Below, in pieces: positions 1 to 64,000 of a stretch of DNA of 64,000 bases (position 1 is the first letter of the stretch; each line of letters starts with the position of its first letter). The notes below the pieces were generated by a model. That model was not told the DNA's origin. It saw nothing but the letters and a program-made list of their open reading frames with translations, and searched no databases. Both the position numbers and the translations under genes were made by a program. The DNA comes from Rhodococcus sp. BP22 (lineage in GTDB: Bacteria > Actinomycetota > Actinomycetes > Mycobacteriales > Mycobacteriaceae), in NCBI RefSeq assembly GCF_014281965.1, contig NZ_JACFTB010000008.1, positions 1 to 64,000 on the forward strand. The letters are read 5' to 3'.

Positions 1-37
1 GGACATGCTGAAGGCCTCCGAGCCGGACAAGGCCTAG
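1..37 (+). CDS. C-terminal end of an upstream protein (partial)
   Basis: Frame 2 reads ...DMLKASEPDKA and stops at TAG (35-37). It is followed at once by a strong hairpin (44-82), which fits the 3-prime end of a plus-strand gene lying mostly outside the window. Too little is present to name it. Confidence 0.45.
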   Translation, partial: DMLKASEPDKA

Positions 38-43
38 CGGCAT

Positions 44-82
44 GTGAGTGGAAATACGCCTGAAGGACGTATTTCCACTCAC
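44..82. terminator. Perfect 15-bp hairpin, probable bidirectional terminator
   Basis: GTGAGTGGAAATACG (44-58) pairs perfectly with CGTATTTCCACTCAC (68-82) across a 9-nt loop in which CC and GG can extend the stem. It lies between the end of the upstream plus-strand gene and the end of the minus-strand SMP-30 gene, so it can serve both. There is no T-tract directly after it on the plus strand; a short TTTT lies at 95-98. Confidence 0.6.
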
Positions 83-116
83 GCCTGCCTAGTCTTTTAC
101 TCACGCCTGCCTAGTC
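77..116. repeat. 18-bp perfect direct repeat overlapping the hairpin arm
   Basis: ACTCACGCCTGCCTAGTC occurs at 77-94 and 99-116, separated by TTTT. The first copy begins inside the right arm of the 44-82 hairpin, so the right arm end is partly duplicated. This suggests a small duplication or a fragment of a dispersed intergenic repeat. Confidence 0.75.
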
Positions 117-130
117 GTGCGCCGCAGCCT

Positions 131-1000
131 CTATACCCGAACTGCGAGCAGTTTTCCTGCCGTCTCCACCTTGCGCTGATGTTCGTTGAAGTCGGGCGCT
201 GCGCAGACGAACAATGTGCGGCCGTCGTCCCCACCGAGTCCGCATGCGAAGACACCGGTATCGAATTCGAGCTGGTCGATGATGCCCTTGCCGTGCGCGA
301 GGTGAACCACACGTTGCCCGAGCGCGTCGGCTACCCACAGCGTCCCGTCGGTGTCGATACAGCAGCCGTCGGCGGCTACGACCAGCTGCCCCAGTGCGGC
401 AGTCACATCGCCCATGTCCGGGAGTTCGGCGAACTTCACCCAGTCACGCCGCTCCCCGAGCGATCCATCGGGACGAACCGCGAACGCACTCACGCGGTTG
501 CCTATCGTCTCGTCGACGAGCAGTTCCCCGTCTTCGGTCATGGCCATCCCGTTGGGAAAGTACAGATCTTTCGCTGCGACGTGGACGGATCCGTCGGGAT
601 CGACCCGCAGTAGATCCGCCGTCGCGGGTGTCGCGAGGTTCATCAAATCGAAGCCGAAGTTACCGACATACGCACGGCCGCGGGCGTCGACCAGCATGTC
701 GTTGAGATTGGCGTCGACGTACGAAGACAAATCGGCATGGACGACGAGGCTTCCGTCGTCCTCACGCCGCAGAATTTTCTGATCGCGCATCGAAACCACG
801 AGCAACCTGCCGTCGGGAAGCCACCCGAGCCCGGACGGCTGCTGCGGAACCTCTGCCTCGACGCGGACATCGGAGCCGTCCGCCTCGGCAGAGATCACCT
901 GCTGGCTGTAGAAGTCCGATACCCAGATACGGCCGGAGTGCCAGCGCGGACATTCCAAGTACGTGTAGTTCTCGAGGACAACTGTCACTTCAGGTTTCAT
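131..1000 (-). CDS. SMP-30/gluconolactonase-like six-bladed beta-propeller protein
   Basis: A 289-residue protein of the SMP-30/gluconolactonase/LRE family, metal-dependent lactonases or esterases. The three metal ligands of the family are recognisable: Glu16 in YLECPRW, Asn150 in FPNGMAM, and Asp225 in WVADALG. It has no signal peptide, so it is cytoplasmic. Start: ATG at 1000 (MKPEV...) is chosen; in-frame ATGs at 1009 and 1021 are possible and none has a clear ribosome site. It is divergent from an amidohydrolase 38 bp away, a common pairing of lactonase and hydrolase in catabolism of sugar acids or aromatic ring-cleavage products. The true substrate is unknown. Confidence 0.85.
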   Translation of the reverse strand: MKPEVTVVLENYTYLECPRWHSGRIWVSDFYSQQVISAEADGSDVRVEAEVPQQPSGLGWLPDGRLLVVSMRDQKILRREDDGSLVVHADLSSYVDANLNDMLVDARGRAYVGNFGFDLMNLATPATADLLRVDPDGSVHVAAKDLYFPNGMAMTEDGELLVDETIGNRVSAFAVRPDGSLGERRDWVKFAELPDMGDVTAALGQLVVAADGCCIDTDGTLWVADALGQRVVHLAHGKGIIDQLEFDTGVFACGLGGDDGRTLFVCAAPDFNEHQRKVETAGKLLAVRV

Positions 1001-1038
1001 GAACGCCATCGAAACACACACCTGTCATGCTGTGAGGC

Positions 1039-1773
1039 GTGTTCGACGCTCACTTTCACATCATCGACCCCGCCTACCCCCTTGTCGAAAACAACGGATT
1101 CGTCCCGGAGCCGTTCACCATCGCCGACTATTCGGCCCGAATCGACGGCCTCGGCATCACCGGTGGTGCCGTGGTCAGCGCATCGTTTCAGGGCAGCGAT
1201 CAGACCTTCCTGGTGGCCGCGCTGGCGGCGTTGGGCCGAGGATGGGTCGGGGTGATTCAACTCGCGCCCGACGCCACCGACGAGGACATCCTCGCGCTCG
1301 ACGACGCAGGTGTACGTGCTCTTCGCTTGAATCTCCGACGCGGCGCTACCGACATACAAACCCTGACCACGCAGGCGCGGCGCGCATTCGACCTCGTCGG
1401 GTGGCCCGCCGAACTGTATGTCGATGCGTCCATGCTTCTCTCGCTCGAACCGATTCTGGCGAAGCTGCCCGCTGTCAGTATCGACCACCTCGGTATGTCG
1501 TCCAAAGGTCTGTCGTACCTGCTCAACCTGGTAGACCGAGGAGTGCGCGTAAAAGCAACAGGCTTCGGCAGAGTGGATCTCGACATCATCGAGACCATGC
1601 GTCGGATTCACGCGGTCGACCCGTCGGCACTGATGTTCGGAACCGATCTGCCCGGCACGCGCGCACCGCGTCCGTTCCTCGAATCCGATCTGAACCTCAT
1701 CGCCGAAGCGGTCGGTGGCGACCTACCCGCGGTTCTCGACGGCAACGCGCGCGCCTGGTACCGCGTCACCTGA
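1039..1773 (+). CDS. Amidohydrolase-2 family TIM-barrel hydrolase (PDC-lactonase-like)
   Basis: A 244-residue TIM-barrel protein of the amidohydrolase-2 family, which includes 2-pyrone-4,6-dicarboxylate lactonases and decarboxylase-like hydrolases. Visible motifs are HxH at the N-terminus (His5, His7), Lys172 in VKATGFG, His150 in SIDHLG, and Asp203 in FGTDLPG near the C-terminal barrel end. It starts with GTG at 1039. It is divergent from the SMP-30 gene with about 38 bp between the starts, so both probably share a control region. Substrate is not deducible; a lactone or ring-cleavage product is the family expectation. Confidence 0.8.
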   Translation: MFDAHFHIIDPAYPLVENNGFVPEPFTIADYSARIDGLGITGGAVVSASFQGSDQTFLVAALAALGRGWVGVIQLAPDATDEDILALDDAGVRALRLNLRRGATDIQTLTTQARRAFDLVGWPAELYVDASMLLSLEPILAKLPAVSIDHLGMSSKGLSYLLNLVDRGVRVKATGFGRVDLDIIETMRRIHAVDPSALMFGTDLPGTRAPRPFLESDLNLIAEAVGGDLPAVLDGNARAWYRVT

Positions 1774-1781
1774 CCAACTCT

Positions 1782-2264
1782 TCAGAATGCGAGGACGGCG
1801 GAAAGCCAGACCGCGCTTGCCAACAGAGCTCCCAACAGCTCGACGAGTATCGACAGCCCCGCGGCCTTCGTTGCATGAACCGTGGATTGCCATGCGGCGG
1901 AATGACTTCGATGCCGGGGAAGTTCGGCGGCATAGACGCCGAGCACGAATCCGACGAACAGCCCGATCACCGGGATGACGAAAAAGCCGACGATGCCGAG
2001 CAATCCACCGAGGACCAACGATCGCGTGGGAACACCGGCGTCGCGCATCCGCCTCCCGGGCCAGGTGTACTTGACGACGCCGCTGACCACGAGCAATACC
2101 GTCGCGATGCCGAAGGCCGTCCACGCTGCGCTACCGCCGGTCAGCAACGCCCACACCCCGATCGCCGCGAAAATCAGGATCGTGCCAGGCAAAATCGGGA
2201 CGACGACACCGATCAAGCCCACTGCAATGACCAGGCCCACGAGTACTTCCGCGTAGCCGCTCAC
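1782..2264 (-). CDS. DUF456 family integral membrane protein
   Basis: A 160-residue, very hydrophobic protein with about four to five membrane segments, with glycine-rich pairs such as [17 protein letters not shown] typical of DUF456. The function of the family is unknown. Its start overlaps the purT stop by 4 bp (ATGA, 2261-2264), so it is translated as the second gene of a purT operon. Its 3-prime end meets the amidohydrolase gene tail to tail with 8 bp between them. Confidence 0.8.
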
Positions 2265-3448
2265 GTGACCGGGTGAACCTTTCCTGCGGCTTCGACGGCC
2301 CTGGACCGGGCGGTGGCTATGTCCGCGGCTGTCGACACCGCAACACCCATCCGCCTGCGCACGAAACTCTCCGGCTTACCGAACAACCGAAGATCGGTTT
2401 CCGGCACGGCCAGCGCGTCCGCGACGCCTTCGAAGCTGATTCCGCTCGCGTCGACACCGCCGTAGATCACCGCCGAAGCTCCGGGCGAGAGGAGCGTCGT
2501 ATCCACGGGCAGTCCGAGGATTGCGCGGGCGTGCAGTTCGAATTCCGAGAGGCGTTGGGTGCGTAGGGTGACCAGGCCGGTGTCGTGTGGGCGAGGACTG
2601 ACCTCGGAGAAGTAGACGTCGTCCCCCTTGACGAACAGTTCGACACCGAATACTCCGCGCCCACCGAGTGCAGTGGTGATCCGGTCGGCGACGTCTTTCG
2701 CACGCGCCAGGGCAGCGTCGGACATCGGCTGGGGTTGCCAGGATTCGACATAGTCCCCCGCTTCCTGCAGATGGCCGATCGGCTCGCAGAAATCTGTTCC
2801 GGCAACCGAACGGATGGTCAGAAGCGTTATCTCGTAGTCGAAATCGACGAACCCTTCGACGATGACGCGACCGAGATCGACGCGGCCACCCTTCAGCGCG
2901 TACTCCCAAGCCTGTTCGACGTCCTCTGGGCCGTGTACCACCGACTGGCCCTTACCCGAGGAGGACATCACCGGCTTGATCACCGAGGGAAAACCGATGG
3001 TGGACAGTGCCTTACGCACCTCGTCGAGTGAATCCGCGAAAGCGAAAGGTGAGGTGGGTAGTCCCAGATCTTCGGCCGCGAGCCGGCGAATACCTTCACG
3101 GTTCATCGTCAACTGTGTTGCGCGAGCTGTCGGGATGACGACCGTGCGGCCACGCTGCTCCACCTCGGCGAGGGCGTCGGTGGCGATGGCTTCGATCTCG
3201 GGGACCACGAAGTCCGGTTGCTGGGCGTCGATCAGAGCCAGCAACTCTTCCGGGTCGCTCATGTCGATGGTGAAACTGTGGTGGGCGACCTGGTGGCCGG
3301 GGGCGTTGTCGTAACGATCGACGGCAATCACCTCGACGCCGAGACGCTGGAACGCGATGATGACTTCTTTACCCAGCTCACCTGCTCCGAGCAGCATCAC
3401 CCGCGTGGCACCCGAGGTAAGAGGTGTGCCGATCCGTCCATATTCCAT
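2261..3448 (-). CDS. purT: Formate-dependent phosphoribosylglycinamide formyltransferase (GAR transformylase 2)
   Basis: PurT makes formyl-GAR from GAR, formate and ATP in purine biosynthesis, in the cytoplasm. The protein begins with the typical [20 protein letters not shown] nucleotide-binding segment, followed by a full ATP-grasp domain ([33 protein letters not shown]) and the C-terminal [15 protein letters not shown] motif. Start: ATG at 3448 is preceded by GGTGAG at 7 nt spacing; GTG 3460, ATG 3475 and ATG 3502 are alternatives, so length is 395 to 413 residues. It overlaps the downstream DUF456 gene by 4 bp. Confidence 0.93.
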
Positions 3449-3565
3449 TGCCGCGCTCACCTGCCCATTATCCATACCCCGGCTACTTTGACGTCCAAGC
3501 ACGGGCTAACCTCCAAACACCCAGTCGGCCTGCCGAACGAGCCGACCTGATCGGAACGAGGAAAT

Positions 3566-4642
3566 GTGTCGAGTAGCGGTGGACCACTCACGGGGCTTCG
3601 CGTCGTAGAACTTGCTGGAATCGGACCGGGGCCGCACGCGGCGCTGCTGTTGGCAGATCTCGGTGCCGACGTCGTCCGAGTACAACGCGCCGGGCAGATC
3701 GCCGAACACGATCAGCAACTCCGTAGCCGAACCATCGTCGAAGCAAACCTCAAGGACCCGGCCGACATCGAGAAAGTCCTCGGACTGCTCGAGCGTGCCG
3801 ACGTCCTGATCGAAGGCTTCCGTCCCGGCGTCACCGAGCGTCTCGGCCTGGGCCCGGAGGATGCCCTCGCCCGTAACCCACGTCTCGTGTACGGCCGAAT
3901 GACAGGGTGGGGACAGGAAGGTCCATGGTCCGCGGCCGCCGGCCACGACATCAACTACATCTCCGTCACCGGTGTCCTGAATGCGATCGGGCGCAAGGGC
4001 GAGCGCCCCGTGCCACCACTGAACATGGTCGGTGATTTCGGCGGCGGATCGATGTTCCTGATCTTCGGCATTCTGGCTGCACTGTTCGAACGCCAGACCT
4101 CGGGCAAGGGCCAGGTCGTCGACGCGGCGATGGTCGACGGCACCGCCGCACTCTCACACATGATCTGGGGCCTACGCGGCATCGGCGCCTGGTCCGACGA
4201 GCGCGGAGTCAACATGCTCGACACCGGATTTCCCTTTTACGACACCTATGAGACTTCCGACGGAAAGTACATGGCCGTTGGCGCGCTGGAACCGCAGTTC
4301 TTCGCCGAGATGCTCAGGCTGCTCGAGCTCGATCCGGCCACGACCCCAGGCCAGGGTGACCGGGACCGCTGGCCTGAGATGCGTGAACTTTTCACTGCAA
4401 CCTTCAAATCCAAGAAGCGCGACGAGTGGGCTGCGATTTTCGACGGCACCGACGCGTGCGTCTCACCGGTCCTGACATTCGCCGAAGCTCCCGAGCAGCG
4501 GCACCTGAAGGATCGCGGCACGCTCATCGAGGTCGACGGCGTCACTCAGCACCGCCCGGCACCGCGTTTCTCACGCACCCCGAACGGCACCCCGACCGCT
4601 CCCCCGTCGACCGCATCGGACGTCGAGACACTCTGGCGCTGA
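3566..4642 (+). CDS. Alpha-methylacyl-CoA racemase (CaiB/BaiF class III CoA-transferase family)
   Basis: A 358-residue family III CoA-transferase fold protein most like alpha-methylacyl-CoA racemase. This enzyme epimerises 2-methyl-branched acyl-CoAs so that side chains of sterols and isoprenoid acids can enter beta-oxidation. The catalytic pair of bacterial racemases is visible as His127 in AAGHDINY and Asp157 in NMVGDFGG. The N-terminal [18 protein letters not shown] segment is typical. The function fits the sterol genes after 44 kb, although it lies far from them. It is convergent with the MocR gene (11-bp gap). Confidence 0.9.
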
Positions 4643-4653
4643 GCCTTTTTCGC

Positions 4654-6132
4654 TCAGAAGACGAGCGCCGGTTGTTGACCCTCGACAGAGGGGGCCAACG
4701 CCCGGTACGCCGCCGCAGTGGCTGTGACCGCTGCGGCGAGCTCGGCGGGTTCGCGTGTGTACGGCATCCGAAGGAAGCGCTCGAACGCACCCTCGACACC
4801 GAAGCGCGGGCCTGCTGCCAGTACCGCCCCGAACGCAGGCGCAGTCGCAGCCAACGCACTCGATACAGGCGCGGGAATCTGCAACCACAGCGACATCCCA
4901 CCCGTCGAACGCCGGTAACGCCAGCCCGGAAGATGTTCGGCGATAGCATCTTCCAAGACCCGACGACGCTCTCGCAGTTGCATCCTTCTGGTCTCGAGAA
5001 TCGCATCCGCATCCTCGAGTAGAAAACCTGCGGCCAGCTGATCCATGATCGAGGTACCCAGATCGTGCGCGGCGCGCGAGCCCGCAAGCTGACTGATCAG
5101 CGACGGATTGGCTCGAATCCATCCGATGCGCAGACCACCCCAGTACGACTTGGACGCCGAACCGATCGTGACGATGTCGGTCCCGGACACCCGACCGAAC
5201 GACGCGACCGGTGGTGGCGGTGGGCTGTCGAGCCACAGGTCCACCATCGTCTCGTCGACGATCAGTGTCATCGATGTATCGCGGGCGATGCGCGCGAGTT
5301 CGGCACGGCCATCGGCGTCCAAGCACCTTCCCGTCGGATTGTGGTAGTCCAGGATCATGTACGCGACTTTCGCCGCGGTCTGTCTGGCCGCACTGCGGAC
5401 ACCTTCCAGATCCCACGCGTCGTCGTCAGGACGGATCGGCACCGGGACCGGGCGCGCGCCGATACGCCGGATCGCCTCCAGTGCATTGGGGTACGTCGGA
5501 TGATCGATGAGCACGCGATCACCCGGCGAGGTCAACGTGCCCAACAACAACCCCAGGGCCTGTTGCGCTCCCGAGGTGACCATGATCTGGTCGGGGGTGG
5601 TCGCGAGACCCCGCTCTGTGAACCGTCGAGCGATTGCCTCGCGCAGCACTGCGAGGCCGATCGGCTCCATGCCGTGCGTGGACAAATACGCCGGAAGTGC
5701 TTGCAGCGCAGAGCCGTACGCAGCCAGCATCGCCTCTGTCGGGGCCGCCATCGCAGCGTGACTCATGTCCACCACAGGCCCGCTCGACGACTTCGTCTGG
5801 AGGAGGATGCCGTTGGGGCGCGCCGCGTCGGGAAGGGCGACCGTGCTGCGCGCGCCCTGTTTGCTGATGAGGTAGCCCTCCTCGCGAAGGACTGCATACG
5901 AGGAGGTGATCGTGGTGCGACTCAGTTCGAGCGCAGCGGAGAGGTCCCGCTCACTCGGCAGACCCACCCCTAGCGGGATCCGCCCGTCGTGGATGAGGAG
6001 TCGGACGCCGTCGGCGAGCGCCCTGTACGTCGGCCGGGACGTCCGACGCCTACTGGACCCGTCATCGGCATCGGTGCGCCAGCGTCCTAGATCGCGCGCC
6101 AGCGATGTCGCATGGAGAACCCTCGTAGCCAT
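4654..6132 (-). CDS. MocR-type regulator (GntR HTH fused to class I aminotransferase fold)
   Basis: A 492-residue transcription factor: a winged-helix GntR domain (about residues 35-100, LPSERDLSAALELSRTTI) joined to a PLP-binding fold-type I aminotransferase domain (about 120-480). Asn265 in DYHNPTG and the PLP lysine Lys328 in GSASKSYWGG are present. Such proteins sense PLP or an amino compound and usually control a neighbouring or divergent gene. Here the divergent gene is ogt, and a 9-bp inverted repeat with two ACTGG direct repeats lies between them. The effector is unknown. Confidence 0.9.
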   Translation of the reverse strand: MATRVLHATSLARDLGRWRTDADDGSSRRRTSRPTYRALADGVRLLIHDGRIPLGVGLPSERDLSAALELSRTTITSSYAVLREEGYLISKQGARSTVALPDAARPNGILLQTKSSSGPVVDMSHAAMAAPTEAMLAAYGSALQALPAYLSTHGMEPIGLAVLREAIARRFTERGLATTPDQIMVTSGAQQALGLLLGTLTSPGDRVLIDHPTYPNALEAIRRIGARPVPVPIRPDDDAWDLEGVRSAARQTAAKVAYMILDYHNPTGRCLDADGRAELARIARDTSMTLIVDETMVDLWLDSPPPPPVASFGRVSGTDIVTIGSASKSYWGGLRIGWIRANPSLISQLAGSRAAHDLGTSIMDQLAAGFLLEDADAILETRRMQLRERRRVLEDAIAEHLPGWRYRRSTGGMSLWLQIPAPVSSALAATAPAFGAVLAAGPRFGVEGAFERFLRMPYTREPAELAAAVTATAAAYRALAPSVEGQQPALVF

Positions 6133-6177
6133 CGCTCGAGTATTCGCTCACTGGCATCTGGAATCAAATCCAATGAT

Positions 6178-6207
6178 CCCTCCAGTGGACTGGTTCATAC
6201 TGGAGGG
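6178..6207. promoter_or_regulatory. Inverted repeat in the MocR/ogt divergent promoter, candidate MocR operator
   Basis: CCCTCCAGT (6178-6186) and ACTGGAGGG (6199-6207) form a perfect 9-bp inverted repeat with a 12-nt spacer. Two direct ACTGG repeats lie inside it (6189-6193 and 6199-6203). CATACT at 6196-6201 resembles a -10 box just upstream of the ogt GTG at 6208, so the site would overlap the ogt promoter. Confidence 0.55.
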
Positions 6208-6726
6208 GTGGCCTACGCACTCTTCGACACCGCTCTCGGGAGGTGTGGTCTGGCCTGGTCCGACGCCGGCATCACCGCCGTCGGATTACCAGAATCGGAT
6301 GACGCACTCTCTGCATACCTGCGTGGCTTCGGCGGCGAACCGGAAGTTCCGCAGGGTGCGGCCCACGAGGCCGTCGAACTGATCACCGCACTCCTCGACG
6401 GCAAGCAGGTCGACCTTTCTGCAATTCCAGTAGTACTCGACGTCTCGGACTTCGACAGTGCGGTCTACGGCGTCACGCGGGCCATACCGCATCATTCGAC
6501 AATGACGTACGGGGCGCTCGCTACTCGGCTCGGACATCCGGGCGCGGCCCAGGCAGTGGGCGGAGCGTTGGGCCGTAACCCGGTGCCGATCATCATTCCG
6601 TGCCACCGCGTCCTCGGCGCTGGGCGCGAGGTCGGCGGATTCTCCGCGCCGGGCGGGGCGAGCACCAAGGAGAAGATTCTGTCGATCGAGGGTGTTGCGG
6701 GGTTCGGGGAGCCCACACTCTTCTGA
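6208..6726 (+). CDS. ogt: Methylated-DNA--[protein]-cysteine S-methyltransferase
   Basis: A 172-residue DNA repair protein that transfers the alkyl group from O6-alkylguanine to its own cysteine. The active-site PCHRV is at residues 131-135 (Cys132), preceded by the typical MTYGALATRLGHPGAAQAVG helix-turn-helix region and followed by GGFSAPGG. The frame is open to 6112, but homology begins at GTG 6208 (VAYALFDT). A -10-like CATACT only 6 bp upstream suggests a leaderless transcript. It is divergent from the MocR gene. Confidence 0.9.
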   Translation: MAYALFDTALGRCGLAWSDAGITAVGLPESDDALSAYLRGFGGEPEVPQGAAHEAVELITALLDGKQVDLSAIPVVLDVSDFDSAVYGVTRAIPHHSTMTYGALATRLGHPGAAQAVGGALGRNPVPIIIPCHRVLGAGREVGGFSAPGGASTKEKILSIEGVAGFGEPTLF

Positions 6727-6802
6727 CCGCGCTCGAGTGAGAAAAGTTGCGTGCGAGTGCAAATTCAACCAATAGTCAGGTAATCGATTTCGCAAGTTCA
6801 TT

Positions 6803-6823
6803 ATTCATTCGAATTCGATGAAT
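6803..6823. repeat. Short AT-rich palindrome between convergent genes
   Basis: ATTCA (6803-6807) and TGAAT (6819-6823) flank the 10-bp palindrome TCGAATTCGA (6809-6818). The site lies between the ends of ogt (plus) and the LGFP gene (minus). It could act as a weak terminator; no T-tract follows closely. Confidence 0.35.
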
Positions 6824-6872
6824 CAATCCGTTAGGCTCGAATTTCGACCGGAAAAGAATCCAGCGGTATCTT

Positions 6873-7313
6873 TCAGGCCGGAATGGAGATCGAATCTGCG
6901 GGTAAATCGACGGAAGACGCATTACCTGCCTCGGAACCCGGTGGCGTCGCATCGTCTTCGCTTCGGCCACCGATGATGAAGGCGCCGGTCTCGGGCATCC
7001 AACCGATCGATCCGCGCTCGAACAGGTTGTAGCGCCCGTAACCCGTGGGCGTGGGCTTTTCGTTACTGATCGGGTAACCCAGTGAGCCGTATGGGCCGGC
7101 GTGCTTCAGGTAGTAGGCAAGTATCTCGCCGTGCACTTCGTAGGCACCACCCTCGGGGTGTGCGAACACCGTCGCATTTCGGTATTCGAGCATTCCTCCG
7201 CCACCTGGACCGAGCATGAAATCACCGACCTGCTCACCGATCCACGGATGCTCGTAAGCAAAGCGATCGAATTGATAGCCGAACACTTCGAGACCGCAAT
7301 ATGTAGTGGGCAT
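6873..7313 (-). CDS. LGFP-repeat protein downstream of the SipW-type locus
   Basis: A 146-residue protein with LGFP-type repeats: YGSLGYPISNE, then GRYNLFERGSIGWMPETGA, the pattern of LGFP modules that in mycolic-acid bacteria are linked to cell-envelope proteins. ATG at 7313 is chosen because GGAAGG stands 7 nt upstream; the frame is open further upstream but that part is antisense-like. No signal peptide or membrane segment is visible, which is odd for an LGFP protein. It lies 137 bp downstream of the peptidase-fusion gene on the same strand and may be the last gene of that locus. Confidence 0.7.
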   Translation of the reverse strand: MPTTYCGLEVFGYQFDRFAYEHPWIGEQVGDFMLGPGGGGMLEYRNATVFAHPEGGAYEVHGEILAYYLKHAGPYGSLGYPISNEKPTPTGYGRYNLFERGSIGWMPETGAFIIGGRSEDDATPPGSEAGNASSVDLPADSISIPA

Positions 7314-7450
7314 CGACCGACCTTCCGTCGCATTAATTGCCCACCATTGTCCACCCTTTTCAACGTTCCGGGAAGTCGAATCGAAGATATTCGTTTTTCT
7401 ACCTAGCGAGTGCCCACTGTTGGATGCCCTGCGGCCCCACCGGGTGATCT

Positions 7451-9166
7451 TTATGCAGGCCCAGAGTCGGTGGCGGGCGCCTGTTCCTCCGGTACTTGTT
7501 CCACCGTCGGTGTCTGACCCGGCGCCGGCACGGGCGGCGCCGCCGGGGGCGGCACGACTGCGCTCTTCACCCATACGCCGGAGGACTTCGAGACCGTCCA
7601 CGTGCCGCTCTCCGTCACAATCTGCAGCACGTTGGTGCCAGGCACCCATCCCACTACGTCCTCGGCCGAAACAGCGGTGCGGTATACCTCGTCTTCCGCG
7701 TTCCTGATCACGGCGCTGGGTCCGGTCTCCGATTGGACGACCTGTGCCGTGTAATTGCCGGACGAAGACATGGTCGGTGAAGTGAGCGGCTCCTCCGTCG
7801 GCGCAGGCGCGATCGGCGGGACGGTCGGTACTGTCGGGTCCGGCGAGGTAGTGCTCGTCTCACCAGGTGCCGCCGTCGCGGACGGCGCGGTCGTTGTCGG
7901 CTGAGCAGTCGTCGGCTGATCAGTTGTCGACACTGCATCGGGCGGAGTCGTCGGTGCGACTTCGCGGGTCGACTCGGGATCGATAGACCGACGCTGCGCC
8001 CCTGCCATTGCTGGACTGTTCGCCGGCACTGGATCGTCTCCGGATACATCCACCACAAATCCGGTGCGGCTCGCTCTGCCGCACAGGGCCCGTGTGCCTG
8101 ATGCCGGACGATGGATCACCGTTCCCTCCCATGCGGATGACACTGCACCGGAGGAGGGAAGCACGGTATGAACCTCGAAGTTGAAGTCGTAAGCACGAAT
8201 ATTCGTATTGGGAAACGGCCCGTATACGGCAGTAACTGTGGTCCCTACGATCGCCCCTACGGGTGGAGTTACGTTGAATGTCGTATAGATCTCAATCGGG
8301 TCACTCACCGTTCTCAGCGCTATCTTGTACGTGTACGGAGCACCGATGTGTCTCCAACTCACACGAAGGTCGTAGAAACCTGGTTCCTCGCAGTTGACGA
8401 TCCTGCCACCGCTGAGAGGGCTACTGATCTTCGGCACGAAGACCGCTTTGGTACCCAAAACGCCGCTCTTTGCTGACGCAGAAACAGTGAGCGCGGCGCT
8501 GGTGCCGGATATGTGGACCGTGCCGATGGCCGTCAAGAGAACCAACGCAAGAACAAGGGGAGAACGGTGCAGAGTCTTGGTCGAGCCCTGCCTGGGTATG
8601 GCAGGCTCGGAATCCGATGCCTCATCACGAGACCGACTGTGCAAGTTGATTTCCCGTCGACGCCCATTGTGTCGAACGACAGTCGACAGCACCAGAGCTG
8701 CACCCAGCACGCCGGCCGCAGCGACGAACGGGTTCGAGAGCCAGACGAGAACGTAACCCAATCCGTTCACATGGAGGAAGATTCGGTCCGCTGAGGTGAT
8801 CGCATACGGTTCGAGGTCTGCTTGCTGGTTGGCATCCCCCTTGAGCCGAAGTTCAGCGAATTCGCCCGTGCTGGAGTCGATACCGACCACACGGTGAGTG
8901 ATTCGGCTTCCATCCGCATCGTCGACACTGATGACATCACCGACATGAATATCGGCGGCGGCAACGTTGTGGGCAAAGGCGAGTGCGCCGGTCTCGATGG
9001 TCGGCGACATCGACCCGGATTGGAAGACGAGCGCCTTGACCCCGAAGATCAGTGACACCAGGACCGCAAATCCGACAACCACACCGCCGGCCGCCGCGAG
9101 CAACAGGACAGTCCTGCGGAGACCCTGCGCCGGACTCCGACGTGTTCCACTCGCTTGCATACTCAT
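7451..9166 (-). CDS. SipW-type (S26B) signal peptidase fused to a secreted, Thr/Pro-rich C-terminal region
   Basis: 571 residues. Residues 1-170 are a signal peptidase of the Ser-His-Asp type used by SipW, archaea and eukaryotes: membrane segment 19-43, Ser52 in GSMSP, His91 in ITHRV, Asp111 in KGDAN, second membrane segment about 138-163. Then follow a basic linker (164-200), a third hydrophobic segment (203-220) with a following SGTSAALTVSASAKSGVLGT resembling a SipW-type export signal, a beta-rich region (240-365), a Thr/Pro-rich stretch (400-465), a small beta domain (468-537) and a Pro-rich tail. Ordinary enzymes of this type end near residue 200. It is 7 bp downstream of a TasA-like substrate gene. 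GAGG precedes the ATG. Confidence 0.85.
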   Translation of the reverse strand: MSMQASGTRRSPAQGLRRTVLLLAAAGGVVVGFAVLVSLIFGVKALVFQSGSMSPTIETGALAFAHNVAAADIHVGDVISVDDADGSRITHRVVGIDSSTGEFAELRLKGDANQQADLEPYAITSADRIFLHVNGLGYVLVWLSNPFVAAAGVLGAALVLSTVVRHNGRRREINLHSRSRDEASDSEPAIPRQGSTKTLHRSPLVLALVLLTAIGTVHISGTSAALTVSASAKSGVLGTKAVFVPKISSPLSGGRIVNCEEPGFYDLRVSWRHIGAPYTYKIALRTVSDPIEIYTTFNVTPPVGAIVGTTVTAVYGPFPNTNIRAYDFNFEVHTVLPSSGAVSSAWEGTVIHRPASGTRALCGRASRTGFVVDVSGDDPVPANSPAMAGAQRRSIDPESTREVAPTTPPDAVSTTDQPTTAQPTTTAPSATAAPGETSTTSPDPTVPTVPPIAPAPTEEPLTSPTMSSSGNYTAQVVQSETGPSAVIRNAEDEVYRTAVSAEDVVGWVPGTNVLQIVTESGTWTVSKSSGVWVKSAVVPPPAAPPVPAPGQTPTVEQVPEEQAPATDSGPA

Positions 9167-9173
9167 CTCGACC

Positions 9174-9791
9174 TCACACCGTCGTCGCGGAAAAGTTGAA
9201 GGTGACCGCGCTCAGCGTCTGGTTCTGCACCGCAGTCGGTGCCGTAGCGGACAGTTTGGCAATGAAGCACAGGTTCTCCACGCCCGTAGTCGCGGCAAGA
9301 TCACGAACAGTGGTGATGACATTGACCGAGGCACCGGCTGCAAGTGTCGCCTGCCCCAACTGCGTGCCCGTGCACGTCCCGGTCCGCATGCCGTTGGTGG
9401 TGGTATTGGTGGGCAAGGCGCCCGGGAAGACGGTGACCTGTAGAAACCCGGTGAGCGCTGGACTACCCGCGGGCGTCGTCGCACTCATGCTGTATTTCAA
9501 CGGAATCGAGCCTTTGTTCTGAACCTGTAGGGTTGCTGCTCTGCTTTCACCGGGCAACATGCTCGCCAGTGTCAAGTTGGTGAAGTTGTATGGATTGGCG
9601 TTGTTGATCAGCAAGCTGACGGTTCCGGTGCTGAACGTTCCGGAGGTCGCCGTCGAGTTGTCGGTCCACGCGGCCATCGTGCCGACCGTGCCGAGCCCGA
9701 GGACGATGCCAAGAGTGAGCAGGATACGGACGCGGGTGCTCGTCAGTGATTCCAGCGCACGGCGCAAGGGTGATCTATTCAGCGGGTTCAT
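9174..9791 (-). CDS. TasA/camelysin-like exported protein with SipW-type signal
   Basis: 205 residues. A hydrophobic segment (about 23-40) runs into AAWTDN (40-45) and TSGTFSTGTVSL, the pattern of SipW-processed proteins such as TasA. The motif MLPGES plus QVQNKGSIPL (78-98) matches the LPGD...F.V.N.GS segment of TasA. It is expected to be cleaved by a dedicated signal peptidase and to act outside the cell, possibly as a fibre subunit. Its start overlaps the upstream peptidase gene by 17 bp and it is followed by the peptidase-fusion gene, forming a substrate-peptidase pair. Confidence 0.85.
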   Translation of the reverse strand: MNPLNRSPLRRALESLTSTRVRILLTLGIVLGLGTVGTMAAWTDNSTATSGTFSTGTVSLLINNANPYNFTNLTLASMLPGESRAATLQVQNKGSIPLKYSMSATTPAGSPALTGFLQVTVFPGALPTNTTTNGMRTGTCTGTQLGQATLAAGASVNVITTVRDLAATTGVENLCFIAKLSATAPTAVQNQTLSAVTFNFSATTV

Positions 9792-10359
9792 CGTTCACCT
9801 CTGAATCGACTCTCGGTTGCCGCTGCGGGCCACCCGGACGCCATGCAACCATCAGCAGAACACCCACGAGTACACCTCCGGCGAAGACCGCGACCGGCCC
9901 GGACAACCAGGTGGCGACGTATCCAAGCCTGTTCACACTGAACAGAATTCGATCCGCCTCGCTGAGGACGTAAGGCTCGGAGTCGACGTCTGCGTTGGCG
10001 TCGCCCCTGAGGACGAGGGTAGCGCTGTTACCCGTCATGACTTCGATGGTTTCGATGCGGTGAGTCACCCTATCCCCGCTCGCATTCGTCACCGAGACGA
10101 CGTCACCGACTTCGAGTTCCGTTGCAGGCGTACTTTTCGCAAAAGCAAGCGCGCCGGTGTCGATTGCCGGCGACATCGACCCGGAGCGAAACACGAGGGG
10201 CGTGATACCGAAAATCGCCGCAGCCAGCGCAATCCCGATGCACACCAGCCCGCTGATAGCACCGACCGTAAGCAAGATTTCGCGCAGAACACGTCGGGGG
10301 GTGCCGGACACCTTCGAGGAAGGTCCGTCGATCTCATGTGTCATGGCAGGCCCGCTCAT
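9775..10359 (-). CDS. SipW-type (S26B) signal peptidase I
   Basis: 194 residues. Membrane segment about 28-53, Ser61 in SGSMSP, His100 in VTHRI, Asp120 in RGDAN, second membrane segment about 158-178. The Ser-His-Asp set marks the SipW/archaeal class rather than the Ser-Lys LepB class. Start: ATG at 10359 overlaps the stop of the upstream substrate gene (ATGA), which rules out the longer open frame to 10584. Likely role: processing of the TasA-like proteins on either side. Confidence 0.9.
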   Translation of the reverse strand: MSGPAMTHEIDGPSSKVSGTPRRVLREILLTVGAISGLVCIGIALAAAIFGITPLVFRSGSMSPAIDTGALAFAKSTPATELEVGDVVSVTNASGDRVTHRIETIEVMTGNSATLVLRGDANADVDSEPYVLSEADRILFSVNRLGYVATWLSGPVAVFAGGVLVGVLLMVAWRPGGPQRQPRVDSEVNDEPAE

Positions 10360-10982
10360 GTGGACGTCGCAGTGAAAGTGAGCGAGATCGTTCCAGTCCG
10401 CACCGTTCCGGGCAAGATCGCGCTCGAGGGCATCGTGACCGAAATACACAGTGGGTCTGCACCTGGTGTCGCTCCAACTTTGGCCGCCACGTTCGGACGT
10501 GTCAGTGGGGTCGTACCAGTGACGACGAACGGCTGTGTGGAGGTAGTGAGACCGGTTCGAGTCCCGAGCACGGTGCCCGTGCACGTTGTACCGGCGTATG
10601 CCTCGAGTACCAGCAATTGACCGAAGGGCGCGTCCGTCATCGAGGCTCCAATTGTGTAGCTGAACACGACCGAGCCCTGGTTCTGCACGACGAACGATGC
10701 GGAAACCGCGTCACCGGGCAGCATTGCGGCCTTCTTCAGTCCCGTCGAGATAGATGCCGGGTTGTTGTCCACGCCGTCGAGCATGATGTCGATCGTGCCC
10801 GTCTTGAATTGCCCGGACGTCGCCACCGAGGTATCCGACCATGCAGCCAGGGTTCCTACTGCTCCGAGACCTAGGACGATTCCGATCGACATGATCGCAC
10901 GTGCCCGAGCACTGACGAGGGCCTGGCTAATTCGCCGCATTGCGGCCGACGGGTCGAACTCGTCACTCTTACGCGCGATCAC
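10356..10982 (-). CDS. TasA/camelysin-like exported protein with SipW-type signal
   Basis: 208 residues from GTG 10982, chosen because it overlaps the upstream stop (GTGA); the longer frame to 11036 would overlap the neighbour. A hydrophobic segment (about 29-46) leads into AAWSDT (46-51) and TSGQFKTGTIDI. MLPGDA with VVQNQGS (87-104) is the TasA-like core motif. It closely resembles the 9174-9791 protein, and each is followed by a peptidase gene, so the two substrate-peptidase pairs look like a tandem duplication. Confidence 0.85.
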   Translation of the reverse strand: MIARKSDEFDPSAAMRRISQALVSARARAIMSIGIVLGLGAVGTLAAWSDTSVATSGQFKTGTIDIMLDGVDNNPASISTGLKKAAMLPGDAVSASFVVQNQGSVVFSYTIGASMTDAPFGQLLVLEAYAGTTCTGTVLGTRTGLTTSTQPFVVTGTTPLTRPNVAAKVGATPGADPLCISVTMPSSAILPGTVRTGTISLTFTATST

Positions 10983-11497
10983 GGCTGAGCCTCTTCCTGT
11001 CCAGCGACCGGGTTTCGTAGTGCCCACCCGACACATACGTCATCGTCTTCTTTGTCCCATTGGACCAGGAGGCCGATACCCGCTGCTGCATCTTGTGTTT
11101 CGTTTCCAGCATTGTTGGCCATGCCTAGAGTTGTTCTGACCGAGCGTTTTTCATGGGCCGGCACCAAAATGTGCGTACACCGTGTTTCCTGATCCCCACC
11201 CTCGACGGACAGTGTCAACGCCTCCCGGAATGCGAGGTTGGGGCTTTCCACGAACAGGACCAGGCGACCATCGTCTTCGGTGTCGTTGAAGACGTGGAAC
11301 TCCGAACTGCGTCGATCCCCGGGAACCCATCGAATATCCCGGTCGAACAACGGATCGGAAAGAGACTTCGACCACTGCTCGCCGTCGCTGCTGTAGCCGA
11401 CACTTTGAGCTGGTCGGCTCGGACCGGCTCCGATAAGCAGGACGATCGCCAAGGTTGAGAGCCCAGCGACCCAGCAGACCGACACGTTGCCTGTCAT
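10979..11497 (-). CDS. Secreted protein of the SipW-type locus, classical signal peptide
   Basis: 172 residues. An N-terminal hydrophobic segment (about 8-25) ends in a plausible Sec cleavage region (SRPAQS). It lacks the A-W-x-D and TSG motif of its neighbours. It does share the later WVPGDRRSSEFHVFND pattern (57-72), equivalent to LPGD...F.V.N in the TasA-like proteins, so it may have a related beta-sandwich. It overlaps both neighbours by 4 bp and is thus embedded in the operon. I do not recognise a named family; an accessory, capping or chaperone role is inference only. Confidence 0.7.
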   Translation of the reverse strand: MTGNVSVCWVAGLSTLAIVLLIGAGPSRPAQSVGYSSDGEQWSKSLSDPLFDRDIRWVPGDRRSSEFHVFNDTEDDGRLVLFVESPNLAFREALTLSVEGGDQETRCTHILVPAHEKRSVRTTLGMANNAGNETQDAAAGIGLLVQWDKEDDDVCVGWALRNPVAGQEEAQP

Positions 11498-12096
11498 GGC
11501 GCTCCAGATGCCTTCCGCTTGTTACGGTGCTCCATTCCTGCGCTACCGAACATGTAGAGCGCGTACCCCGCAAGCCCGATCACGATGATCGTCACCGTGA
11601 TCTTCCGCTGTTCACCGTTGAGCCAATTGTTGACGTAGCCCATGTAGGGGATCGCGTACCAGAGTTTGCCGCGAATCTGGCCGACCTGCACTGGATTCTC
11701 GTCGTCGGAGCCGTTGTTGTCCCCGCGGGTGATGAAGGTGAGTTCACCTGCACCGCTCTGTCGGATTGCCACAATTCGGTGCGTCACCAATTCCGGTAAG
11801 CCCGAGGCAAATTGATAGGTGATGGGGGTGCCGACTCCGAGTTCGTGGGGATCGACCGGCTTCACGACCACCAGGGTGCCCGGCGGATACGCAGGCCGCA
11901 TCGACGAGGTGAGAATCGTGTACGGGGTCGCCCCCGCGACTCGCGGGAGTACCACTGTCACAGCCAGAATCATCAGCATCACCGCCAACAATGCGTAAGA
12001 AACGATACGGCTGAACCACCACCGAACGCCGCTCTTCTCGTCAGCCTCCATCACCGGAACAGTCGGGATCACGTCGGTGTCGTCGACTGCACTCAT
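11494..12096 (-). CDS. SipW-type (S26B) signal peptidase I
   Basis: 200 residues. Acidic cytoplasmic N-terminus, membrane segment about 30-51, Ser65 in TSSMRP, His106 in VTHRI, Asp126 in RGDNN, PYMGYVNNWL and a second membrane segment about 165-185. It belongs to the Ser-His-Asp class. It is more distant from the other two peptidases of the locus than they are from each other. It overlaps both neighbours by 4 bp (11494-11497 and 12093-12096), so it is translationally coupled to the 12093-12656 substrate. Confidence 0.9.
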   Translation of the reverse strand: MSAVDDTDVIPTVPVMEADEKSGVRWWFSRIVSYALLAVMLMILAVTVVLPRVAGATPYTILTSSMRPAYPPGTLVVVKPVDPHELGVGTPITYQFASGLPELVTHRIVAIRQSGAGELTFITRGDNNGSDDENPVQVGQIRGKLWYAIPYMGYVNNWLNGEQRKITVTIIVIGLAGYALYMFGSAGMEHRNKRKASGAP

Positions 12097-12656
12097 GTCT
12101 GATCCGCCCTGAACGAAAACGTGACCTGCGAAGTCGCGCTCTGCGGTGGCTCAGAAACGGTCGCCAACCGAAAGCACCACACCTCGTTCGCAGTGGGTGC
12201 GAGCAATCTGGCGGCGGGAGCAACCGGAACTTGCGCACTGGATGCTGGACCGTCGAACAGAACCGTCGTGCTACCGGTAGGCGCACCGCCGTTCACTACG
12301 CAGTTGGTTGCTGCAACAACTTTGGTGATGGTCAAATTGAACGGGATGGGGATCACCCCACTGACGGATGTACCTTGCAGCCGGTAGTTGAACGGCTGGT
12401 TACCCGCATTGCGAATCGACAGTGGTGCCTGCGAGAACCCGTTGGGCCTCAAATTCGACGACCCCAACGCCGCGAGGGTGTAGTTGTTCACCTCGGTGCC
12501 CGATGGACCCACCTTGATGTCCAAAGTGCCCGAAGTGACCGTTCCACCGGCAATCGCTTCCTGATCACGCCACAACGCGCCCGTCGTCTGTGCTGATCCG
12601 AAGACCAGCACGACGACGGACGCGGCTGCGAGCGCCCAGTAGCGCCTGTGCTTCAA
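12093..12656 (-). CDS. SipW-type signal exported protein
   Basis: 187 residues. Basic MKHRRYW start, hydrophobic segment 8-24, then GALWRDQEAIAGGTVTSG (26-43): the W-x-D and TSGxLDI pattern of SipW-dependent exported proteins. SIRNAGNQPFNY corresponds to the F.V.N.G part of the TasA core, while the LPGD position reads LRPNG. It is likely a secreted subunit processed by the adjacent peptidase. It starts 12 bp after the previous gene of the operon. Confidence 0.8.
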   Translation of the reverse strand: MKHRRYWALAAASVVVLVFGSAQTTGALWRDQEAIAGGTVTSGTLDIKVGPSGTEVNNYTLAALGSSNLRPNGFSQAPLSIRNAGNQPFNYRLQGTSVSGVIPIPFNLTITKVVAATNCVVNGGAPTGSTTVLFDGPASSAQVPVAPAARLLAPTANEVWCFRLATVSEPPQSATSQVTFSFRADQT

Positions 12657-12668
12657 ACCGAGACTCGA

Positions 12669-13229
12669 CTACAGGGTCCGAGACTGCTCGAGCACAAGAG
12701 TGAAGGCTTCGAGGTCTATCTGCTGGTTCTGCGCAACCTGGTCTGTGGTCGTCTCATCGAAGTCGAATGTAATGGTGAGGTTCACCGTTTGATCGCCCGA
12801 CGTGAGTCGAACTTTGCCACCGTCGGTTGGTAGTTGCGTCGGGCCAGACGTGGCAGCGATACTGACGTCGACAGCCTCAACCAGCTCCGCATTGCTTGCA
12901 CCCGGGGCGATGTCAGCGATATCGACCGACAGGTCAGCCAACAGGTTGTCACCGTCAGCCAAGATGCCGTAGCTGGCCGAGTAGGTGATGATGTCGCCCG
13001 GAACAATTCGGTAAGCCGAAATGTCGGCGATGTCGCCTGCCGGCTTCACATCACTTGTCGTCTGACGCCACACCGGTGCCGTCGCTTCGGTCAACGACAA
13101 TTCACCCGATGTGATCGTTCCACCGGCGATATCTTCGCTGTCGTTCCACAGAGCGAAAGATCCCAAACCGCCGAGCAGCAATACTGCTGCCGCGCCTGCG
13201 GCTACTGCGCCTTTGGTTGATTTTTTCAT
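12669..13229 (-). CDS. Alternate-signal (SipW-cognate) exported protein, first gene of the locus
   Basis: 186 residues from ATG 13229; the frame stays open to 13346 but homology starts at MKKSTKG and AGAAAG stands upstream. Hydrophobic segment 8-24, then ALWNDSEDIAGGTITSGEL (26-43), the alternate signal typical of actinobacterial proteins encoded beside SipW-type peptidases. IVPGDIITYSA (75-85) gives the PGD motif. It probably resembles the family described from Rhodococcus erythropolis as alternate-signal-mediated exported proteins. Being promoter-proximal, it may be the major product. Confidence 0.82.
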   Translation of the reverse strand: MKKSTKGAVAAGAAAVLLLGGLGSFALWNDSEDIAGGTITSGELSLTEATAPVWRQTTSDVKPAGDIADISAYRIVPGDIITYSASYGILADGDNLLADLSVDIADIAPGASNAELVEAVDVSIAATSGPTQLPTDGGKVRLTSGDQTVNLTITFDFDETTTDQVAQNQQIDLEAFTLVLEQSRTL

Positions 13230-13579
13230 ATCGTTCTGCTTTCTCTGGTGTGGCCCAGTGAGTAGGCCAGATAGGGGCGATCCGAATGGATCGAGTTGGC
13301 CTCGGGTTGGCCCACGCAACTGGTGCGGCAACCTGTGTGTCGTCAAGACTAACCGGTTTGTTACCTAAGCAAACTTAAAAGTCCAAAAGATTTGTTTAAC
13401 CATTCTTTACCAGAAAATCGTCACGTTCCCGTGTGATCGGATTACGACCGAAACCCGCGTTTACGAGTGCCCCATTCAGACCGGGAGCGTGTAAGACATT
13501 TATCGAATAAACAAATTTACCGATGGTAATGATCTCTGAATTGGGTAAATAGCAGTTTTCAAATAGCTCGCGCAGCTAT
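13230..13579. other. AT-rich intergenic region upstream of the SipW-type operon
   Basis: About 350 bp without a gene. The part from 13350 to 13570 is strikingly AT-rich compared with the rest of the window and must hold the operon promoter on the minus strand. Short dyads are present: GTTTG (13356-13360) with CAAAC (13370-13374), and TTACC (13517-13521) with GGTAA (13525-13529). I cannot assign -35/-10 boxes with confidence. Confidence 0.5.
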
Positions 13580-13618
13580 AAAAAAATCGGCCCCAAGAGC
13601 CTGAGCTCTCGGGGCCGA
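13580..13618 (-). terminator. Intrinsic terminator of purA
   Basis: TCGGCCCC and AGAGC (13587-13600) pair with GCTCT and GGGGCCGA (13605-13618) around the loop CTGA, with a single A-C mismatch. On the minus strand this GC-rich stem is followed by seven Ts (complement of 13580-13586). It lies 20 bp after the purA stop. Confidence 0.9.
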
Positions 13619-13637
13619 TAATCTAGAACTGAAGAGA

Positions 13638-15053
<1,416 letters not shown>

Positions 15054-15070
15054 CTACGGTGGTTGGCGAA

Positions 15071-15138
15071 AGTATGCGGAAGACTCCAGACAGTATGCGA
15101 AAGACTCGAGACAAGGCGCGGGCCGTCGACCGGCCCGC
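15071..15138. repeat. 21-bp tandem repeat pair and a GC-rich hairpin before the Rv0358-like gene
   Basis: Two 21-bp units (15071-15091 and 15092-15112) match at 19 of 21 positions, each beginning AGTATGCG and ending AGAC. Directly after, GCGGGCC (15118-15124) pairs with GGCCCGC (15132-15138) across GTCGACC. The hairpin ends exactly at an ATG (15139), which would hide any ribosome site for that codon and favours the GTG at 15151. Confidence 0.7.
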
Positions 15139-15150
15139 ATGGGGAGCACT

Positions 15151-15816
15151 GTGACACCGTTCGTCCTGCAATGCGGAACTCCGCTCCTGCCGATCACGCT
15201 GACCGACGTTCCGTTGACGTCGGCTTCGAAGATCCCCACAAACGACGAATGCGATGCGTTGTTTGCGGAAGTGGGAGCAGTGTTGGATCCCCGAGTGATC
15301 GTCCTCGGTGACGACGCATCACTGGCGGCGGTACTGACCAGACTCATGCGGACCGAACGCCTGCACATCGAGCTGGCATACGTCCCCGAGACGACGACCG
15401 CGGCGGGCAGCAACTACCGGCTCGGAAGTGGCTCAGGCGCCGCGAAAGTGGCGATGACCGGCACTGCCACACTGACGCCCCTCATTCGTGACGATGCGGG
15501 CAAGGCAATCGTAGGAAAAGCGTTGGTCGAAGGAGGTGCCGGCGGCGATCTGGAGGGCGAGGCGTATGTGGACGACACAAAGCTCTTCTCGGGAACTGTC
15601 TCCGGTGTAGAAGTGATGCCGACGCCAGAGATGCCCGGTTTGAAGGCCCGCGTCATCGGCCGTCGTCGATTGTTCGAACGACGGTGGACTTTCGGCCGCG
15701 CGATGCAGCTCGGGACAAACGCTGCGCAACTGACGCGCGACGGTGTCCCGGGTGACCGTGAGGTCAAACGCTCGACGTTCTACCGCCACGACCAGGAGTG
15801 GTTGCTGGTGCGGTGA
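15151..15816 (+). CDS. Conserved mycolata protein, Rv0358-like
   Basis: 221 residues, no signal peptide or membrane segment. Features: KIPTNDECDALFAEVGAVLD, DPRVIVLGDDASLAAVLTRL and LMRTERLHIELAYVP. By position (divergent from purA, before a site-2 protease) it corresponds to M. tuberculosis Rv0358, a protein of unknown function. GTG 15151 is preferred because GGGGAG stands just upstream; ATG 15139 abuts a hairpin. It overlaps the next gene by 4 bp (GTGA), so the two are co-translated. Confidence 0.8.
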   Translation: MTPFVLQCGTPLLPITLTDVPLTSASKIPTNDECDALFAEVGAVLDPRVIVLGDDASLAAVLTRLMRTERLHIELAYVPETTTAAGSNYRLGSGSGAAKVAMTGTATLTPLIRDDAGKAIVGKALVEGGAGGDLEGEAYVDDTKLFSGTVSGVEVMPTPEMPGLKARVIGRRRLFERRWTFGRAMQLGTNAAQLTRDGVPGDREVKRSTFYRHDQEWLLVR

Positions 15817-16556
15817 AGCCAAGTCCAATATTTCTCGGGGTTGTCGCCGTCGCCGCAGCCGGTGGTGCGCTGGCATGGACGGCCGAGCCGACCTCGACGT
15901 GGGCGCGCGCGGGTGTCTTCGTGCTGGTTCTGGCCGGTTGGATCGTCTCGGTCTGCCTGCACGAGTTCGGGCATGCTTTCACTGCGTTCCGTGCCGGTGA
16001 CCGCGAGGTGGAACTGCGTGGGTATCTGACTCTGAACCCGCTGAAATATTCACACCCGCTCCTGTCGGTCGTGCTCCCGATCATCTTCATCGCCATCGGC
16101 GGAATCGGATTGCCCGGCGGCGCTGTCTATGTGCGTTCGGGAATGTTTGCGCCCGGAGTTCAGCGTCGAATCGCGCTGGCCGGTCCCACCGCAAATGCAC
16201 TGATTGCTGTTCTACTCCTAACGATAATCCGGATTTGGGGGATGAACGGCGATCACCTCGTCTTCTGGTGGGGACTCAGCTTTCTGGCATTTCTCCAAGT
16301 TATGGCCACGATTCTAAATCTGCTCCCGGTTCCGGGTCTCGACGGCTACGCCGCACTCGAGCCATATCTGGCGTACGACACCCGTCGTGCGCTCGCGAAT
16401 TTCAAGGGCTACGGAATTCTCGTTCTTGTCGCATTCCTGTTCGTCCCGGCTATCAATTCGGCATTCTTCGGCGCGATCTATTGGATATTCGGCCTGTCCG
16501 GAATTCCGGAGATCTACGCCCAGTACGGCAATTACCTCATGCGATTCTGGGCCTGA
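15813..16556 (+). CDS. Site-2 protease family (M50) membrane metalloprotease, Rv0359-like
   Basis: An integral membrane protein of about 247 residues with the zinc motif HEFGH in the second hydrophobic region and the second metal motif NLLPVPGLDG further on, as in M50 intramembrane proteases. About five to six membrane segments. GTG 15813 overlaps the upstream stop (GTGA); GTG 15798 is an alternative. Family members cut membrane-bound anti-sigma factors or other membrane proteins; the substrate here is unknown. Position matches Rv0359. Confidence 0.88.
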   Translation: MKPSPIFLGVVAVAAAGGALAWTAEPTSTWARAGVFVLVLAGWIVSVCLHEFGHAFTAFRAGDREVELRGYLTLNPLKYSHPLLSVVLPIIFIAIGGIGLPGGAVYVRSGMFAPGVQRRIALAGPTANALIAVLLLTIIRIWGMNGDHLVFWWGLSFLAFLQVMATILNLLPVPGLDGYAALEPYLAYDTRRALANFKGYGILVLVAFLFVPAINSAFFGAIYWIFGLSGIPEIYAQYGNYLMRFWA

Positions 16557-16603
16557 ACACGACTTACGGTACCATCGTGGATCTTTCACGATATCGTTTG
16601 TCC

Positions 16604-17605
16604 ATGCGAGCAATAGTCATCACCCGAAACGGCGGATCGGACGTCCTTCAGGTTCAGCAAAGGCCCTCCCCCACACTGTCACCCGGCGCACTACGCATCG
16701 AGGTACGGGCAGCGGGAGTGAACTTTGCCGACGTGATGGCTCGGCTCGGGTTGTATGCCGACGCCCCACCGCTGCCCAGCGTCGTCGGCTACGAGGTGTC
16801 CGGTCTCGTCACCGAGATCGGCTCGGATGTAACCGATTTCGCGGTCGGAGATCGCGTTTTTGCCGGGACCAGGTTCGGCGGGTATGCCGAGGAGGTCTGT
16901 GTGCGGCAGCAGGACGCGGTGCATCTACCTGCCACACTGAGTTTCGAGCAGGGAGCTGCGATCCCGGTGAATTATGGGACTGCTTGGGCCGGCTTGATCG
17001 GCTATGGGAGTCTCCGCGCGGGTGAACACGTACTGATCCAAGCAGCAGCGGGCGGCGTGGGAATAGCTGCCACTCAGATCGCCAAACGGTACGGAGCCAC
17101 GGTCTATGGCACCGCCTCACCTGGAAAGCACGACGCCATCAGAAGATTCGGCGTCGACGTCGCCTTGGACTACAACAAGCGCGGGTGGGACCGGGGCCTG
17201 CCTCCGTTCGATCTGGTCATGGATGCGCTCGGCGGTACCGCGATGAAGCGCAGCTACGCAAAGTTGCGCCCCGGTGGACGCCTCGTCGCATATGGGGCGA
17301 GCTCAGTGGTGTCCGGGGACACGCGCAGCTTGCTCAAGGCAGTACCGCAGGTGTTGAGCATGCTCCGTGGGTTCAATGCCATGGATCAGATGTCGGCTTC
17401 GAAAACGGTGATCGGCCTGAACATGCTGCGGTTGTGGGACGACCGCGGCACCCTCGAGCCATGGATAACCCCGCTGCGGGCACCGATGGACGACGGCACC
17501 GTCGCGCCGGTGGTCTCGGACGTCGTTCCGTTCGAACGTGCGGCGGAGGCGCACCAAATCCTCACCGAGCGCCGAAACATCGGGAAGGTGGTGTTGGTGC
17601 CGTAA
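16604..17605 (+). CDS. Zinc-free medium-chain quinone oxidoreductase / VAT1-like
   Basis: 333 residues of the MDR superfamily. N-terminal GroES-like domain (VNFADVMARLGLYADAP, GYEVSGLVTEIG) and a Rossmann domain with IQAAAGGVGIAATQIA for NADPH. The zinc ligands of alcohol dehydrogenases are absent, as in quinone oxidoreductases and VAT1. Start ATG 16604 is where homology begins; the frame is open further upstream inside the protease gene. Substrate unknown. Confidence 0.88.
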   Translation: MRAIVITRNGGSDVLQVQQRPSPTLSPGALRIEVRAAGVNFADVMARLGLYADAPPLPSVVGYEVSGLVTEIGSDVTDFAVGDRVFAGTRFGGYAEEVCVRQQDAVHLPATLSFEQGAAIPVNYGTAWAGLIGYGSLRAGEHVLIQAAAGGVGIAATQIAKRYGATVYGTASPGKHDAIRRFGVDVALDYNKRGWDRGLPPFDLVMDALGGTAMKRSYAKLRPGGRLVAYGASSVVSGDTRSLLKAVPQVLSMLRGFNAMDQMSASKTVIGLNMLRLWDDRGTLEPWITPLRAPMDDGTVAPVVSDVVPFERAAEAHQILTERRNIGKVVLVP

Positions 17606-17647
17606 GCGCCCTTTCTCGTGAGACCAACACAGTTGCATACTGTGTCC

Positions 17648-18115
17648 ATGGCTACGTGGGGAGAATTCGAGAGCGCGGCACCAGAACTGGCGAAGGCCGT
17701 TTCCGCCAGGTTCGGCGCACACAACCATCATGTACTGGCAACGATCCGTGCAGACGGATCGCCCCGAGTAAGCGGCACCGAGGTGGAATTCCTCGACAAT
17801 GGAACCTTGCGACTGGGTTCGATGCTCAATGCCCTCAAAGCGCGTGACCTACAGCGCGATCCACGATATGCGATCCACACCAACCCCGGAGATCAGTCGA
17901 TGGAGGGTGGCGACGCGAAAATCTCGGGGCGTGCCGTCGAACTCGTGGATCCCGAAGCGCTGCAGAGGATATTCGACGCAGCCCCTCCCGAACTGTCCCC
18001 CTACAACGTCTTCGATCTCGATATCACCGAGGTCGTCCTGACGGAGCTGGTCGAGGACGAGTTGAAGGTTCGGCTGTGGAAACCGGGCGCCCCAGTGCAG
18101 ACTTTCACCAGGTGA
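17648..18115 (+). CDS. Pyridoxamine 5-phosphate oxidase-like split-barrel protein
   Basis: 155 residues with the FMN/F420-binding split-barrel pattern: HHVLATIRADGSPRVSGTEV, then LGSMLNALKARDLQRDPR. Actinobacteria have many such proteins, using FMN, F420 or haem for oxidoreduction; which cofactor is used cannot be told. ATG 17648 is chosen; CATACT at 17636-17641 lies 6 bp before it and suggests a leaderless transcript. Its 3-prime end overlaps the CDF gene by 11 bp, tail to tail. Confidence 0.8.
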   Translation: MATWGEFESAAPELAKAVSARFGAHNHHVLATIRADGSPRVSGTEVEFLDNGTLRLGSMLNALKARDLQRDPRYAIHTNPGDQSMEGGDAKISGRAVELVDPEALQRIFDAAPPELSPYNVFDLDITEVVLTELVEDELKVRLWKPGAPVQTFTR

Positions 18116-19031
18116 GTTCGTCCTTGCACATCGCGCCCTGAGCGCTCGGTTCCACTTGGACGGTTGCGTGATCGAGACCGTAGGTCGTCAGTACTGCTTT
18201 TGCGCGCTGAAGCAGTACCGAACCGGAGCCATCACACTCGAGGTGAACCGTCGCGACGTCCATACCTGTGGTGAGCGTCCAGATATGGAGATCGTGCACT
18301 CCGACGACACCGGGAAGAGCAGCGAGATCGGCTTCGACGGCCTCGACATCGACATGTCCGGGGCTCGCTTGCGTCAGGATGCGCAACGCGGACCCAGCCA
18401 GCTTGAGTGCACGCGGAACGACCCACAGCGAGATGAGCACACCGATGACGACGTCCGCCCACGTCCAATCGAACACCAGCAGAAGCACACCGGCGATGAG
18501 GACGCCGACGCTGCCGACTGCATCGGCCAACACCTCCATGTAGGCGCCTCGTACCGCGATACTGTCCTTGGCGTCGCCGCGAATGAGAAGCATGACAACG
18601 AGATTGGCCACGAGACCGGCCGCGGCCGTCAGGATCATCGCCAACCCGGGGATGTCGGGCGCATCGCCGATTCGGTCTATGGCCTCGTACATGATGAAGG
18701 CCGCGACACCGAGGAGTAGGACTGCATTGGCAATCGCGGTGAGGACTTCGGCGCGGTGCCATCCGAAAGTCCGAGCGGCGACGGCGCTCCCCTTGCGTGC
18801 GAGGAGAAGGGCGATCAGTCCCATCGACATTCCGAGCACGTCGGTAAGCATGTGGCCGGCATCGGCCAGCAGACCCAGTGAGTTGATCGCCAACGCCACC
18901 GTGGCCTCGACGATGAGAAATGCCACGAGGATCGCCAGCGCGATGAACATCTTGCGGATCCGACTGCTCGACGGGTCTACAGCCTGCGCGGATCCCGACA
19001 TGCCATGACTGTGTCCGTGCCCCGCGCCCAT
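18105..19031 (-). CDS. Cation diffusion facilitator family metal exporter
   Basis: 308 residues. A His-rich start (MGAGHGHSHG), six membrane segments and a cytoplasmic C-terminal domain (VVGVHDLHIWTLTTGMDVATVHL) are those of CzcD/ZitB-type exporters, which expel zinc, cobalt or related ions in exchange for protons. The segment-2 site reads DAGHMLTD as usual. The segment-5 site reads EVLAD, so the usual His of HxxxD is Glu. Start ATG 19031 has GGAGGGG upstream. A 10-2-10 palindrome sits 33 bp before it, typical of metal-sensing ArsR/SmtB operators. Confidence 0.9.
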   Translation of the reverse strand: MGAGHGHSHGMSGSAQAVDPSSSRIRKMFIALAILVAFLIVEATVALAINSLGLLADAGHMLTDVLGMSMGLIALLLARKGSAVAARTFGWHRAEVLTAIANAVLLLGVAAFIMYEAIDRIGDAPDIPGLAMILTAAAGLVANLVVMLLIRGDAKDSIAVRGAYMEVLADAVGSVGVLIAGVLLLVFDWTWADVVIGVLISLWVVPRALKLAGSALRILTQASPGHVDVEAVEADLAALPGVVGVHDLHIWTLTTGMDVATVHLECDGSGSVLLQRAKAVLTTYGLDHATVQVEPSAQGAMCKDELTW

Positions 19032-19063
19032 GATTCCCCTCCGGTCGTTCGATTCGACCTCAC

Positions 19064-19085
19064 CATATGCGTACATACGCATATG
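19064..19085. promoter_or_regulatory. 10-2-10 palindrome upstream of the CDF exporter, candidate ArsR/SmtB operator
   Basis: CATATGCGTA (19064-19073) and TACGCATATG (19076-19085) form a perfect inverted repeat around CA. This size and AT-GC layout match operators of ArsR/SmtB metal sensors. It lies directly upstream of the exporter start and its ribosome site. No ArsR gene is adjacent, so the sensor would act in trans. Confidence 0.65.
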
Positions 19086-19102
19086 TGCAACGGGCTGTCC
19101 CG

Positions 19103-20185
19103 TTACAGCACGTCCGGGGTCACTCCCGGCTTCTCGACGGTCGGCGGCAACGTCGCCAGAGCCGATATCCGCTTCAGTCCGGCGACCTGCAGCAGATCGA
19201 CGATGATCGACCGCAACTGAGCCAACACCACCGTCGCGGACAGACCAGCATTGTCGATCAGTTCAGGTTTCGCGCCGGATGCGACCGTCCGCAGCACCCG
19301 CGCTGCGTCGGCTGCGTCGGGACGCTGCCCGGGATCGGCGAGAATCATCCGCCGCAGCACATCCACAGCTTGAGAAAGCTTCTCGACCTCGTCGACCAGT
19401 CGCGGATCGAGGATCTCGTCGTCACGCACCAGAGACAGCGAACGCCTCGCCAGCACCCGAATATTGCGCACTGCATTGTCGAGCGGATCAGCTGTCTTGG
19501 CCAAACCCGCGAGACGGTGGCGTTGCCTCCAATACATCGGCGAGATCCGCGCGATCTCTCGGCCACCTTTGAGTTCAGTGCGCAGAGTATCTATATCGGA
19601 CTGCGTCGCACGCGCCTTCTTCAGCGCTTCCTCGATGGGCTTCGGGTCGTTGGCAACCAGACCGTCGGCCACCTTCTGCAACACATCCGACGCCGTTTTC
19701 AGAATCTTCGCCGCGTCCTTGCGTGCCCGCCACACCGGATGCGTCGGAATCAGCGCGATGATCGCGATGCCGACGAGTCCGCCGATCAACGCATCGACCA
19801 TCCGGTCGACGCCACCGGAATTTCCAGGCGGAATCAGCGTCGCAACGAGAACCGCAGAAGATCCCGCCTGCATCGCAAAAATCGGACCGCCGTCGAGGAA
19901 CACTGCCGTCGACATCGCCAGCGCGATGACCAGCGAGATCTGCCACGGTCCACTGCCGATCGCCGAAATGATCAGGTCGCCGACGCCGATTCCCAGAACG
20001 ACGCCGACGACCAGTTCCGCAGAACGCCGCAACCGAGACCCCAGGGACAGGCCGAGTGAGACGACGGCTGCGATCGGGGCAAAAAACGGACGCGGGTGCC
20101 CGACCAGGTCGGTAGCCACGAACCACGCGACACCGGCCGCCAGGGCACATTGGATGATCGGCAACATCGAAACCTGAAGCCGCAT
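19103..20185 (-). CDS. FUSC/aromatic-acid exporter-like membrane protein
   Basis: About 360 residues. Several N-terminal membrane segments (IIQCALAAGVAWFVATDLVG, FFAPIAAVVSLGLSLG, ELVVGVVLGIGVGDLI) precede a long helical cytoplasmic part, the layout of FUSC/ArAE-type proteins. The start is uncertain: ATG 20185 is the first good start after the upstream DUF3151 gene ends, though the frame stays open to 20464. It follows the DUF3151 gene on the same strand. Role in export of aromatic acids or envelope lipids is only a family guess. Confidence 0.72.
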   Translation of the reverse strand: MRLQVSMLPIIQCALAAGVAWFVATDLVGHPRPFFAPIAAVVSLGLSLGSRLRRSAELVVGVVLGIGVGDLIISAIGSGPWQISLVIALAMSTAVFLDGGPIFAMQAGSSAVLVATLIPPGNSGGVDRMVDALIGGLVGIAIIALIPTHPVWRARKDAAKILKTASDVLQKVADGLVANDPKPIEEALKKARATQSDIDTLRTELKGGREIARISPMYWRQRHRLAGLAKTADPLDNAVRNIRVLARRSLSLVRDDEILDPRLVDEVEKLSQAVDVLRRMILADPGQRPDAADAARVLRTVASGAKPELIDNAGLSATVVLAQLRSIIVDLLQVAGLKRISALATLPPTVEKPGVTPDVL

Positions 20186-20237
20186 GCGACCGGACTTCAG
20201 CCGCGACTTGCCGCGCCGTGCAGTCGGGCGGAACCGA

Positions 20238-20654
20238 TCAGCCGAGGCCGAGCGCTTCCGCCGCTTTGGGGTCACAGTCTTCGAGTAGGTCGAGGCAGCG
20301 GGCGTACTCGTCGTTCTCGCCGATATCGCGCGCAGCCTTTGCAAGAACGGCGACGCATCGGAGGAATCCTCGGTTCGGCTCATGGTTGTACGGGACCGGC
20401 CCGAACCCCTTCCATCCGTTGCGACGCAGCTGATCGAGTCCGCGGTGGTAACCGGTACGCGCATAAGCGTAAGCGGTGATCGTCTGTCCAGCGGTCAACG
20501 CGGCTTCCGCCAAATATGCCCAGGCAATCGAGGCCGTCGGATTGTCGGCAGCCACCTTCGCTGGGTCCTCGTGATTCAGAAGAGCCGACTCTGCCTCTTC
20601 GTCTCCAGGCAAGAGCGTCGGCTGCGGTCCAAGCAGGTCACCGAAAGAAGTCAT
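20238..20654 (-). CDS. DUF3151 protein, Rv0360c-like
   Basis: 138 residues, cytoplasmic, helical, with repeats of TPR-like look: ASIAWAYLAEAALTAGQTIT, AYAYARTGYHRGLDQLRRNG, then NEPNR-like HEPNRGFLRCVAVLAKAAR. Corresponds to Rv0360c by sequence type and position. ATG 20654 (MTSFGDLLGPQ) is the family start. Function unknown. It is divergent from the Rv0361-like gene. Confidence 0.85.
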   Translation of the reverse strand: MTSFGDLLGPQPTLLPGDEEAESALLNHEDPAKVAADNPTASIAWAYLAEAALTAGQTITAYAYARTGYHRGLDQLRRNGWKGFGPVPYNHEPNRGFLRCVAVLAKAARDIGENDEYARCLDLLEDCDPKAAEALGLG

Positions 20655-20755
20655 GGACCCTATTGTGCCCCGACACTCCGCGCGCGTGCGTCCACCCACC
20701 CTTCCGCTCGCTAGGCTCGTCTGCGTCGCACAGTCCGGTCAGTTGGGAGAACAGG

Positions 20756-21547
20756 GTGTCGGATCCGCAGGACAAGTCGAGCGAGGTGGGCGAAGAGCCC
20801 GCCACCGAGGCGATTCGAAAACAAGAACCACCGGCCGCGAAGCAGCCGCCGACACAGAAGACCCCGCCTCCTGAAGCTCCCGATCCGGCCGAAGCGGAAA
20901 CCACCGCTCTTGCCAAGGTGCAGCCGGCCACCGAGCAGCCCCACCCGGCGCCGTCGACCGTGAAGCCCGCCGGCGCCACGCCAGCTGCCCGACCGCCGGC
21001 TGCACCGCGACGCATCCCCGCGCGTGGTGAGCTCTCGCAGCCGCAGGTACGGCCACAGCGCATCGAACCGACGCCGAGCACTCCGTCCAGGAAGTCCGGC
21101 AGCAGAAAATGGATCGCCGCACTCGTGGGCGCTTCGGTCTTGATCGTCGCTATCGGTGTCGCGGGCTTCGCCTACGTCTCGCGCGACGACGAGGGCAGTT
21201 CGGTCGATGCGCAGATCAGAACGTCGATCCAATCGTTCACACAAGCATTGAGCACCGGAGATCTGGTGACTCTCCGAAGCGCCTCGTGCGGCGAACTTGC
21301 CACCTTTTACCGCGATATCCCGGACGCCGATTTCGCCGACGTCCACCGCATTGCCGTCGAGCAGGGCAATGTTCCGGTCGTGGAAAGCATCGACGCCGTT
21401 CAGGTGACCGGTGACACCGCGATTGCGCAGGTCCTTGCGCATACCGCGGCCAATCCCGCCGACACCTCACCCCGCACCTTCGACCTGCGCCGTGACGGCG
21501 ACGTGTGGAAAGTATGTAGCCCGAGTAGCCCCGCGCCCCCGGAGTAA
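20756..21547 (+). CDS. Membrane-anchored protein with Pro/Ala-rich cytoplasmic tail, Rv0361-like
   Basis: 263 residues from GTG 20756, which has GGGAG at good spacing. Residues 1-115 are acidic then Pro/Ala-rich and disordered; one membrane segment (WIAALVGASVLIVAIGVAGF) follows; the outer part (about 140-263) is a small NTF2-like or DUF4878-like domain (SFTQALSTGDLVTLRSASCG ... DVWKVCS) with two cysteines that could form a disulfide. Corresponds to Rv0361 by position. Function unknown. Confidence 0.8.
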   Translation: MSDPQDKSSEVGEEPATEAIRKQEPPAAKQPPTQKTPPPEAPDPAEAETTALAKVQPATEQPHPAPSTVKPAGATPAARPPAAPRRIPARGELSQPQVRPQRIEPTPSTPSRKSGSRKWIAALVGASVLIVAIGVAGFAYVSRDDEGSSVDAQIRTSIQSFTQALSTGDLVTLRSASCGELATFYRDIPDADFADVHRIAVEQGNVPVVESIDAVQVTGDTAIAQVLAHTAANPADTSPRTFDLRRDGDVWKVCSPSSPAPPE

Positions 21548-21555
21548 CTCTCTGA

Positions 21556-21619
21556 TCAGGCCCAGCACTCGTCAGGCCCAGCACTCGTCAGGCCCAGCAC
21601 TCGTCAGGCCCAGCACTCG
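21556..21619. repeat. Four perfect 16-bp tandem repeats
   Basis: TCAGGCCCAGCACTCG is repeated four times without change at 21556-21571, 21572-21587, 21588-21603 and 21604-21619. The last copy runs into the hairpin at 21615-21652. Located just after the stop of the Rv0361-like gene. Confidence 0.95.
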
Positions 21620-21652
21620 GCCCCGCAACGAAAGCTCGTTGCGGGGCCGAGT
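21615..21652. terminator. 17-bp perfect hairpin between convergent genes
   Basis: ACTCGGCCCCGCAACGA (21615-21631) pairs fully with TCGTTGCGGGGCCGAGT (21636-21652) around AAGC. It lies between the Rv0361-like gene and fba, which converge, so it probably ends both transcripts. No T-tract follows on either strand, as is common in actinobacteria. Confidence 0.85.
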
Positions 21653-21668
21653 CGGTCGAGAAAGGGTC

Positions 21669-22709
21669 CTATCCGGCGGACACGCTGCGGCCGGCGGACT
21701 TCAGGTCGTTGCACGCCTCGATGACGCGAGCGGTCATCCCTGCTTCGGCCTTCTTCAGGTAACTGCGGGGGTCGTAGGCCTTCTTGTTGCCGACCTCGCC
21801 GTCGACCTTCAGGACGCCGTCGTAGTTGCTGAAGAAGTGTCCGGCGATCGGCCGACTGAATGCGTACTGGGTATCGGTGTCGACGTTCATCTTGACGACG
21901 CCGTAACCGAGCGCCTCTTCGATCTCGCTCTTCGCCGAACCCGATCCACCGTGAAAGACGAAGTCGAACGGCTTGGAACCCTCGGCAAGACCAAGGTGCT
22001 CCGACGCGACCTTCTGGCCGTCGGCGAGCACCGAAGGCTTCAGCTTGACGTTGCCCGGCTTGTAGACGCCGTGCACGTTGCCGAACGTTGCCGCGAGCAG
22101 GTAGCGCGATCCCGCGTCGCCGGCCCCGAGAGCTTCGACGGTCTTGAGGAAATCCTCGTTCGAGGTGTAGAGCTTGTCGTTGATCTCGGCCTCGACACCG
22201 TCTTCTTCGCCACCGACGACGCCGATTTCGATCTCGAGGATGATGCGTGCTGCCGCTGAAAGGGCAAGCAGCTCCTTGGCGATCTCGAGGTTCTCATCGA
22301 TTGCGATCGCAGAACCGTCCCACATGTGTGACTGGAAGAGCGGGTTCTTGCCTGCGTCGACGCGCTCCTGGGACAGGGCGATCAGCGGACGCACGTAGGT
22401 GTCGAGCTTGTCCTTCGGGCAGTGATCGGTGTGCAGCGCGATGGTGACGTCGTATCGCGCGGCGATCACATGAGCGAACTCGGCGAGGGCTGCTGCGCCG
22501 GTGACCATGTCTTTGATCCCGAGGCCCGACGCGAACTCGGCGCCGCCCGTGGAGAACTGAATGATGCCGTCGCTACCTGCGTCGGCGAAGCCTTTGATGG
22601 CGGCATTGACGGACTCGGAACCTACGCAGTTGATAGCCGGAAATGCGAATTGGTGTTCCTTCGCCCGGCCAAGCATCTCGGCGTAGACCTCGGGAGTTGC
22701 GATCGGCAC
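21669..22709 (-). CDS. fba: Class II fructose-bisphosphate aldolase
   Basis: Zinc-dependent aldolase of glycolysis and gluconeogenesis, splitting fructose 1,6-bisphosphate to DHAP and GAP. 346 residues from GTG 22709 (VPIATPEVYAEML), which has GGAGGA at 8 nt; an upstream ATG at 22724 and others are less likely. Motifs: FPAINCVGSES, ALHTDHCPKDKLD with zinc His, EIEIGVVGGEEDGV, FHGGSGSAKSEI, and KMNVDTDTQYAF. Homologue of Rv0363c and in the same gene order. Divergent from a DedA gene. Confidence 0.96.
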   Translation of the reverse strand: MPIATPEVYAEMLGRAKEHQFAFPAINCVGSESVNAAIKGFADAGSDGIIQFSTGGAEFASGLGIKDMVTGAAALAEFAHVIAARYDVTIALHTDHCPKDKLDTYVRPLIALSQERVDAGKNPLFQSHMWDGSAIAIDENLEIAKELLALSAAARIILEIEIGVVGGEEDGVEAEINDKLYTSNEDFLKTVEALGAGDAGSRYLLAATFGNVHGVYKPGNVKLKPSVLADGQKVASEHLGLAEGSKPFDFVFHGGSGSAKSEIEEALGYGVVKMNVDTDTQYAFSRPIAGHFFSNYDGVLKVDGEVGNKKAYDPRSYLKKAEAGMTARVIEACNDLKSAGRSVSAG

Positions 22710-22885
22710 GGCGGATTCCTCCATGTAAAGAGTCGATCGGCGAGCGCTCACGCGTAGCGGCGCGCGCCGTGTGTCCTCTGCAGTATGGCAACCCTCCGAC
22801 GCTGTGTCGCCCGGGACCCACCGCAGGGGCTCTGAAATCGAGGTCGAAACCTGTTGTTCAGGTTCTCCCAGGTTCGGCCGGTAGT

Positions 22886-23623
22886 GTGAGCGCCGTGAGT
22901 TTGAATGCCGCCTCGGAATCCGTGACGACCAACCTGGCTTTGCTGCCCGGGTTCCTCGATCCGGTCAACCTGCTCAATTCGTTCGGCGCCTGGGTGTTGG
23001 TCGGATTGCTGCTAGTCGTTTTCATCGAATCGGGGTTGCTGTTTCCCCTGCTACCCGGTGATTCGCTGCTGTTCACAGCAGGGCTGATCGCAGCCTCGAA
23101 GTCAACGGACATCGAGCCGTTCGCACCGATTTGGCTCTTGCTGATTCTGATTCCCATCGCCGCGATCCTCGGTGACCAAGTGGGATTCCTCATCGGTTCC
23201 AAGGGCGGTACCGCCCTCTTCAAATCGAACGACGCGCGCTTCTTCAAGAAGAAGTACATCGACGAGTCGCATGCCTTCTTCGAAAAACACGGGCCGATCA
23301 CCATCATCCTTGCGCGCTTCGTTCCGATCGTTCGCACGTTTGCCCCCGTCGTCGCGGGTGCGTCGAAGATGAAGTACTCGCTGTTCCTGACCTACAACGT
23401 CGTCGGAGGCATCCTCTGGGGTGCAGGTGTGACGATGCTCGGCTACCTGCTCGGCCAGATCGACTTCATTCGCGAGCACGTCGACATCATCTTCATCGTC
23501 ATCGTTCTCGTCTCGGTGCTGCCGATCGTCATCGAGGTCGGCAAACGGATGATCAGGGCACGCAAGACTCCGTTGGCCGAAGCGACCGAGTCGATCGAAT
23601 CGCAGAGGGACGCCACTTCCTGA
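22886..23623 (+). CDS. DedA family membrane protein
   Basis: About 245 residues with membrane segments and the DedA signature: ESGLLFPLLPGDSLLFTAGL, GDQVGFLIGSKGG, and FVPIVRTFAPVVAGASKMKY with the conserved arginines. DedA/DTT-domain proteins act in membrane lipid flipping (undecaprenyl phosphate or phospholipid translocation). GTG 22886 is chosen; GTG 22895 is also possible. It is divergent from fba, where M. tuberculosis also has a DedA gene (Rv0364). A second DedA gene follows after 15 bp. Confidence 0.9.
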   Translation: MSAVSLNAASESVTTNLALLPGFLDPVNLLNSFGAWVLVGLLLVVFIESGLLFPLLPGDSLLFTAGLIAASKSTDIEPFAPIWLLLILIPIAAILGDQVGFLIGSKGGTALFKSNDARFFKKKYIDESHAFFEKHGPITIILARFVPIVRTFAPVVAGASKMKYSLFLTYNVVGGILWGAGVTMLGYLLGQIDFIREHVDIIFIVIVLVSVLPIVIEVGKRMIRARKTPLAEATESIESQRDATS

Positions 23624-23638
23624 CATGGTGCGTCGCGC

Positions 23639-24334
23639 ATGATCGGCCAGAACAACGGACAAGCGTCCGAGACTATCGCGGCTCTGGGCAGTTTCGGACC
23701 GCTCACCACTGCCGGTCCCCTTGTCGTATGGACCATCGTCGTCGCATTCGTGTTCCTCGAATGTGCTGTCATCATCGGCCTGTTCCTTCCCGGTGACTCG
23801 ATGCTCGTCACGGCAGGCATCGTCATGGCCACGCACTCTTCCGGAGTCGGCCATATCTGGGCGCTGTCGGTGGGCGCGATGATCGCCGCAATCGCGGGAA
23901 ATCAAGCCGGATATGTCATCGGCCACCGCACCGGCTCCAAACTCGTCGCACGCAAGGACGGCAAGTATCTCAACACGAAAAACCTGCACAAAGTGAACGT
24001 TCTGCTGGAGAAGCACGGCTTCTGGGCGGTACTCGTGGCTCGCTGGATTCCATGGGTCCGCACGCTGTGCCCGATGGTCGCAGGCGCAGCAAACATGAAC
24101 CATCGCAAATACACGATCGCCAGCACCCTGGGCGCCATTATCTGGGCCCCGGTACTGCTGCTCATCGGCTTCTACTTCGGCAGCTTCCTCGAGCAGGTCC
24201 CGTGGCTATTACCGGCAGTCTTGATCGCGATGATCGTCGCGCTCGTCTTGGGTACCGCACTCGGCATCTGGCAGTACCGCAAAGAGATGGCCCGACCCAC
24301 GGAAATCGTCGAGGTGGAAGAGGTTCGCGAGTAG
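23639..24334 (+). CDS. DedA family membrane protein, second copy
   Basis: 231 residues, DedA type: ECAVIIGLFLPGDSMLVTAG, GNQAGYVIGHRTGSKLVARK, and WIPWVRTLCPMVAGAANMNH. The tandem arrangement suggests two DedA proteins with related roles in lipid-carrier recycling. It is clearly diverged from the preceding copy, so the duplication is old. It converges with the GH76 gene (8-bp gap). Confidence 0.9.
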   Translation: MIGQNNGQASETIAALGSFGPLTTAGPLVVWTIVVAFVFLECAVIIGLFLPGDSMLVTAGIVMATHSSGVGHIWALSVGAMIAAIAGNQAGYVIGHRTGSKLVARKDGKYLNTKNLHKVNVLLEKHGFWAVLVARWIPWVRTLCPMVAGAANMNHRKYTIASTLGAIIWAPVLLLIGFYFGSFLEQVPWLLPAVLIAMIVALVLGTALGIWQYRKEMARPTEIVEVEEVRE

Positions 24335-24341
24335 AGCTTCA

Positions 24342-25454
24342 CTAACGGAAGCCGGCCGCGGAGACGACGTGGGCGGCCTCCATCAACATCCACCCACTGA
24401 GTTGGACCGATAGATCCCGCTCGGGAATCCTGGACGAGCGAACGGTCCCACCGGTGAACGTGGCGATGGAATGCCCCGACCCGGGCAAGCGCGCCTCCTT
24501 GTTCCAGGCGGCACCGAACAGCGGGTGGTCCTCGACCTCGAGTCGGTTCTCCCACGCGGCCTTCGCCGATGCAAGAACGATCGACGCCGCCAGCGAGCGA
24601 GCCTGTTCGTCCTCGTCGCACTCACCGGGGAGCGTCGTGGCGACGAAAGCAAGGTTGCGCGCCAAAATGCCGTCGAACAGACCGCCGTCACCGCCGCCCC
24701 CGCCCACGATCACCAGATCACGGCACAGGTGCGTCTCGACGGCGGCAACCAGCGCGTGAACGCGTGCGCGATGCCGCGGCGCGTCGAGACGAACTGACAA
24801 TTCGGTCTCGACCCCGAGCACGACGCCCTGGCAGTAGCTGAACACCGCACGATCGAGCTCGCCGCCCGTGCGAATGCCGTCGAGGATCAAGCCCGTCGCC
24901 GGGTCGCGGAGGTGTGCGTCCATCCAGTCAGCCATAGCCTGTGCGCGCCAGAGCCGACCGGTGCGGGCCAGCAGCATCGACGCAGGCCCGTTCGCCGGAG
25001 TGTTGTAGAAATCGTCACCCTTACGCCACGGTATTCCGCCGCCCTTCTCCGGCGCCCAGGCGTCGAACAACTCCAATTCGATCGTGTGGATCGCCGACCG
25101 ATTGTCGACAGCGTGCAACCGCTGCGACCGCTCCAGCGCAAGGCCGAGCCATGCCATGTCGTCGTAATAGTTGTTGGTCCATCCGGTGATGTTCCGAATG
25201 CGATGTGCGCGAGCAATTTTGGACAGCTTCCTGCGGTGCTTGACAGTGGGCGCTCGAGTAGCCGCGTCGACAGCACAATCCAGCAAGTGCGCCTGCCACC
25301 AGTAATGCCAACGTCCGAACAGTCGTTCACGCCGGACGGGGGGCCACGCCACCACTCCTAGCGCGGTACCGGGCAGTCCCCACAATCGACGCACGTGGCG
25401 CGCGTAGACCGCCCCCTCCGCGGCGTCCGCACGCTCCGACCATTGCTCCTGCAT
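24342..25454 (-). CDS. Glycoside hydrolase family 76-like protein, Rv0365c-like
   Basis: 370 residues with the GH76 (alpha-1,6-mannanase) pattern: a helical barrel with NITGWTNNYYDDMAWLGLAL, where Asp98 and Asp99 are the expected catalytic pair, and FDAWAPEKGGGIPWRKGDDF. No signal peptide is visible, so it would act in the cytoplasm, as reported for the Rv0365c type. Possible role in mannan or mannoside turnover. Position follows fba and DedA as in M. tuberculosis. Confidence 0.85.
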   Translation of the reverse strand: MQEQWSERADAAEGAVYARHVRRLWGLPGTALGVVAWPPVRRERLFGRWHYWWQAHLLDCAVDAATRAPTVKHRRKLSKIARAHRIRNITGWTNNYYDDMAWLGLALERSQRLHAVDNRSAIHTIELELFDAWAPEKGGGIPWRKGDDFYNTPANGPASMLLARTGRLWRAQAMADWMDAHLRDPATGLILDGIRTGGELDRAVFSYCQGVVLGVETELSVRLDAPRHRARVHALVAAVETHLCRDLVIVGGGGGDGGLFDGILARNLAFVATTLPGECDEDEQARSLAASIVLASAKAAWENRLEVEDHPLFGAAWNKEARLPGSGHSIATFTGGTVRSSRIPERDLSVQLSGWMLMEAAHVVSAAGFR

Positions 25455-25497
25455 GCCCCGATCCTGCCATTACAGGCAAGACGAGTGACACAAGGAG

Positions 25498-26181
25498 TCA
25501 GGTCCACGCCGAGGACAAGTCCGCATGCTGCCGAATCCAGGAATGCATGGCGATACCCGCAGCCACTCCGGCGTTGATACTTCGAGTCGAGCCGAACTGG
25601 GCGATGGACACCGTCATCGAGGCGGCGCCGCGGGCTTCCTCCGTCACTCCTGGGCCTTCCTGACCGAACAACAGCACGCAGTCACGCGGCAGAACCGCCG
25701 TTTCCAGCGGCACCGACCCCGGCGTGTTGTCCACGGCGACAACGGTCAGCGCGTTCGCTCGGGCAAACTCGAGCAAGTCCGCGACCGTGGCGTGGTGGTG
25801 AATGTGTTGATAGCGATCGGTAACCATCGCACCCCGCCGATTCCACCGACGACGACCGACGATGTGAACTGCCTGCGCAGCAAAAGCATTGGCCGTCCGG
25901 ACCACTGTGCCGATGTTGGCGTCGTTCGTGAAGTTCTCGATCGCGACGTGAAGACTGTGCCGACGAGTGTCGATGTCCGCAACGATCGCCTCGCGCGTCC
26001 AGTACCGATAGGCATCGACGACGTTGCGTCGATCTCCATTGTCGAGCAGCTCGGCGTCGTAACGAGCATCGGTCGGCCGCGGTGCTGCGTACTCCTCGAT
26101 CCACGGACCGACGCCGTTGGGGGCCTCTCCCCACTCCGTCGGGCCGGCTTCGGCTGCGACTCCGGATTCCATGTCGCTCAA
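25498..26181 (-). CDS. SpoU/TrmH family RNA 2-O-methyltransferase, Rv0380c-like
   Basis: 227 residues of the SPOUT class. Motif 1 NFTNDANIGTVVRTANAFA, motif 2 LFGQEGPGV, motif 3 AQFGSTRSINAGVAAGIAMH form the SAM-binding trefoil knot. It methylates the 2-hydroxyl of a ribose in tRNA or rRNA; which one is not known. It is coupled by a 4-bp overlap to the upstream lipoprotein gene. In M. tuberculosis the homologue precedes pyrE (Rv0382c), as roughly here. Confidence 0.9.
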   Translation of the reverse strand: MSDMESGVAAEAGPTEWGEAPNGVGPWIEEYAAPRPTDARYDAELLDNGDRRNVVDAYRYWTREAIVADIDTRRHSLHVAIENFTNDANIGTVVRTANAFAAQAVHIVGRRRWNRRGAMVTDRYQHIHHHATVADLLEFARANALTVVAVDNTPGSVPLETAVLPRDCVLLFGQEGPGVTEEARGAASMTVSIAQFGSTRSINAGVAAGIAMHSWIRQHADLSSAWT

Positions 26182-26780
26182 AAGGTTTCGTTACTGTCGG
26201 CAGCAATGCGAAAACCGTGGCCGGTCTCGTCGTTGTTGCAAGAGATACCGTCGGCGGCAGAGATGCACGTGTAACCGTCGCCGACGATTTGTTGCCCCAC
26301 CTCGAGCGGCGGATCGACCGTCTCACCACCCGAGGTGTACACCGCGCCACCGGAGCACATGAACTCGGCTGCGCCTTCATTGGTGACGCGAATCCCGTTG
26401 CCCCAGCTGATCATGCACGACTCCGGCCGCGGTGGAACCGGAGTTGTCGTGCCCTGACAGCCTGCCTCCGTCCGCGAAGGAAGAGTGACGATCCCGCACT
26501 GGAACTGCCCGTCCGGCGAACTGAAATAGTAGGCGCCCTGCAACGGGGCATACGTAGTCTGCGGCATCGGCGGTGGAGCAGGCTCGGTAGTCGTGGAAAG
26601 CGGCGCCTCGGTAGTGGTGACGGGAACAGGCGCGACCGTCGTAGTAGTGGTAGCGGCGGGCGCACTCGTCGTACTCGGCGGCGAGGTTGCGGCCACCTCT
26701 GCACCGGACTCACTGCCACATGCCGTCAACAGTGCCGACACCGCCAAAACTGCCGCTGCTACAAGACGCTTGTCCACCAT
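26178..26780 (-). CDS. Putative lipoprotein with Thr/Pro-rich stalk
   Basis: 200 residues. Signal peptide with lipobox LTAC (Cys21). Residues 25-75 are a Thr/Ser/Pro stalk. The C-terminal part (about 80-200) has FSSPDGQFQCGIVTLPSRTEAGCQ and several paired cysteines (CMISWG, EFMCSGG, YTCISAADGISC), a pattern of small disulfide-bonded actinobacterial surface domains. Function unknown. It overlaps the TrmH-like gene by 4 bp. Confidence 0.82.
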   Translation of the reverse strand: MVDKRLVAAAVLAVSALLTACGSESGAEVAATSPPSTTSAPAATTTTTVAPVPVTTTEAPLSTTTEPAPPPMPQTTYAPLQGAYYFSSPDGQFQCGIVTLPSRTEAGCQGTTTPVPPRPESCMISWGNGIRVTNEGAAEFMCSGGAVYTSGGETVDPPLEVGQQIVGDGYTCISAADGISCNNDETGHGFRIAADSNETF

Positions 26781-26863
26781 GAAATACCCCGACCCCCACT
26801 CTCGCTGACCTGTTTCGCAGTGCGACCCTACCGGCGCACCGAGACAAGCGCTGTGGGGTGGGG

Positions 26864-27652
26864 TCAGGTGTGGCTCAAACGGCGGTTGATCTCACGCGTC
26901 AGCCATGCCGGCGAGAATCGTGAGCCGATGGACATCACCTTGGACTGCAACCCCACCGGGAAATGAACCTTGTGCAGTAGGCGCTTCGAAGGCTGGGTGG
27001 CGTCGAAGATCGCTTCGGAGACGTCGTCGGCCGTCAGCTTGATACCGAGCGAGTTGGTGGTGCCCGTGGACACACCCTGGGTCATCGCGGTCTGCACGAA
27101 CAGCGGCCACATCGCTTTCACCGAGATGTCGTACTCCGCCCATTCGAGGTCCAGGGCCTCGGTGATTCCGCGAACCGCGAACTTCGTCGCGCCGTAGGTG
27201 GCAAGTTCGGGTTGGCCGTAGATCGCTGATGCGGAACAGAGGTTGATGACCTGCGCACCGGGGGTGGCCTTCAGATACGGGAAGGCTGCCAGAGTGCCAT
27301 ATACGACCCCGTTGAAGTTGATGTCGATCTGACGCTTGTGCACGGCGAGGGGAATCTCTTCGAACTTGCCCGCGACGAGGACGCCCGCGTTGTTGACCAG
27401 GACGTCGAGTCGCCCGCCGGACTCCGTGTCGAATTCGGTCAGGCGATCTGCCCACTGAACCGGGTCGGTGACGTCGAGAACTCCCGTCACTACACGGCCA
27501 CCGGCCGCGGCGATCTCCTTGCTCAACGACGCCAATCCGGTCTCGTCGATGTCATAGGCCCCGACGAGGTATCCCGAGCGAGCGAATTTCAATGCGGTGG
27601 ACCGTCCGATCCCGGCTGCCGCGCCGGTGATGAACACAGTTCGAGTAGGCAC
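26864..27652 (-). CDS. Short-chain dehydrogenase/reductase
   Basis: 262 residues from GTG 27652 (VPTRTVFITGAAAGIGRS); ATG 27691 and 27748 are longer options. Classical SDR: TGAAAGIG cofactor motif, NNAG, Ser in NLCSASAIYG, YGATK with catalytic Tyr and Lys. Expected NAD(P)-dependent alcohol or ketone oxidoreductase. A GATAAT -10-like box (complement of 27677-27682) sits 25 bp upstream. Divergent from the next gene. Confidence 0.9.
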   Translation of the reverse strand: MPTRTVFITGAAAGIGRSTALKFARSGYLVGAYDIDETGLASLSKEIAAAGGRVVTGVLDVTDPVQWADRLTEFDTESGGRLDVLVNNAGVLVAGKFEEIPLAVHKRQIDINFNGVVYGTLAAFPYLKATPGAQVINLCSASAIYGQPELATYGATKFAVRGITEALDLEWAEYDISVKAMWPLFVQTAMTQGVSTGTTNSLGIKLTADDVSEAIFDATQPSKRLLHKVHFPVGLQSKVMSIGSRFSPAWLTREINRRLSHT

Positions 27653-27739
27653 AACGACAGGATAGGGGTTACTGAGATTATCGGTAAACATTTGGACAGA
27701 TTTCAGGACTACTCTTAGTAGATCTTCGAGGAGATTTCG

Positions 27740-28192
27740 GTGAATCACGAACGAATTCTGCGCTCGGTCGCCTTCGTCGCTGTCGGCTACCTCATTGTGC
27801 TGATCATCTGGGCCGGCTTACTGCGAACGCATACACCGCCCGGTACTCTGCCCTACCAAATTGTCGGCCTGGTTGCCGGATTCGGTACGGCGCTCGCGTT
27901 GGCCATGATGGTCGCCAACCGCCCCACTGCCGAACAGCGACGACTGGCCAAGAACGGGGTCGAAGGCTGGGCGACGGTCGAGGCGAGTCGCAGGATCGAC
28001 GAGAGGAAAATGGAACTCGACTTGGCGTTCACAGTTCCCGGTTCGGATTCCTACGTCGGCAGAATCGTCTATTCGATACCCCCGTCGGAGACAGCGCGAT
28101 TCCAAACCGGTCGAACCTTGCCGATCATGGTCGACCCGTCGGACCACCACCGCGTCCTACTTCTGCCTGGTGAATCCTTCGACGAGAAGTAG
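27740..28192 (+). CDS. Two-pass membrane protein, DUF3592-like
   Basis: 150 residues. Two membrane segments (about 10-27 and 38-58), then a soluble domain: GVEGWATVEASRRIDERK ... FTVPGSDSYVGRIVYSIPPS ... GRTLPIMVDPSDHHRVLL. The GWATV ... V.YDP-type layout is that of DUF3592 proteins. GTG 27740 has GAGGAG upstream. Function unknown. It overlaps the next minus-strand gene by 36 bp tail to tail. The Rv1733c-like protein at 28950 shares the short loop pattern, so the two may be related in outer-domain type. Confidence 0.7.
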   Translation: MNHERILRSVAFVAVGYLIVLIIWAGLLRTHTPPGTLPYQIVGLVAGFGTALALAMMVANRPTAEQRRLAKNGVEGWATVEASRRIDERKMELDLAFTVPGSDSYVGRIVYSIPPSETARFQTGRTLPIMVDPSDHHRVLLLPGESFDEK

Positions 28193-28828
28193 CTGAGCGG
28201 CCGAATACGTCGCCAGAATCGCACCTTCGACAACCCGCCGAGACATCTCGCTCGAAAGATAGAGCCGTCGGTACACGATCAACGCGTCGGAGACGGTGAA
28301 CAGGATTCCGCCCAGCGCCTGCCAGGAACGCGGATCGGAATTCGGCACCACGACACCCGCAAATACATCAGCTCCTGGTGCGGACGCTGGATCTGCAGCC
28401 AACGTCGACATCGCCGCCAGAGTCACGCCGTACCCGGCCAACCCCGGAGCCACCTCCGGTGACTTTCTCGCCAACTGTGACGACGCCACCGCCCACCCGA
28501 AAAAGCGCGGTACGGCAGCGGTAAGGGTCGGTCGACCGCCTGCCGAAGCGAGAAGGGCGCAATAGCAACCCTGCATGACGGCGAACGCCCCGGCTCCGCG
28601 CAGAATCTTCGAATCGTCATCCGGGTCCAGCAGCAGAACGTCCCCGACGGTGGCGGCCGTGAGCGCTACCCCGAGGACCGGCGAGAAGCGTCGCATCCCG
28701 AGCGCGAGCGCAGGAACGATGAGGGGCTTGGCCACCCGGTGCACCGTCTCGTTCCCGGTGACCGCACCGAAAACCGTCGCGACGGCAGCCGAACCGAATG
28801 CAACACGTGAGAACGTCGATCGCTTCAT
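28157..28828 (-). CDS. YhhN/TMEM86 family protein (lysoplasmalogenase-like)
   Basis: About 223 residues, very hydrophobic with seven to eight helices: VAKPLIVPALALG, GDVLLLDPDDDSKILRGAGA, FAVMQGCYCALL, ILFTVSDALIVYRRL. This matches the YhhN family, whose animal members hydrolyse lysoplasmalogens. ATG 28828 has GGAGG upstream; ATG 28846 is an alternative. Activity in a bacterium lacking known plasmalogens is uncertain. Confidence 0.85.
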   Translation of the reverse strand: MKRSTFSRVAFGSAAVATVFGAVTGNETVHRVAKPLIVPALALGMRRFSPVLGVALTAATVGDVLLLDPDDDSKILRGAGAFAVMQGCYCALLASAGGRPTLTAAVPRFFGWAVASSQLARKSPEVAPGLAGYGVTLAAMSTLAADPASAPGADVFAGVVVPNSDPRSWQALGGILFTVSDALIVYRRLYLSSEMSRRVVEGAILATYSAAQLLLVEGFTRQK

Positions 28829-28949
28829 CGGATTTGTTTCCTCCATCGTCGGTCGAGCTGAGCAGATATGTGATGCTGACCTTGAATGCTTGATCGCAGG
28901 CCCCAAGGTTGTCATGGTGATAGTTGGACACGCGAGAGAACACTTGGGG

Positions 28950-29555
28950 ATGACGATGCGCCGAAAGCATTCAGAGCACGCCGGGACGCCCCGGTCATCT
29001 CATCTTGCCGAGCGAAACCCACTGGTTCGCCGCTCGGACCGCATTCAGTCCACCATCAAGACCACCGTCCTCACCCTGATGATCCTGATGCTGCCGGTAG
29101 CTGCGTGGATCGGCATGTCCACCCTCGCCGTCGGGCAAAGTCGGGTCGCAGCACAGGAGAGCAGTGTCCGCCAGGTCACTGCCACTACCACGACCGTCGC
29201 CGATATCGCACCCGTCCTGCAGAGCGAAGTCGGATCGGTTACCAGCGCTACCGTCGACGCGACGTGGAGCTATGACGGGCTCGACCATCAGGGACAGGTC
29301 TCCCTGCCTCCGGGCAGCCCCGCCGGCACCCAGCTCCCGATATGGGTCGACCGAGACGGCGACCAGACCGCACCTCCGGCAACCGGGGCCGATGCCGTCG
29401 TCACTGCACTGTTCACCGGATTCGGCAGCCTCATCGCCGCCGCATCCATTTTCGTCGGCACCTATTTTGCGGTCCGCTTTCGTCTCGACACTCAAAGGCA
29501 CGCCGATTGGGACCGCGAGATCGCTGCGTTTCTGGGAGAGAACAACCCGTCCTGA
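28950..29555 (+). CDS. Rv1733c-like membrane protein
   Basis: 201 residues. RNPLVRRSDRIQ near the N-terminus, a first membrane segment (TVLTLMILMLPVAAWIGMST), an outer loop (about 70-140) with ATWSYDGLDHQGQVSLPPGS and LPIWVDRDGD, and a second membrane segment followed by a short cytoplasmic tail. The layout and the NPLVR..DR start match the mycobacterial Rv1733c family, of unknown function and part of the dormancy response in M. tuberculosis. ATG 28950 or 28956 is the start. Divergent from the YhhN gene. Confidence 0.8.
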   Translation: MTMRRKHSEHAGTPRSSHLAERNPLVRRSDRIQSTIKTTVLTLMILMLPVAAWIGMSTLAVGQSRVAAQESSVRQVTATTTTVADIAPVLQSEVGSVTSATVDATWSYDGLDHQGQVSLPPGSPAGTQLPIWVDRDGDQTAPPATGADAVVTALFTGFGSLIAAASIFVGTYFAVRFRLDTQRHADWDREIAAFLGENNPS

Positions 29556-29710
29556 TCCAGCGGTAGTGGCGCGTCGACGACTCCCCCACCGCATGTACAA
29601 GGTACGGGAAATCACAGTCGACTATCGACGCAGCTCAGCCACCTAAACCACTTCAGTCACAGGCGTCCCACACGTAACACTTCGATAACCAAACCCGAAG
29701 TAAAGCTTTG

Positions 29711-29736
29711 AAGACCGTCAGGTCCGTTACGGTCTT
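29711..29736. promoter_or_regulatory. 8-10-8 inverted repeat in the leader of the surface-protein gene
   Basis: AAGACCGT (29711-29718) and ACGGTCTT (29729-29736) pair perfectly across 10 nt, next to the palindrome AAAGCTTT (29702-29709). It lies 95 bp before the ATG of the alanine-rich protein. A second short dyad, AGCGG (29792-29796) with CCGCT (29803-29807), is nearer to the start. Could be an operator or a leader hairpin; the rest of 29556-29830 shows nothing else clear. Confidence 0.45.
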
Positions 29737-29830
29737 GGAACGCTCGTATGCATGTCTCACTAACCTGAATTCCGTGTCGGGGCGGAAATACAGCGGCTCA
29801 GACCGCTACCGACTGAAGGGCTCCACATAT

Positions 29831-31624
29831 ATGTCGCACAAATCGATCTCTCGGTCTCGGCGTGCCCGCATTGCCGCGGCCGGCGCGGTAGTCGCAATGT
29901 CGTTGACGGTCGCCGCACCCGGCATCGCCTACGCAGAAGATCCGACTACGCCTCCCAGCGTCAGCGAAGAGACGACACCGACCGACGAAACGGCCCCGGA
30001 TACCGGCGAGAGCGCATCCGAGAGCGTGGTGCCCAACGCCGCCGTTCCCGCAGCCAACCAGGGTGACGCCGCCGAGGTCGGACCTATCGTTCCTCTCGAG
30101 GCACCGTCCGCCGAGCGCCCACTGCCTCAGGTCACGGCCGGCGTAGTCATCAACGACGACGGCACCGCGACCATCGACGTCACCGTCGTCCCGCAGCTCT
30201 CCGAAGCGGAGAAGAAGGCGCTCGCCGACGCCGAGATCGCCAGCAAGGCCGCCGCGGAAGCCTCAGTCGCCGCCCAGACTCGCTACGACGCAGCCGTCGC
30301 CGCAGCAGCAGCCTCTAACACCGCCGCAGCCAAAGCCGAGCTCGATGCCGCAGGCGCCGCACTGAGCGCGACCGACGCGACGAAGGCAGCGGAAGCGGCC
30401 AACATTGCCAGCATCGCCGCCTCCGCCGCAGCCACCGCGGCCAAGAACGACAAAGCAACGTTGGATGCCAAGGTTACCGAGACGAAGAATGCCGCTGATA
30501 AAGCGAAGACAGAAGCCGCGGCCGCCGAGAAGAAGGCAATCGAACTAGAGGCCACCGCAGCGGCAGCGGGTGACCCCGACGCCGTCGCAGCCGCCGCCGA
30601 AGCACGGGCAGAGGCCGACGCGAAAGCAGAAATCGCGTTGACTGCACAAGCCGACTTCGACAAGTCGACGACGGAACTGCGCGAGTCCGTCGCCGCCGTC
30701 GAAGAAGCGTTCAAGAAGTTCAACCTCGCGAAGGTCACCGCAGCCGTCCGCGCAGCAGTGGCTACTGCGGCCCGCTCGGCGTCATTGGCCGTCGAGGCCA
30801 GAGCAACTGCAGAAGCGTCTGCAGCTGCAGACGCCAGAGCAACAGAACTCGAAGCAGACGCAGCGGCGAGCACTGAGGAGGCCACTGCCGCGACCAAGGC
30901 CGCCGAGGAAGCACGGGCTGCCGCAACCAAGGCAGCTGCAGATCTGAAGACAGCGGAGGCCGCCGCAACCGCTGCAGCCGAAGCTGCCGCGACCGCCGGT
31001 GACAACGTCGCCGATCTGGAAGCAAAGGCGGCCGCAGCAGCCGCTGCGCTCACCAAGGCAGAGGCTGACGCCACCGCCGCGAACGAGAAATCCGAAGCAC
31101 TCGCAGCTGCCGCAGCTACCGCTGTCGCCGACGCAAAGACGAAGGCCGAGGCCGTGACCGCAGCGAAGGCCGCTGCTGCTACTGCGAAGACCGCCGCCGA
31201 GACCGCGGCCAAGGCCGAAGCTGACCTGAAGAAGAAGGCCGCTGACCTTGCCGCCAGTGGCCCGAAGCTCAGTTTGACCATCAACCTGGGTGGAACCGCT
31301 CACGACGAGGTCGACAGCACCAAGATCGACGAGACCACCGTGGTCGTCGACGAGACCGGCATCGAACTCATCGGTGTCTTCAACGAAGACGGTTCCTTCA
31401 CCGTCGCCGACTACTTCACCACGAACGACCAGGGCGTCATGACGGTTGCCGGCGAACTGCCTGCCGTCGATCTGGCGCTGGGTGATTCAGCCGATTCAGC
31501 ATCGAGCGGTTCTTCCGACTCCAGCCCTCTGCCGGCGATCCTTGCCGGTGTCGGAGTCGTCGCCGTGGCCGCAGTCGGTGGCGGACTGTACCTGCGTCGC
31601 CGCAACGGTGCCGATGCTTCGTAG
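29831..31624 (+). CDS. Secreted alanine-rich coiled-coil surface protein with C-terminal membrane anchor
   Basis: 597 residues. Signal peptide ending near AYA (about residue 36), an acidic Thr/Ser/Pro segment to about 110, then some 370 residues of Ala/Lys/Glu-rich heptad-like sequence predicted to be one long coiled coil, a small beta domain (about 490-560, LSLTINLGGTAHDEVDSTK), a Ser-rich linker, and SPLPAILAG followed by a hydrophobic segment and RRR. The end resembles a sorting signal without a clean LPXTG. It overlaps a sortase gene by 11 bp, which suggests it is the sortase substrate. ATG 29831 is chosen because the signal peptide starts there. Confidence 0.85.
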   Translation: MSHKSISRSRRARIAAAGAVVAMSLTVAAPGIAYAEDPTTPPSVSEETTPTDETAPDTGESASESVVPNAAVPAANQGDAAEVGPIVPLEAPSAERPLPQVTAGVVINDDGTATIDVTVVPQLSEAEKKALADAEIASKAAAEASVAAQTRYDAAVAAAAASNTAAAKAELDAAGAALSATDATKAAEAANIASIAASAAATAAKNDKATLDAKVTETKNAADKAKTEAAAAEKKAIELEATAAAAGDPDAVAAAAEARAEADAKAEIALTAQADFDKSTTELRESVAAVEEAFKKFNLAKVTAAVRAAVATAARSASLAVEARATAEASAAADARATELEADAAASTEEATAATKAAEEARAAATKAAADLKTAEAAATAAAEAAATAGDNVADLEAKAAAAAAALTKAEADATAANEKSEALAAAAATAVADAKTKAEAVTAAKAAAATAKTAAETAAKAEADLKKKAADLAASGPKLSLTINLGGTAHDEVDSTKIDETTVVVDETGIELIGVFNEDGSFTVADYFTTNDQGVMTVAGELPAVDLALGDSADSASSGSSDSSPLPAILAGVGVVAVAAVGGGLYLRRRNGADAS

Positions 31625-32213
31625 ATCCATCTGGGTTACCACTGCGGCACTGCTTATCGCTGTATCCGGTTGCGCAAGTGACGGTTCCGACGTGAGCAGT
31701 CCCAGCAGGGAGTCGGTGGAGGCGCAGATTTCGGCGCCTTCACCGACTGCCGCGGTCGTCGATCCGGCCCAACCCGACGCCATCGAACTACGCTCTTCCG
31801 ACGGCGTCACCTACATGAGCAGCCCGGTCAATCCCGACGGACTCTTCCGCGGAGGAGACAGTGGGCAGGTACTGAATCCTGTCGACGAGCGACCTGCATG
31901 GTGGGCCGAGAGCGGGCTACCGGGAACCGATGCCCAACAGACCGTAGTGGTTGTGGGCCACAACTATTCGAAGAAGGACGCACCGTTCAAGGCACTCGGC
32001 GTCGCACAGCCGGGCGACCGAGTCGTCCTCGATACCCCCAACGGGGTTCTCGAATACGCAGTCGAAAGCGTCGGCCCGCTGCCGAAGGGTTCGCTACTGG
32101 GCGACAACGACCTTCGCCGCTCTGTGCCGGGAAGGTTGATCCTCGCCAACTGCGACGTGCGCGGCGGCGAACCGACGAACGACAACTTCATCGTGGTCGC
32201 TCAGCTGTTGTAG
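31614..32213 (+). CDS. Lipoprotein sortase-like protein
   Basis: 199 residues. The N-terminus is a lipoprotein signal with lipobox AVSGC (Cys20) instead of the usual sortase membrane helix. The C-terminal domain has the sortase layout: VVVVGHNYSKKDAPFKAL with His116, and LILANCDVRGG with Cys180. The usual catalytic Arg about ten residues after Cys is replaced (TNDNFIVVAQLL; Asn189), though Arg183 is near. It resembles actinobacterial class E/F sortases. It overlaps the surface-protein gene by 11 bp. Activity may be altered or use a different Arg. Confidence 0.78.
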   Translation: MLRRSIWVTTAALLIAVSGCASDGSDVSSPSRESVEAQISAPSPTAAVVDPAQPDAIELRSSDGVTYMSSPVNPDGLFRGGDSGQVLNPVDERPAWWAESGLPGTDAQQTVVVVGHNYSKKDAPFKALGVAQPGDRVVLDTPNGVLEYAVESVGPLPKGSLLGDNDLRRSVPGRLILANCDVRGGEPTNDNFIVVAQLL

Positions 32214-32241
32214 TCCGACCGGGGCCTACAAACTAGGGCGT

Positions 32242-32790
32242 CTACAAACCTAGGTCAGCCAAGCCCAGCAGCGAGCGGTATTCGAGCCCCTCGGCGGCAA
32301 TGACGTCGTCGGCACCAGTTGCCCTGTCCACCACGGTGGCAACTCCGACGACCGTCGCACCCGCATCCCGCAGCGCTGCGACGGCAGTCAACGGCGAATT
32401 GCCGGTGGTTGTGGTGTCTTCCACAACCAACACGCGCTTACCGACGATGTCGGGACCTTCGATCTGGCGCTGCATTCCGTGCGCCTTCGCTGCTTTCCGC
32501 ACGACGAACGCGTCGATCGGGCGACCAGATGCGTGCATGACTGCGAACGCAACGGGGTCGGCACCCATGGTCAACCCGCCGACCGAGTCGAAGTCCCAGT
32601 CCGCGACGAGTTCGCGCATCAACGAACCGATCAGCGCGCTCGCTCGGTGGTGGAGCGTCGCACGGCGTAGGTCGACGTAGTAATCGGCCTCTTTCCCCGA
32701 GGACAACGTCACCTTGCCGTGGACGATGGCAAGTTCACGTACGAGCCCGGCCAATTCGGCCCGCTCGGCATTGTCGGCGCTGATGGCCAT
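32242..32790 (-). CDS. pyrE: Orotate phosphoribosyltransferase
   Basis: Converts orotate and PRPP to OMP in pyrimidine biosynthesis. 182 residues from ATG 32790 (MAISADNAERAEL), the family start. Motifs: LSSGKEADYYVDLR near the N-terminus and the PRPP loop VLVVEDTTTTGNSPLTAV. Homologue of Rv0382c. Converges with the sortase gene (28-bp gap). Confidence 0.95.
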   Translation of the reverse strand: MAISADNAERAELAGLVRELAIVHGKVTLSSGKEADYYVDLRRATLHHRASALIGSLMRELVADWDFDSVGGLTMGADPVAFAVMHASGRPIDAFVVRKAAKAHGMQRQIEGPDIVGKRVLVVEDTTTTGNSPLTAVAALRDAGATVVGVATVVDRATGADDVIAAEGLEYRSLLGLADLGL

Positions 32791-32854
32791 GGAGAAATCC
32801 CTTCGGTCGTCTCCGAAGAATCTACCGACTCCGCGCCCGTCGACCGACAGAGGA

Positions 32855-33520
32855 TCAGGCAAGCTGCGCGGGCAAGTCCTCCGGTTGTTCGCCGGCCGAC
32901 GCGGCATGCTCGACGAACGGTTCTGGATCCGGCACCTTCAACGCCTTCGCTATCAACTTCGATGGAAACGTCGTACGCGCCAGCGAGAGTCGATATGCAT
33001 TGTCGTTGTACACCCGCACTGCGCCTGCGATCCGCTTCTCGGTCGTCTCCAGATCGCCGGCGGGACCTTGGAAGGCCCACTTGGCCTTGAGCGTGGGATG
33101 CATGTCCGATTCCGCGAGCACCGAGTGCACTGCGGCAGACAACGCGTTCTCCGCGGCCGCCTGTGCGTTGAGACCCAGTTCGCGCTCACGGACTGCCTTG
33201 GACCACGACCGAGCACCGACCAGGGCACGGACAGTTTTCGGATCGAGGTCCGAGGACTCGACGGCAGCGATGAACGGCTCCAGCTGCACGTGACGGCGAT
33301 CGAGTTCGACGGTCACGAGATGTCGGCTCGCAGCGGTACGAGACGAATAGCGTCGGATTCGCCGTTCGATGCTCGCCGTGTAGGCGAGGAGAACGAGTAC
33401 GAGGATCGCAAGAACCACGAAAACAGTCACGAGGTATGAATTTATCGGTGTTCGGCCCGACACGCCCGCAGGCTCGCCCGCGTCGCGCGAATTAGGTCCG
33501 TCCGCGTCCTCGCCCGACAA
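32855..33520 (-). CDS. LemA family protein
   Basis: 221 residues. One N-terminal membrane segment (about 28-48) then a helical LemA domain ending in the typical RVYNDNAYRLSLARTTFPSK block. LemA proteins are membrane-linked four-helix proteins of unclear role. It overlaps the upstream SDR gene by 29 bp and is followed by pyrE after 64 bp on the same strand. Confidence 0.88.
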   Translation of the reverse strand: MSGEDADGPNSRDAGEPAGVSGRTPINSYLVTVFVVLAILVLVLLAYTASIERRIRRYSSRTAASRHLVTVELDRRHVQLEPFIAAVESSDLDPKTVRALVGARSWSKAVRERELGLNAQAAAENALSAAVHSVLAESDMHPTLKAKWAFQGPAGDLETTEKRIAGAVRVYNDNAYRLSLARTTFPSKLIAKALKVPDPEPFVEHAASAGEQPEDLPAQLA

Positions 33521-34304
33521 GATTGGTCAGCTTCCGGACGGCGCTTTTGGGCACCTTGCTGCCGACGGCTGTCAGAACTTTGTACTGTGCGCCAGGAATG
33601 CTGATGACCTTGCCCTTGTCCAGATCCTTCATCGAGGACTGCACGACCTGCTCGACGTTCAACCACATGAAGCTCGGGATCGAGTACATTTCGATACCCG
33701 CCCGCTGATGGAACTCGGTCTTGATGAAGCCAGGGCACAGGGCTTGGATCTGAACGCCGGTGCCGGCGAGACCACCGGACAATCCTTCGGAGAACGAGAT
33801 GACGTATGCCTTCGACGCCGAGTAGGTGGAGCCTCGTCCGGCCAACAAGCCGGCCACACTCGCAACGTTGATCACTGTGCCCTTGGCCGCGGCGACCATC
33901 GACGGGAGCGCTGCCCGGGTGAAGTGCATGACGGCGGTGACATTGACATCCAACTGCGACTGCAACAGGTCCGGGTCCGCGGTCCAGAATTCGCCCGACG
34001 TACCGAAGCCCGCGTTGTTGACCAGATACTCGACGCCCAGTTCCAAACGCGCGATCACGGTCTCGCGTCCGGCGGAGGTGGCCAGATCCGCGGCAATGAT
34101 CTCCGAGTTCGCACCGAATCCGACGCGAAGATCATCGGCGAGGGCTCGCAGCTTCAACTCGTTGCGAGCGACGAGCACGAGGTCGTAGCCGCGCGATGCC
34201 AGATGGCGCGCGAATTCACCACCGAGACCCGAAGTGGGACCGGTGACGAGCGCGACGGGGCGCGAAGCGGGTGCGGACACAGGTTCGATCGACTCAGCGG
34301 TCAT
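33492..34304 (-). CDS. Short-chain dehydrogenase/reductase
   Basis: 270 residues. SDR motifs: TGPTSGLG for NADP, LVNNAGFGTSGE, NVASVAGLLAGRGSTYSASK with Ser-Tyr-Lys, and LCPGFIKTEFHQRAG. Resembles mycobacterial dehydrogenases annotated for fatty or ketoacyl substrates. First of a minus-strand group with lemA and pyrE. Substrate unknown. Confidence 0.9.
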   Translation of the reverse strand: MTAESIEPVSAPASRPVALVTGPTSGLGGEFARHLASRGYDLVLVARNELKLRALADDLRVGFGANSEIIAADLATSAGRETVIARLELGVEYLVNNAGFGTSGEFWTADPDLLQSQLDVNVTAVMHFTRAALPSMVAAAKGTVINVASVAGLLAGRGSTYSASKAYVISFSEGLSGGLAGTGVQIQALCPGFIKTEFHQRAGIEMYSIPSFMWLNVEQVVQSSMKDLDKGKVISIPGAQYKVLTAVGSKVPKSAVRKLTNLVGRGRGRT

Positions 34305-34383
34305 AGACGTGAAGGCTATCTGCTCGAAGACACTTGATGGCGTCTTGAAAGAACCCGGCGTCGTTCCGATCGATCATTGGTCC

Positions 34384-35220
34384 TCAGGACTCGCGTCGAC
34401 GCCGTTCTGCGTCGCGATTGATCGGGGTCGGGCCACTCGGGCGTCGCGGTGGGTCCACGGGTGCGGCTACGGGTGGGCGCGGAGCCTGCCGGGCGGCGGG
34501 TGCGGGTGCCGGTGCCGGTGCCGGTGCCGGTGGACGGTTCGGCGCGCGCCCGCCCACGTCGACGTCGGGGCGGCGACGCGGCACCTCGGCTCGGGGAGCA
34601 GCCGGGCGATTCCGGACGGGTGGCAGCACGTGAAGCAGTCCCGACAGTCTGGCCACAGCGTCGATAGCGGCGTCCCAATCGCGACCCGTGCTGCTCAGCG
34701 GCACCGACCCCAGTGCCCATTCGCTTTCGCTCCACAGCAACGACACGTGCGCCGGGACGGACTCGGTGAAGGCCGCCATGCGCTGGTCGCAGACCCGGCG
34801 AGCGATTTCGATATCGGTGGCGAACACGACGCGCGGACCGATCGCCCCGAGCAATTCCATGTCCTTCTCACGCGGAGGCGGAGTCGATTTTAGACGAAGA
34901 TCGATATCGACGTCGGACCCGACGGGACGCTTGACCGCCACGATGGTCGAGGTCTCCTCGACGTCGAACAGCACGAACTTCTCGCCCCTGCGGACGCCTC
35001 GTACGACGTCGAGAGCAATCGCATCGTCGAGCTTGGCCAGCGCTGCCCGATGGAAATGCGAGATCAGTTGATCATCCGTCGGGGCGTAGGTATAGCCCTG
35101 GGCCTTCGCCCACATCTGTCGAACTCGCCCCAGCTGGTCGCGGCGCGATCGATCGACATAGAGAAGGGCGACCGCACCCGCGAGCGCGATCACTGCTAGT
35201 CCGAACCACATAACCGTCAT
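34384..35220 (-). CDS. Membrane-anchored conserved protein, Rv0383c-like
   Basis: 278 residues. N-terminal membrane segment (about 4-21), then a soluble domain (about 35-190) rich in charged strands (GEKFVLFDVEETSTIVAVKR, PRVVFATDIEIARRVCDQRM) and a Pro/Ala/Arg-rich tail with a run of alternating Ala-Pro (about 232-243). By sequence type and position between pyrE and clpB it corresponds to Rv0383c. Function unknown. Confidence 0.8.
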   Translation of the reverse strand: MTVMWFGLAVIALAGAVALLYVDRSRRDQLGRVRQMWAKAQGYTYAPTDDQLISHFHRAALAKLDDAIALDVVRGVRRGEKFVLFDVEETSTIVAVKRPVGSDVDIDLRLKSTPPPREKDMELLGAIGPRVVFATDIEIARRVCDQRMAAFTESVPAHVSLLWSESEWALGSVPLSSTGRDWDAAIDAVARLSGLLHVLPPVRNRPAAPRAEVPRRRPDVDVGGRAPNRPPAPAPAPAPAPAARQAPRPPVAAPVDPPRRPSGPTPINRDAERRRRES

Positions 35221-35278
35221 CGGTGATCACCTTATAGCGTGCTGGTTGGGGTGCCTGCGTCGATGGAGCCGGGAGGGT

Positions 35279-36265
35279 TCAACCACCGAATTTGGGCACT
35301 TCGATGATGACCTCGGCCGTGATGGAACCGCCTTCGACAGGTGCGCCGTTGACGACGACCAAGGATCCGACCTTCAGATCGGAGAGGTCGAATCCCGACA
35401 GCGAGATGACTTCGGTTTTCGGAGTCGTAGTCACCGTGACCGGAGCGCCGTCGACACCATTGATCGAGATGGTGGTGCCGTCGATCGCGGTGATGGTTCC
35501 GACCGCAGCACCGGCCCCACCGAGGATCTCCGGAATCCCACCGGGCACGAGTCCACCTGGCGCTGACGGAACGACGGGCGCGCGAGGCGGTGTACTGGGC
35601 AGCGGAGCCGAACTCTGGGGCAGCGTCCTGGTGATTCCGGGCGACGCAGTGACCTCGGAATCGGAGGACCGATTGGTGAGAAAGAGAACCCCCGCGAGTA
35701 TCACGACGGCAAGGACTGCCAGTGCAAGAAGGGCAACGAGCCACTTGTTGGACGAATCACCGCCGGAACCGCCACCCGAAGACTTGTCTCCCTCGACCGG
35801 CGTCTCCCCGGTGTAACCGGGAGGCGGACCATACTGCCCCGGGTTTGCTACGTACTGCTGGTTTGCCGCGTACTGCTGGTTTGCTGCGTACTGCTGGTTG
35901 GGGTCGTACGGGGGCATGGCCTGAGTCGGGTTCGGCTGCTGTGGATACGGCTGCCCGTACCCCTGAGATTGTGACTGCGGAAAGCCGAACTGCTGGGTGG
36001 GCTGATCCGGGTACGGCTGACCTGTCGGATAAGGCTGTGTACCCGGGTAGGGCTGGCCAGTTGGATAGGGCTCACCCGGTGGATAAGGCTGGGAGTCCGG
36101 GTACTGCTGATACTGCTGGCCACCCTGGTTCTGCTGGGGTTGCCAGACCTCGGTGGGCTGATCGTTCTCGGATCCCTCGGGCGGCGGGTTCGCGGTGCCA
36201 TCTGCCCAGGACCGATCGCTGCCCTGAGGCCGATCACGCGGCTCATCCGGATTCGTCATGTTCAC
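35279..36265 (-). CDS. Membrane protein with Gln/Pro/Tyr-rich cytoplasmic tail and DUF5666-like outer domain
   Basis: 328 residues. Residues 1-155 are low-complexity, rich in Gln, Pro, Tyr and Gly, with repeats such as QPYPTGQPYP and three NQQYxAN units. One membrane segment (WLVALLALAVLAVVILAGVLF) follows, then a Pro/Ser linker and a C-terminal beta domain (VGTITAIDGTTISINGVDGA ... VGSLVVVNGAPVEGGSITA) like DUF5666. Function unknown. Lies between clpB and the Rv0383c-like gene. The tail may mediate protein-protein contact. Confidence 0.78.
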   Translation of the reverse strand: MNMTNPDEPRDRPQGSDRSWADGTANPPPEGSENDQPTEVWQPQQNQGGQQYQQYPDSQPYPPGEPYPTGQPYPGTQPYPTGQPYPDQPTQQFGFPQSQSQGYGQPYPQQPNPTQAMPPYDPNQQYAANQQYAANQQYVANPGQYGPPPGYTGETPVEGDKSSGGGSGGDSSNKWLVALLALAVLAVVILAGVLFLTNRSSDSEVTASPGITRTLPQSSAPLPSTPPRAPVVPSAPGGLVPGGIPEILGGAGAAVGTITAIDGTTISINGVDGAPVTVTTTPKTEVISLSGFDLSDLKVGSLVVVNGAPVEGGSITAEVIIEVPKFGG

Positions 36266-36280
36266 GAGGGTACGTCCGAA

Positions 36281-36315
36281 GTAGGGCCCACCGGAAAGTA
36301 TCCGGTGGGCCCTAC
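36281..36315. terminator. 15-bp perfect hairpin after clpB
   Basis: GTAGGGCCCACCGGA (36281-36295) pairs fully with TCCGGTGGGCCCTAC (36301-36315) around AAGTA. It lies 21 bp after the clpB stop on the minus strand and before the next minus-strand gene. Confidence 0.85.
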
Positions 36316-36335
36316 ATCCCTCAGCGGAACGTTCG

Positions 36336-38882
36336 TCAGCTCAGGATCAGCTGATCCCCGTCGGGAGTGACGTCAACCATGACTGCGTCGCCGTCGTGGA
36401 CCTTGCCCGCCAGCAGCAGCTTGGCAAGCTGATCGCCGATTGCCTGCTGGATCAGCCTGCGTAGAGGACGCGCTCCGTACAAGGGGTCGTAGCCGCGCGA
36501 CGCCAACCACATCTTCGCCGCCGAGGAGACCTCGAGCGTCAGCCGTCGAGCAGCAAGACGCTTGGCCAATTGGCCGAGCTGGATGTCGACGATCGACTCG
36601 AGCTGTTCCTCGGACAATGCGTCGAACACGACGACGTCGTCGAGGCGGTTGACGAACTCCGGCTTGAAGGCCCGACGGACCGCATCCATGACCTGATCCT
36701 TGTCACCGCCTGCCCCGAGGTTCGAGGTGAGGATCAAGATGGTGTTGCGGAAGTCGACGGTGCGGCCCTGGCCGTCGGTCAACCTGCCCTCGTCGAGCAC
36801 GGCGAGCAGGATGTCGAAGACGTCCGGGTGCGCCTTCTCGACCTCGTCGAACAGTACGACGGTGTACGGACGCCTGCGGACTGCTTCGGTGAGCTGCCCG
36901 CCAGCTTCGTACCCGACGTAGCCGGGAGGTGCACCGACCAATCGCGCTACTGCGTGCTTCTCGCTGTACTCGCTCATGTCGATGCGAACCATTGCGCGTT
37001 CGTCGTCGAACAGGAAGTCCGCGAGCGCTTTCGCGAGCTCGGTCTTGCCGACGCCGGTCGGACCGAGGAACAGGAACGATCCTGTCGGACGGTTCGGATC
37101 GGCGACCCCGGCGCGTGCTCGGCGGACCGCGTCGGACACCGCTTGGACGGCATCCTTCTGGCCGACGACGCGCTTGCCCAGCTCGTCTTCCATGCGCAGC
37201 AACTTCGCCGTCTCACCCTCGAGCATCCGGCCTGCGGGAATTCCGGTCCAGACCGCGACGACATCGGCGACGTCGTCCGGGCCGACCTCTTCCTTGAGCA
37301 TGAGCCCTTCCTGAGCGGGCGTCGACTCGGTCTTGGCTGCGAGCTCCTTCTCGAGAGTCGGGATCCGGCCGTAACGCAGTTCCGCGGCCTTGCCGAGGTC
37401 GCCGTCGCGCTCGGCGCGTTCGGATTCACCGCGTAGGTTCTCGAGCTCTTCTTTGAGAACACGCACGGAGTCGATCGCCGTCTTCTCGTTCTGCCAACGG
37501 GTGCTCAACTGGTTGAGCTTCTCCTGGGAGTCCGCCAACTCGGCACGCAGCTTCTCGAGCCGAGCTTTCGACGCGTCGTCGGTCTCCTTCTCGAGTGCCA
37601 TCTCTTCGATCTCGAGCCGACGAACCGACCGCTCCACCTCGTCGATTTCGACGGGCCGCGAGTCGATTTCCATGCGTAGTCTCGACGCGGCCTCGTCGAC
37701 CAGGTCGATTGCCTTGTCCGGCAGGAACCGTGCGGTGATGTAGCGGTCACTCAGTGTGGCTGCTGCGACGAGAGCCGAGTCGGTGATGCGAACACCGTGG
37801 TGCACCTCGTAGCGTTCCTTGAGCCCACGCAGAATTCCGACGGTGTCCTCGACCGAGGGTTCGCCGACGTAGACCTGCTGGAATCGCCGTTCGAGGGCGG
37901 CATCCTTCTCGATGTACTTGCGGTACTCCTCGAGTGTCGTGGCTCCGACGAGTCGCAGTTCACCGCGGGCGAGCATCGGCTTGATCATGTTGCCGGCGTC
38001 CATTGCCGACTCACCGCTCGCACCTGCGCCGACGATGGTGTGCAGCTCGTCGATGAAGGTGATGATCTGTCCGGCGGAGTTCTTGATGTCGTCGAGTACG
38101 GCCTTGAGCCGCTCCTCGAACTCACCACGGAACTTGGCGCCCGCGACCATCGAGCCGAGGTCGAGCGAGACCACGGTCTTGCCTTTCAGGCTTTCCGGCA
38201 CGTCGCCGGCAATGATCCGCTGCGCAAGTCCCTCCACGATGGCGGTCTTGCCGACACCGGGCTCGCCGATGAGAACGGGATTGTTCTTGGTACGACGCGA
38301 GAGGACCTGGACGACGCGCCTGATCTCGGTGTCGCGGCCGATGACCGGATCGAGCTTGCCTTCACGAGCCTGAGCAGTCAGATCGGTGCTGTACTTTTCG
38401 AGGGCTTGGTAGGTGCTCTCGGGATCGGCGCTGGTGACGCGGGCACTCCCCCGGACAGCCTGGAATGCGTCGCGTAGCTCGTTGGCGCCTGCACCGAGGC
38501 CGGTGAGGAGGTTGGCGACGTCGGAACTACCTGTTGCGAGGCCGACCATCAGATGTTCGGTGGAGACGTACTCGTCGTCCAGTTCGGTCGCCAGCGCCTG
38601 TGCTGCGGTGATGGCCGCAAGCGCCTCACGTCCGAGCTGGGGAGTGGTTGTCGACCCTGTCGCGGAGGGCAAGCGGTCGACCAATTTCTGCGCTTCGGTA
38701 CGCACTGCAATCGGGTCGACACCGACGGCCTTCAACAGGGGCGAGGCGATGCCGTCCGTTTGGTCCAGCAACGCCACCAACAGATGCGACGGGCGAATAT
38801 CCGGGTTTCCCGCTGCGGACGCGGCTTGCAGAGCTGCGCTGAGCGCGGCCTGCGTTTTCGTTGTGGGGGTGAAGCTGTCCAC
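36336..38882 (-). CDS. clpB: ATP-dependent disaggregase ClpB
   Basis: Hsp100 chaperone that with DnaK rescues aggregated proteins after heat stress. 848 residues, normal length. N-terminal Clp-N repeats (1-145), AAA1 with GEPGVGKT, a coiled-coil middle domain (about 405-520, which separates ClpB from ClpA/C), AAA2 with GPTGVGKT and [12 protein letters not shown], and the C-terminal domain. GTG start. Homologue of Rv0384c. A HAIR operator for the heat-shock repressor HspR lies 59 bp upstream. Confidence 0.97.
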
Positions 38883-38934
38883 CGGTCACCTACTTTCTCG
38901 ACTGAGCGTTTCGTGTGTCGCTGGATGTAACACT

Positions 38935-38961
38935 ACTCAAGTTGAGTCTGTTCCGCTCAAG
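38935..38961. promoter_or_regulatory. HAIR element (HspR operator) of clpB
   Basis: GTTGAGT (38941-38947), 7 nt, GCTCAAG (38955-38961) matches the HspR-associated inverted repeat CTTGAGT-N7-ACTCAAG at 12 of 14 positions with the right spacing. An extra ACTCAAG (38935-38941) just beside it forms ACTCAAGTTGAGT. Located upstream of clpB, a classical HspR target. Confidence 0.88.
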
Positions 38962-38979
38962 TTCGCATATGTGACTCTG

Positions 38980-39603
38980 TCAGCGTCGCATCAGCCCGCG
39001 AGAAGTCGCGGCGGCAACCGCCGAGGTCCGTGAATCCACGCCCAACTTGGTGTAAATGTGCGCGAGGTGAGACTTGACGGTGGCTTGGCTCAAGAATAAT
39101 TTCTGACTGATCTGCAGGTTGGAGAGGCCCTCTGCCACCAACCCCAGTACTTCGATCTCCCGCAGAGTCAGCGCGTTGTCCGGCGTCCTCATCCGGTCCA
39201 TCAGCCGCGAGGCGATCGAGGGTGCGAGCGCGGACTTGCCCGAAGCCGCGGTGCGAACCGCGGCCGCGAGCTCCTCGGGGGGTGCATCCTTCAGCAGATA
39301 GCCTGCTGCCCCGGCCTCGATAGCGGCAAGGATGTCCGCGTCGGTGTCGTAGGTCGTCAGCACCAACACGTGCGGCCCGTCCGGACGAGCACTGATCACC
39401 GCGATAGCTTCGGCACCGTTCATTCCGGGACCGAACTGCAGGTCCATCAGCACGACGTCGACATCGAGTTCGGCGGACCGTTCGATCGCTTCCTCGGCGG
39501 TCCGCGCCTCGGCGACAACCTGAAAGTCGGGTTCGGTTTCCAATACCGCCCGCAATCCGGCACGCACAACCGGGTGATCATCCGCGAGCAGAAGACGAAT
39601 CAT
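38980..39603 (-). CDS. NarL/LuxR-family response regulator
   Basis: 207 residues. Receiver domain with Asp8, Asp9 and phospho-acceptor Asp54 (VLMDLQFG), and a C-terminal LuxR-type HTH (LTLREIEVLGLVAEGLSNLQ, VKSHLAHIYTKLGV). Overlaps the kinase gene by 4 bp. Likely controls the divergent ABC exporter genes at 40967-42735. Confidence 0.94.
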   Translation of the reverse strand: MIRLLLADDHPVVRAGLRAVLETEPDFQVVAEARTAEEAIERSAELDVDVVLMDLQFGPGMNGAEAIAVISARPDGPHVLVLTTYDTDADILAAIEAGAAGYLLKDAPPEELAAAVRTAASGKSALAPSIASRLMDRMRTPDNALTLREIEVLGLVAEGLSNLQISQKLFLSQATVKSHLAHIYTKLGVDSRTSAVAAATSRGLMRR

Positions 39604-40784
39604 GCTCGAACCTCCAACGGCAACGTGACCGCGATAGCCGTGCCCTCGCCAGGGGCCGTCTCCACCACCATCGTGCCGTTCAACGAGCGGGCTCGGGCGC
39701 GCATCCCCGGTAACCCGAATCCTCGATCCGTGCGAGGAGGAAGCGCATCGGGATCGAAACCCACTCCGTCGTCGACGACATCTAGGGCGACTTCGGTGTC
39801 CATGTAGCTCAGCGTCACTGCCACTCGATCGGCATTACTGTGCTGAACGGCGTTGGCGAGTGCAGATTGAGCGATCCGGAGCAATGCGACCTCGTGCGCG
39901 ATCGGCAACGGAACCGGAGTGCCGGACAGCGTCCAATCGACTACCGGCCCACCAGCATGAAAGGCATTGGCGCACAATCGTTCCAAGGCTGCGGACAACG
40001 AACTGTTCTCGAGGTCGGGTGGGGTGAGGGCGCGAACGAAACGCCGCGCTTCCTCCAGATTGCTCACTGCCGTCTCCCGGGCATGAACGACGTGCTCTCT
40101 CGCTTCGTCCGGCCGCTCGGGGAGCATTCGTTCTGCCGCGCGCAGCAGTAACTGGATACTCGACAGGCCCTGCGCCAAGGTGTCGTGGATTTCGCGGGCA
40201 AGACGCTCGCGCTCTGCGAGGGCCCCTGCCGCATGCTCGGCCGCCGCCAGTTCTCCGCGGGTCGCAGTGAGCTCCTCGATGAGCCTGCGCCGCTGTTCAC
40301 TCTCTCGGTAAAGAGCGTCGTAGCCGAACACCACCGCAACGGCGACCGTCGCTCCGAGCGCCGGCCCGATGACGACTCCGACAGTGAGGGCACCTTGATG
40401 CCAGGAGAAACCGCCGATCGCCGCGATCGTCGTCGCCACAACTGCGGTCAACCCCCACTTGGGGGACAGCAGGTGTAGTTGCAGGAAGTAGAGCGGAAAT
40501 GCGACGTACACGGCCTCCGGACTCAACACGAGCAACGCGATCCACAGGACACCTACCGCTAACAGCCACTGCGCGGCCGCCGATCGAGAGGTTCGCGCCC
40601 TCGGCCACAACGCGCCTGCCGTGTACACCGCGCCGAGAAGCATCGCGATGACGACGATCGCGACCACATCCGGCGCATCGTCCAGAACCGCCCGCACGAT
40701 CGAAAGCGCAACCAATGCGACGAACATCAGATGCAGGCAGCCGCGCAGTACGCGAACGAGTGGGGTGTTCGAAGATGGATCCAT
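39600..40784 (-). CDS. NarL-partner sensor histidine kinase
   Basis: 394 residues. Five to six membrane segments (about 15-155) form the sensor; the HisKA_3 dimerisation domain has the phospho-acceptor His200 in LAREIHDTLAQGLSS; a C-terminal HATPase follows (DDGVGFDPDALP, GFGLPGMRARA). The signal is unknown; kinases of this type beside MacB-like exporters often sense membrane-active compounds. Translationally coupled to the regulator. Confidence 0.94.
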   Translation of the reverse strand: MDPSSNTPLVRVLRGCLHLMFVALVALSIVRAVLDDAPDVVAIVVIAMLLGAVYTAGALWPRARTSRSAAAQWLLAVGVLWIALLVLSPEAVYVAFPLYFLQLHLLSPKWGLTAVVATTIAAIGGFSWHQGALTVGVVIGPALGATVAVAVVFGYDALYRESEQRRRLIEELTATRGELAAAEHAAGALAERERLAREIHDTLAQGLSSIQLLLRAAERMLPERPDEAREHVVHARETAVSNLEEARRFVRALTPPDLENSSLSAALERLCANAFHAGGPVVDWTLSGTPVPLPIAHEVALLRIAQSALANAVQHSNADRVAVTLSYMDTEVALDVVDDGVGFDPDALPPRTDRGFGLPGMRARARSLNGTMVVETAPGEGTAIAVTLPLEVRA

Positions 40785-40920
40785 AGATACCCCAGCCTAT
40801 CGAGGTCGACCTCGCAACTGCATCGTCCGAAAGGTGTAGCGGGCCCTCCCCCTAACGGCCTCACCTATGCAGTCTGCCGGTCGATGCCGAACACGCAGGT
40901 TCCGACCAGAGTTGAGGTCA

Positions 40921-40944
40921 GTCACCGAGACCCGATTCGGTGGC
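40921..40944. promoter_or_regulatory. Inverted repeat upstream of the ABC exporter operon
   Basis: GTCACCGA (40921-40928) and TCGGTGGC (40937-40944) pair at 7 of 8 positions across 8 nt, 23 bp before the permease GTG. A plausible target of the adjacent response regulator. Confidence 0.45.
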
Positions 40945-40966
40945 ATGCAAGGAGAGGCAAAAAGCC

Positions 40967-42052
40967 GTGTTCGTCGCCTGGAGAGATCTACTGTTCGCCA
41001 AGGGGCGGTTCGCCCTGATGGGCACCGTCATCATCCTGATCACCATGTTGGTCGGCCTGTTGTCCGGGCTCACCGCAGGGCTCGGGAAGGAAAGCACATC
41101 CGCCATCACCGGCCTGTCTGCGGACCGGCTGGCGTTTTCCGAGCCTGCCGCGGGTAAGTCGGTGTCGTTCACCGACTCCACTGTTACAGAATCCATGTGG
41201 CAACAGTGGTCGAGCGTCGACGGCGTCGACCGAGCCGACCCCCTCGGCATCACCACCACGAAGGCCGAGGCCGGTGAGCACAGTGCTGCAATCTCTGCCT
41301 TCGGCGTGCAGCGGGGCTCGGCCCTGGCACCCGAATCGGACCGCATAGTTCCCGGAACTGCCGTGTTGTCGACTTCCGCAGCTGACGAGCTCGACGTGAG
41401 CACCGGCGACGACTTCCGCCTCGGTGGACAGCGTCTGACCGTCGCGGCGATCGACGGCGATGCCTCCTACAGCCACACCCCGGTGATCTTCATGGACCTG
41501 GCCGCCTGGCAGACCCTGACCGGCGGCTCGTCGACCGGTCCACTTTCGGCCACCGTGATCGGTTTGACCACCAGCGGCGACACTGCCGACCTGGCTGCAG
41601 CCGACACGCAGATCGGTACCGACACCGTGACCACGTCCGATGCCAAATCGGCAATCGGTTCCTACACCTCGGAGAATGGTTCGCTCCAGCTGATGCGCGC
41701 CTTCATGTTCGCGATCTCGGCGCTGGTCATCGGTGCATTCTTCACCGTGTGGACCATCCAGCGCACCGGCGACGTCGCCGTACTCAAAGCCCTCGGCGCG
41801 TCCACCGGCTACCTGTTGCGAGATGCGCTCGGCCAAGCAGTCGTACTACTGGCCGCGGGCACGGCAATCGGAACCGCACTCGCTGCGGGCGTCGGAGCAT
41901 TGGTCGGCGGGGCAGTCCCGTTCGTACTCGATGTCGGCACGGTGGCACTGCCCGCACTCATCATCATCATCCTCGGCGCGATGGGCGCCGGGCTGTCCAT
42001 CAACCGCATCACCTCGGTTGACCCCCTCACTGCACTCGGGAGCGCACGATGA
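40967..42052 (+). CDS. FtsX/MacB-like ABC transporter permease
   Basis: 361 residues from GTG 40967 (VFVAWRDLLFAKGRF); AGGAG stands upstream. One N-terminal membrane segment, a large outer domain (about 45-240), then three segments with the FtsX-type ending (TVWTIQRTGDVAVLKALGAS ... INRITSVDPLTALG). Works with the ATPase encoded next (4-bp overlap). Family members export lipids or antimicrobial compounds or move signals across the membrane. The substrate is unknown. Confidence 0.9.
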   Translation: MFVAWRDLLFAKGRFALMGTVIILITMLVGLLSGLTAGLGKESTSAITGLSADRLAFSEPAAGKSVSFTDSTVTESMWQQWSSVDGVDRADPLGITTTKAEAGEHSAAISAFGVQRGSALAPESDRIVPGTAVLSTSAADELDVSTGDDFRLGGQRLTVAAIDGDASYSHTPVIFMDLAAWQTLTGGSSTGPLSATVIGLTTSGDTADLAAADTQIGTDTVTTSDAKSAIGSYTSENGSLQLMRAFMFAISALVIGAFFTVWTIQRTGDVAVLKALGASTGYLLRDALGQAVVLLAAGTAIGTALAAGVGALVGGAVPFVLDVGTVALPALIIIILGAMGAGLSINRITSVDPLTALGSAR

Positions 42053-42735
42053 GCTTGAACCTGACCGACATCACCCTCACCTACCCCGACGGCGCCGGCC
42101 GCCTCACCGCCCTGGACAGCGTCGACCTGACTGTCGAAAAGGGCACGATGACAGCGATCATCGGACCGTCCGGCTCCGGGAAGTCAAGCCTGCTCGCCGT
42201 CGCAGCAACCCTGATCACGCCCGACCACGGCCACGTCGTCATCGACGGGGTTTCGACCGACTCACTGTCCCGCGGCGCTTTGACCACTCTGCGCCGCAAC
42301 AAGGTAGGCATGGTTTTCCAACAACCGAACCTGCTCCCTTCGTTGACCGCTGTCGAGCAGCTTCAGGTCATCGCACACATCAACGGTCACTCTCCGCGGG
42401 CGGCGAAAGAAAAGGCGTTGGCGTTGCTCGATTCTGTAGGGCTGAGTAAGGAAGCAGACAAGCGACCGAACCAATTGTCCGGTGGTCAACGTCAGCGGGT
42501 CAACATCGTCAGAGCCATGATGAACGACCCCGCGGTGTTGCTCGTCGACGAGCCCACCAGCGCGCTGGACCAAGAACGCGGTGCGGCAATCTTGGACCTC
42601 ATCACCACCCTGACACACCGCAACGCGACCGCTACAGTGGTCGTCACACACGACCACTCTCATCTATCCGCCATGGACAATGTCGTCGAAATCATCGACG
42701 GAGTTCTGCGGACCTCGGTGAAGAGCGGTGCCTGA
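42049..42735 (+). CDS. MacB-type ABC transporter ATP-binding protein
   Basis: 228 residues with Walker A GPSGSGKS (39-46), signature LSGGQRQRV, Walker B VLLVDEPTSALD, and the H-loop TVVVTHD. Overlaps the permease by 4 bp. Likely powers a MacB/LolD-like exporter controlled by the divergent two-component system. Confidence 0.95.
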   Translation: MSLNLTDITLTYPDGAGRLTALDSVDLTVEKGTMTAIIGPSGSGKSSLLAVAATLITPDHGHVVIDGVSTDSLSRGALTTLRRNKVGMVFQQPNLLPSLTAVEQLQVIAHINGHSPRAAKEKALALLDSVGLSKEADKRPNQLSGGQRQRVNIVRAMMNDPAVLLVDEPTSALDQERGAAILDLITTLTHRNATATVVVTHDHSHLSAMDNVVEIIDGVLRTSVKSGA

Positions 42736-42767
42736 TCGAGGAGAGGTCGACTAACGTCACCTCCGTT

Positions 42768-42785
42768 CGTCTAGTTTGGTAGACG
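42768..42785. promoter_or_regulatory. 6-6-6 dyad before the globin-reductase gene
   Basis: CGTCTA (42768-42773) and TAGACG (42780-42785) flank GTTTGG, 25 bp before the ATG. Possible operator; GGAGG at 42798-42802 is the ribosome site. Confidence 0.35.
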
Positions 42786-42809
42786 GGTTACTGGGACGGA
42801 GGTTGGTTC

Positions 42810-43973
42810 ATGCAGGACGAGCGAGCTATTGCCCTGATCCGGGCCGGTTTCAAATCGGTGCAGGCCGCCGAGGATGGTCCGGATCGGTTGGCCCGCTCCT
42901 TTTTTGCACACCTGTTCGCACAGAATCCGGACTTCCGGACGCTCTTTCCGGTGTCGATGGATCAACTTCGTCGCCATTTCGTTCTTGCGCTGGGCTACAT
43001 ATTCGACAATCTAGACAAGACGGACCGGGTCGAACCGTTTCTGGAGCAACTCGGACGCGATCACCGCAAGCATGCAATCACCGGCGCGCACTTTCGTGCA
43101 GGGCAGTCCGCGCTCATTGCAGCCTTCCGTGGTTTCGTAGGTAACGAGGTGTGGACCGAAGAAGTCGAAGCGGCCTGGACCGACACGCTCGATGCAGTGA
43201 GCCGCAGCATGGCGGTAGCAGCGGACAACGACGAGTTGCCGCCGTATTGGGGTGCAACCGTCGTCGAGCACCACCGAATACTCGACGATCTGGCGATCAT
43301 TCGACTGAAGGTCGACGAGCCGATTCCCTACTACCCGGGCCAGTACGTCAGTGTTCGGATTCCACAACGCCCCAATCTGTGGCGATACCTCTCACCGGCG
43401 ATACCGAGTAATCCGCAGGGGGAGATCGAATTTCACGTTCGCCGCGTCTCGGGAGGATGGGTCAGTCCGGCCATGGTCTCCGAGGTGTCGGTCGGCGACA
43501 GGTGGGCGATAAGCCCTCCGCTCGGAGGCATGTCCATCGATCGAAACAGCCCCGAGGACGTGTTGATGATTGCCGGTGGAACCGGGATCGCGCCGCTACG
43601 AGCACAGATCATGGACATGGCAATGCGTAGCAACAACCCACGCGTTCACCTGTTCGTCAGCGGCGTATACCCGTGCGATCTGTACGACATCGAAACGCTG
43701 TGGCAGATTTCGTTGTCGAATCCATGGTTGACGGTGGTTCCGGTGACCGAGGATTACGAGGACCCATGGTGGCACTCCGGGCCGACGCGTGAATTGCCGC
43801 GTGGAATGCACCGCCAGCTTTACGGCCAGATCAGCACTGTCGTAACACAATTCGGCTCATGGGCAGACCGTCAGATCCAAATATCGGGATCTCCCTCGAT
43901 GGTGCGCACGACGCTATACGCACTGCGCAGGCACGGTACGCCGATGGAGCACGTGCAGCACGATCCGCTCTAG
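42810..43973 (+). CDS. Flavohaemoglobin-like globin reductase, Rv0385-like
   Basis: 387 residues. A globin domain (1-140, with His85 in LGRDHRKHAI as the expected haem ligand) joined to a ferredoxin-reductase-type FAD and NAD(P) domain (about 150-387; PYYPGQYVSVRIP, MIAGGTGIAPLRAQI). This is the layout of nitric-oxide-detoxifying flavohaemoglobins; mycolata have this second, divergent type, as Rv0385, for which other redox roles are proposed. Position after clpB matches M. tuberculosis. Its stop overlaps the end of a decayed gene on the other strand. Confidence 0.88.
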   Translation: MQDERAIALIRAGFKSVQAAEDGPDRLARSFFAHLFAQNPDFRTLFPVSMDQLRRHFVLALGYIFDNLDKTDRVEPFLEQLGRDHRKHAITGAHFRAGQSALIAAFRGFVGNEVWTEEVEAAWTDTLDAVSRSMAVAADNDELPPYWGATVVEHHRILDDLAIIRLKVDEPIPYYPGQYVSVRIPQRPNLWRYLSPAIPSNPQGEIEFHVRRVSGGWVSPAMVSEVSVGDRWAISPPLGGMSIDRNSPEDVLMIAGGTGIAPLRAQIMDMAMRSNNPRVHLFVSGVYPCDLYDIETLWQISLSNPWLTVVPVTEDYEDPWWHSGPTRELPRGMHRQLYGQISTVVTQFGSWADRQIQISGSPSMVRTTLYALRRHGTPMEHVQHDPL

Positions 43974-44250
43974 ATGTTGCTGCGCCCCTGCGGATCCAGG
44001 AGTGTGCGCTTGTACAACTGTCCGTTCGGATCTCTAGGCAACTCGGCTACGTAGTCCACGGACTTCGGCAGCTTGAACTAGGCCAAACGTTCATGCGCGA
44101 ACGCCAAGATCTCAACTGGAGTCGCCCATTTGCAACCAAGGCGTTCGCCTCGGTGTCATTCGATATGTAGGCAATCCCGGGTCCTGTGAGGTGCCAATCG
44201 ACGGCGACGATGTCCAACCCGGTCTGCAAGGCCGCGAAATAGAACGCGTT
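43970..44250 (-). pseudogene. Relic of an acyl-CoA synthetase (fadD type) with internal deletion
   Basis: On the minus strand 44250 downward reads NAFYFAALQTGLDIVAVDWH and continues LTGPGIAYISNDTEANALV, the pattern of an N-terminal acyl-CoA synthetase segment. After about 44130 the frame changes and reads TPVEILAFAHERLA, a TAG (44078-44080), then FKLPKSVDYVAELPRDPNGQ and LYKRTLLDP, the pattern of the C-terminal end of such enzymes. About 400 residues between them are missing. There is thus a deletion, a frameshift and a stop. It lies exactly where M. tuberculosis-like synteny switches from the Rv0385 region to the sterol region. Confidence 0.8.
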
Positions 44251-44253
44251 CTA
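44240..44253. promoter_or_regulatory. Perfect 14-bp KstR-type palindrome at the 3-prime end of the Rv3520c-like gene
   Basis: TAGAACGCGTTCTA matches the KstR consensus TnnAACnnGTTnnA exactly and is fully palindromic. It overlaps the stop codon of the oxidoreductase gene and the start of the fadD relic, so no intact gene follows it. It may be chance, or an operator left from a lost arrangement. Confidence 0.45.
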
Positions 44254-45279
44254 CCCCTTGAGCAAGGCCCCGAGTTCATGTACTCGATCTGCAGTATCTG
44301 CGGTCACCAGAAGCATCGTGACGCCCGAATCTTCCCACCGCTGAACCTCTTCGCGGACGTAATCGGCATTTCCGATGATCATAGTTTCGGCAACCATCTC
44401 GTCGGGCACCATCGCTGCGGCCTCGTCCTTACGGCCGGACTGATAGAGCTTGCCGATTTCGGCGACTTCGTTGTCGTAACCCATTCGGTTGTACACCTGG
44501 GCGTGAAAGTTCAATTCCGGCGCGCCCATACCTCCCACGTACAGCGCGATGGTCGGCTTGAGCCGCGCGATGGTGGCAGCTCGATCGTCGGTGAGCACTA
44601 CCTGGCAAGTGGCAGCAACTTCGAAATCGGCCCGGCTGCGTCGCGCACCCGGGCGTGCGAACCCCTCGTCGAGCCACCCGTTGTACATCGATGCAAGCCG
44701 CGGCGAATAGTAGATTGCCAACCAACCGTCGGCGATCTCCGCGGCGAGGGCAACATTTTTGGGTCCTTCCGCACCCAGCCAGATCGGCAGATCCGCGCGC
44801 AGCGGATGCGTGATCGGCTTGAGCGGCTTGCCCATTCCCGTTCCGTCCACAGGCAGCGGATAATGAGGCCCAGCACTGTTCACGGGCGCTTCGCGGGCGA
44901 GAACCTGCCGCACGATGTCGATGTATTCCCGAGTACGGGCCAGGGGTTTGGCGAACGGTTGTCCGTACCACCCCTCGACAACCTGGGGGCCTGAGACGCC
45001 CAGACCCAGGATCGCCCGCCCTCCGCTCAAGTGGTCCAGCGTCAAGGCGTGCATGGCGCAATTCGTCGGTGTCCGAGCAGACAACTGCGCAACCGAAGTA
45101 CCGAGCTGCACCGATTCCGTCCGTGCACCCCACCACGCCAACGGAGTGAACGCGTCCGACCCCCAGGATTCGGCGGCGAAGATGGCATCGAAGCCGGCTG
45201 CCTCGGCAGCGTCCACGAGTTCTCCCGTGCCGGTTGGAGGCTGTGCACCCCAGTATCCGAGCTGCAATCCGAGCTTCAT
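44251..45279 (-). CDS. LLM-class F420-dependent oxidoreductase, Rv3520c-like
   Basis: 342 residues from ATG 45279 (MKLGLQLGYWGAQPPTG). Luciferase-like barrel with FDAIFAAESWGSDAFTPLAW, GLGVSGPQVVEGWYGQPF and GRKDEAAAMVPDEM. Such enzymes use cofactor F420. Rv3520c lies in the M. tuberculosis cholesterol locus beside Rv3521-Rv3523, exactly as here. Its substrate is not established. A KstR-like site lies in the divergent promoter. Confidence 0.9.
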   Translation of the reverse strand: MKLGLQLGYWGAQPPTGTGELVDAAEAAGFDAIFAAESWGSDAFTPLAWWGARTESVQLGTSVAQLSARTPTNCAMHALTLDHLSGGRAILGLGVSGPQVVEGWYGQPFAKPLARTREYIDIVRQVLAREAPVNSAGPHYPLPVDGTGMGKPLKPITHPLRADLPIWLGAEGPKNVALAAEIADGWLAIYYSPRLASMYNGWLDEGFARPGARRSRADFEVAATCQVVLTDDRAATIARLKPTIALYVGGMGAPELNFHAQVYNRMGYDNEVAEIGKLYQSGRKDEAAAMVPDEMVAETMIIGNADYVREEVQRWEDSGVTMLLVTADTADRVHELGALLKG

Positions 45280-45317
45280 TCGCGAGCCTTCCCGTAGCGC
45301 GGCCTTGCCACCATAAT

Positions 45318-45331
45318 GAGAACCTGTTCTA
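45318..45331. promoter_or_regulatory. KstR operator between the Rv3520c-like and Rv3521-like genes
   Basis: GAGAACCTGTTCTA matches the KstR consensus TnnAACnnGTTnnA at all but the first base; its core AGAACCTGTTCT is an inverted repeat (AGAAC/GTTCT). It sits in the divergent promoter, 10 bp before the GTG at 45341. Confidence 0.8.
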
Positions 45332-45340
45332 CTGAAAAAT

Positions 45341-46309
45341 GTGACTATGGTGAGTACACCACTCAGCGCGCCCTTGAACAACGCCTTCGACTACACCCGC
45401 TCTGTCGGGCCGACCATCGGGGCATTTTTGACGGGCCTGCGCCGCAAGCAAATTATCGGCGGAAGAGGAAGCGACGGGCGTGTATACGTACCCCCACCCG
45501 AATACGACTCCCTTACAAAAGAACCCGTTACCGACTTCGTCGACGTCGGTTCCACCGGCACCGTAACTTCTTGGTCCTGGGTAGCGACTCCGTTCGACGA
45601 TCACCCTCTCGATCACCCTTTCGCCTTCGCGCTGATCCAGCTCGACGGCGCCGACACCTCGCTCCTTCATGCCGTCGACGCAGAGTCCTCGGATCGGATG
45701 TCCACCGGCATGCGCGTCCAGGCGCGATGGGCGCAGGACCGCACCGGCGACATTCACGACGTCGTGTGCTTCGAACCTGCGGATCGAGCAGAGGAATCCG
45801 GACCGGAACCCGAAGGTGAATCCGGGGAACCCGTCGAGATGATCACCACCCCCGTCCGCCTCGAGTACACCCACACTGCCTCGGCCGAGGAAAGCTACTA
45901 CCTTCGTGGTCTCGCCGAGGGGCGCTTCATCGGGGGTCGGACAGATTCCGAGGGCAAGGTCTACGTCCCTCCGCGTGGCGCGAGCCCGACGGACGGTCGG
46001 CCGACGACGGAGAAGGTCGAACTACCCGATCGCGGCATCATGACGACCTACTGCATCGTCAATGTGCCGTTCAAGGGCCAGAAGATCAAGCCCCCGTACA
46101 TTGCGGCATATGTGCTGCTCGACGGCGCCGACATTCCGTTTCAGCATTTGATTCTCGAATGCGATCCGGCGGAAGTTCGGATGGGAATGCGGGTCGAGGC
46201 CAAGTGGAAGCCGCGCGAGGAATGGGGTTACACGCTCGAGAACATCGAGTACTTCCGGCCGACGGGTGAACCCGACGCCGAGTACGACACCTACAAGCAC
46301 CACCTCTGA
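45341..46309 (+). CDS. DUF35/OB-fold protein, Rv3521-like partner of Ltp3/Ltp4
   Basis: 322 residues, two tandem OB-fold (DUF35) modules (about 25-145 and 165-315), each with the GGRxxxxxxVYVPP segment (GGRGSDGRVYVPPPEYD; GGRTDSEGKVYVPPRG). DUF35 proteins bind acyl-CoA and pair with thiolase-like lipid-transfer proteins to form sterol side-chain aldolases (as ChsH2 with Ltp2). The zinc-ribbon cysteines common in the family are not seen. GTG 45341, ATG 45347 and GTG 45350 are possible starts. First gene of the ltp4-ltp3 operon. Confidence 0.87.
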   Translation: MTMVSTPLSAPLNNAFDYTRSVGPTIGAFLTGLRRKQIIGGRGSDGRVYVPPPEYDSLTKEPVTDFVDVGSTGTVTSWSWVATPFDDHPLDHPFAFALIQLDGADTSLLHAVDAESSDRMSTGMRVQARWAQDRTGDIHDVVCFEPADRAEESGPEPEGESGEPVEMITTPVRLEYTHTASAEESYYLRGLAEGRFIGGRTDSEGKVYVPPRGASPTDGRPTTEKVELPDRGIMTTYCIVNVPFKGQKIKPPYIAAYVLLDGADIPFQHLILECDPAEVRMGMRVEAKWKPREEWGYTLENIEYFRPTGEPDAEYDTYKHHL

Positions 46310-46320
46310 GGGGCGAGAGC

Positions 46321-47370
46321 ATGACCGATATCGCAGTGGTGGGCTTCGCACAGGCACCGAATGTCGCACAGACGGCGGGTACCACCAACGGCGTCGAGAT
46401 GCTGGTTCCATGTTTCCAGCAGTTGTATGCAGAGTTGGGAATCACGAAGTCCGACATCGGATTCTGGTGCTCGGGTTCTTCCGACTACCTGGCCGGACGG
46501 GCATTTTCCTTCATTTCCGCAATCGACGCCATCGGTGCGGTCCCGCCGATCAACGAGTCTCACGTCGAGATGGATGCGGCATGGGCATTGTACGAGGCCT
46601 GGATCAAACTGATGACGGGCGAGGTCGAGACAGCGCTGGTGTACGGCTTCGGAAAGTCGTCGGCGGGGACTCTGGCGAAAATTCTTGCGATGCAACTCGA
46701 TCCCTACCTCGTCGCTCCGCTGTGGCCGGACTCGTTGTCCATCGCCGGACTCCAGGCGCGTGCCGGGATCGACGCCGGGAAGTGGGACGCGCGAGCAATG
46801 GCCGAGGTCGCCGTCCGCAACCGTGCCAACGCACATCCGTTGGCACAGTTGTCCGGCAACCTCGACATCGAGAAATTGCTGCAGGCGGACTACATCGCCG
46901 ATCCCCTGCGCGCACACGATTGCGCGCCGGTGACCGACGGAGCATCGGCGATCGTCCTCGCTGCGGGTGATCGTGCGCGTTCTCTCCGCGAAAACCCCGC
47001 GTGGATAAGCGGAATCGAGCATCTGATCGATTCACCGAACTTCGGGGCACGGGATCTGACGACGGCCCCGTCGGCATACAACGCCGCAGTGAAAGCGTCG
47101 GGTGGTGATCTTGCCGGCATCGATCTGGCCGAACTGCACGCACCGTTCACTCACCAGGAACTGATTCTGTCCGACTGGCTCCCCGAGACCGCAATGATCA
47201 ATCCCTCCGGTGGCACGTTGGTGGGGAACCCGATGTTCTCCGCCGGGCTCGAGCGAATCGGCCATGCGGCTTCGAGGATCTTCGACGGCAGTGCCGGTCG
47301 GGTTCTCGCGCATGCAACGAGCGGTCCACTGCTACAACAAAACTTGGTCGCCGTCATGGAGGGAAGATAA
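46321..47370 (+). CDS. ltp4: Thiolase-like lipid-transfer protein Ltp4 (Rv3522-like)
   Basis: 349 residues of the SCP-x/thiolase-like superfamily. In rhodococci ltp3 and ltp4 are needed for removal of C24-branched sterol side chains, as predicted aldol-lyases acting on the tertiary-alcohol CoA thioester. Segments: DYLAGRAFSFISAIDAIGAV, WALYEAWIKLMTGEVETALV, NPSGGTLVGNPMFSAGLERI. The thiolase nucleophile Cys is not in its usual place, consistent with a lyase. Followed directly by ltp3. Confidence 0.9.
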   Translation: MTDIAVVGFAQAPNVAQTAGTTNGVEMLVPCFQQLYAELGITKSDIGFWCSGSSDYLAGRAFSFISAIDAIGAVPPINESHVEMDAAWALYEAWIKLMTGEVETALVYGFGKSSAGTLAKILAMQLDPYLVAPLWPDSLSIAGLQARAGIDAGKWDARAMAEVAVRNRANAHPLAQLSGNLDIEKLLQADYIADPLRAHDCAPVTDGASAIVLAAGDRARSLRENPAWISGIEHLIDSPNFGARDLTTAPSAYNAAVKASGGDLAGIDLAELHAPFTHQELILSDWLPETAMINPSGGTLVGNPMFSAGLERIGHAASRIFDGSAGRVLAHATSGPLLQQNLVAVMEGR

Positions 47371-48540
47371 GTGAGCAAGCAACCCGCTGCGGTACTGGGT
47401 ACCGGCCAGACTCACTATGTCGCCAAGCGACACGACGTCTCGATGTCCGGACTCGTGCGCGAGGCGATCGACCGCGCGATGATCGATGCCGAAGTGTCGT
47501 GGGACGACATCGATGCGGTCGTGATCGGCAAGGCACCTGACCTGTTCGAGGGCGTCATGATGCCCGAGTTGTTCATGGCCGACGCCATCGGCGCCACCGG
47601 CAAGCCGCTCCTGCGCGTCCACACTGCCGGTTCGGTAGGTGGCTCGACGGCCATCGTGGCGTCGTCGTTGGTGCAGTCGGGCGTACACAAACGTGTTCTC
47701 GCCGTAGCTTGGGAGAAGCAATCGGAGAGCAATGCCATGTGGGCCTTGTCGATTCCGGTCCCCTTCAACATGCCCGTCGGTGCGGGCGCCGGTGGATACT
47801 TTGCGCCGCATATCCGCTCGTACATCCGCCGCTCGAATGCACCCGAGCACATCGGTGCGATGGTGGCGGTGAAGGACCGGCTCAACGGGAGCCGGAATCC
47901 CTACGCACACCTCAAGCACCCGGACATCACGCTGGAGTCGGTTCAGGCGTCACAGATGTTGTGGGACCCCATCCGTTACGACGAGACGTGCCCGTCGTCC
48001 GATGGGGCCTGCGCGGTGGTGATCGGCGACGAGGCTACTGCCCACGCACGCGAGGCGGACGGCAAGAAGGTCGCCTGGATCCACGCTACGTCGATGCGCA
48101 CCGAGCCGACGACGTTCGCCGGGCGCGACCAGGTCAATCCGCAGGCGGGCCGGGATGCGGCTGCGGCACTGTGGAAAGCAGCGGGAATCACCGATCCTCT
48201 CGAAGAGATCGACGTCGCTGAAATCTATGTTCCGTTCTCGTGGTTCGAACCGATGTGGCTCGAGAACCTCGGATTCGTACCGGAGGGTCAGGGATGGAAA
48301 CTGACCGAGGCAGGCGACACCGCCATGGGCGGCAAGCTCCCGGTCAACTGCTCCGGCGGCGTTCTGTCGTCCAACCCAATCGGGGCGTCGGGAATGATCA
48401 GGTTTGCCGAGGCTGCAATGCAGGTTATGCACCGCGCGGGCGACCACCAGGTGGACAATGCCAAGAAAGCCCTCGGCCACGCCTACGGCGGAGGGTCCCA
48501 ATATTTCTCGATGTGGGTCGTAGGGAGCGAACAGCTATGA
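47371..48540 (+). CDS. ltp3: Thiolase-like lipid-transfer protein Ltp3 (Rv3523-like)
   Basis: 389 residues, GTG start immediately after the ltp4 stop. Thiolase fold: TAGSVGGSTAIVASSLVQSG, VKDRLNGSRNPYAHLK, VNCSGGVLSSNPIGASGMIR, LGHAYGGGSQYFSMWV. Expected to act with Ltp4 and the DUF35 protein in C24-branched sterol side-chain cleavage. Overlaps the next oxidoreductase gene by 4 bp. Confidence 0.9.
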   Translation: MSKQPAAVLGTGQTHYVAKRHDVSMSGLVREAIDRAMIDAEVSWDDIDAVVIGKAPDLFEGVMMPELFMADAIGATGKPLLRVHTAGSVGGSTAIVASSLVQSGVHKRVLAVAWEKQSESNAMWALSIPVPFNMPVGAGAGGYFAPHIRSYIRRSNAPEHIGAMVAVKDRLNGSRNPYAHLKHPDITLESVQASQMLWDPIRYDETCPSSDGACAVVIGDEATAHAREADGKKVAWIHATSMRTEPTTFAGRDQVNPQAGRDAAAALWKAAGITDPLEEIDVAEIYVPFSWFEPMWLENLGFVPEGQGWKLTEAGDTAMGGKLPVNCSGGVLSSNPIGASGMIRFAEAAMQVMHRAGDHQVDNAKKALGHAYGGGSQYFSMWVVGSEQL

Positions 48541-49397
48541 AGTACACGGTCGGTATTGCAATGACACCGCTACACGAACTGCCGACACTGGCGAAGACGG
48601 CCGAGGAGTGCGGGTTTTCTTCGATCGCGCTGCCGGATTCGCTGTTCTACATGGAAACCCAGTCGACGGACTATCCGTACACACCTGATGGCTCACGAAT
48701 GTGGAATGCCGAGACCCCCTGGGTCGATCCGCTCATCGCGGCGGCAGCGATGGGCGCGGTGACCTCGACTATCGAGTTCTATACCCAGGTCCTCAAGCTC
48801 GGGTCTCGCAACCCGGTTCTGCTTGCCCGCCAGATAGGTTCGGTTGCTGCACTGACCGACAATCGATTCGGCTTCGGCGTTGGGATCGGCTGGGCTCCAG
48901 AGGAATTCGAATGGTGTGGGGCGCCGTACGCCAAGCGTGGCAAACGAGTCGACGAGATGATCGAGGTCATCAAGGCGATCCTCGGCGGCGGCATGGTGGA
49001 GTACCACGGCGAGTTCTTCGATTTCGACAAGCTTCAGATGAGTCCGGCACCGACGAAGCCGGTTCCGTTCTATGTCGGCGGGCACACCGATGTGGCGCTA
49101 CGACGCGCCGCTCGGGTGGGCGACGGGTGGACCTCGGCGATGATCAAGTTCGACGATCTGGTCACCGTCATCGCCCGCCTGCGCGAACTCCGAGAGGAGT
49201 ACGGCACCGCCGACAAGCCGTTCGAGATCCAGACCGTGTGCATCGACCGCTTCGGTAAGGACGGTTATGCCGAACTCGAGGATGCCGGTGTCACCGACAT
49301 CATCAGCGTGCCCTGGGTATTCGACGGCGTTGCGTTCGACGGTCCACTGGAAGCGAAGCAGGATTCGCTTCGGAAGTTCGCGGAGAAGTTCATCTAG
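48537..49397 (+). CDS. LLM-class F420-type oxidoreductase at the end of the ltp operon
   Basis: 286 residues, ATG overlapping the ltp3 stop (ATGA). Luciferase-like barrel: LPTLAKTAEECGFSSIALPD, GFGVGIGWAPEEFEWCGAPY, KPVPFYVGGHTDVALRRAAR. It differs clearly from the 44251 protein. Translational coupling to ltp3 suggests a redox step on a sterol side-chain intermediate; the substrate is unknown. Its transcript ends at a strong hairpin. Confidence 0.87.
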   Translation: MKYTVGIAMTPLHELPTLAKTAEECGFSSIALPDSLFYMETQSTDYPYTPDGSRMWNAETPWVDPLIAAAAMGAVTSTIEFYTQVLKLGSRNPVLLARQIGSVAALTDNRFGFGVGIGWAPEEFEWCGAPYAKRGKRVDEMIEVIKAILGGGMVEYHGEFFDFDKLQMSPAPTKPVPFYVGGHTDVALRRAARVGDGWTSAMIKFDDLVTVIARLRELREEYGTADKPFEIQTVCIDRFGKDGYAELEDAGVTDIISVPWVFDGVAFDGPLEAKQDSLRKFAEKFI

Positions 49398-49415
49398 ACG
49401 CCACACATATACAAG

Positions 49416-49450
49416 AGCGGCGGTACGTCTTTCGAAGACGTACCGCCGCT
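49416..49450. terminator. 16-bp hairpin between the ltp operon and cyp125
   Basis: AGCGGCGGTACGTCTT (49416-49431) pairs fully with AAGACGTACCGCCGCT (49435-49450) around TCG, followed by TTTCGTG on the plus strand. It separates two convergent transcripts. Confidence 0.88.
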
Positions 49451-49468
49451 TTCGTGTGTGCTACCAGG

Positions 49469-50737
49469 CTAGTGCGGGACCGGGCAGCCGCCCTTGTAGT
49501 CGACCTGGAATTCCTTGACTCCGTTGAGCCAACCCGAACGTAGTCGCCGTGGATCGCCGAGCTTGGAGATATCGGGAATGTGGTCGGCGATCGCGTTGAA
49601 CATCAGGTTGATCTCCATCCGCGCGAGATTCGCCCCGATGCAGTAGTGGGCGCCGTGGCCACCGAAGCCGAGGTGGGGGTTCGGGTCTCGCAGGATGTCG
49701 AACTTGTACGGGTCCTCGAAGACATCTTCGTCGAAGTTCGCGGAGCCGTAGAACATCACGACTCGTTCACCGGCCTTGATCGTGGTGCCGTTCAGGTCGA
49801 AATCCTGAGTGGCGGTGCGCTGGAAGGAGGTGACCGGCGTGGCGTAACGGACGACTTCGTCGGCCGTGGTGTCCGGGCGCTCCTTCTTGTACAACTCCCA
49901 CTGCTCAGGATTGTCGATGAACGCACCCATCCCGTGTGTGAGCGCGTTGCGGGTGGTCTCGTTGCCCGCGACGGCAAGGATGATCACGAAGAAGCCGAAT
50001 TCCTCGGGTGCGAGGTGATCACCGTCGATGTCGGCGTTGATCAGGGTGGTGATGATGTCGTCCTTGGGGCACTTTCGACGCTCATCCGCGAGGCCGTACG
50101 CGTACCCGAGGATCTGGGCCGACGCCTCTACCGGGTCGATGTCGAACTCCGGATCGTCGTACGCGGTCATCTCGTTGGACCAATCGAAGATCTTCTTGCG
50201 ATCCTCCTGCGGGATCCCGAGCAGATCGGCGATGGCCTGCAACGGCAACTCCGAGGCGATTTCGGTGACGAAGTCACCGGTCGGGTTCTCTGCAGCCTTC
50301 TTGACGATCGCCTGCGCACGGCGCTCGAGCTCGTCGTGCAGGCCACCGATCGCCCTAGGGGTGAATCCCTTCGCGACGATCTTGCGGGTCTTGGTGTGTT
50401 GGGGGGCATCCTGGTTGATCAGCACGAAGCGCTGCAGTTCGATCTGCTCGCGCGTGATGTCGTCGTTGAATCGCGGCATCGCGGTGTTCTCGAAGCTCGA
50501 GAACACGTCGCTGCGCTTGGAGATCTCTTTGATCTCGGCATGCTTGGTGACGACCCAGTAACCGTCGTCGTCGAATCCACCGACGTTGCGAGGCTGCGGG
50601 CACCACCAGACCGGCGCCGTCTTGCGAAGCTCGGCGAACTCTTCGACCGGTATCCTGTGCTCGTAGATATCGGGGTCGGTCGGGTCGAAGCCCTCCGGCA
50701 GATCCGGACGAATGAGGTCCTGATGTAGTTCTGTCAC
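49469..50737 (-). CDS. cyp125: Steroid C26/C27-monooxygenase, cytochrome P450 CYP125
   Basis: 422 residues. Oxidises the terminal methyl of the cholesterol side chain to start its breakdown, taking electrons from a ferredoxin. Motifs: oxygen-activating AVAGNETTRNALTHGM, the Glu and Arg of the K-helix region (DEVVRYATPVTSFQRTATQD), and haem-binding FGGHGAHYCIGANLAR with Cys366. GTG start with AGGAG upstream. Homologue of Rv3545c; divergent from fadA5 (Rv3546), as in M. tuberculosis. A KstR site lies between them. Confidence 0.95.
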   Translation of the reverse strand: MTELHQDLIRPDLPEGFDPTDPDIYEHRIPVEEFAELRKTAPVWWCPQPRNVGGFDDDGYWVVTKHAEIKEISKRSDVFSSFENTAMPRFNDDITREQIELQRFVLINQDAPQHTKTRKIVAKGFTPRAIGGLHDELERRAQAIVKKAAENPTGDFVTEIASELPLQAIADLLGIPQEDRKKIFDWSNEMTAYDDPEFDIDPVEASAQILGYAYGLADERRKCPKDDIITTLINADIDGDHLAPEEFGFFVIILAVAGNETTRNALTHGMGAFIDNPEQWELYKKERPDTTADEVVRYATPVTSFQRTATQDFDLNGTTIKAGERVVMFYGSANFDEDVFEDPYKFDILRDPNPHLGFGGHGAHYCIGANLARMEINLMFNAIADHIPDISKLGDPRRLRSGWLNGVKEFQVDYKGGCPVPH

Positions 50738-50845
50738 TTGCTCTCCTGACAGTTTCTTGGGTCAATGCGCAGGCTGCGGTTCTGCTCGGGGCTGCCGAGC
50801 AGGCTGCGCTCCTGCTCGGAGCCACTTTGTACGGCCGCGCTCTTA

Positions 50846-50859
50846 TGGAACACGTTCTA
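50846..50859. promoter_or_regulatory. KstR operator, cyp125 side
   Basis: TGGAACACGTTCTA matches TnnAACnnGTTnnA exactly, about 110 bp upstream of the cyp125 GTG, in the cyp125/fadA5 divergent region. Confidence 0.85.
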
Positions 50860-50925
50860 GCTTTATTCAAACACAAGGGCTCGAGATAGGGAAGAAGATA
50901 CGGTCAACGCCTATTAACAGTAAGA

Positions 50926-50969
50926 TGCAACCTGTTCTACTTTTGAAGATGGAATCGTTCTACTTTTGA
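50926..50969. promoter_or_regulatory. KstR operator plus degenerate second copy, fadA5 side
   Basis: TGCAACCTGTTCTA (50926-50939) matches the KstR consensus exactly. Its right half is repeated: GTTCTACTTTTGA occurs at 50934-50946 and again at 50957-50969, 23 bp apart. The second copy has a weak left half (TGGAATC). The pair ends 22 bp before the fadA5 start. Confidence 0.8.
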
Positions 50970-52141
<1,172 letters not shown>

Positions 52142-52143
52142 AG

Positions 52144-52878
52144 TTAATTCGGCGGCTTTTTCGTGTCGAGCAGCGCCACATCGTCGCTGCTCGGCGCGAG
52201 CCACGGAATCCACGTTTCGGTGATCAAGCGCCCGTCTCCGGTGAGAATTGCGTCGGGGTCGGGATCTACGAGCACCGGATATGCAGTGGTTGCGCCGAGT
52301 TCGATGTTCTTTACGAGCTTGCCGTTCTCGAGCGTGTAGCGGACCGGTACTCGGCAGGACTCAGCATCGAACGCCCACGGCGCGCCGACGTAAATCTTGC
52401 CTCTGCCCATCTCGTCCAGTGCCGTCACCGATCCGTCGACTTCCACCCGCAACGCCCAGTAGGCGGGGAGCTCGACGTCGAATTCGAATCGGGTTGGCGC
52501 ATCCGGTCCGGTCAACTGGATCATCAGCAACGCGCCCTGACCCGGTTTTCGTGACGGGACGATGATGTCGAAGGAGCCGAACGGGTAGAACACGGAATCG
52601 AACGGTCCACTGACGGCGTTGTCGATACCCGTTGCGCACGCCATCCTCAGGCGGACCGCTGCGGCACTGTCTTCGGAGTGCAGAGTTACCCACTCGGACG
52701 GATGCGGAGCAGGTCGGCCATCCGGGGTGTAGGACAACACTGCGCGGAGGAGAGGCTGCTCAATGGTGAGGCCACCGTCGAGCGCATCGAACGATTCACT
52801 GCGATCGTAAGTCAATGTATTACTGCCCTTCGACGCCTCGCCAGCACTATCGTCGGCGAACCGGCGACTGAACCACAC
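52144..52878 (-). CDS. Unrecognised protein between the KstR and KstR2 groups
   Basis: Up to 244 residues. No signal peptide or membrane segment. Mostly beta-type sequence: VLSYTPDGRPAPHPSEWVTL, PFDSVFYPFGSFDIIVPSRK, RFEFDVELPAYWALRVEVDG, and a C-terminal TTAYPVLVDPDPDAILTGDG. The last part recalls the YPV-DP endings of some actinobacterial proteins. I do not recognise a family. It ends next to fadA5 tail to tail. The start may lie further in (ATG only at 52878). Confidence 0.6.
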   Translation of the reverse strand: MWFSRRFADDSAGEASKGSNTLTYDRSESFDALDGGLTIEQPLLRAVLSYTPDGRPAPHPSEWVTLHSEDSAAAVRLRMACATGIDNAVSGPFDSVFYPFGSFDIIVPSRKPGQGALLMIQLTGPDAPTRFEFDVELPAYWALRVEVDGSVTALDEMGRGKIYVGAPWAFDAESCRVPVRYTLENGKLVKNIELGATTAYPVLVDPDPDAILTGDGRLITETWIPWLAPSSDDVALLDTKKPPN

Positions 52879-52994
52879 TGTGTTGAGGATTCAAGCGCAT
52901 CAGCTACTTTTCAGCAACCCCCAAGTTTCCAGAATAGCTGCTCGCGGCCATGTCCAATCGACAAATCGGCGTCCGAATGTTTGCGGGAACCGCC

Positions 52995-53423
52995 CTATCC
53001 GGTGCTGTCCGGCGGAACCTCCGGAAGACCCTCACTGGCTCGCAACTTCTCCGCCATCGAACTCAGGAGATTCTGTGACTCCTCGGACAGGTCGAAAGCC
53101 CTGGTCGACAGCCTCCGCAGGCCGTAGCCCTTCAGTTGCGCGAGAAGCTCGAGATCGTGATCGACTTTGGCGGCGTAGATGTCGTTGAAGAAGTAGTCCG
53201 GTTTGACCTTGAAGAAACGAGCCAGTGCGGCAACCGTTTCATTCGACGGGTTGTTGCGCTGACCGGACCGAAGCTGCGAAATGTACGGCTTGGAAATTTG
53301 ATGTCCGCTGCCGGCGAGCGCGTCGGCAACTTCGGCATTGGTGTGGGGCCTGCGGCCAGGGGGATGCACGATGCTGAAGAGCTTGTTCAGACGTGCCGCG
53401 AAGTCGATGGACATCGGGGACAT
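52995..53423 (-). CDS. EspR-like XRE-family DNA-binding protein
   Basis: 142 residues. An N-terminal helix-turn-helix resembling M. tuberculosis EspR: FAARLNKLFSIVHPPGRRPH, then ISKPYISQLRSGQRNNPSNE, FFKVKPDYFF. A helical C-terminal part (about 85-125) would be the dimerisation domain. EspR is a nucleoid-associated regulator of cell-wall and ESX-1 genes. ATG 53423 has GAAGG at 5 nt. It is divergent from the echA20 operon, whose promoter region it shares. Confidence 0.87.
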   Translation of the reverse strand: MSPMSIDFAARLNKLFSIVHPPGRRPHTNAEVADALAGSGHQISKPYISQLRSGQRNNPSNETVAALARFFKVKPDYFFNDIYAAKVDHDLELLAQLKGYGLRRLSTRAFDLSEESQNLLSSMAEKLRASEGLPEVPPDSTG

Positions 53424-53628
53424 TTCATCCTTCCGGATCGGAGAGGCACCGCCCGCATGAGGCGCCGTAACGATAACGAAAAGGTAACTCTATACCCGGT
53501 AATTGACTGTTTCCCGCTGATCAACAGACATGTTGATCTTGTAATTCGACGAAAACCGCGGAAACGGGCCTTAAGAGCAAGACCCTGAACTGTCGAGAAG
53601 ACCGATATGGCCGTCTTCGTGTTAACCT

Positions 53629-53642
53629 ACCAAGCACTTGCT
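53629..53642. promoter_or_regulatory. KstR2 operator of the echA20-ipdABC operon
   Basis: ACCAAGCACTTGCT is an exact match to the KstR2 consensus AnCAAGnnCTTGnT, 33 bp before the echA20 ATG. KstR2 is released by HIP-CoA, the CoA ester of the two remaining rings. Confidence 0.9.
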
Positions 53643-53674
53643 TGTTTTTCAGCTTACGTGAGGATCCTTGATCA

Positions 53675-54442
53675 ATGGCAATCACTTCGAGCACCACCGA
53701 CGGAATCACCGTCGTCACGGTCGACTACCCACCCGTCAACGCGTATCCGACGCAAGGATGGTTCGACTTCGCTGACATAGTCACAGCAGCTAGCCGCGAC
53801 GAGAACACACGCGTCGTGGTCGTGCGAGCGGAGAACCGCGGGTTCTGCGCGGGCGTCGACATCAAGGAGTTCGCGCGCGACTCCGGGCACGGACGTCTCA
53901 TCGACGCCAACCGGGGATGCGCCGCAGCATTCGCAGCGGTCTACGACTGCGCGGTACCAGTCATCAGCGCCGTGCAGGGATTCTGCCTCGGCGGGGGCAT
54001 CGGGATCGTCGGTAACTCCGACATCATCGTTGCTTCCGATGACGCAACCTTCGGACTCCCCGAGGTCGACCGCGGCGCCCTGGGCGCGGCGACGCACCTG
54101 TCCCGACTTGTCCCGCAGCACCTGATGCGCGCGCTGTTCTTCACCGCGTCAACCATCACCGCGCAGCAGTTGGAGCACCACGGCTCGGTCTACCGAGTGG
54201 TTCCGCGAGCGGAACTGGACGATACTGCCTTGGAAATCGCACGCGATATCGCGGCCAAGGACCCGCGGGTGATCCGAGCCGCGAAGGAAGCACTCAACGG
54301 TATCGATCTGCAGCCGGTCCACAGAAGCTACCGCTACGAGCAGGGCTTCACCTTCGAACTGAACCTGTCGGGAGCCGCCGACGAGATCCGCGCATCGTTC
54401 GAGGACGATCTCGCACGTGCCAAAGGAGCAGCAGCAAAATGA
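53675..54442 (+). CDS. echA20: Crotonase-family ring-opening hydrolase EchA20
   Basis: 255 residues with the crotonase fold: RGFCAGVDIKEFAR and QGFCLGGGIGIVGNSDII form the oxyanion hole. EchA20 (Rv3550) hydrolyses a ring of the bicyclic HIP-derived CoA ester (D-ring opening) in the last stage of steroid breakdown. First gene behind the KstR2 site; overlaps ipdA by 4 bp. Confidence 0.92.
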   Translation: MAITSSTTDGITVVTVDYPPVNAYPTQGWFDFADIVTAASRDENTRVVVVRAENRGFCAGVDIKEFARDSGHGRLIDANRGCAAAFAAVYDCAVPVISAVQGFCLGGGIGIVGNSDIIVASDDATFGLPEVDRGALGAATHLSRLVPQHLMRALFFTASTITAQQLEHHGSVYRVVPRAELDDTALEIARDIAAKDPRVIRAAKEALNGIDLQPVHRSYRYEQGFTFELNLSGAADEIRASFEDDLARAKGAAAK

Positions 54443-55272
54443 CAGCAATGCGCAACAAAGTGATTACCGCCGACGACGTCGCGGGCCGGCTGAAGAGCGG
54501 CATGACGATCGGCATCGGGGGCTGGGGATCGCGTCGTAAGCCGATGGCTCTGATCCAGGCGATCCTCCGCTCGGACCTGACCGATCTGACTGTCGTCAGC
54601 TTCGGCGGACCGGACGTCGGCTTGCTCTGTGCAGCAGGGAAATTGAAGAAGCTCTACTTCGGCTTCGTCTCCCTCGACTCGATTCCGTACGACCCGTACT
54701 TCTCCGCAGCCCGCACGGCCGGAGCGATCGAGATCCGCGAGCTCGACGAGGGCATGGTCAACACCGGCCTCCAGGCCGCCGCACAGCGACTGCCGTTCCT
54801 GCCGATGCGTGCCGGTCTCGGTTCCGATGTGCCGAAGTACTTCCCCGAGTTGAAGACCGTTGTCTCGCCGTACGACGACGGCAGCGAACTCATCGCGATG
54901 CCTGCTCTCGAACTCGACGCCGCGCTGGTTCACCTGAACCTCGCCGACGCCCACGGCAACGCCGCATACCTCGGCCCTGACCCGTACTTCGACGACTTGT
55001 TCTGCCTTGCTGCCGAACAGCGTTTCGTTTCCGTCGAACGCATCGTCGATACCGCAGAACTTGTTGCGAGCGCTCCCCCGCAGGCTCTCCTGCTGAACCG
55101 AATGATGGTCGACGGCGTCGTGGAGGCACCGGGCGGTGCCGGATTCACCTCGTGCGTACCTGATTACGGTCGCGACGAAGAACTCCAGAAACAGTATGCG
55201 GAGGCAGCGTCCGAACCCGACGGGTGGAAGCGCTTCGCTCAGCTGACAAATCAGGAAGGGGCGTCCGCATGA
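54439..55272 (+). CDS. ipdA: Steroid ring-opening CoA hydrolase alpha subunit IpdA
   Basis: 277 residues, class I CoA-transferase fold (MTIGIGGWGSRRKPMALIQA, GGPDVGLLCAAGKLKKLYFG). IpdA (Rv3551) forms IpdAB with IpdB, which opens the last carbocycle (C ring) of COCHEA-CoA by retro-Claisen hydrolysis rather than CoA transfer. Overlaps echA20 and ipdB by 4 bp each. Confidence 0.93.
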   Translation: MTAMRNKVITADDVAGRLKSGMTIGIGGWGSRRKPMALIQAILRSDLTDLTVVSFGGPDVGLLCAAGKLKKLYFGFVSLDSIPYDPYFSAARTAGAIEIRELDEGMVNTGLQAAAQRLPFLPMRAGLGSDVPKYFPELKTVVSPYDDGSELIAMPALELDAALVHLNLADAHGNAAYLGPDPYFDDLFCLAAEQRFVSVERIVDTAELVASAPPQALLLNRMMVDGVVEAPGGAGFTSCVPDYGRDEELQKQYAEAASEPDGWKRFAQLTNQEGASA

Positions 55273-56015
55273 GCGGCATCGACATCACCCGGGCGGACAT
55301 CTGCGCAGTTGCATGCGCGGACATGTTCGCAGGCGCAGGCGAGATCATGGCAAGCCCGATGGGCCTCATGCCCAGCATCGGTGCCCGCCTAGCCAAACTC
55401 ACCACCGAGCCCGACCTACTCCTCTCCGACGGAGAGGCGTACCTCATGGCCGACACACCGGCACTCGGTGCCACCGGCGCGATCGAGGGATGGATCCCGT
55501 ACCGGAAGGTATTCGACGTCGTCGCCAGCGGTCGACGTCATGTCGTGATGGGCGCCAACCAGATCGACCGGTTCGGCAACCAGAACATTTCGCACTTCGG
55601 CCCGCACGACAAGCCGACCCGGCAGATGTTCGGCTCCCGCGGCGCCCCCGGCAACACGATCAATCACCGCACCAGTTACTGGATTGCGCGGCACTCGGCA
55701 CGCGTCTTCACCGAGACCGTCGATCTGGTGTCCGGTGTCGGTTACGACCGCGTCACCGACAACGCAGGGTTCGCCTACCACGATCTTCACCGGGTCGTCA
55801 CCAATCTGGGCGTATTCGACTTCTCCGGCGAGAACCACGCGATGCGCCTGCTCTCCGTGCATCCCGGAGTCACCGTCGACGAGGTGCTCGAGAACACCGG
55901 ATTCGAACTCGACACTGCCGATGTCACCGATTCCAGGCTCCCCACCGACGAAGAGATGACCTTGCTCGGCGTCATCGACCCCAAGGGGTCGCGTAGCCGC
56001 GAGGTCAAGGGATGA
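55269..56015 (+). CDS. ipdB: Steroid ring-opening CoA hydrolase beta subunit IpdB
   Basis: 248 residues from ATG 55269, which overlaps the ipdA stop (ATGA). Beta half of the CoA-transferase fold: GAGEIMASPMGLMPSIGARL, RHVVMGANQIDRFGNQNISH, GSRGAPGNTINHRTSYWIAR. Rv3552 homologue. Overlaps ipdC by 4 bp. Confidence 0.93.
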   Translation: MSGIDITRADICAVACADMFAGAGEIMASPMGLMPSIGARLAKLTTEPDLLLSDGEAYLMADTPALGATGAIEGWIPYRKVFDVVASGRRHVVMGANQIDRFGNQNISHFGPHDKPTRQMFGSRGAPGNTINHRTSYWIARHSARVFTETVDLVSGVGYDRVTDNAGFAYHDLHRVVTNLGVFDFSGENHAMRLLSVHPGVTVDEVLENTGFELDTADVTDSRLPTDEEMTLLGVIDPKGSRSREVKG

Positions 56016-57079
56016 CCGGCCTTCGCACGCCGCTGACCGAACTGGTCGGCATCGAACACCCCGTCGTTCAGACCGGTATGGGCTGGGTTGCCGGGCCGCG
56101 CCTGGTCGCGGCCACCGCCAACGCGGGCGGCCTCGGCATCCTGGCGTCGGCGACGATGACCTATGCCGAGCTCGAAGCGGCAGTGGCGAAAACGAAGACG
56201 TTGACCGACAAGCCCTTCGGCGTCAACATCCGTGCAGATGCCACCGACGCTCGGCAACGCATCGATCTCCTGATTCGGGAGAACGTGCGTGTCGCATCCT
56301 TCGCGCTGGCACCCAAGGAAGAACTCATCGCGCTGCTCAAAAAGGCAGGCGTAGTAGTAATTCCATCGATCGGTGCAGCCAAGCACGCCAAGAAGGTTGC
56401 AGCCTGGGGCGCCGACGCAGTCATCGTCCAGGGCGGCGAGGGCGGCGGTCACACCGGACCGGTCGCGACGACGCTTCTGCTCCCGTCAGTGCTCGACGCC
56501 GTCGACATCCCCGTGGTGGCGGCAGGCGGCTTCTATGACGGCCGCGGCCTCGCTGCGGCATTGGCCTACGGCGCGGCGGGCGTTGCGATGGGTACCCGAT
56601 TCCTGTTGACGCAGGAGAGCACGGTCCCTGATTCGGTCAAGCAGGAATACCTCAAACGGGGTCTGCAGGACACGACGGTCTCGCGACGCGTCGACGGCAT
56701 GCCGCACCGGGTGCTCAACACCGAATTGGTGACGAGCCTCGAGCAGTCGAACCCCGCTCGTGGCCTGTTTGCCGCAGTCGGAAATGCTCGCAAGTTCAAG
56801 TCGATGACCGGTATGACGTGGTCGAATCTCGCCCGCGACGGAATTGCGATGCGCCGCAGCAGCGATCGCACGTGGCAGCAGATCATCATGGCTGCGAACA
56901 CACCGATGCTGCTCAAAGCAGGGTTGGTCGACGGCGATACGCACGCTGGTGTGTTGGCTTCGGGTCAGGTTGTCGGAATGATCGAAGACCTGCCGACCTG
57001 TGCCGAGCTGATCTCCTCGATCGTCGAAGACGCAGTGCGTCGGATCGAGGACATCCAGAAGTTCACGACCGTCAGCTGA
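56012..57079 (+). CDS. ipdC: FMN-dependent oxidoreductase IpdC
   Basis: 355 residues of the nitronate monooxygenase-like TIM-barrel family: VQTGMGWVAGPRLVAATANA, GGEGGGHTGPVATTLLLPS, VVAAGGFYDGRGLAAALAYG, GVAMGTRFLLTQEST. IpdC (Rv3553) is needed for the oxidation step that prepares the HIP-CoA-derived hydroxy ester for ring opening. Last gene of the overlapping echA20-ipdA-ipdB-ipdC operon. Confidence 0.92.
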   Translation: MTGLRTPLTELVGIEHPVVQTGMGWVAGPRLVAATANAGGLGILASATMTYAELEAAVAKTKTLTDKPFGVNIRADATDARQRIDLLIRENVRVASFALAPKEELIALLKKAGVVVIPSIGAAKHAKKVAAWGADAVIVQGGEGGGHTGPVATTLLLPSVLDAVDIPVVAAGGFYDGRGLAAALAYGAAGVAMGTRFLLTQESTVPDSVKQEYLKRGLQDTTVSRRVDGMPHRVLNTELVTSLEQSNPARGLFAAVGNARKFKSMTGMTWSNLARDGIAMRRSSDRTWQQIIMAANTPMLLKAGLVDGDTHAGVLASGQVVGMIEDLPTCAELISSIVEDAVRRIEDIQKFTTVS

Positions 57080-57135
57080 TCGACCTTCTGTCACCGCCCT
57101 CCACCGATATCGCCCCCTGCCAGATCAGCCGAGAG

Positions 57136-57414
57136 CTAGGAAGCGGAAGCCTTTGCGGCAATCCGCGCCTGGACCTCGGGCCTGCGCAGGGGCGGGACGG
57201 TGGGGGGCGGTTGGCGTCTATCGGGCAGCGCGTCGAGCAGTCGGTGCGTGGTGGCAGTCACCTCCGCGACGGCCTGCTCGAACGCCTCCCGGGTGGCGTC
57301 GGACGTCTTCTGGACGCCACTGATCTTGCGAACGTACTGTCTTGCCGCAGCCTCGATCTCATCGTCCGTGGCGTGCGGTTCGAGCCCGCGCAGGGTCGTG
57401 ATGTTTCGGCACAT
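57136..57414 (-). CDS. DUF2277 small protein
   Basis: 92 residues beginning MCRNITTLRGLEPHATDDEI, the typical DUF2277 start, with a helical body (ARQYVRKISGVQKTSDATRE) and a Pro/Arg-rich tail. Function unknown. A GTG at 57423 could add three residues. It follows the TetR gene on the same strand (33-bp gap). Confidence 0.85.
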   Translation of the reverse strand: MCRNITTLRGLEPHATDDEIEAAARQYVRKISGVQKTSDATREAFEQAVAEVTATTHRLLDALPDRRQPPPTVPPLRRPEVQARIAAKASAS

Positions 57415-57447
57415 AGCCGCCACGATAGTCCTGGTCGTGCGATCCTT

Positions 57448-58023
57448 CTAGAGCCTGAGAAGTCCCTCGAGCGCACGTAGGCACAGTGCGCGCACATCTT
57501 CTTCGGAGATGGTCCGGCGGTCCATCCAGTCGAGGCATACAGCCCGCACGAACGACACCCATCCCCGTAGCGCCGTTCTGAGAACCTCGTCCTCTCGGAT
57601 CTCTGGGGGAAGGGCGGCAAGGATGCGATCCTGCTGCACCCCGAGTTCGGCCGTCACCATCGCCTGAATCTCGGTGTCTCCGGACATCGCTCCTCGGTTG
57701 ACCGCGCGGATTCCGTGTTCGTGGGCGAGCACGTAACCGATGTATGCATCGAGCCCCGCTGCAACCTGCTCGGTGATCGGGCGCGAGGTATCGGGGGCCG
57801 TCATCTCGAGAATCCGTGCCGACTCGACGCGAATGATCTCGGCGAAGAAGTCACGCTTCGAGGAAAAGTAGTGGTACATCAATCCGCGTGAGACGCCTGC
57901 GAGATCGGCGACCTCCTCGATCCACACGTCTTCGTACGGCCGCTCGGCGAACAGGCGGGACCCGATGTCGAGCAATTGTGCGCGTCGCAGATCAGGTGAC
58001 AGGCGTTTACGTGGGCTGGACAT
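57448..58023 (-). CDS. TetR family transcriptional regulator
   Basis: 191 residues from ATG 58023 (MSSPRKRLSPDLRRAQLLDI); the frame extends to 58200 through a hairpin, which is not coding. N-terminal HTH (EEVADLAGVSRGLMYHYFSS) and a helical ligand domain. No clear operator was found beside it. Target unknown; it may control itself and the DUF2277 gene. Confidence 0.9.
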   Translation of the reverse strand: MSSPRKRLSPDLRRAQLLDIGSRLFAERPYEDVWIEEVADLAGVSRGLMYHYFSSKRDFFAEIIRVESARILEMTAPDTSRPITEQVAAGLDAYIGYVLAHEHGIRAVNRGAMSGDTEIQAMVTAELGVQQDRILAALPPEIREDEVLRTALRGWVSFVRAVCLDWMDRRTISEEDVRALCLRALEGLLRL

Positions 58024-58062
58024 CGTGTTCGCGATGTTACTAGGCAGCACTTCGAGACAAAG

Positions 58063-58105
58063 ATGGACGTGGACTCCGCCGAATGCTCGGGGAGTCCACG
58101 TCCAT
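58063..58105. terminator. 15-bp hairpin between the ABC-2-like gene and the TetR gene
   Basis: ATGGACGTGGACTCC (58063-58077) pairs fully with GGAGTCCACGTCCAT (58091-58105) across 13 nt. It lies 7 bp after the stop of the minus-strand membrane protein gene. Confidence 0.8.
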
Positions 58106-58112
58106 TGTCGGG

Positions 58113-59222
58113 TCAGTGTGCGGCGTGCGCCGCAACATCCTTCGACGTCTTCTTGGGCCGGTGGGTGAAGACCAGCAGTGCCACGGTGAGGACGAGCCAT
58201 CCGCCCAGGATGAACAGTCCCTTGTCGACGCCAGTACTACCGAAGTAAACGATGGAACGGGCCGCATCCATCGCCCCTGAGCCGATCCAGAAGTTGCTGA
58301 CACCCGACCAGAATCCGGGGAGGAAGTCGACCGGGATAGCCGCACCTGCGCTGGGGAAGTTCAGGAAGATCATCAGGAGCATCACCACCATGATCGCGGC
58401 ATGGCCGAATACCTTGTTGGCCAGAATGCTGACCAGTCCGACGGTGAAGGTATAGGTGAAGATCACCGCGAGCATCGCCAGGTTCTCCACGAACGAAGCT
58501 GCGTAGAACCCCACGAATATCGACGACACGAGGTACGACAACGCGATACCGATGACGGACATTGCAGTGAGAATTCCGAGCTTGGGTCGCATCTTCATGG
58601 CCGGGGCAACCTGCGCGAGGACGGTGATCGTCAGATAGCCGATGATCGTGGACACCACGAGCAGGTAGAACAACGCTTGGCCGGTGGGGTCATCGGGTGC
58701 GAGCGGCGCGTGATCGACGATGTTCGCCGGTTGTCCCTGGGCAGCGGCAAGTGGTTGGGTCAACCCCTCGACGGCTTGCACGAGCACCGGACCCTCGGCG
58801 GACGCGACGTGCACGGTCATAGGTGAACCCAGTTCGATGACGCCGGCAATCTCGCGGCCTTGCAGGCGTTCGATCGCTGCAGCGGTGTCTGTCGATGCCT
58901 GGAGGTCGAATTTGCCCTCGACTTTGCTCGCGAGTTGATCGACGAGTGCAGTGGTGGAGGACTCCGGACCGGTGACCACTATTTCCACATTCCGGGGTGT
59001 CGGATTGTGAAAGGCGCTCACATAGCAGAGCGCGAACATCACGGCGAAGAAGATCGGAAACACCATCGCTTCGACGACGGAGCGCCACGCGGTCCGACCG
59101 TCGGCAGGAGCGGACGCCGATGCTTGGGAATGCTCCAAAATATGAGCGGGTGCGATGGCTTCGGTGTCGGCCCCGAAGGCCTGATCCCAGTCGGGATGCC
59201 GGTGGTCACTGGAGTGTGGCAT
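58113..59222 (-). CDS. ABC-2/YhgE-like membrane protein
   Basis: 369 residues from ATG 59222 (MPHSSDHRHPDW). One membrane segment (about 53-72), an outer domain of about 110 residues (RNVEIVVTGPESSTTALVDQ ... REIAGVIELGSPMTVHVAS), then five to six membrane segments. This is the layout of ABC-2-type permeases and YhgE/Pip-like proteins. No ATPase gene is adjacent. It is divergent from a TetR gene with a doubled palindromic operator between, so it is probably a drug- or lipid-exporter-like protein repressed by that TetR. Confidence 0.82.
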   Translation of the reverse strand: MPHSSDHRHPDWDQAFGADTEAIAPAHILEHSQASASAPADGRTAWRSVVEAMVFPIFFAVMFALCYVSAFHNPTPRNVEIVVTGPESSTTALVDQLASKVEGKFDLQASTDTAAAIERLQGREIAGVIELGSPMTVHVASAEGPVLVQAVEGLTQPLAAAQGQPANIVDHAPLAPDDPTGQALFYLLVVSTIIGYLTITVLAQVAPAMKMRPKLGILTAMSVIGIALSYLVSSIFVGFYAASFVENLAMLAVIFTYTFTVGLVSILANKVFGHAAIMVVMLLMIFLNFPSAGAAIPVDFLPGFWSGVSNFWIGSGAMDAARSIVYFGSTGVDKGLFILGGWLVLTVALLVFTHRPKKTSKDVAAHAAH

Positions 59223-59269
59223 GCGCAACAGACCTTTCAGTTCAAGTGTCAACGATGATGACAAACAAC

Positions 59270-59310
59270 AGTCAACAGTGTTGACAGTGGATTTGTCAAC
59301 ACTGTTGACT
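59270..59310. promoter_or_regulatory. Doubled palindromic TetR operator
   Basis: GTCAACAGTGTTGAC (59271-59285) and GTCAACACTGTTGAC (59295-59309) are each 7-1-7 palindromes, 24 bp centre to centre, and together form a perfect 17-bp inverted repeat around GTGGATT. A half-like copy GTCAACGATGATGAC lies at 59248-59262. TATGAT (59310-59315) may be the -10 of the TetR gene. Confidence 0.9.
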
Positions 59311-59324
59311 ATGATTGGTGGCAA

Positions 59325-59960
59325 GTGGTTGATCAAACCGAACGAAGGATGCGAAGCATGCTGGTCGAGATCTCAGACGAGGGCGCCCGGTCGGGTACCG
59401 CTCACAACCGCCAAGCCGTACAGGCCGCCGCGGCGCAACTGTTCGCCGAACAAGGCTTCGCCGCCACCGGGGTCCGTGACATCGCCAGACACGCCGGCGT
59501 GGATCCAGCGCTGGTCATTCGATACTTCGGCTCCAAGGAAAAGCTCTTCGTTCGCACGATGACGATGTCCGACGCGTTCGTAGAGGTCATGCAAGGCCCA
59601 CTCGATGAATTAGGCAGGGCGTTGGTCGATTTCGTGGTCCGAAGAACACGTCAGCGACAGGTGGGCACTTCGGCTGCCGTCTATGCAGCACTCGTTCGCG
59701 CATCGGATCGCCCAGTGGTCCGCGAACACCTGCAGGAAGCGATCGAGCAGATGATTATTGCGCCACTCGCTCCGCGGCTTTCCGGTGGCGACGCCGAGTT
59801 GCGTGCTCATCTGCTCGCAGCTCAGCTATCCGGACTTATGACCGCTCTGTACGTCGTCGAAAGCCCGTGGCTGCTCGCCGCATCTACCGATACCATCGTC
59901 GAAAGCTACGGCGACGCACTACAAACCGTCATCGATGGCGAGCCGCGCCACCGGGGGTAG
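59325..59960 (+). CDS. TetR family transcriptional regulator
   Basis: 211 residues. N-terminal HTH: AAAAQLFAEQGFAATGVRDI, ARHAGVDPALVIRYFGSKEK; C-terminal ligand domain. GTG 59325 lies 9 bp after a -10-like TATGAT, suggesting a leaderless transcript; ATG 59349 and 59358 are alternatives. It probably binds the doubled palindrome upstream and represses itself and the divergent exporter-like gene. Confidence 0.9.
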   Translation: MVDQTERRMRSMLVEISDEGARSGTAHNRQAVQAAAAQLFAEQGFAATGVRDIARHAGVDPALVIRYFGSKEKLFVRTMTMSDAFVEVMQGPLDELGRALVDFVVRRTRQRQVGTSAAVYAALVRASDRPVVREHLQEAIEQMIIAPLAPRLSGGDAELRAHLLAAQLSGLMTALYVVESPWLLAASTDTIVESYGDALQTVIDGEPRHRG

Positions 59961-59980
59961 ACACGCAGGGGGAACCGATC

Positions 59981-60634
59981 GTGAAGGTCGACTTCAAGAA
60001 ACAGATCCAGACGTACACCGCACCTCGAGGCAGATTCGAGGTCGTCACCGTGCCGGACATGACGTTCTTGATGATCGACGGCCACGGGGATCCCAACACC
60101 TCCGCCGCCTACCGGGATGCTCTGGCCACGATCTATCCCGTTGCATACAAATTGAAGTTCTTCAGCAAGAACGAGCTCGATCGCGACTACACCGTGATGC
60201 CACTCGAAGCGCTCTGGTGGTCCACCGATATGGATTCGTTCACTTCGGCTCGGGACAAGTCCCAATGGGACTGGACGGTGATGATCATGACTCCCGACTG
60301 GATCACCGATGAGCATTACGACGCAACGCGGCGCACGGTCGAACGAAACGGTGGCGCGCCTGCCCTCCACGCGCTTCGGCGCGAAACACTCAGCGAAGGG
60401 CTCGCTGTCCAGACCCTCCACATCGGCCCCTACGACGACGAGGGGCCCGTGCTCGACCGGATGCATTACGAGTTCATCCCATCGCAGTCGCTACGGATGG
60501 CAGGCAAGCACCACGAGGTCTACCTCAGCGACGTACGTCGCACCGCCCCGGACAAGCTGAAGACGATCCTGCGCCAGCCCGTCACCCAGGCCGACATTAC
60601 TTCTCCGAGTGAGAAGTTGACACTGATTCAGTAG
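59981..60634 (+). CDS. GyrI-like small-molecule-binding domain protein
   Basis: 217 residues from GTG 59981 with GGGGG-type ribosome site (CAGGGGGAACC). GyrI-like fold: VPDMTFLMIDGHGDPNTSAA, DYTVMPLEALWWSTD, VQTLHIGPYDDEGPVLDRMH, HHEVYLSDVRR. Such domains bind small molecules or inhibit enzymes. It lies 20 bp after the TetR gene, so both may be one unit, and 52 bp before the P450 gene. Confidence 0.87.
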   Translation: MKVDFKKQIQTYTAPRGRFEVVTVPDMTFLMIDGHGDPNTSAAYRDALATIYPVAYKLKFFSKNELDRDYTVMPLEALWWSTDMDSFTSARDKSQWDWTVMIMTPDWITDEHYDATRRTVERNGGAPALHALRRETLSEGLAVQTLHIGPYDDEGPVLDRMHYEFIPSQSLRMAGKHHEVYLSDVRRTAPDKLKTILRQPVTQADITSPSEKLTLIQ

Positions 60635-60642
60635 CGAGTAGG

Positions 60643-60672
60643 TTCACTGTTGTATTCGAGTTCAGTAGTGAA
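60643..60672. promoter_or_regulatory. Inverted repeat before the P450 gene
   Basis: TTCACT (60643-60648) and AGTGAA (60667-60672) are inverted across 18 nt, 14 bp before the P450 start; TTCAGTAG also repeats at 60627-60634 and 60661-60668. Possible operator. Confidence 0.4.
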
Positions 60673-60686
60673 TCGGGAGGGTCAGC

Positions 60687-62075
60687 ATGGTCTCCGACGT
60701 CGACGTGGCGACGCACGCACTTCCGCACCCGAGTAAGCGCCTCCCGTTCCTCGGTGATGTCGTCGGAGTACACGCATCGACGCCCGTTCAGGATTCGATC
60801 GCCCTTGCCGGGGAGCTAGGCCCGATCTTCGAACGAGTGGTCATGGGGCGCCAATATGTGATGGTCTCCGGCGCCGACCTGGCCGGGGAGTTGTGCGACG
60901 AGCATCGGTTCGTCAAACACGTGTCCCCCGCTATCGTGGGCTTGCGCTCGATCGGAGGCGATGCTCTGTTCACTGCACATTCGGACGAGCCGAACTGGCA
61001 GAAGGCACACGATCTACTCCGCCCGGCCTTCACCCAGCCTGCAATGCGCAGCTACCACCACATCATGGTCGACGTCGCAGCCGATCTCACGGCGCACTGG
61101 CGCTCGCACACCAAGGTCGACGTGTCCGCCGACATGACCAAGCTGACCCTCGACACCATCGGCAGAACCGGATTCAGCTATGGGTTCGACTCGTTCAACC
61201 GCGACAAGCCGCACCCTTTCGTCGACGCGATGGTCGGGGTCCTCTCACACAATCAGCGACGCGAAATCGTGCCGATCCCATGGCTGGCCGACATCGTTTT
61301 TCGCAACGCTGACCGTAGGAACGAACGCGACAAGCACTACATCGCAACCCTTCTCGACGACATCGTGCGCACTCGCCGCGATGCGGGCACGTCGGGGCAA
61401 GGAGATCTTCTCGACATCATGCTCGATGCTGCGCGTGACGCCGACAATCCCAATGCACTGAGCGAGATCAACATTCGCCAGCAGATCGTGACGTTCCTGA
61501 TCGCCGGCCACGAAACCACCTCGGGCGCGCTGTCTTTCGCTCTGTACTACCTCTCGCAGCACCCCGACATTCTCGAGGCCGCGCGCGCCGAAGTCGACGA
61601 GGTATGGGGTTCACAGACCCCGGAGTTCGAGCAGGTCCCCAAGCTCCGCCTGGTTCGACGCATCCTCGACGAGAGTTTGCGGCTCTGGCCGACTGCGCCT
61701 GCATTCGCCCGTGAAGCGCGCGAAGACACCTCGATCGGCGGCATCCATTCGATGAAGAAGGGCGATTGGGCGTTCGTTCTCATCCCTGGTCTGCACCGAG
61801 ACCCGGTCTGGGGCGAAAACCCCGACGCCTTCGACCCCGATCGGTTCCTTTCCGCCAATGTTCGGTCACGGCCGGGGCACGTCTACAAGCCCTGGGGTAC
61901 GGGTGAACGCGCATGCATCGGTCGGCAGTTCGCCATTCATGAGGCAGTGCTCGTTCTCGGAACCATACTGCAGCAGTTCGACATTCGGGCCGACCCCGAC
62001 TACCGGTTGAAGATCGAGGAACGGCTGACGTTGATGCCGAAGAACTTCGAGCTGACGGTGTCAGTCCGGAAGTAG
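60687..62075 (+). CDS. Stand-alone cytochrome P450 resembling the CYP102 (BM3) haem domain
   Basis: 462 residues. The sequence is of the CYP102 type: LPFLGDVVG at the start, GGDALFTAHSDEPNWQKAHD LLRPAF, I-helix IAGHETTSGALSF, K-helix Glu-Arg in DESLRLWP, and haem site WGTGERACIGRQFAIHEA with Cys410. BM3-like enzymes hydroxylate fatty acids and carry a fused reductase; here the protein ends where the haem domain ends, so it needs separate redox partners. No reductase is adjacent. Its end overlaps dinB by 15 bp tail to tail. Confidence 0.88.
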   Translation: MVSDVDVATHALPHPSKRLPFLGDVVGVHASTPVQDSIALAGELGPIFERVVMGRQYVMVSGADLAGELCDEHRFVKHVSPAIVGLRSIGGDALFTAHSDEPNWQKAHDLLRPAFTQPAMRSYHHIMVDVAADLTAHWRSHTKVDVSADMTKLTLDTIGRTGFSYGFDSFNRDKPHPFVDAMVGVLSHNQRREIVPIPWLADIVFRNADRRNERDKHYIATLLDDIVRTRRDAGTSGQGDLLDIMLDAARDADNPNALSEINIRQQIVTFLIAGHETTSGALSFALYYLSQHPDILEAARAEVDEVWGSQTPEFEQVPKLRLVRRILDESLRLWPTAPAFAREAREDTSIGGIHSMKKGDWAFVLIPGLHRDPVWGENPDAFDPDRFLSANVRSRPGHVYKPWGTGERACIGRQFAIHEAVLVLGTILQQFDIRADPDYRLKIEERLTLMPKNFELTVSVRK

Positions 62076-63293
62076 CGGAACCGAAGAACCGGAGTTGCGA
62101 CCCAACAACACTCCCCTGGTCAAAGCGCCCTTACCGAATTTGGTGTGGACGCCGTCGAGCGCAACGTCGAGCGCAGAAGCGCTCGGCGCATTCTCGGGTC
62201 GATCGAACTGCAGCTCGAGTTGCTCGGTGCCCGTACGTTCGATATTGGACACCGTGATGCCCACCAAGGTGATCCCACGCTCGGCGATCAGAGATGCAGT
62301 TTCCTGAAGTAGCGACAGGGACGCGTCGAGAATGGCCTGGGTGTCGGCCGTTGCACGGCCCAGCGTGCGGGAACGCGTGATGCGGGTGAAGTCACCGAAC
62401 CGTACGCTCAAAACCACTGTGCGACCGGTGCGTTCAGCGGCACGCATCCGCTGCGTCACTCGATCCACCAGGGCGATGAGGGAGACCTTCACCTCCGCCG
62501 ACGACGTCGGGCCGCTCCCGAGTGCATGCTGCGCACCGATGGAACTGCGCCCCCGATACGTCTGAACCTGTCGGGGATCGCGATTGTTGGCGAGTGAATA
62601 CAGATGATGCCCGGCGCCTTTACCGAGAATCGACACGATGGAGGCTTCGCTGTGGGCGGCGATGTCACCGATGGTCACGATGTCGAACGCATGGAGCTTG
62701 TCTGCGGTGACCTTACCGACGCCCCATAGCCGCTCGATCTTCAGCGGATGAAGGAACTCGAGCTCACTGCCGGGCGGAACCAACAGCAACCCGTCCGGCT
62801 TTCCGACCGCACTGGCCACTTTCGCCAGAAACTTGGTGCAGGCGATGCCGACAGTGATGGGCAGGCCGACCTGCTCCTTGACCTCACGCCGCAGCTTTTC
62901 GGCGATCTGGACCGGGGTGCCTCTGATCTTGCCCAACCCACCGACTTCGAGGAACGCCTCGTCGACGGAAATGCCCTCCACGAGCGGAGTGGTGTTACGA
63001 AAGATCTCGAATACGGCCCGGCTCGCCTCGGTGTACGCGTCCATACGAGGGGCAACGAAAATCGCGTGCGGACACAGTGCCCGGGCTCGAGCGCCGCTCA
63101 TGGGGGTCCGCACCCCGAATGCTTTGGCCTCGTAACTGGCGGCGAGCACGACACCACCGCCGACCAACACCGGTTTGCCGCGAAGGCGTGGGTCGTCTCG
63201 CTGCTCTACCGACGCATAGAAAGAGTCCAGATCGGCGTGCATGATGCTGGCCTCAGCACTGCTCGCCGGGGCGTCGGGGGCGAACTCGGTCAC
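62061..63293 (-). CDS. dinB: DNA polymerase IV (Y-family)
   Basis: About 410 residues. Error-prone translesion polymerase. Motifs: HADLDSFYASVEQRDDPRLR with the catalytic Asp, SYEAKAFGVRTPMSG, SVDEAFLEVGG with the Asp-Glu pair, WGVGKVTADKLHAF, and a C-terminal little-finger domain. Start is uncertain: GTG 63293 (VTEFAPDAP) is chosen; ATG 63242 and GTGs at 63299 and 63311 are options. The frame runs to 63509 into fadA6. It has no obvious sliding-clamp motif at the end (NSGSSVPLLPD). Confidence 0.92.
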   Translation of the reverse strand: MTEFAPDAPASSAEASIMHADLDSFYASVEQRDDPRLRGKPVLVGGGVVLAASYEAKAFGVRTPMSGARARALCPHAIFVAPRMDAYTEASRAVFEIFRNTTPLVEGISVDEAFLEVGGLGKIRGTPVQIAEKLRREVKEQVGLPITVGIACTKFLAKVASAVGKPDGLLLVPPGSELEFLHPLKIERLWGVGKVTADKLHAFDIVTIGDIAAHSEASIVSILGKGAGHHLYSLANNRDPRQVQTYRGRSSIGAQHALGSGPTSSAEVKVSLIALVDRVTQRMRAAERTGRTVVLSVRFGDFTRITRSRTLGRATADTQAILDASLSLLQETASLIAERGITLVGITVSNIERTGTEQLELQFDRPENAPSASALDVALDGVHTKFGKGALTRGVLLGRNSGSSVPLLPD

Positions 63294-63351
63294 GACCACA
63301 GGGTCGCACACAGGTCCGACATTCGCCCCGACGTCGGCGCTTACGCGAGAA

Positions 63352-64000
63352 TCAGAGCCGTTCGATGATCGTGACGTTGGCGGTACCGCCGCCTTCACAG
63401 ACGGTCTGCAGGCCGTAGCGGCCACCGGTACGTTCGAGTTCACACAGCATGGTGGCGAAGAGCTTTGCCCCCGTCGCGCCGAGTGGGTGCCCGAGAGCGA
63501 TCGCACCACCGTTGATGTTGACCCGGGCCGGATCAGCGCCGGTCTCCTTCAGCCATGCCAGGACAACGGGAGCGAACGCCTCGTTGATTTCCACGACGTC
63601 GATGTCGTCGATCGACAGGCCTGCCTTCTCGAGTGCGTGCTTGGTGGCCGTGATCGGCGCACTCAGCATGAAGATCGGGTCGTCTCCGCGAGCACTGAGG
63701 TGATGGATCCGGGCGCGCGGGGTGAGTCCGTGTGCCTCGACTGCTGCTGCGGAGGCCACGAGAGTCGCGCTCGCTCCGTCACAGATCTGGCTGGCGAGGG
63801 CCGCGGTGAGCCGTCCACCCTCGACGAGGGTCTTGAGCGAAGCCATCTTCTCGAGAGTCGTCTCACGCGGGCATTCGTCGACCATGAAGTCGCCGACGCC
63901 GACGATCTCGCGATCGAATCGCCCTTCGGCTATAGCGTGCCGAGCGCGCTGATGGCTGGCCAGAGCGAACTGCTCCATGTCTTCACGCGTGACGTCCCAC
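63352..64000 (-). CDS. fadA6: Acetyl-CoA acetyltransferase FadA6 (partial, continues beyond the window)
   Basis: The last 216 residues of a thiolase, reading WDVTREDMEQFALASHQRA at the edge. Motifs: VVEINEAFAPVVLAW, NINGGAIALGHPLGATG with active His, and TVCEGGGTANVTIIE with active Cys. FadA6 (Rv3556c) acts in the KstR2 regulon, thiolysing the ring-opened product after IpdAB. Its position near the ipd operon supports this. The N-terminal part and promoter are not in the window. Confidence 0.88.
   Translation of the reverse strand, partial: WDVTREDMEQFALASHQRARHAIAEGRFDREIVGVGDFMVDECPRETTLEKMASLKTLVEGGRLTAALASQICDGASATLVASAAAVEAHGLTPRARIHHLSARGDDPIFMLSAPITATKHALEKAGLSIDDIDVVEINEAFAPVVLAWLKETGADPARVNINGGAIALGHPLGATGAKLFATMLCELERTGGRYGLQTVCEGGGTANVTIIERL

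Follow-up and report, generated by a model that had tools for sequence, protein, structure and literature searches.

The locus lies on the minus strand of the window (the whole stretch of 64,000 nucleotides that was analysed) of Rhodococcus sp. BP22, a soil actinobacterium. Of the products of its eight densely packed genes (13229–7451), three are SipW-type (S26B) signal peptidases, four bear a SipW-type signal and one is a further protein with a PGD core. The genes are g1 (13229–12669), for a type I SipW-dependent exported protein of the TIGR04089 family (186 aa); g2 (12656–12093), for an exported protein with an LWRD...TSG signal (187 aa); g3 or SipA (12096–11494), for a stand-alone SipW-type signal peptidase (200 aa); g4 (11497–10979), for an exported PGD-core protein without the SipW motif (172 aa); g5 (10982–10356), for a TasA/camelysin-like type II substrate (208 aa, assuming a GTG start); g6 (10359–9775), for a SipW-type peptidase that is a SipB without tail (194 aa); g7 (9791–9174), for a second, TasA-like type II substrate (205 aa); and g8 (9166–7451), for a SipB peptidase that continues into a surface-protein-like tail (571 aa). 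Overlaps of 4 bp (g2/g3, g3/g4, g4/g5 and g5/g6) and 17 bp (g6/g7) and gaps of 7 bp (g7/g8) and 12 bp (g1/g2) confirm the overlapping or near-abutting arrangement of the original prediction. The clustering goes beyond chance because the only other TIGR02228 match in the genome (E <= 0.001) is below the cut-off and on another contig, and the three TIGR04088 matches over the cut-off are all within this locus.

The LGFP-repeat gene that follows on the same strand (6873..7313; PF08310, E 2.5e-19), with its start at about 7313, 137 bp past g8, had been grouped with the locus. This grouping did not hold. Homologues with 66–73% identity (one of them, in G310, split into two pieces) are present in all four genomes of the genus without a TIGR02228 match over the cut-off; the gene is therefore not specific to the locus and is probably a neighbour outside the unit. 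Upstream of the locus, after purA, a terminator-like hairpin with a 15-pair stem and a T run is found on the minus strand (13586..13619), in a region where sites of all kinds (6) are about as frequent as in shuffled sequences (5.8 expected). A promoter scan found none.

The W-x-D ... TSG signal can be read in g1, g2, g5 and g7, as had been claimed, but only g1 (31.7 bits), g5 (36.2 bits) and g7 (32.1 bits) pass the profile TIGR04088 (cut-off 19), and the profile search did not list g2 over that cut-off. Likewise, of the five proteins credited with a P-G-D/E core, g1, g4, g5 and g7 do carry PGD or PGE, whereas g2 is a variant with PNG at that place. The match of g1 to TIGR04089 (E 5.1e-49, 166.8 bits) is far over the cut-off of 60; that of g2 is restricted to the N-terminus and stays below it (25.2 bits). 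Kinship with the TasA/camelysin family PF12389 (cut-off 22.5) was recovered for g5 (26.1 bits), but g7 remained below the cut-off (19.4 bits) and g1, g2 and g4 gave no match. The TasA equivalog NF046066 (cut-off 450) was reached neither by g5 (14.8 bits) nor by g7 (16.2 bits). Among PDB structures, the predicted model of g5 (pLDDT 79) ranks the TasA fibre (8aur) first, followed by archaeal bundling pili and donor-strand pilins, although no match reaches E 0.001. A profile of g1 relatives gave nothing convincing against the PDB (best E 0.075). With g5 passing the Pfam profile and the 16 named relatives all belonging to Rhodococcus or Rhodococcoides, the presence of a SipW/TasA-type locus in a mycolic-acid actinobacterium is supported.

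All three peptidases pass TIGR02228 (cut-off 51.85), with 87.0 bits for g3, 52.9 for g6 and 59.7 for g8, and the Ser, His and Asp residues, which we take to be catalytic, are kept in 109 of 109 aligned peptidase domains, including those of the window. The assignment of the three to the Ser-His-Asp class thus stands at the sequence level. The Bacillus SipW equivalog NF046067 (cut-off 190) was not reached by g3 (72.4 bits), g6 (48.2 bits) or g8 (46.0 bits). In a quick peptidase tree, which carries long-branch warnings and was built without L122, L127, L129 and identical domains, g3 falls on the SipA side and g6 is nested among fused peptidases. In this tree and a second one, g5 and g6 cluster with the bulk of the genus, whereas g7 and g8 do not; the rows nearest to the latter are, or include, L105 and L075, at unresolved forks. 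A simple tandem duplication of g5-g6 into g7-g8 is therefore unsupported, and the cassettes are either old or one of them was acquired. It has to be considered whether the third peptidase is mere redundancy, with g6 as a decaying copy that has lost its tail. We regard this as improbable: g6 does nest among fused peptidases without having a tail, while the tail of g8 is complete, but g6 has all its catalytic residues intact, the pairs g5-g6 and g7-g8 each retain a substrate of their own and both trees separate the two. The third peptidase is part of a second cassette of TasA-like protein and SipB. Three peptidases in one operon had been thought unusual. As stated, this was not upheld, and the number cannot be taken as a unique trait: three or four peptidases are held by 4 of the 20 class-level regions fetched, which were picked for long open frames, and three by 4 of 37 genus genomes in this locus, beyond which a third-clade peptidase lies close by in L085 and L088.

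The original prediction missed the fused nature of g8, in which a peptidase is joined to a substrate-like surface protein. All on the minus strand, g8 comprises a first membrane segment with the peptidase domain (8768..9133, residues about 12-133, from profile and model), a second membrane segment (8639..8731, residues about 146-176, from a model helix and hydropathy), a third one with an internal signal-like stretch (8462..8560, residues about 203-235), a tentative fibronectin-III/Ig-like domain (8063..8398, residues about 257-368), a Pro/Thr-rich linker or stalk (7769..8062, residues about 369-466, from sequence and low pLDDT) and a C-terminal beta domain (7556..7768, residues about 467-537, from the model) that is conserved in the 17-row alignment A2. 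The best Foldseek matches of the peptidase domain are to the human signal peptidase complex (7p2p, E 2.1e-4; 7p2q, E 2.8e-4). The fibronectin-like domain is proposed from the beta strands of a low-confidence model, whose structure matches include FNIII chains at E about 0.01 and above. Many relatives of g8 have a SipW-type cleavage motif in the third segment; in the window the motif is degenerate and scores -1.9 bits. Our home-made signal profile also rises above 8 bits in 33 of the 2020 open frames taken as background, which may be true substrates or artefacts; at least one high score, near locus L093, looks like a composition artefact. A short regular-expression motif, which is weaker evidence than the profile, occurs in 20/50 third, 0/50 first and 6/49 second segments, the windows of the second being able to extend into the third. 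TIGR04088 was found in one of 43 fused tails and not in that of g8 of the window, and whole-protein scans with it gave no match in 17 of 17 fusions.

The tail could, in principle, never be cut and act as a membrane-anchored arm into the arabinogalactan/mycolate wall, so that substrates or the fibre being built stay close to the peptidase. The degenerate internal signal in the clade of the window, the Pro/Thr stalk with its conserved C-terminal domain and the fusion of SipB in 28 of 29 genus loci are consistent with such a platform, which we nevertheless consider unlikely given the clear SipW-type motifs of many relatives and one genome in which the tail stands alone as a signal-bearing protein, encoded by a gene overlapping the peptidase gene. 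The tails also bear on whether fibres are formed at all. The tail set was derived from 52 open reading frames, giving 50 tails after dropping L122, L127, L129 and L132, and among the 43 scanned for domains, Big_13 Ig-type domains (5/43) and Laminin-G domains (3/43) were found in other actinomycetes. These domains, together with the lack of a TasA match of their own in g1 and g2, would suit a scheme where the SipW-type substrates are separate surface or secreted adhesins or enzymes with a common dedicated export route. Such a scheme has little probability in our judgement, as the fold matches of g5 are donor-strand-polymerising fibre subunits, with several families among the top matches.

In the loci counted, two peptidase types are found, each behind its own substrate type (40/42 and 44/44): by sequence, type I substrates pair with SipA and type II substrates with SipB. 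These counts, as well as that of the catalytic residues, leave out L122, L127, L129, L131, L132, identical domains and second copies of loci already included under their own names. SipA was distinguished from SipB by the tail together with a list of tail-less SipB rows from the tree; the labels of L122, L123, L127, L129 and L131-L136 are based on length only. In distant actinomycetes, the genes again stand in the order substrate I–SipA–g4–TasA-like–SipB fusion, and related gene sets are present in other actinobacteria. Eight plasmid records match the peptidase part of g8 only, and in three annotated plasmid regions the annotation of the peptidase, even of a fused one, reads no more than 'signal peptidase I'. 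Neither the fusion nor the recurring gene order was described among the matches listed by full-text literature searches, which had most subscription papers and all bioRxiv preprints outside their coverage.

The position of g4 in this order connects it to a family that had also been missed. NCBIfam and Pfam searches gave no family match for g4, a profile search against the PDB, as for g1, brought nothing convincing (E 1.2) and the gene is absent from 9 of 29 genus loci. Homologues outside the genus occupy the equivalent locus position (E 3.6e-22 to 2.6e-9), 9 of 11 have an LxxTG motif and 2 of 8 g4-family proteins scanned pass a curated anchor cut-off. Judged from these motifs, the family mostly carries an LPXTG-type wall anchor in other actinomycetes. 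In alignment A4, a C-terminal LxxTG followed by a hydrophobic stretch and a basic tail is absent from g4 of the window and from the other 10 genus rows.

On balance, we think it probable that the locus encodes a TasA-type donor-strand fibre made from self-contained peptidase-substrate cassettes (g1-g2-SipA, g5-g6 and g7-g8), with a TapA-like starter carried on its own peptidase. Export, cleavage, donor-strand exchange, polarity and fibre formation are what we infer from these genes. Each SipW-type peptidase would cut the special signal peptide off its own substrate, freeing a mature N-terminus with the conserved pattern A-W-x-D ... T-S-G-x-F-x-T-G; if TasA is a guide, this end would be the donor strand inserted into the following subunit. 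g5 and g7, each with donor and acceptor, would be shaft subunits; g4, with a PGD core and without a SipW signal, would be acceptor-only, and its relatives with LPXTG-type anchors would tie the other fibre end to the wall. The SipB-fused tail, in which a complete FNIII-like domain comes after a signal, may be a donor-only starter that plays the part of TapA for TasA and is synthesised on its own peptidase in a 1:1 ratio; of these traits in g8, the motif is that of the relatives and degenerate in the window, and the domain comes from the low-confidence model. Because the internal cleavage motif is degenerate in the window, the tail may here stay on the peptidase and hold the fibre at the membrane. 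A broader version, which we put forward as possible rather than probable, is a widespread actinomycete fibre machine that loads itself: peptidase and starter or subunit would be one chain, cut in cis or trans at an internal SipW-type site, which would couple enzyme, nucleation and assembly site, and the set would be completed by a wall-anchored acceptor and a second peptidase that has a substrate class to itself.

What is new here is the g8 fusion, the pairing of peptidases and substrates, the recurring gene order with g4 and the third peptidase as part of a second cassette. The locus is a candidate for a fibre system in mycolic-acid and other actinomycetes in which the fusion makes a link between signal cleavage and the start of the fibre directly testable. 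It also offers naturally specific peptidase-substrate pairs (type I/SipA and type II/SipB) and candidate acceptor, shaft and starter proteins for testing donor-strand polarity.

TasA-type fibres are known from Bacillus and archaea. The parts of the locus are named singly in the NCBIfam library, where SipW-type signals and peptidases are catalogued as families (TIGR04089/TIGR04088 and TIGR02228, g1 being a clear TIGR04089 member). The g4 relatives share LPXTG-type sorting signals with the anchored sortase pili of Gram-positives; in contrast to these, the shaft-type rows in alignment A1 (19 rows chosen by motif) showed no such signal at their end, and polymerisation would be non-covalent, by donor strand. 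The bundling pili of Pyrobaculum calidifontis (7ueg), the second-best PDB match of the g5 model, are archaeal. The sipW-bsaA operon of Clostridium perfringens, whose matrix filament protein depends on SipW to be secreted and polymerised, resembles the system predicted here; the excerpts of its published account mention one SipW, describe no fusion and report an adjoining sortase gene that is dispensable for polymers and pellicle (PMC7395162). The tapA-sipW-tasA operon of Bacillus subtilis shares with the Rhodococcus locus a dedicated SipW-type peptidase and a TasA-like protein whose mature chain begins in a similar way, and it includes a starter protein with an Ig domain, to which the g8 tail may correspond (PMC9674648, PMC10151520). 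Bacillus subtilis has one, unfused, peptidase, whereas the Rhodococcus locus has two types with their own substrate types and a fusion, and adds a TIGR04089 type I substrate and g4 in the setting of a mycolic-acid envelope.

That the locus encodes three signal peptidases, as the original prediction held, was confirmed by profile search: g3, g6 and g8 all passed TIGR02228. Profile searches also identified g1 as TIGR04089 (E 5e-49) and found the SipW-cognate signal TIGR04088 in g1, g5 and g7; throughout the 4.48-Mb host genome, every over-cut-off match to TIGR02228 and TIGR04088 falls in this locus. Its eight minus-strand genes, g1 to g8 (13229 to 7451), overlap or almost touch one another and are flanked by purA (13638-14927) on one side and an LGFP gene on the other. 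Because purA is followed by a terminator-like hairpin (13619-13586, stem of 15 pairs), the eight-gene unit probably possesses a promoter of its own, which a sigma-70 scan did not find. The LGFP gene (6873-7313), near purA, has homologues also in genus genomes without a SipW-type peptidase over cut-off. Searches with the g3 peptidase returned named relatives from Rhodococcus or Rhodococcoides in 16 of 16 loci, the best being Rhodococcus sp. 1163 (95%). Gene order was surveyed across the genus, as had been suggested, and the locus was found in 29 of 37 genomes, with three peptidases in four of the 29 and the PGD-core gene g4 in 20. Across the class, TIGR02228 matched in 277 of 394 genomes, over cut-off in 111. 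Among 20 class-level regions picked for long open frames, a stand-alone and a fused peptidase occurred together in 10, mostly in the order type I-SipA-gap-type II-SipB fusion.

Each peptidase type has its own substrate type. SipA, the mostly stand-alone type (g3), was preceded by a type I (TIGR04089-like) gene in 40 of 42 cases, and SipB (g6, g8) by a type II (TasA-like) gene in 44 of 44; in 12 loci outside the genus, the counts were 13/14 and 15/15. In a tree of 110 peptidase domains, made by a quick method with long-branch warnings, 43 of the 44 rows of the starred set on the SipA side were stand-alone and 44 of the 49 rows of the SipB group (branch support 80) were fused. Since g6 nests among the 15 fused and four unfused rows of one starred set, its tail was probably lost. 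In the type II tree, g5 belongs to the group that contains most genus rows, and g7 lies beyond it, nearest to L105 and L075; g6 and g8 are placed likewise in the peptidase tree. On this evidence, substrate and peptidase seem to move together as cassettes, with the forks beyond the main genus group poorly settled in both trees. A third group consists of 11 peptidases that stand alone and come from other genus clusters. The genus has a second kind of SipW cluster (L062, L085, L088, L095-L104); at the purA-ogt site or elsewhere, these clusters combine exported proteins with a third-clade stand-alone peptidase, and those read contain a protein of ~480-530 aa with a SipW-like signal, a Pro/Thr stalk and a similar C-terminus. 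A plasmid protein of Pseudarthrobacter psychrotolerans (L146:5281-7128, 615 aa, annotated 'signal peptidase I') appears by eye to be a single polypeptide in which a substrate-like domain with a SipW-type signal precedes the peptidase and a tail with a LASTG-type end follows it; its stop side overlaps by 4 bp with another gene, whose product resembles a small SipW-type protein.

The gap between SipA and the type II gene holds a g4 homologue in nine of the 10 class-level two-peptidase loci, the exception being L126, where none was found in the gap. A profile built from 17 genus sequences recovered 11 homologues in the nine loci, each at E 2.6e-9 or below. All 11 come from outside the genus, and an LxxTG sorting signal closes nine of them; two of eight proteins scanned passed a curated anchor cut-off. 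In the alignment of the family, S, D, P, G and D are invariant in all 21 rows, and its 11 genus rows carry no anchor. When the g4 and g5 profiles were compared, the PGD core was the only shared part. At L123:3568-5202 a SipA-side peptidase shares its chain with a g4-like domain (E 1.6e-5) that has a LAATG end, a fusion that apparently arose independently.

SipB is fused to a tail, as in g8, in 28 of the 29 genus genomes having the locus. In the remaining one, L075, the tail is a 380-aa protein with a gene of its own, the start of which overlaps the stop of the peptidase gene; this protein opens with a SipW-like signal. The predicted structure of g8 (571 residues), poor as a whole (pLDDT 53.7), runs from the peptidase through TM2, a third helix (TM3), an FNIII/Ig-like domain and a Pro/Thr stalk to a C-terminal beta domain. 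Some tails contain Big-type (5/43) or LamG-type (3/43) domains; the latter perhaps belong to a separate, long-branched clade of fused peptidases (L133-L136, SH-aLRT 100 in the quick tree). SipW-type motifs are visible in many of the 52 distinct peptidase ORFs whose tails measure 90 residues or more, for example AAWNDPATATSG in L062 and AYWTDVATATSG in L119. A signal profile made from 39 stand-alone substrates only gave TM3 a median of 5.4 bits and exceeded 5 bits in 26 of 50 TM3 segments, compared with 2/50 for TM1 and 2/49 for TM2. The TM3 of g8 itself scored -1.9 bits and TIGR04088 detected one of 43 tails, so the internal cleavage site may have been lost or altered in the clade of the window; a rival reading of the tail is an uncleaved membrane arm instead of a released product. 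In the proposed mechanism, the tail would act as donor only, the shaft proteins g5 and g7 as donor and acceptor, and g4 as acceptor only; one end of the resulting fibre would be its starter or tip, and the opposite end would be anchored to the wall. Loci without g4 would need a different anchor. With the starter fused to its own peptidase, processing and fibre start would share one site. We infer every step of this scheme after translation, and the same genes could instead encode separate surface proteins. As to known systems, the peptidase part of g8 resembles the human signal peptidase complex (Foldseek), and the proposed kinship of the exported proteins with TasA/camelysin was supported for g5, which passed PF12389, whose cut-off g7 did not reach.
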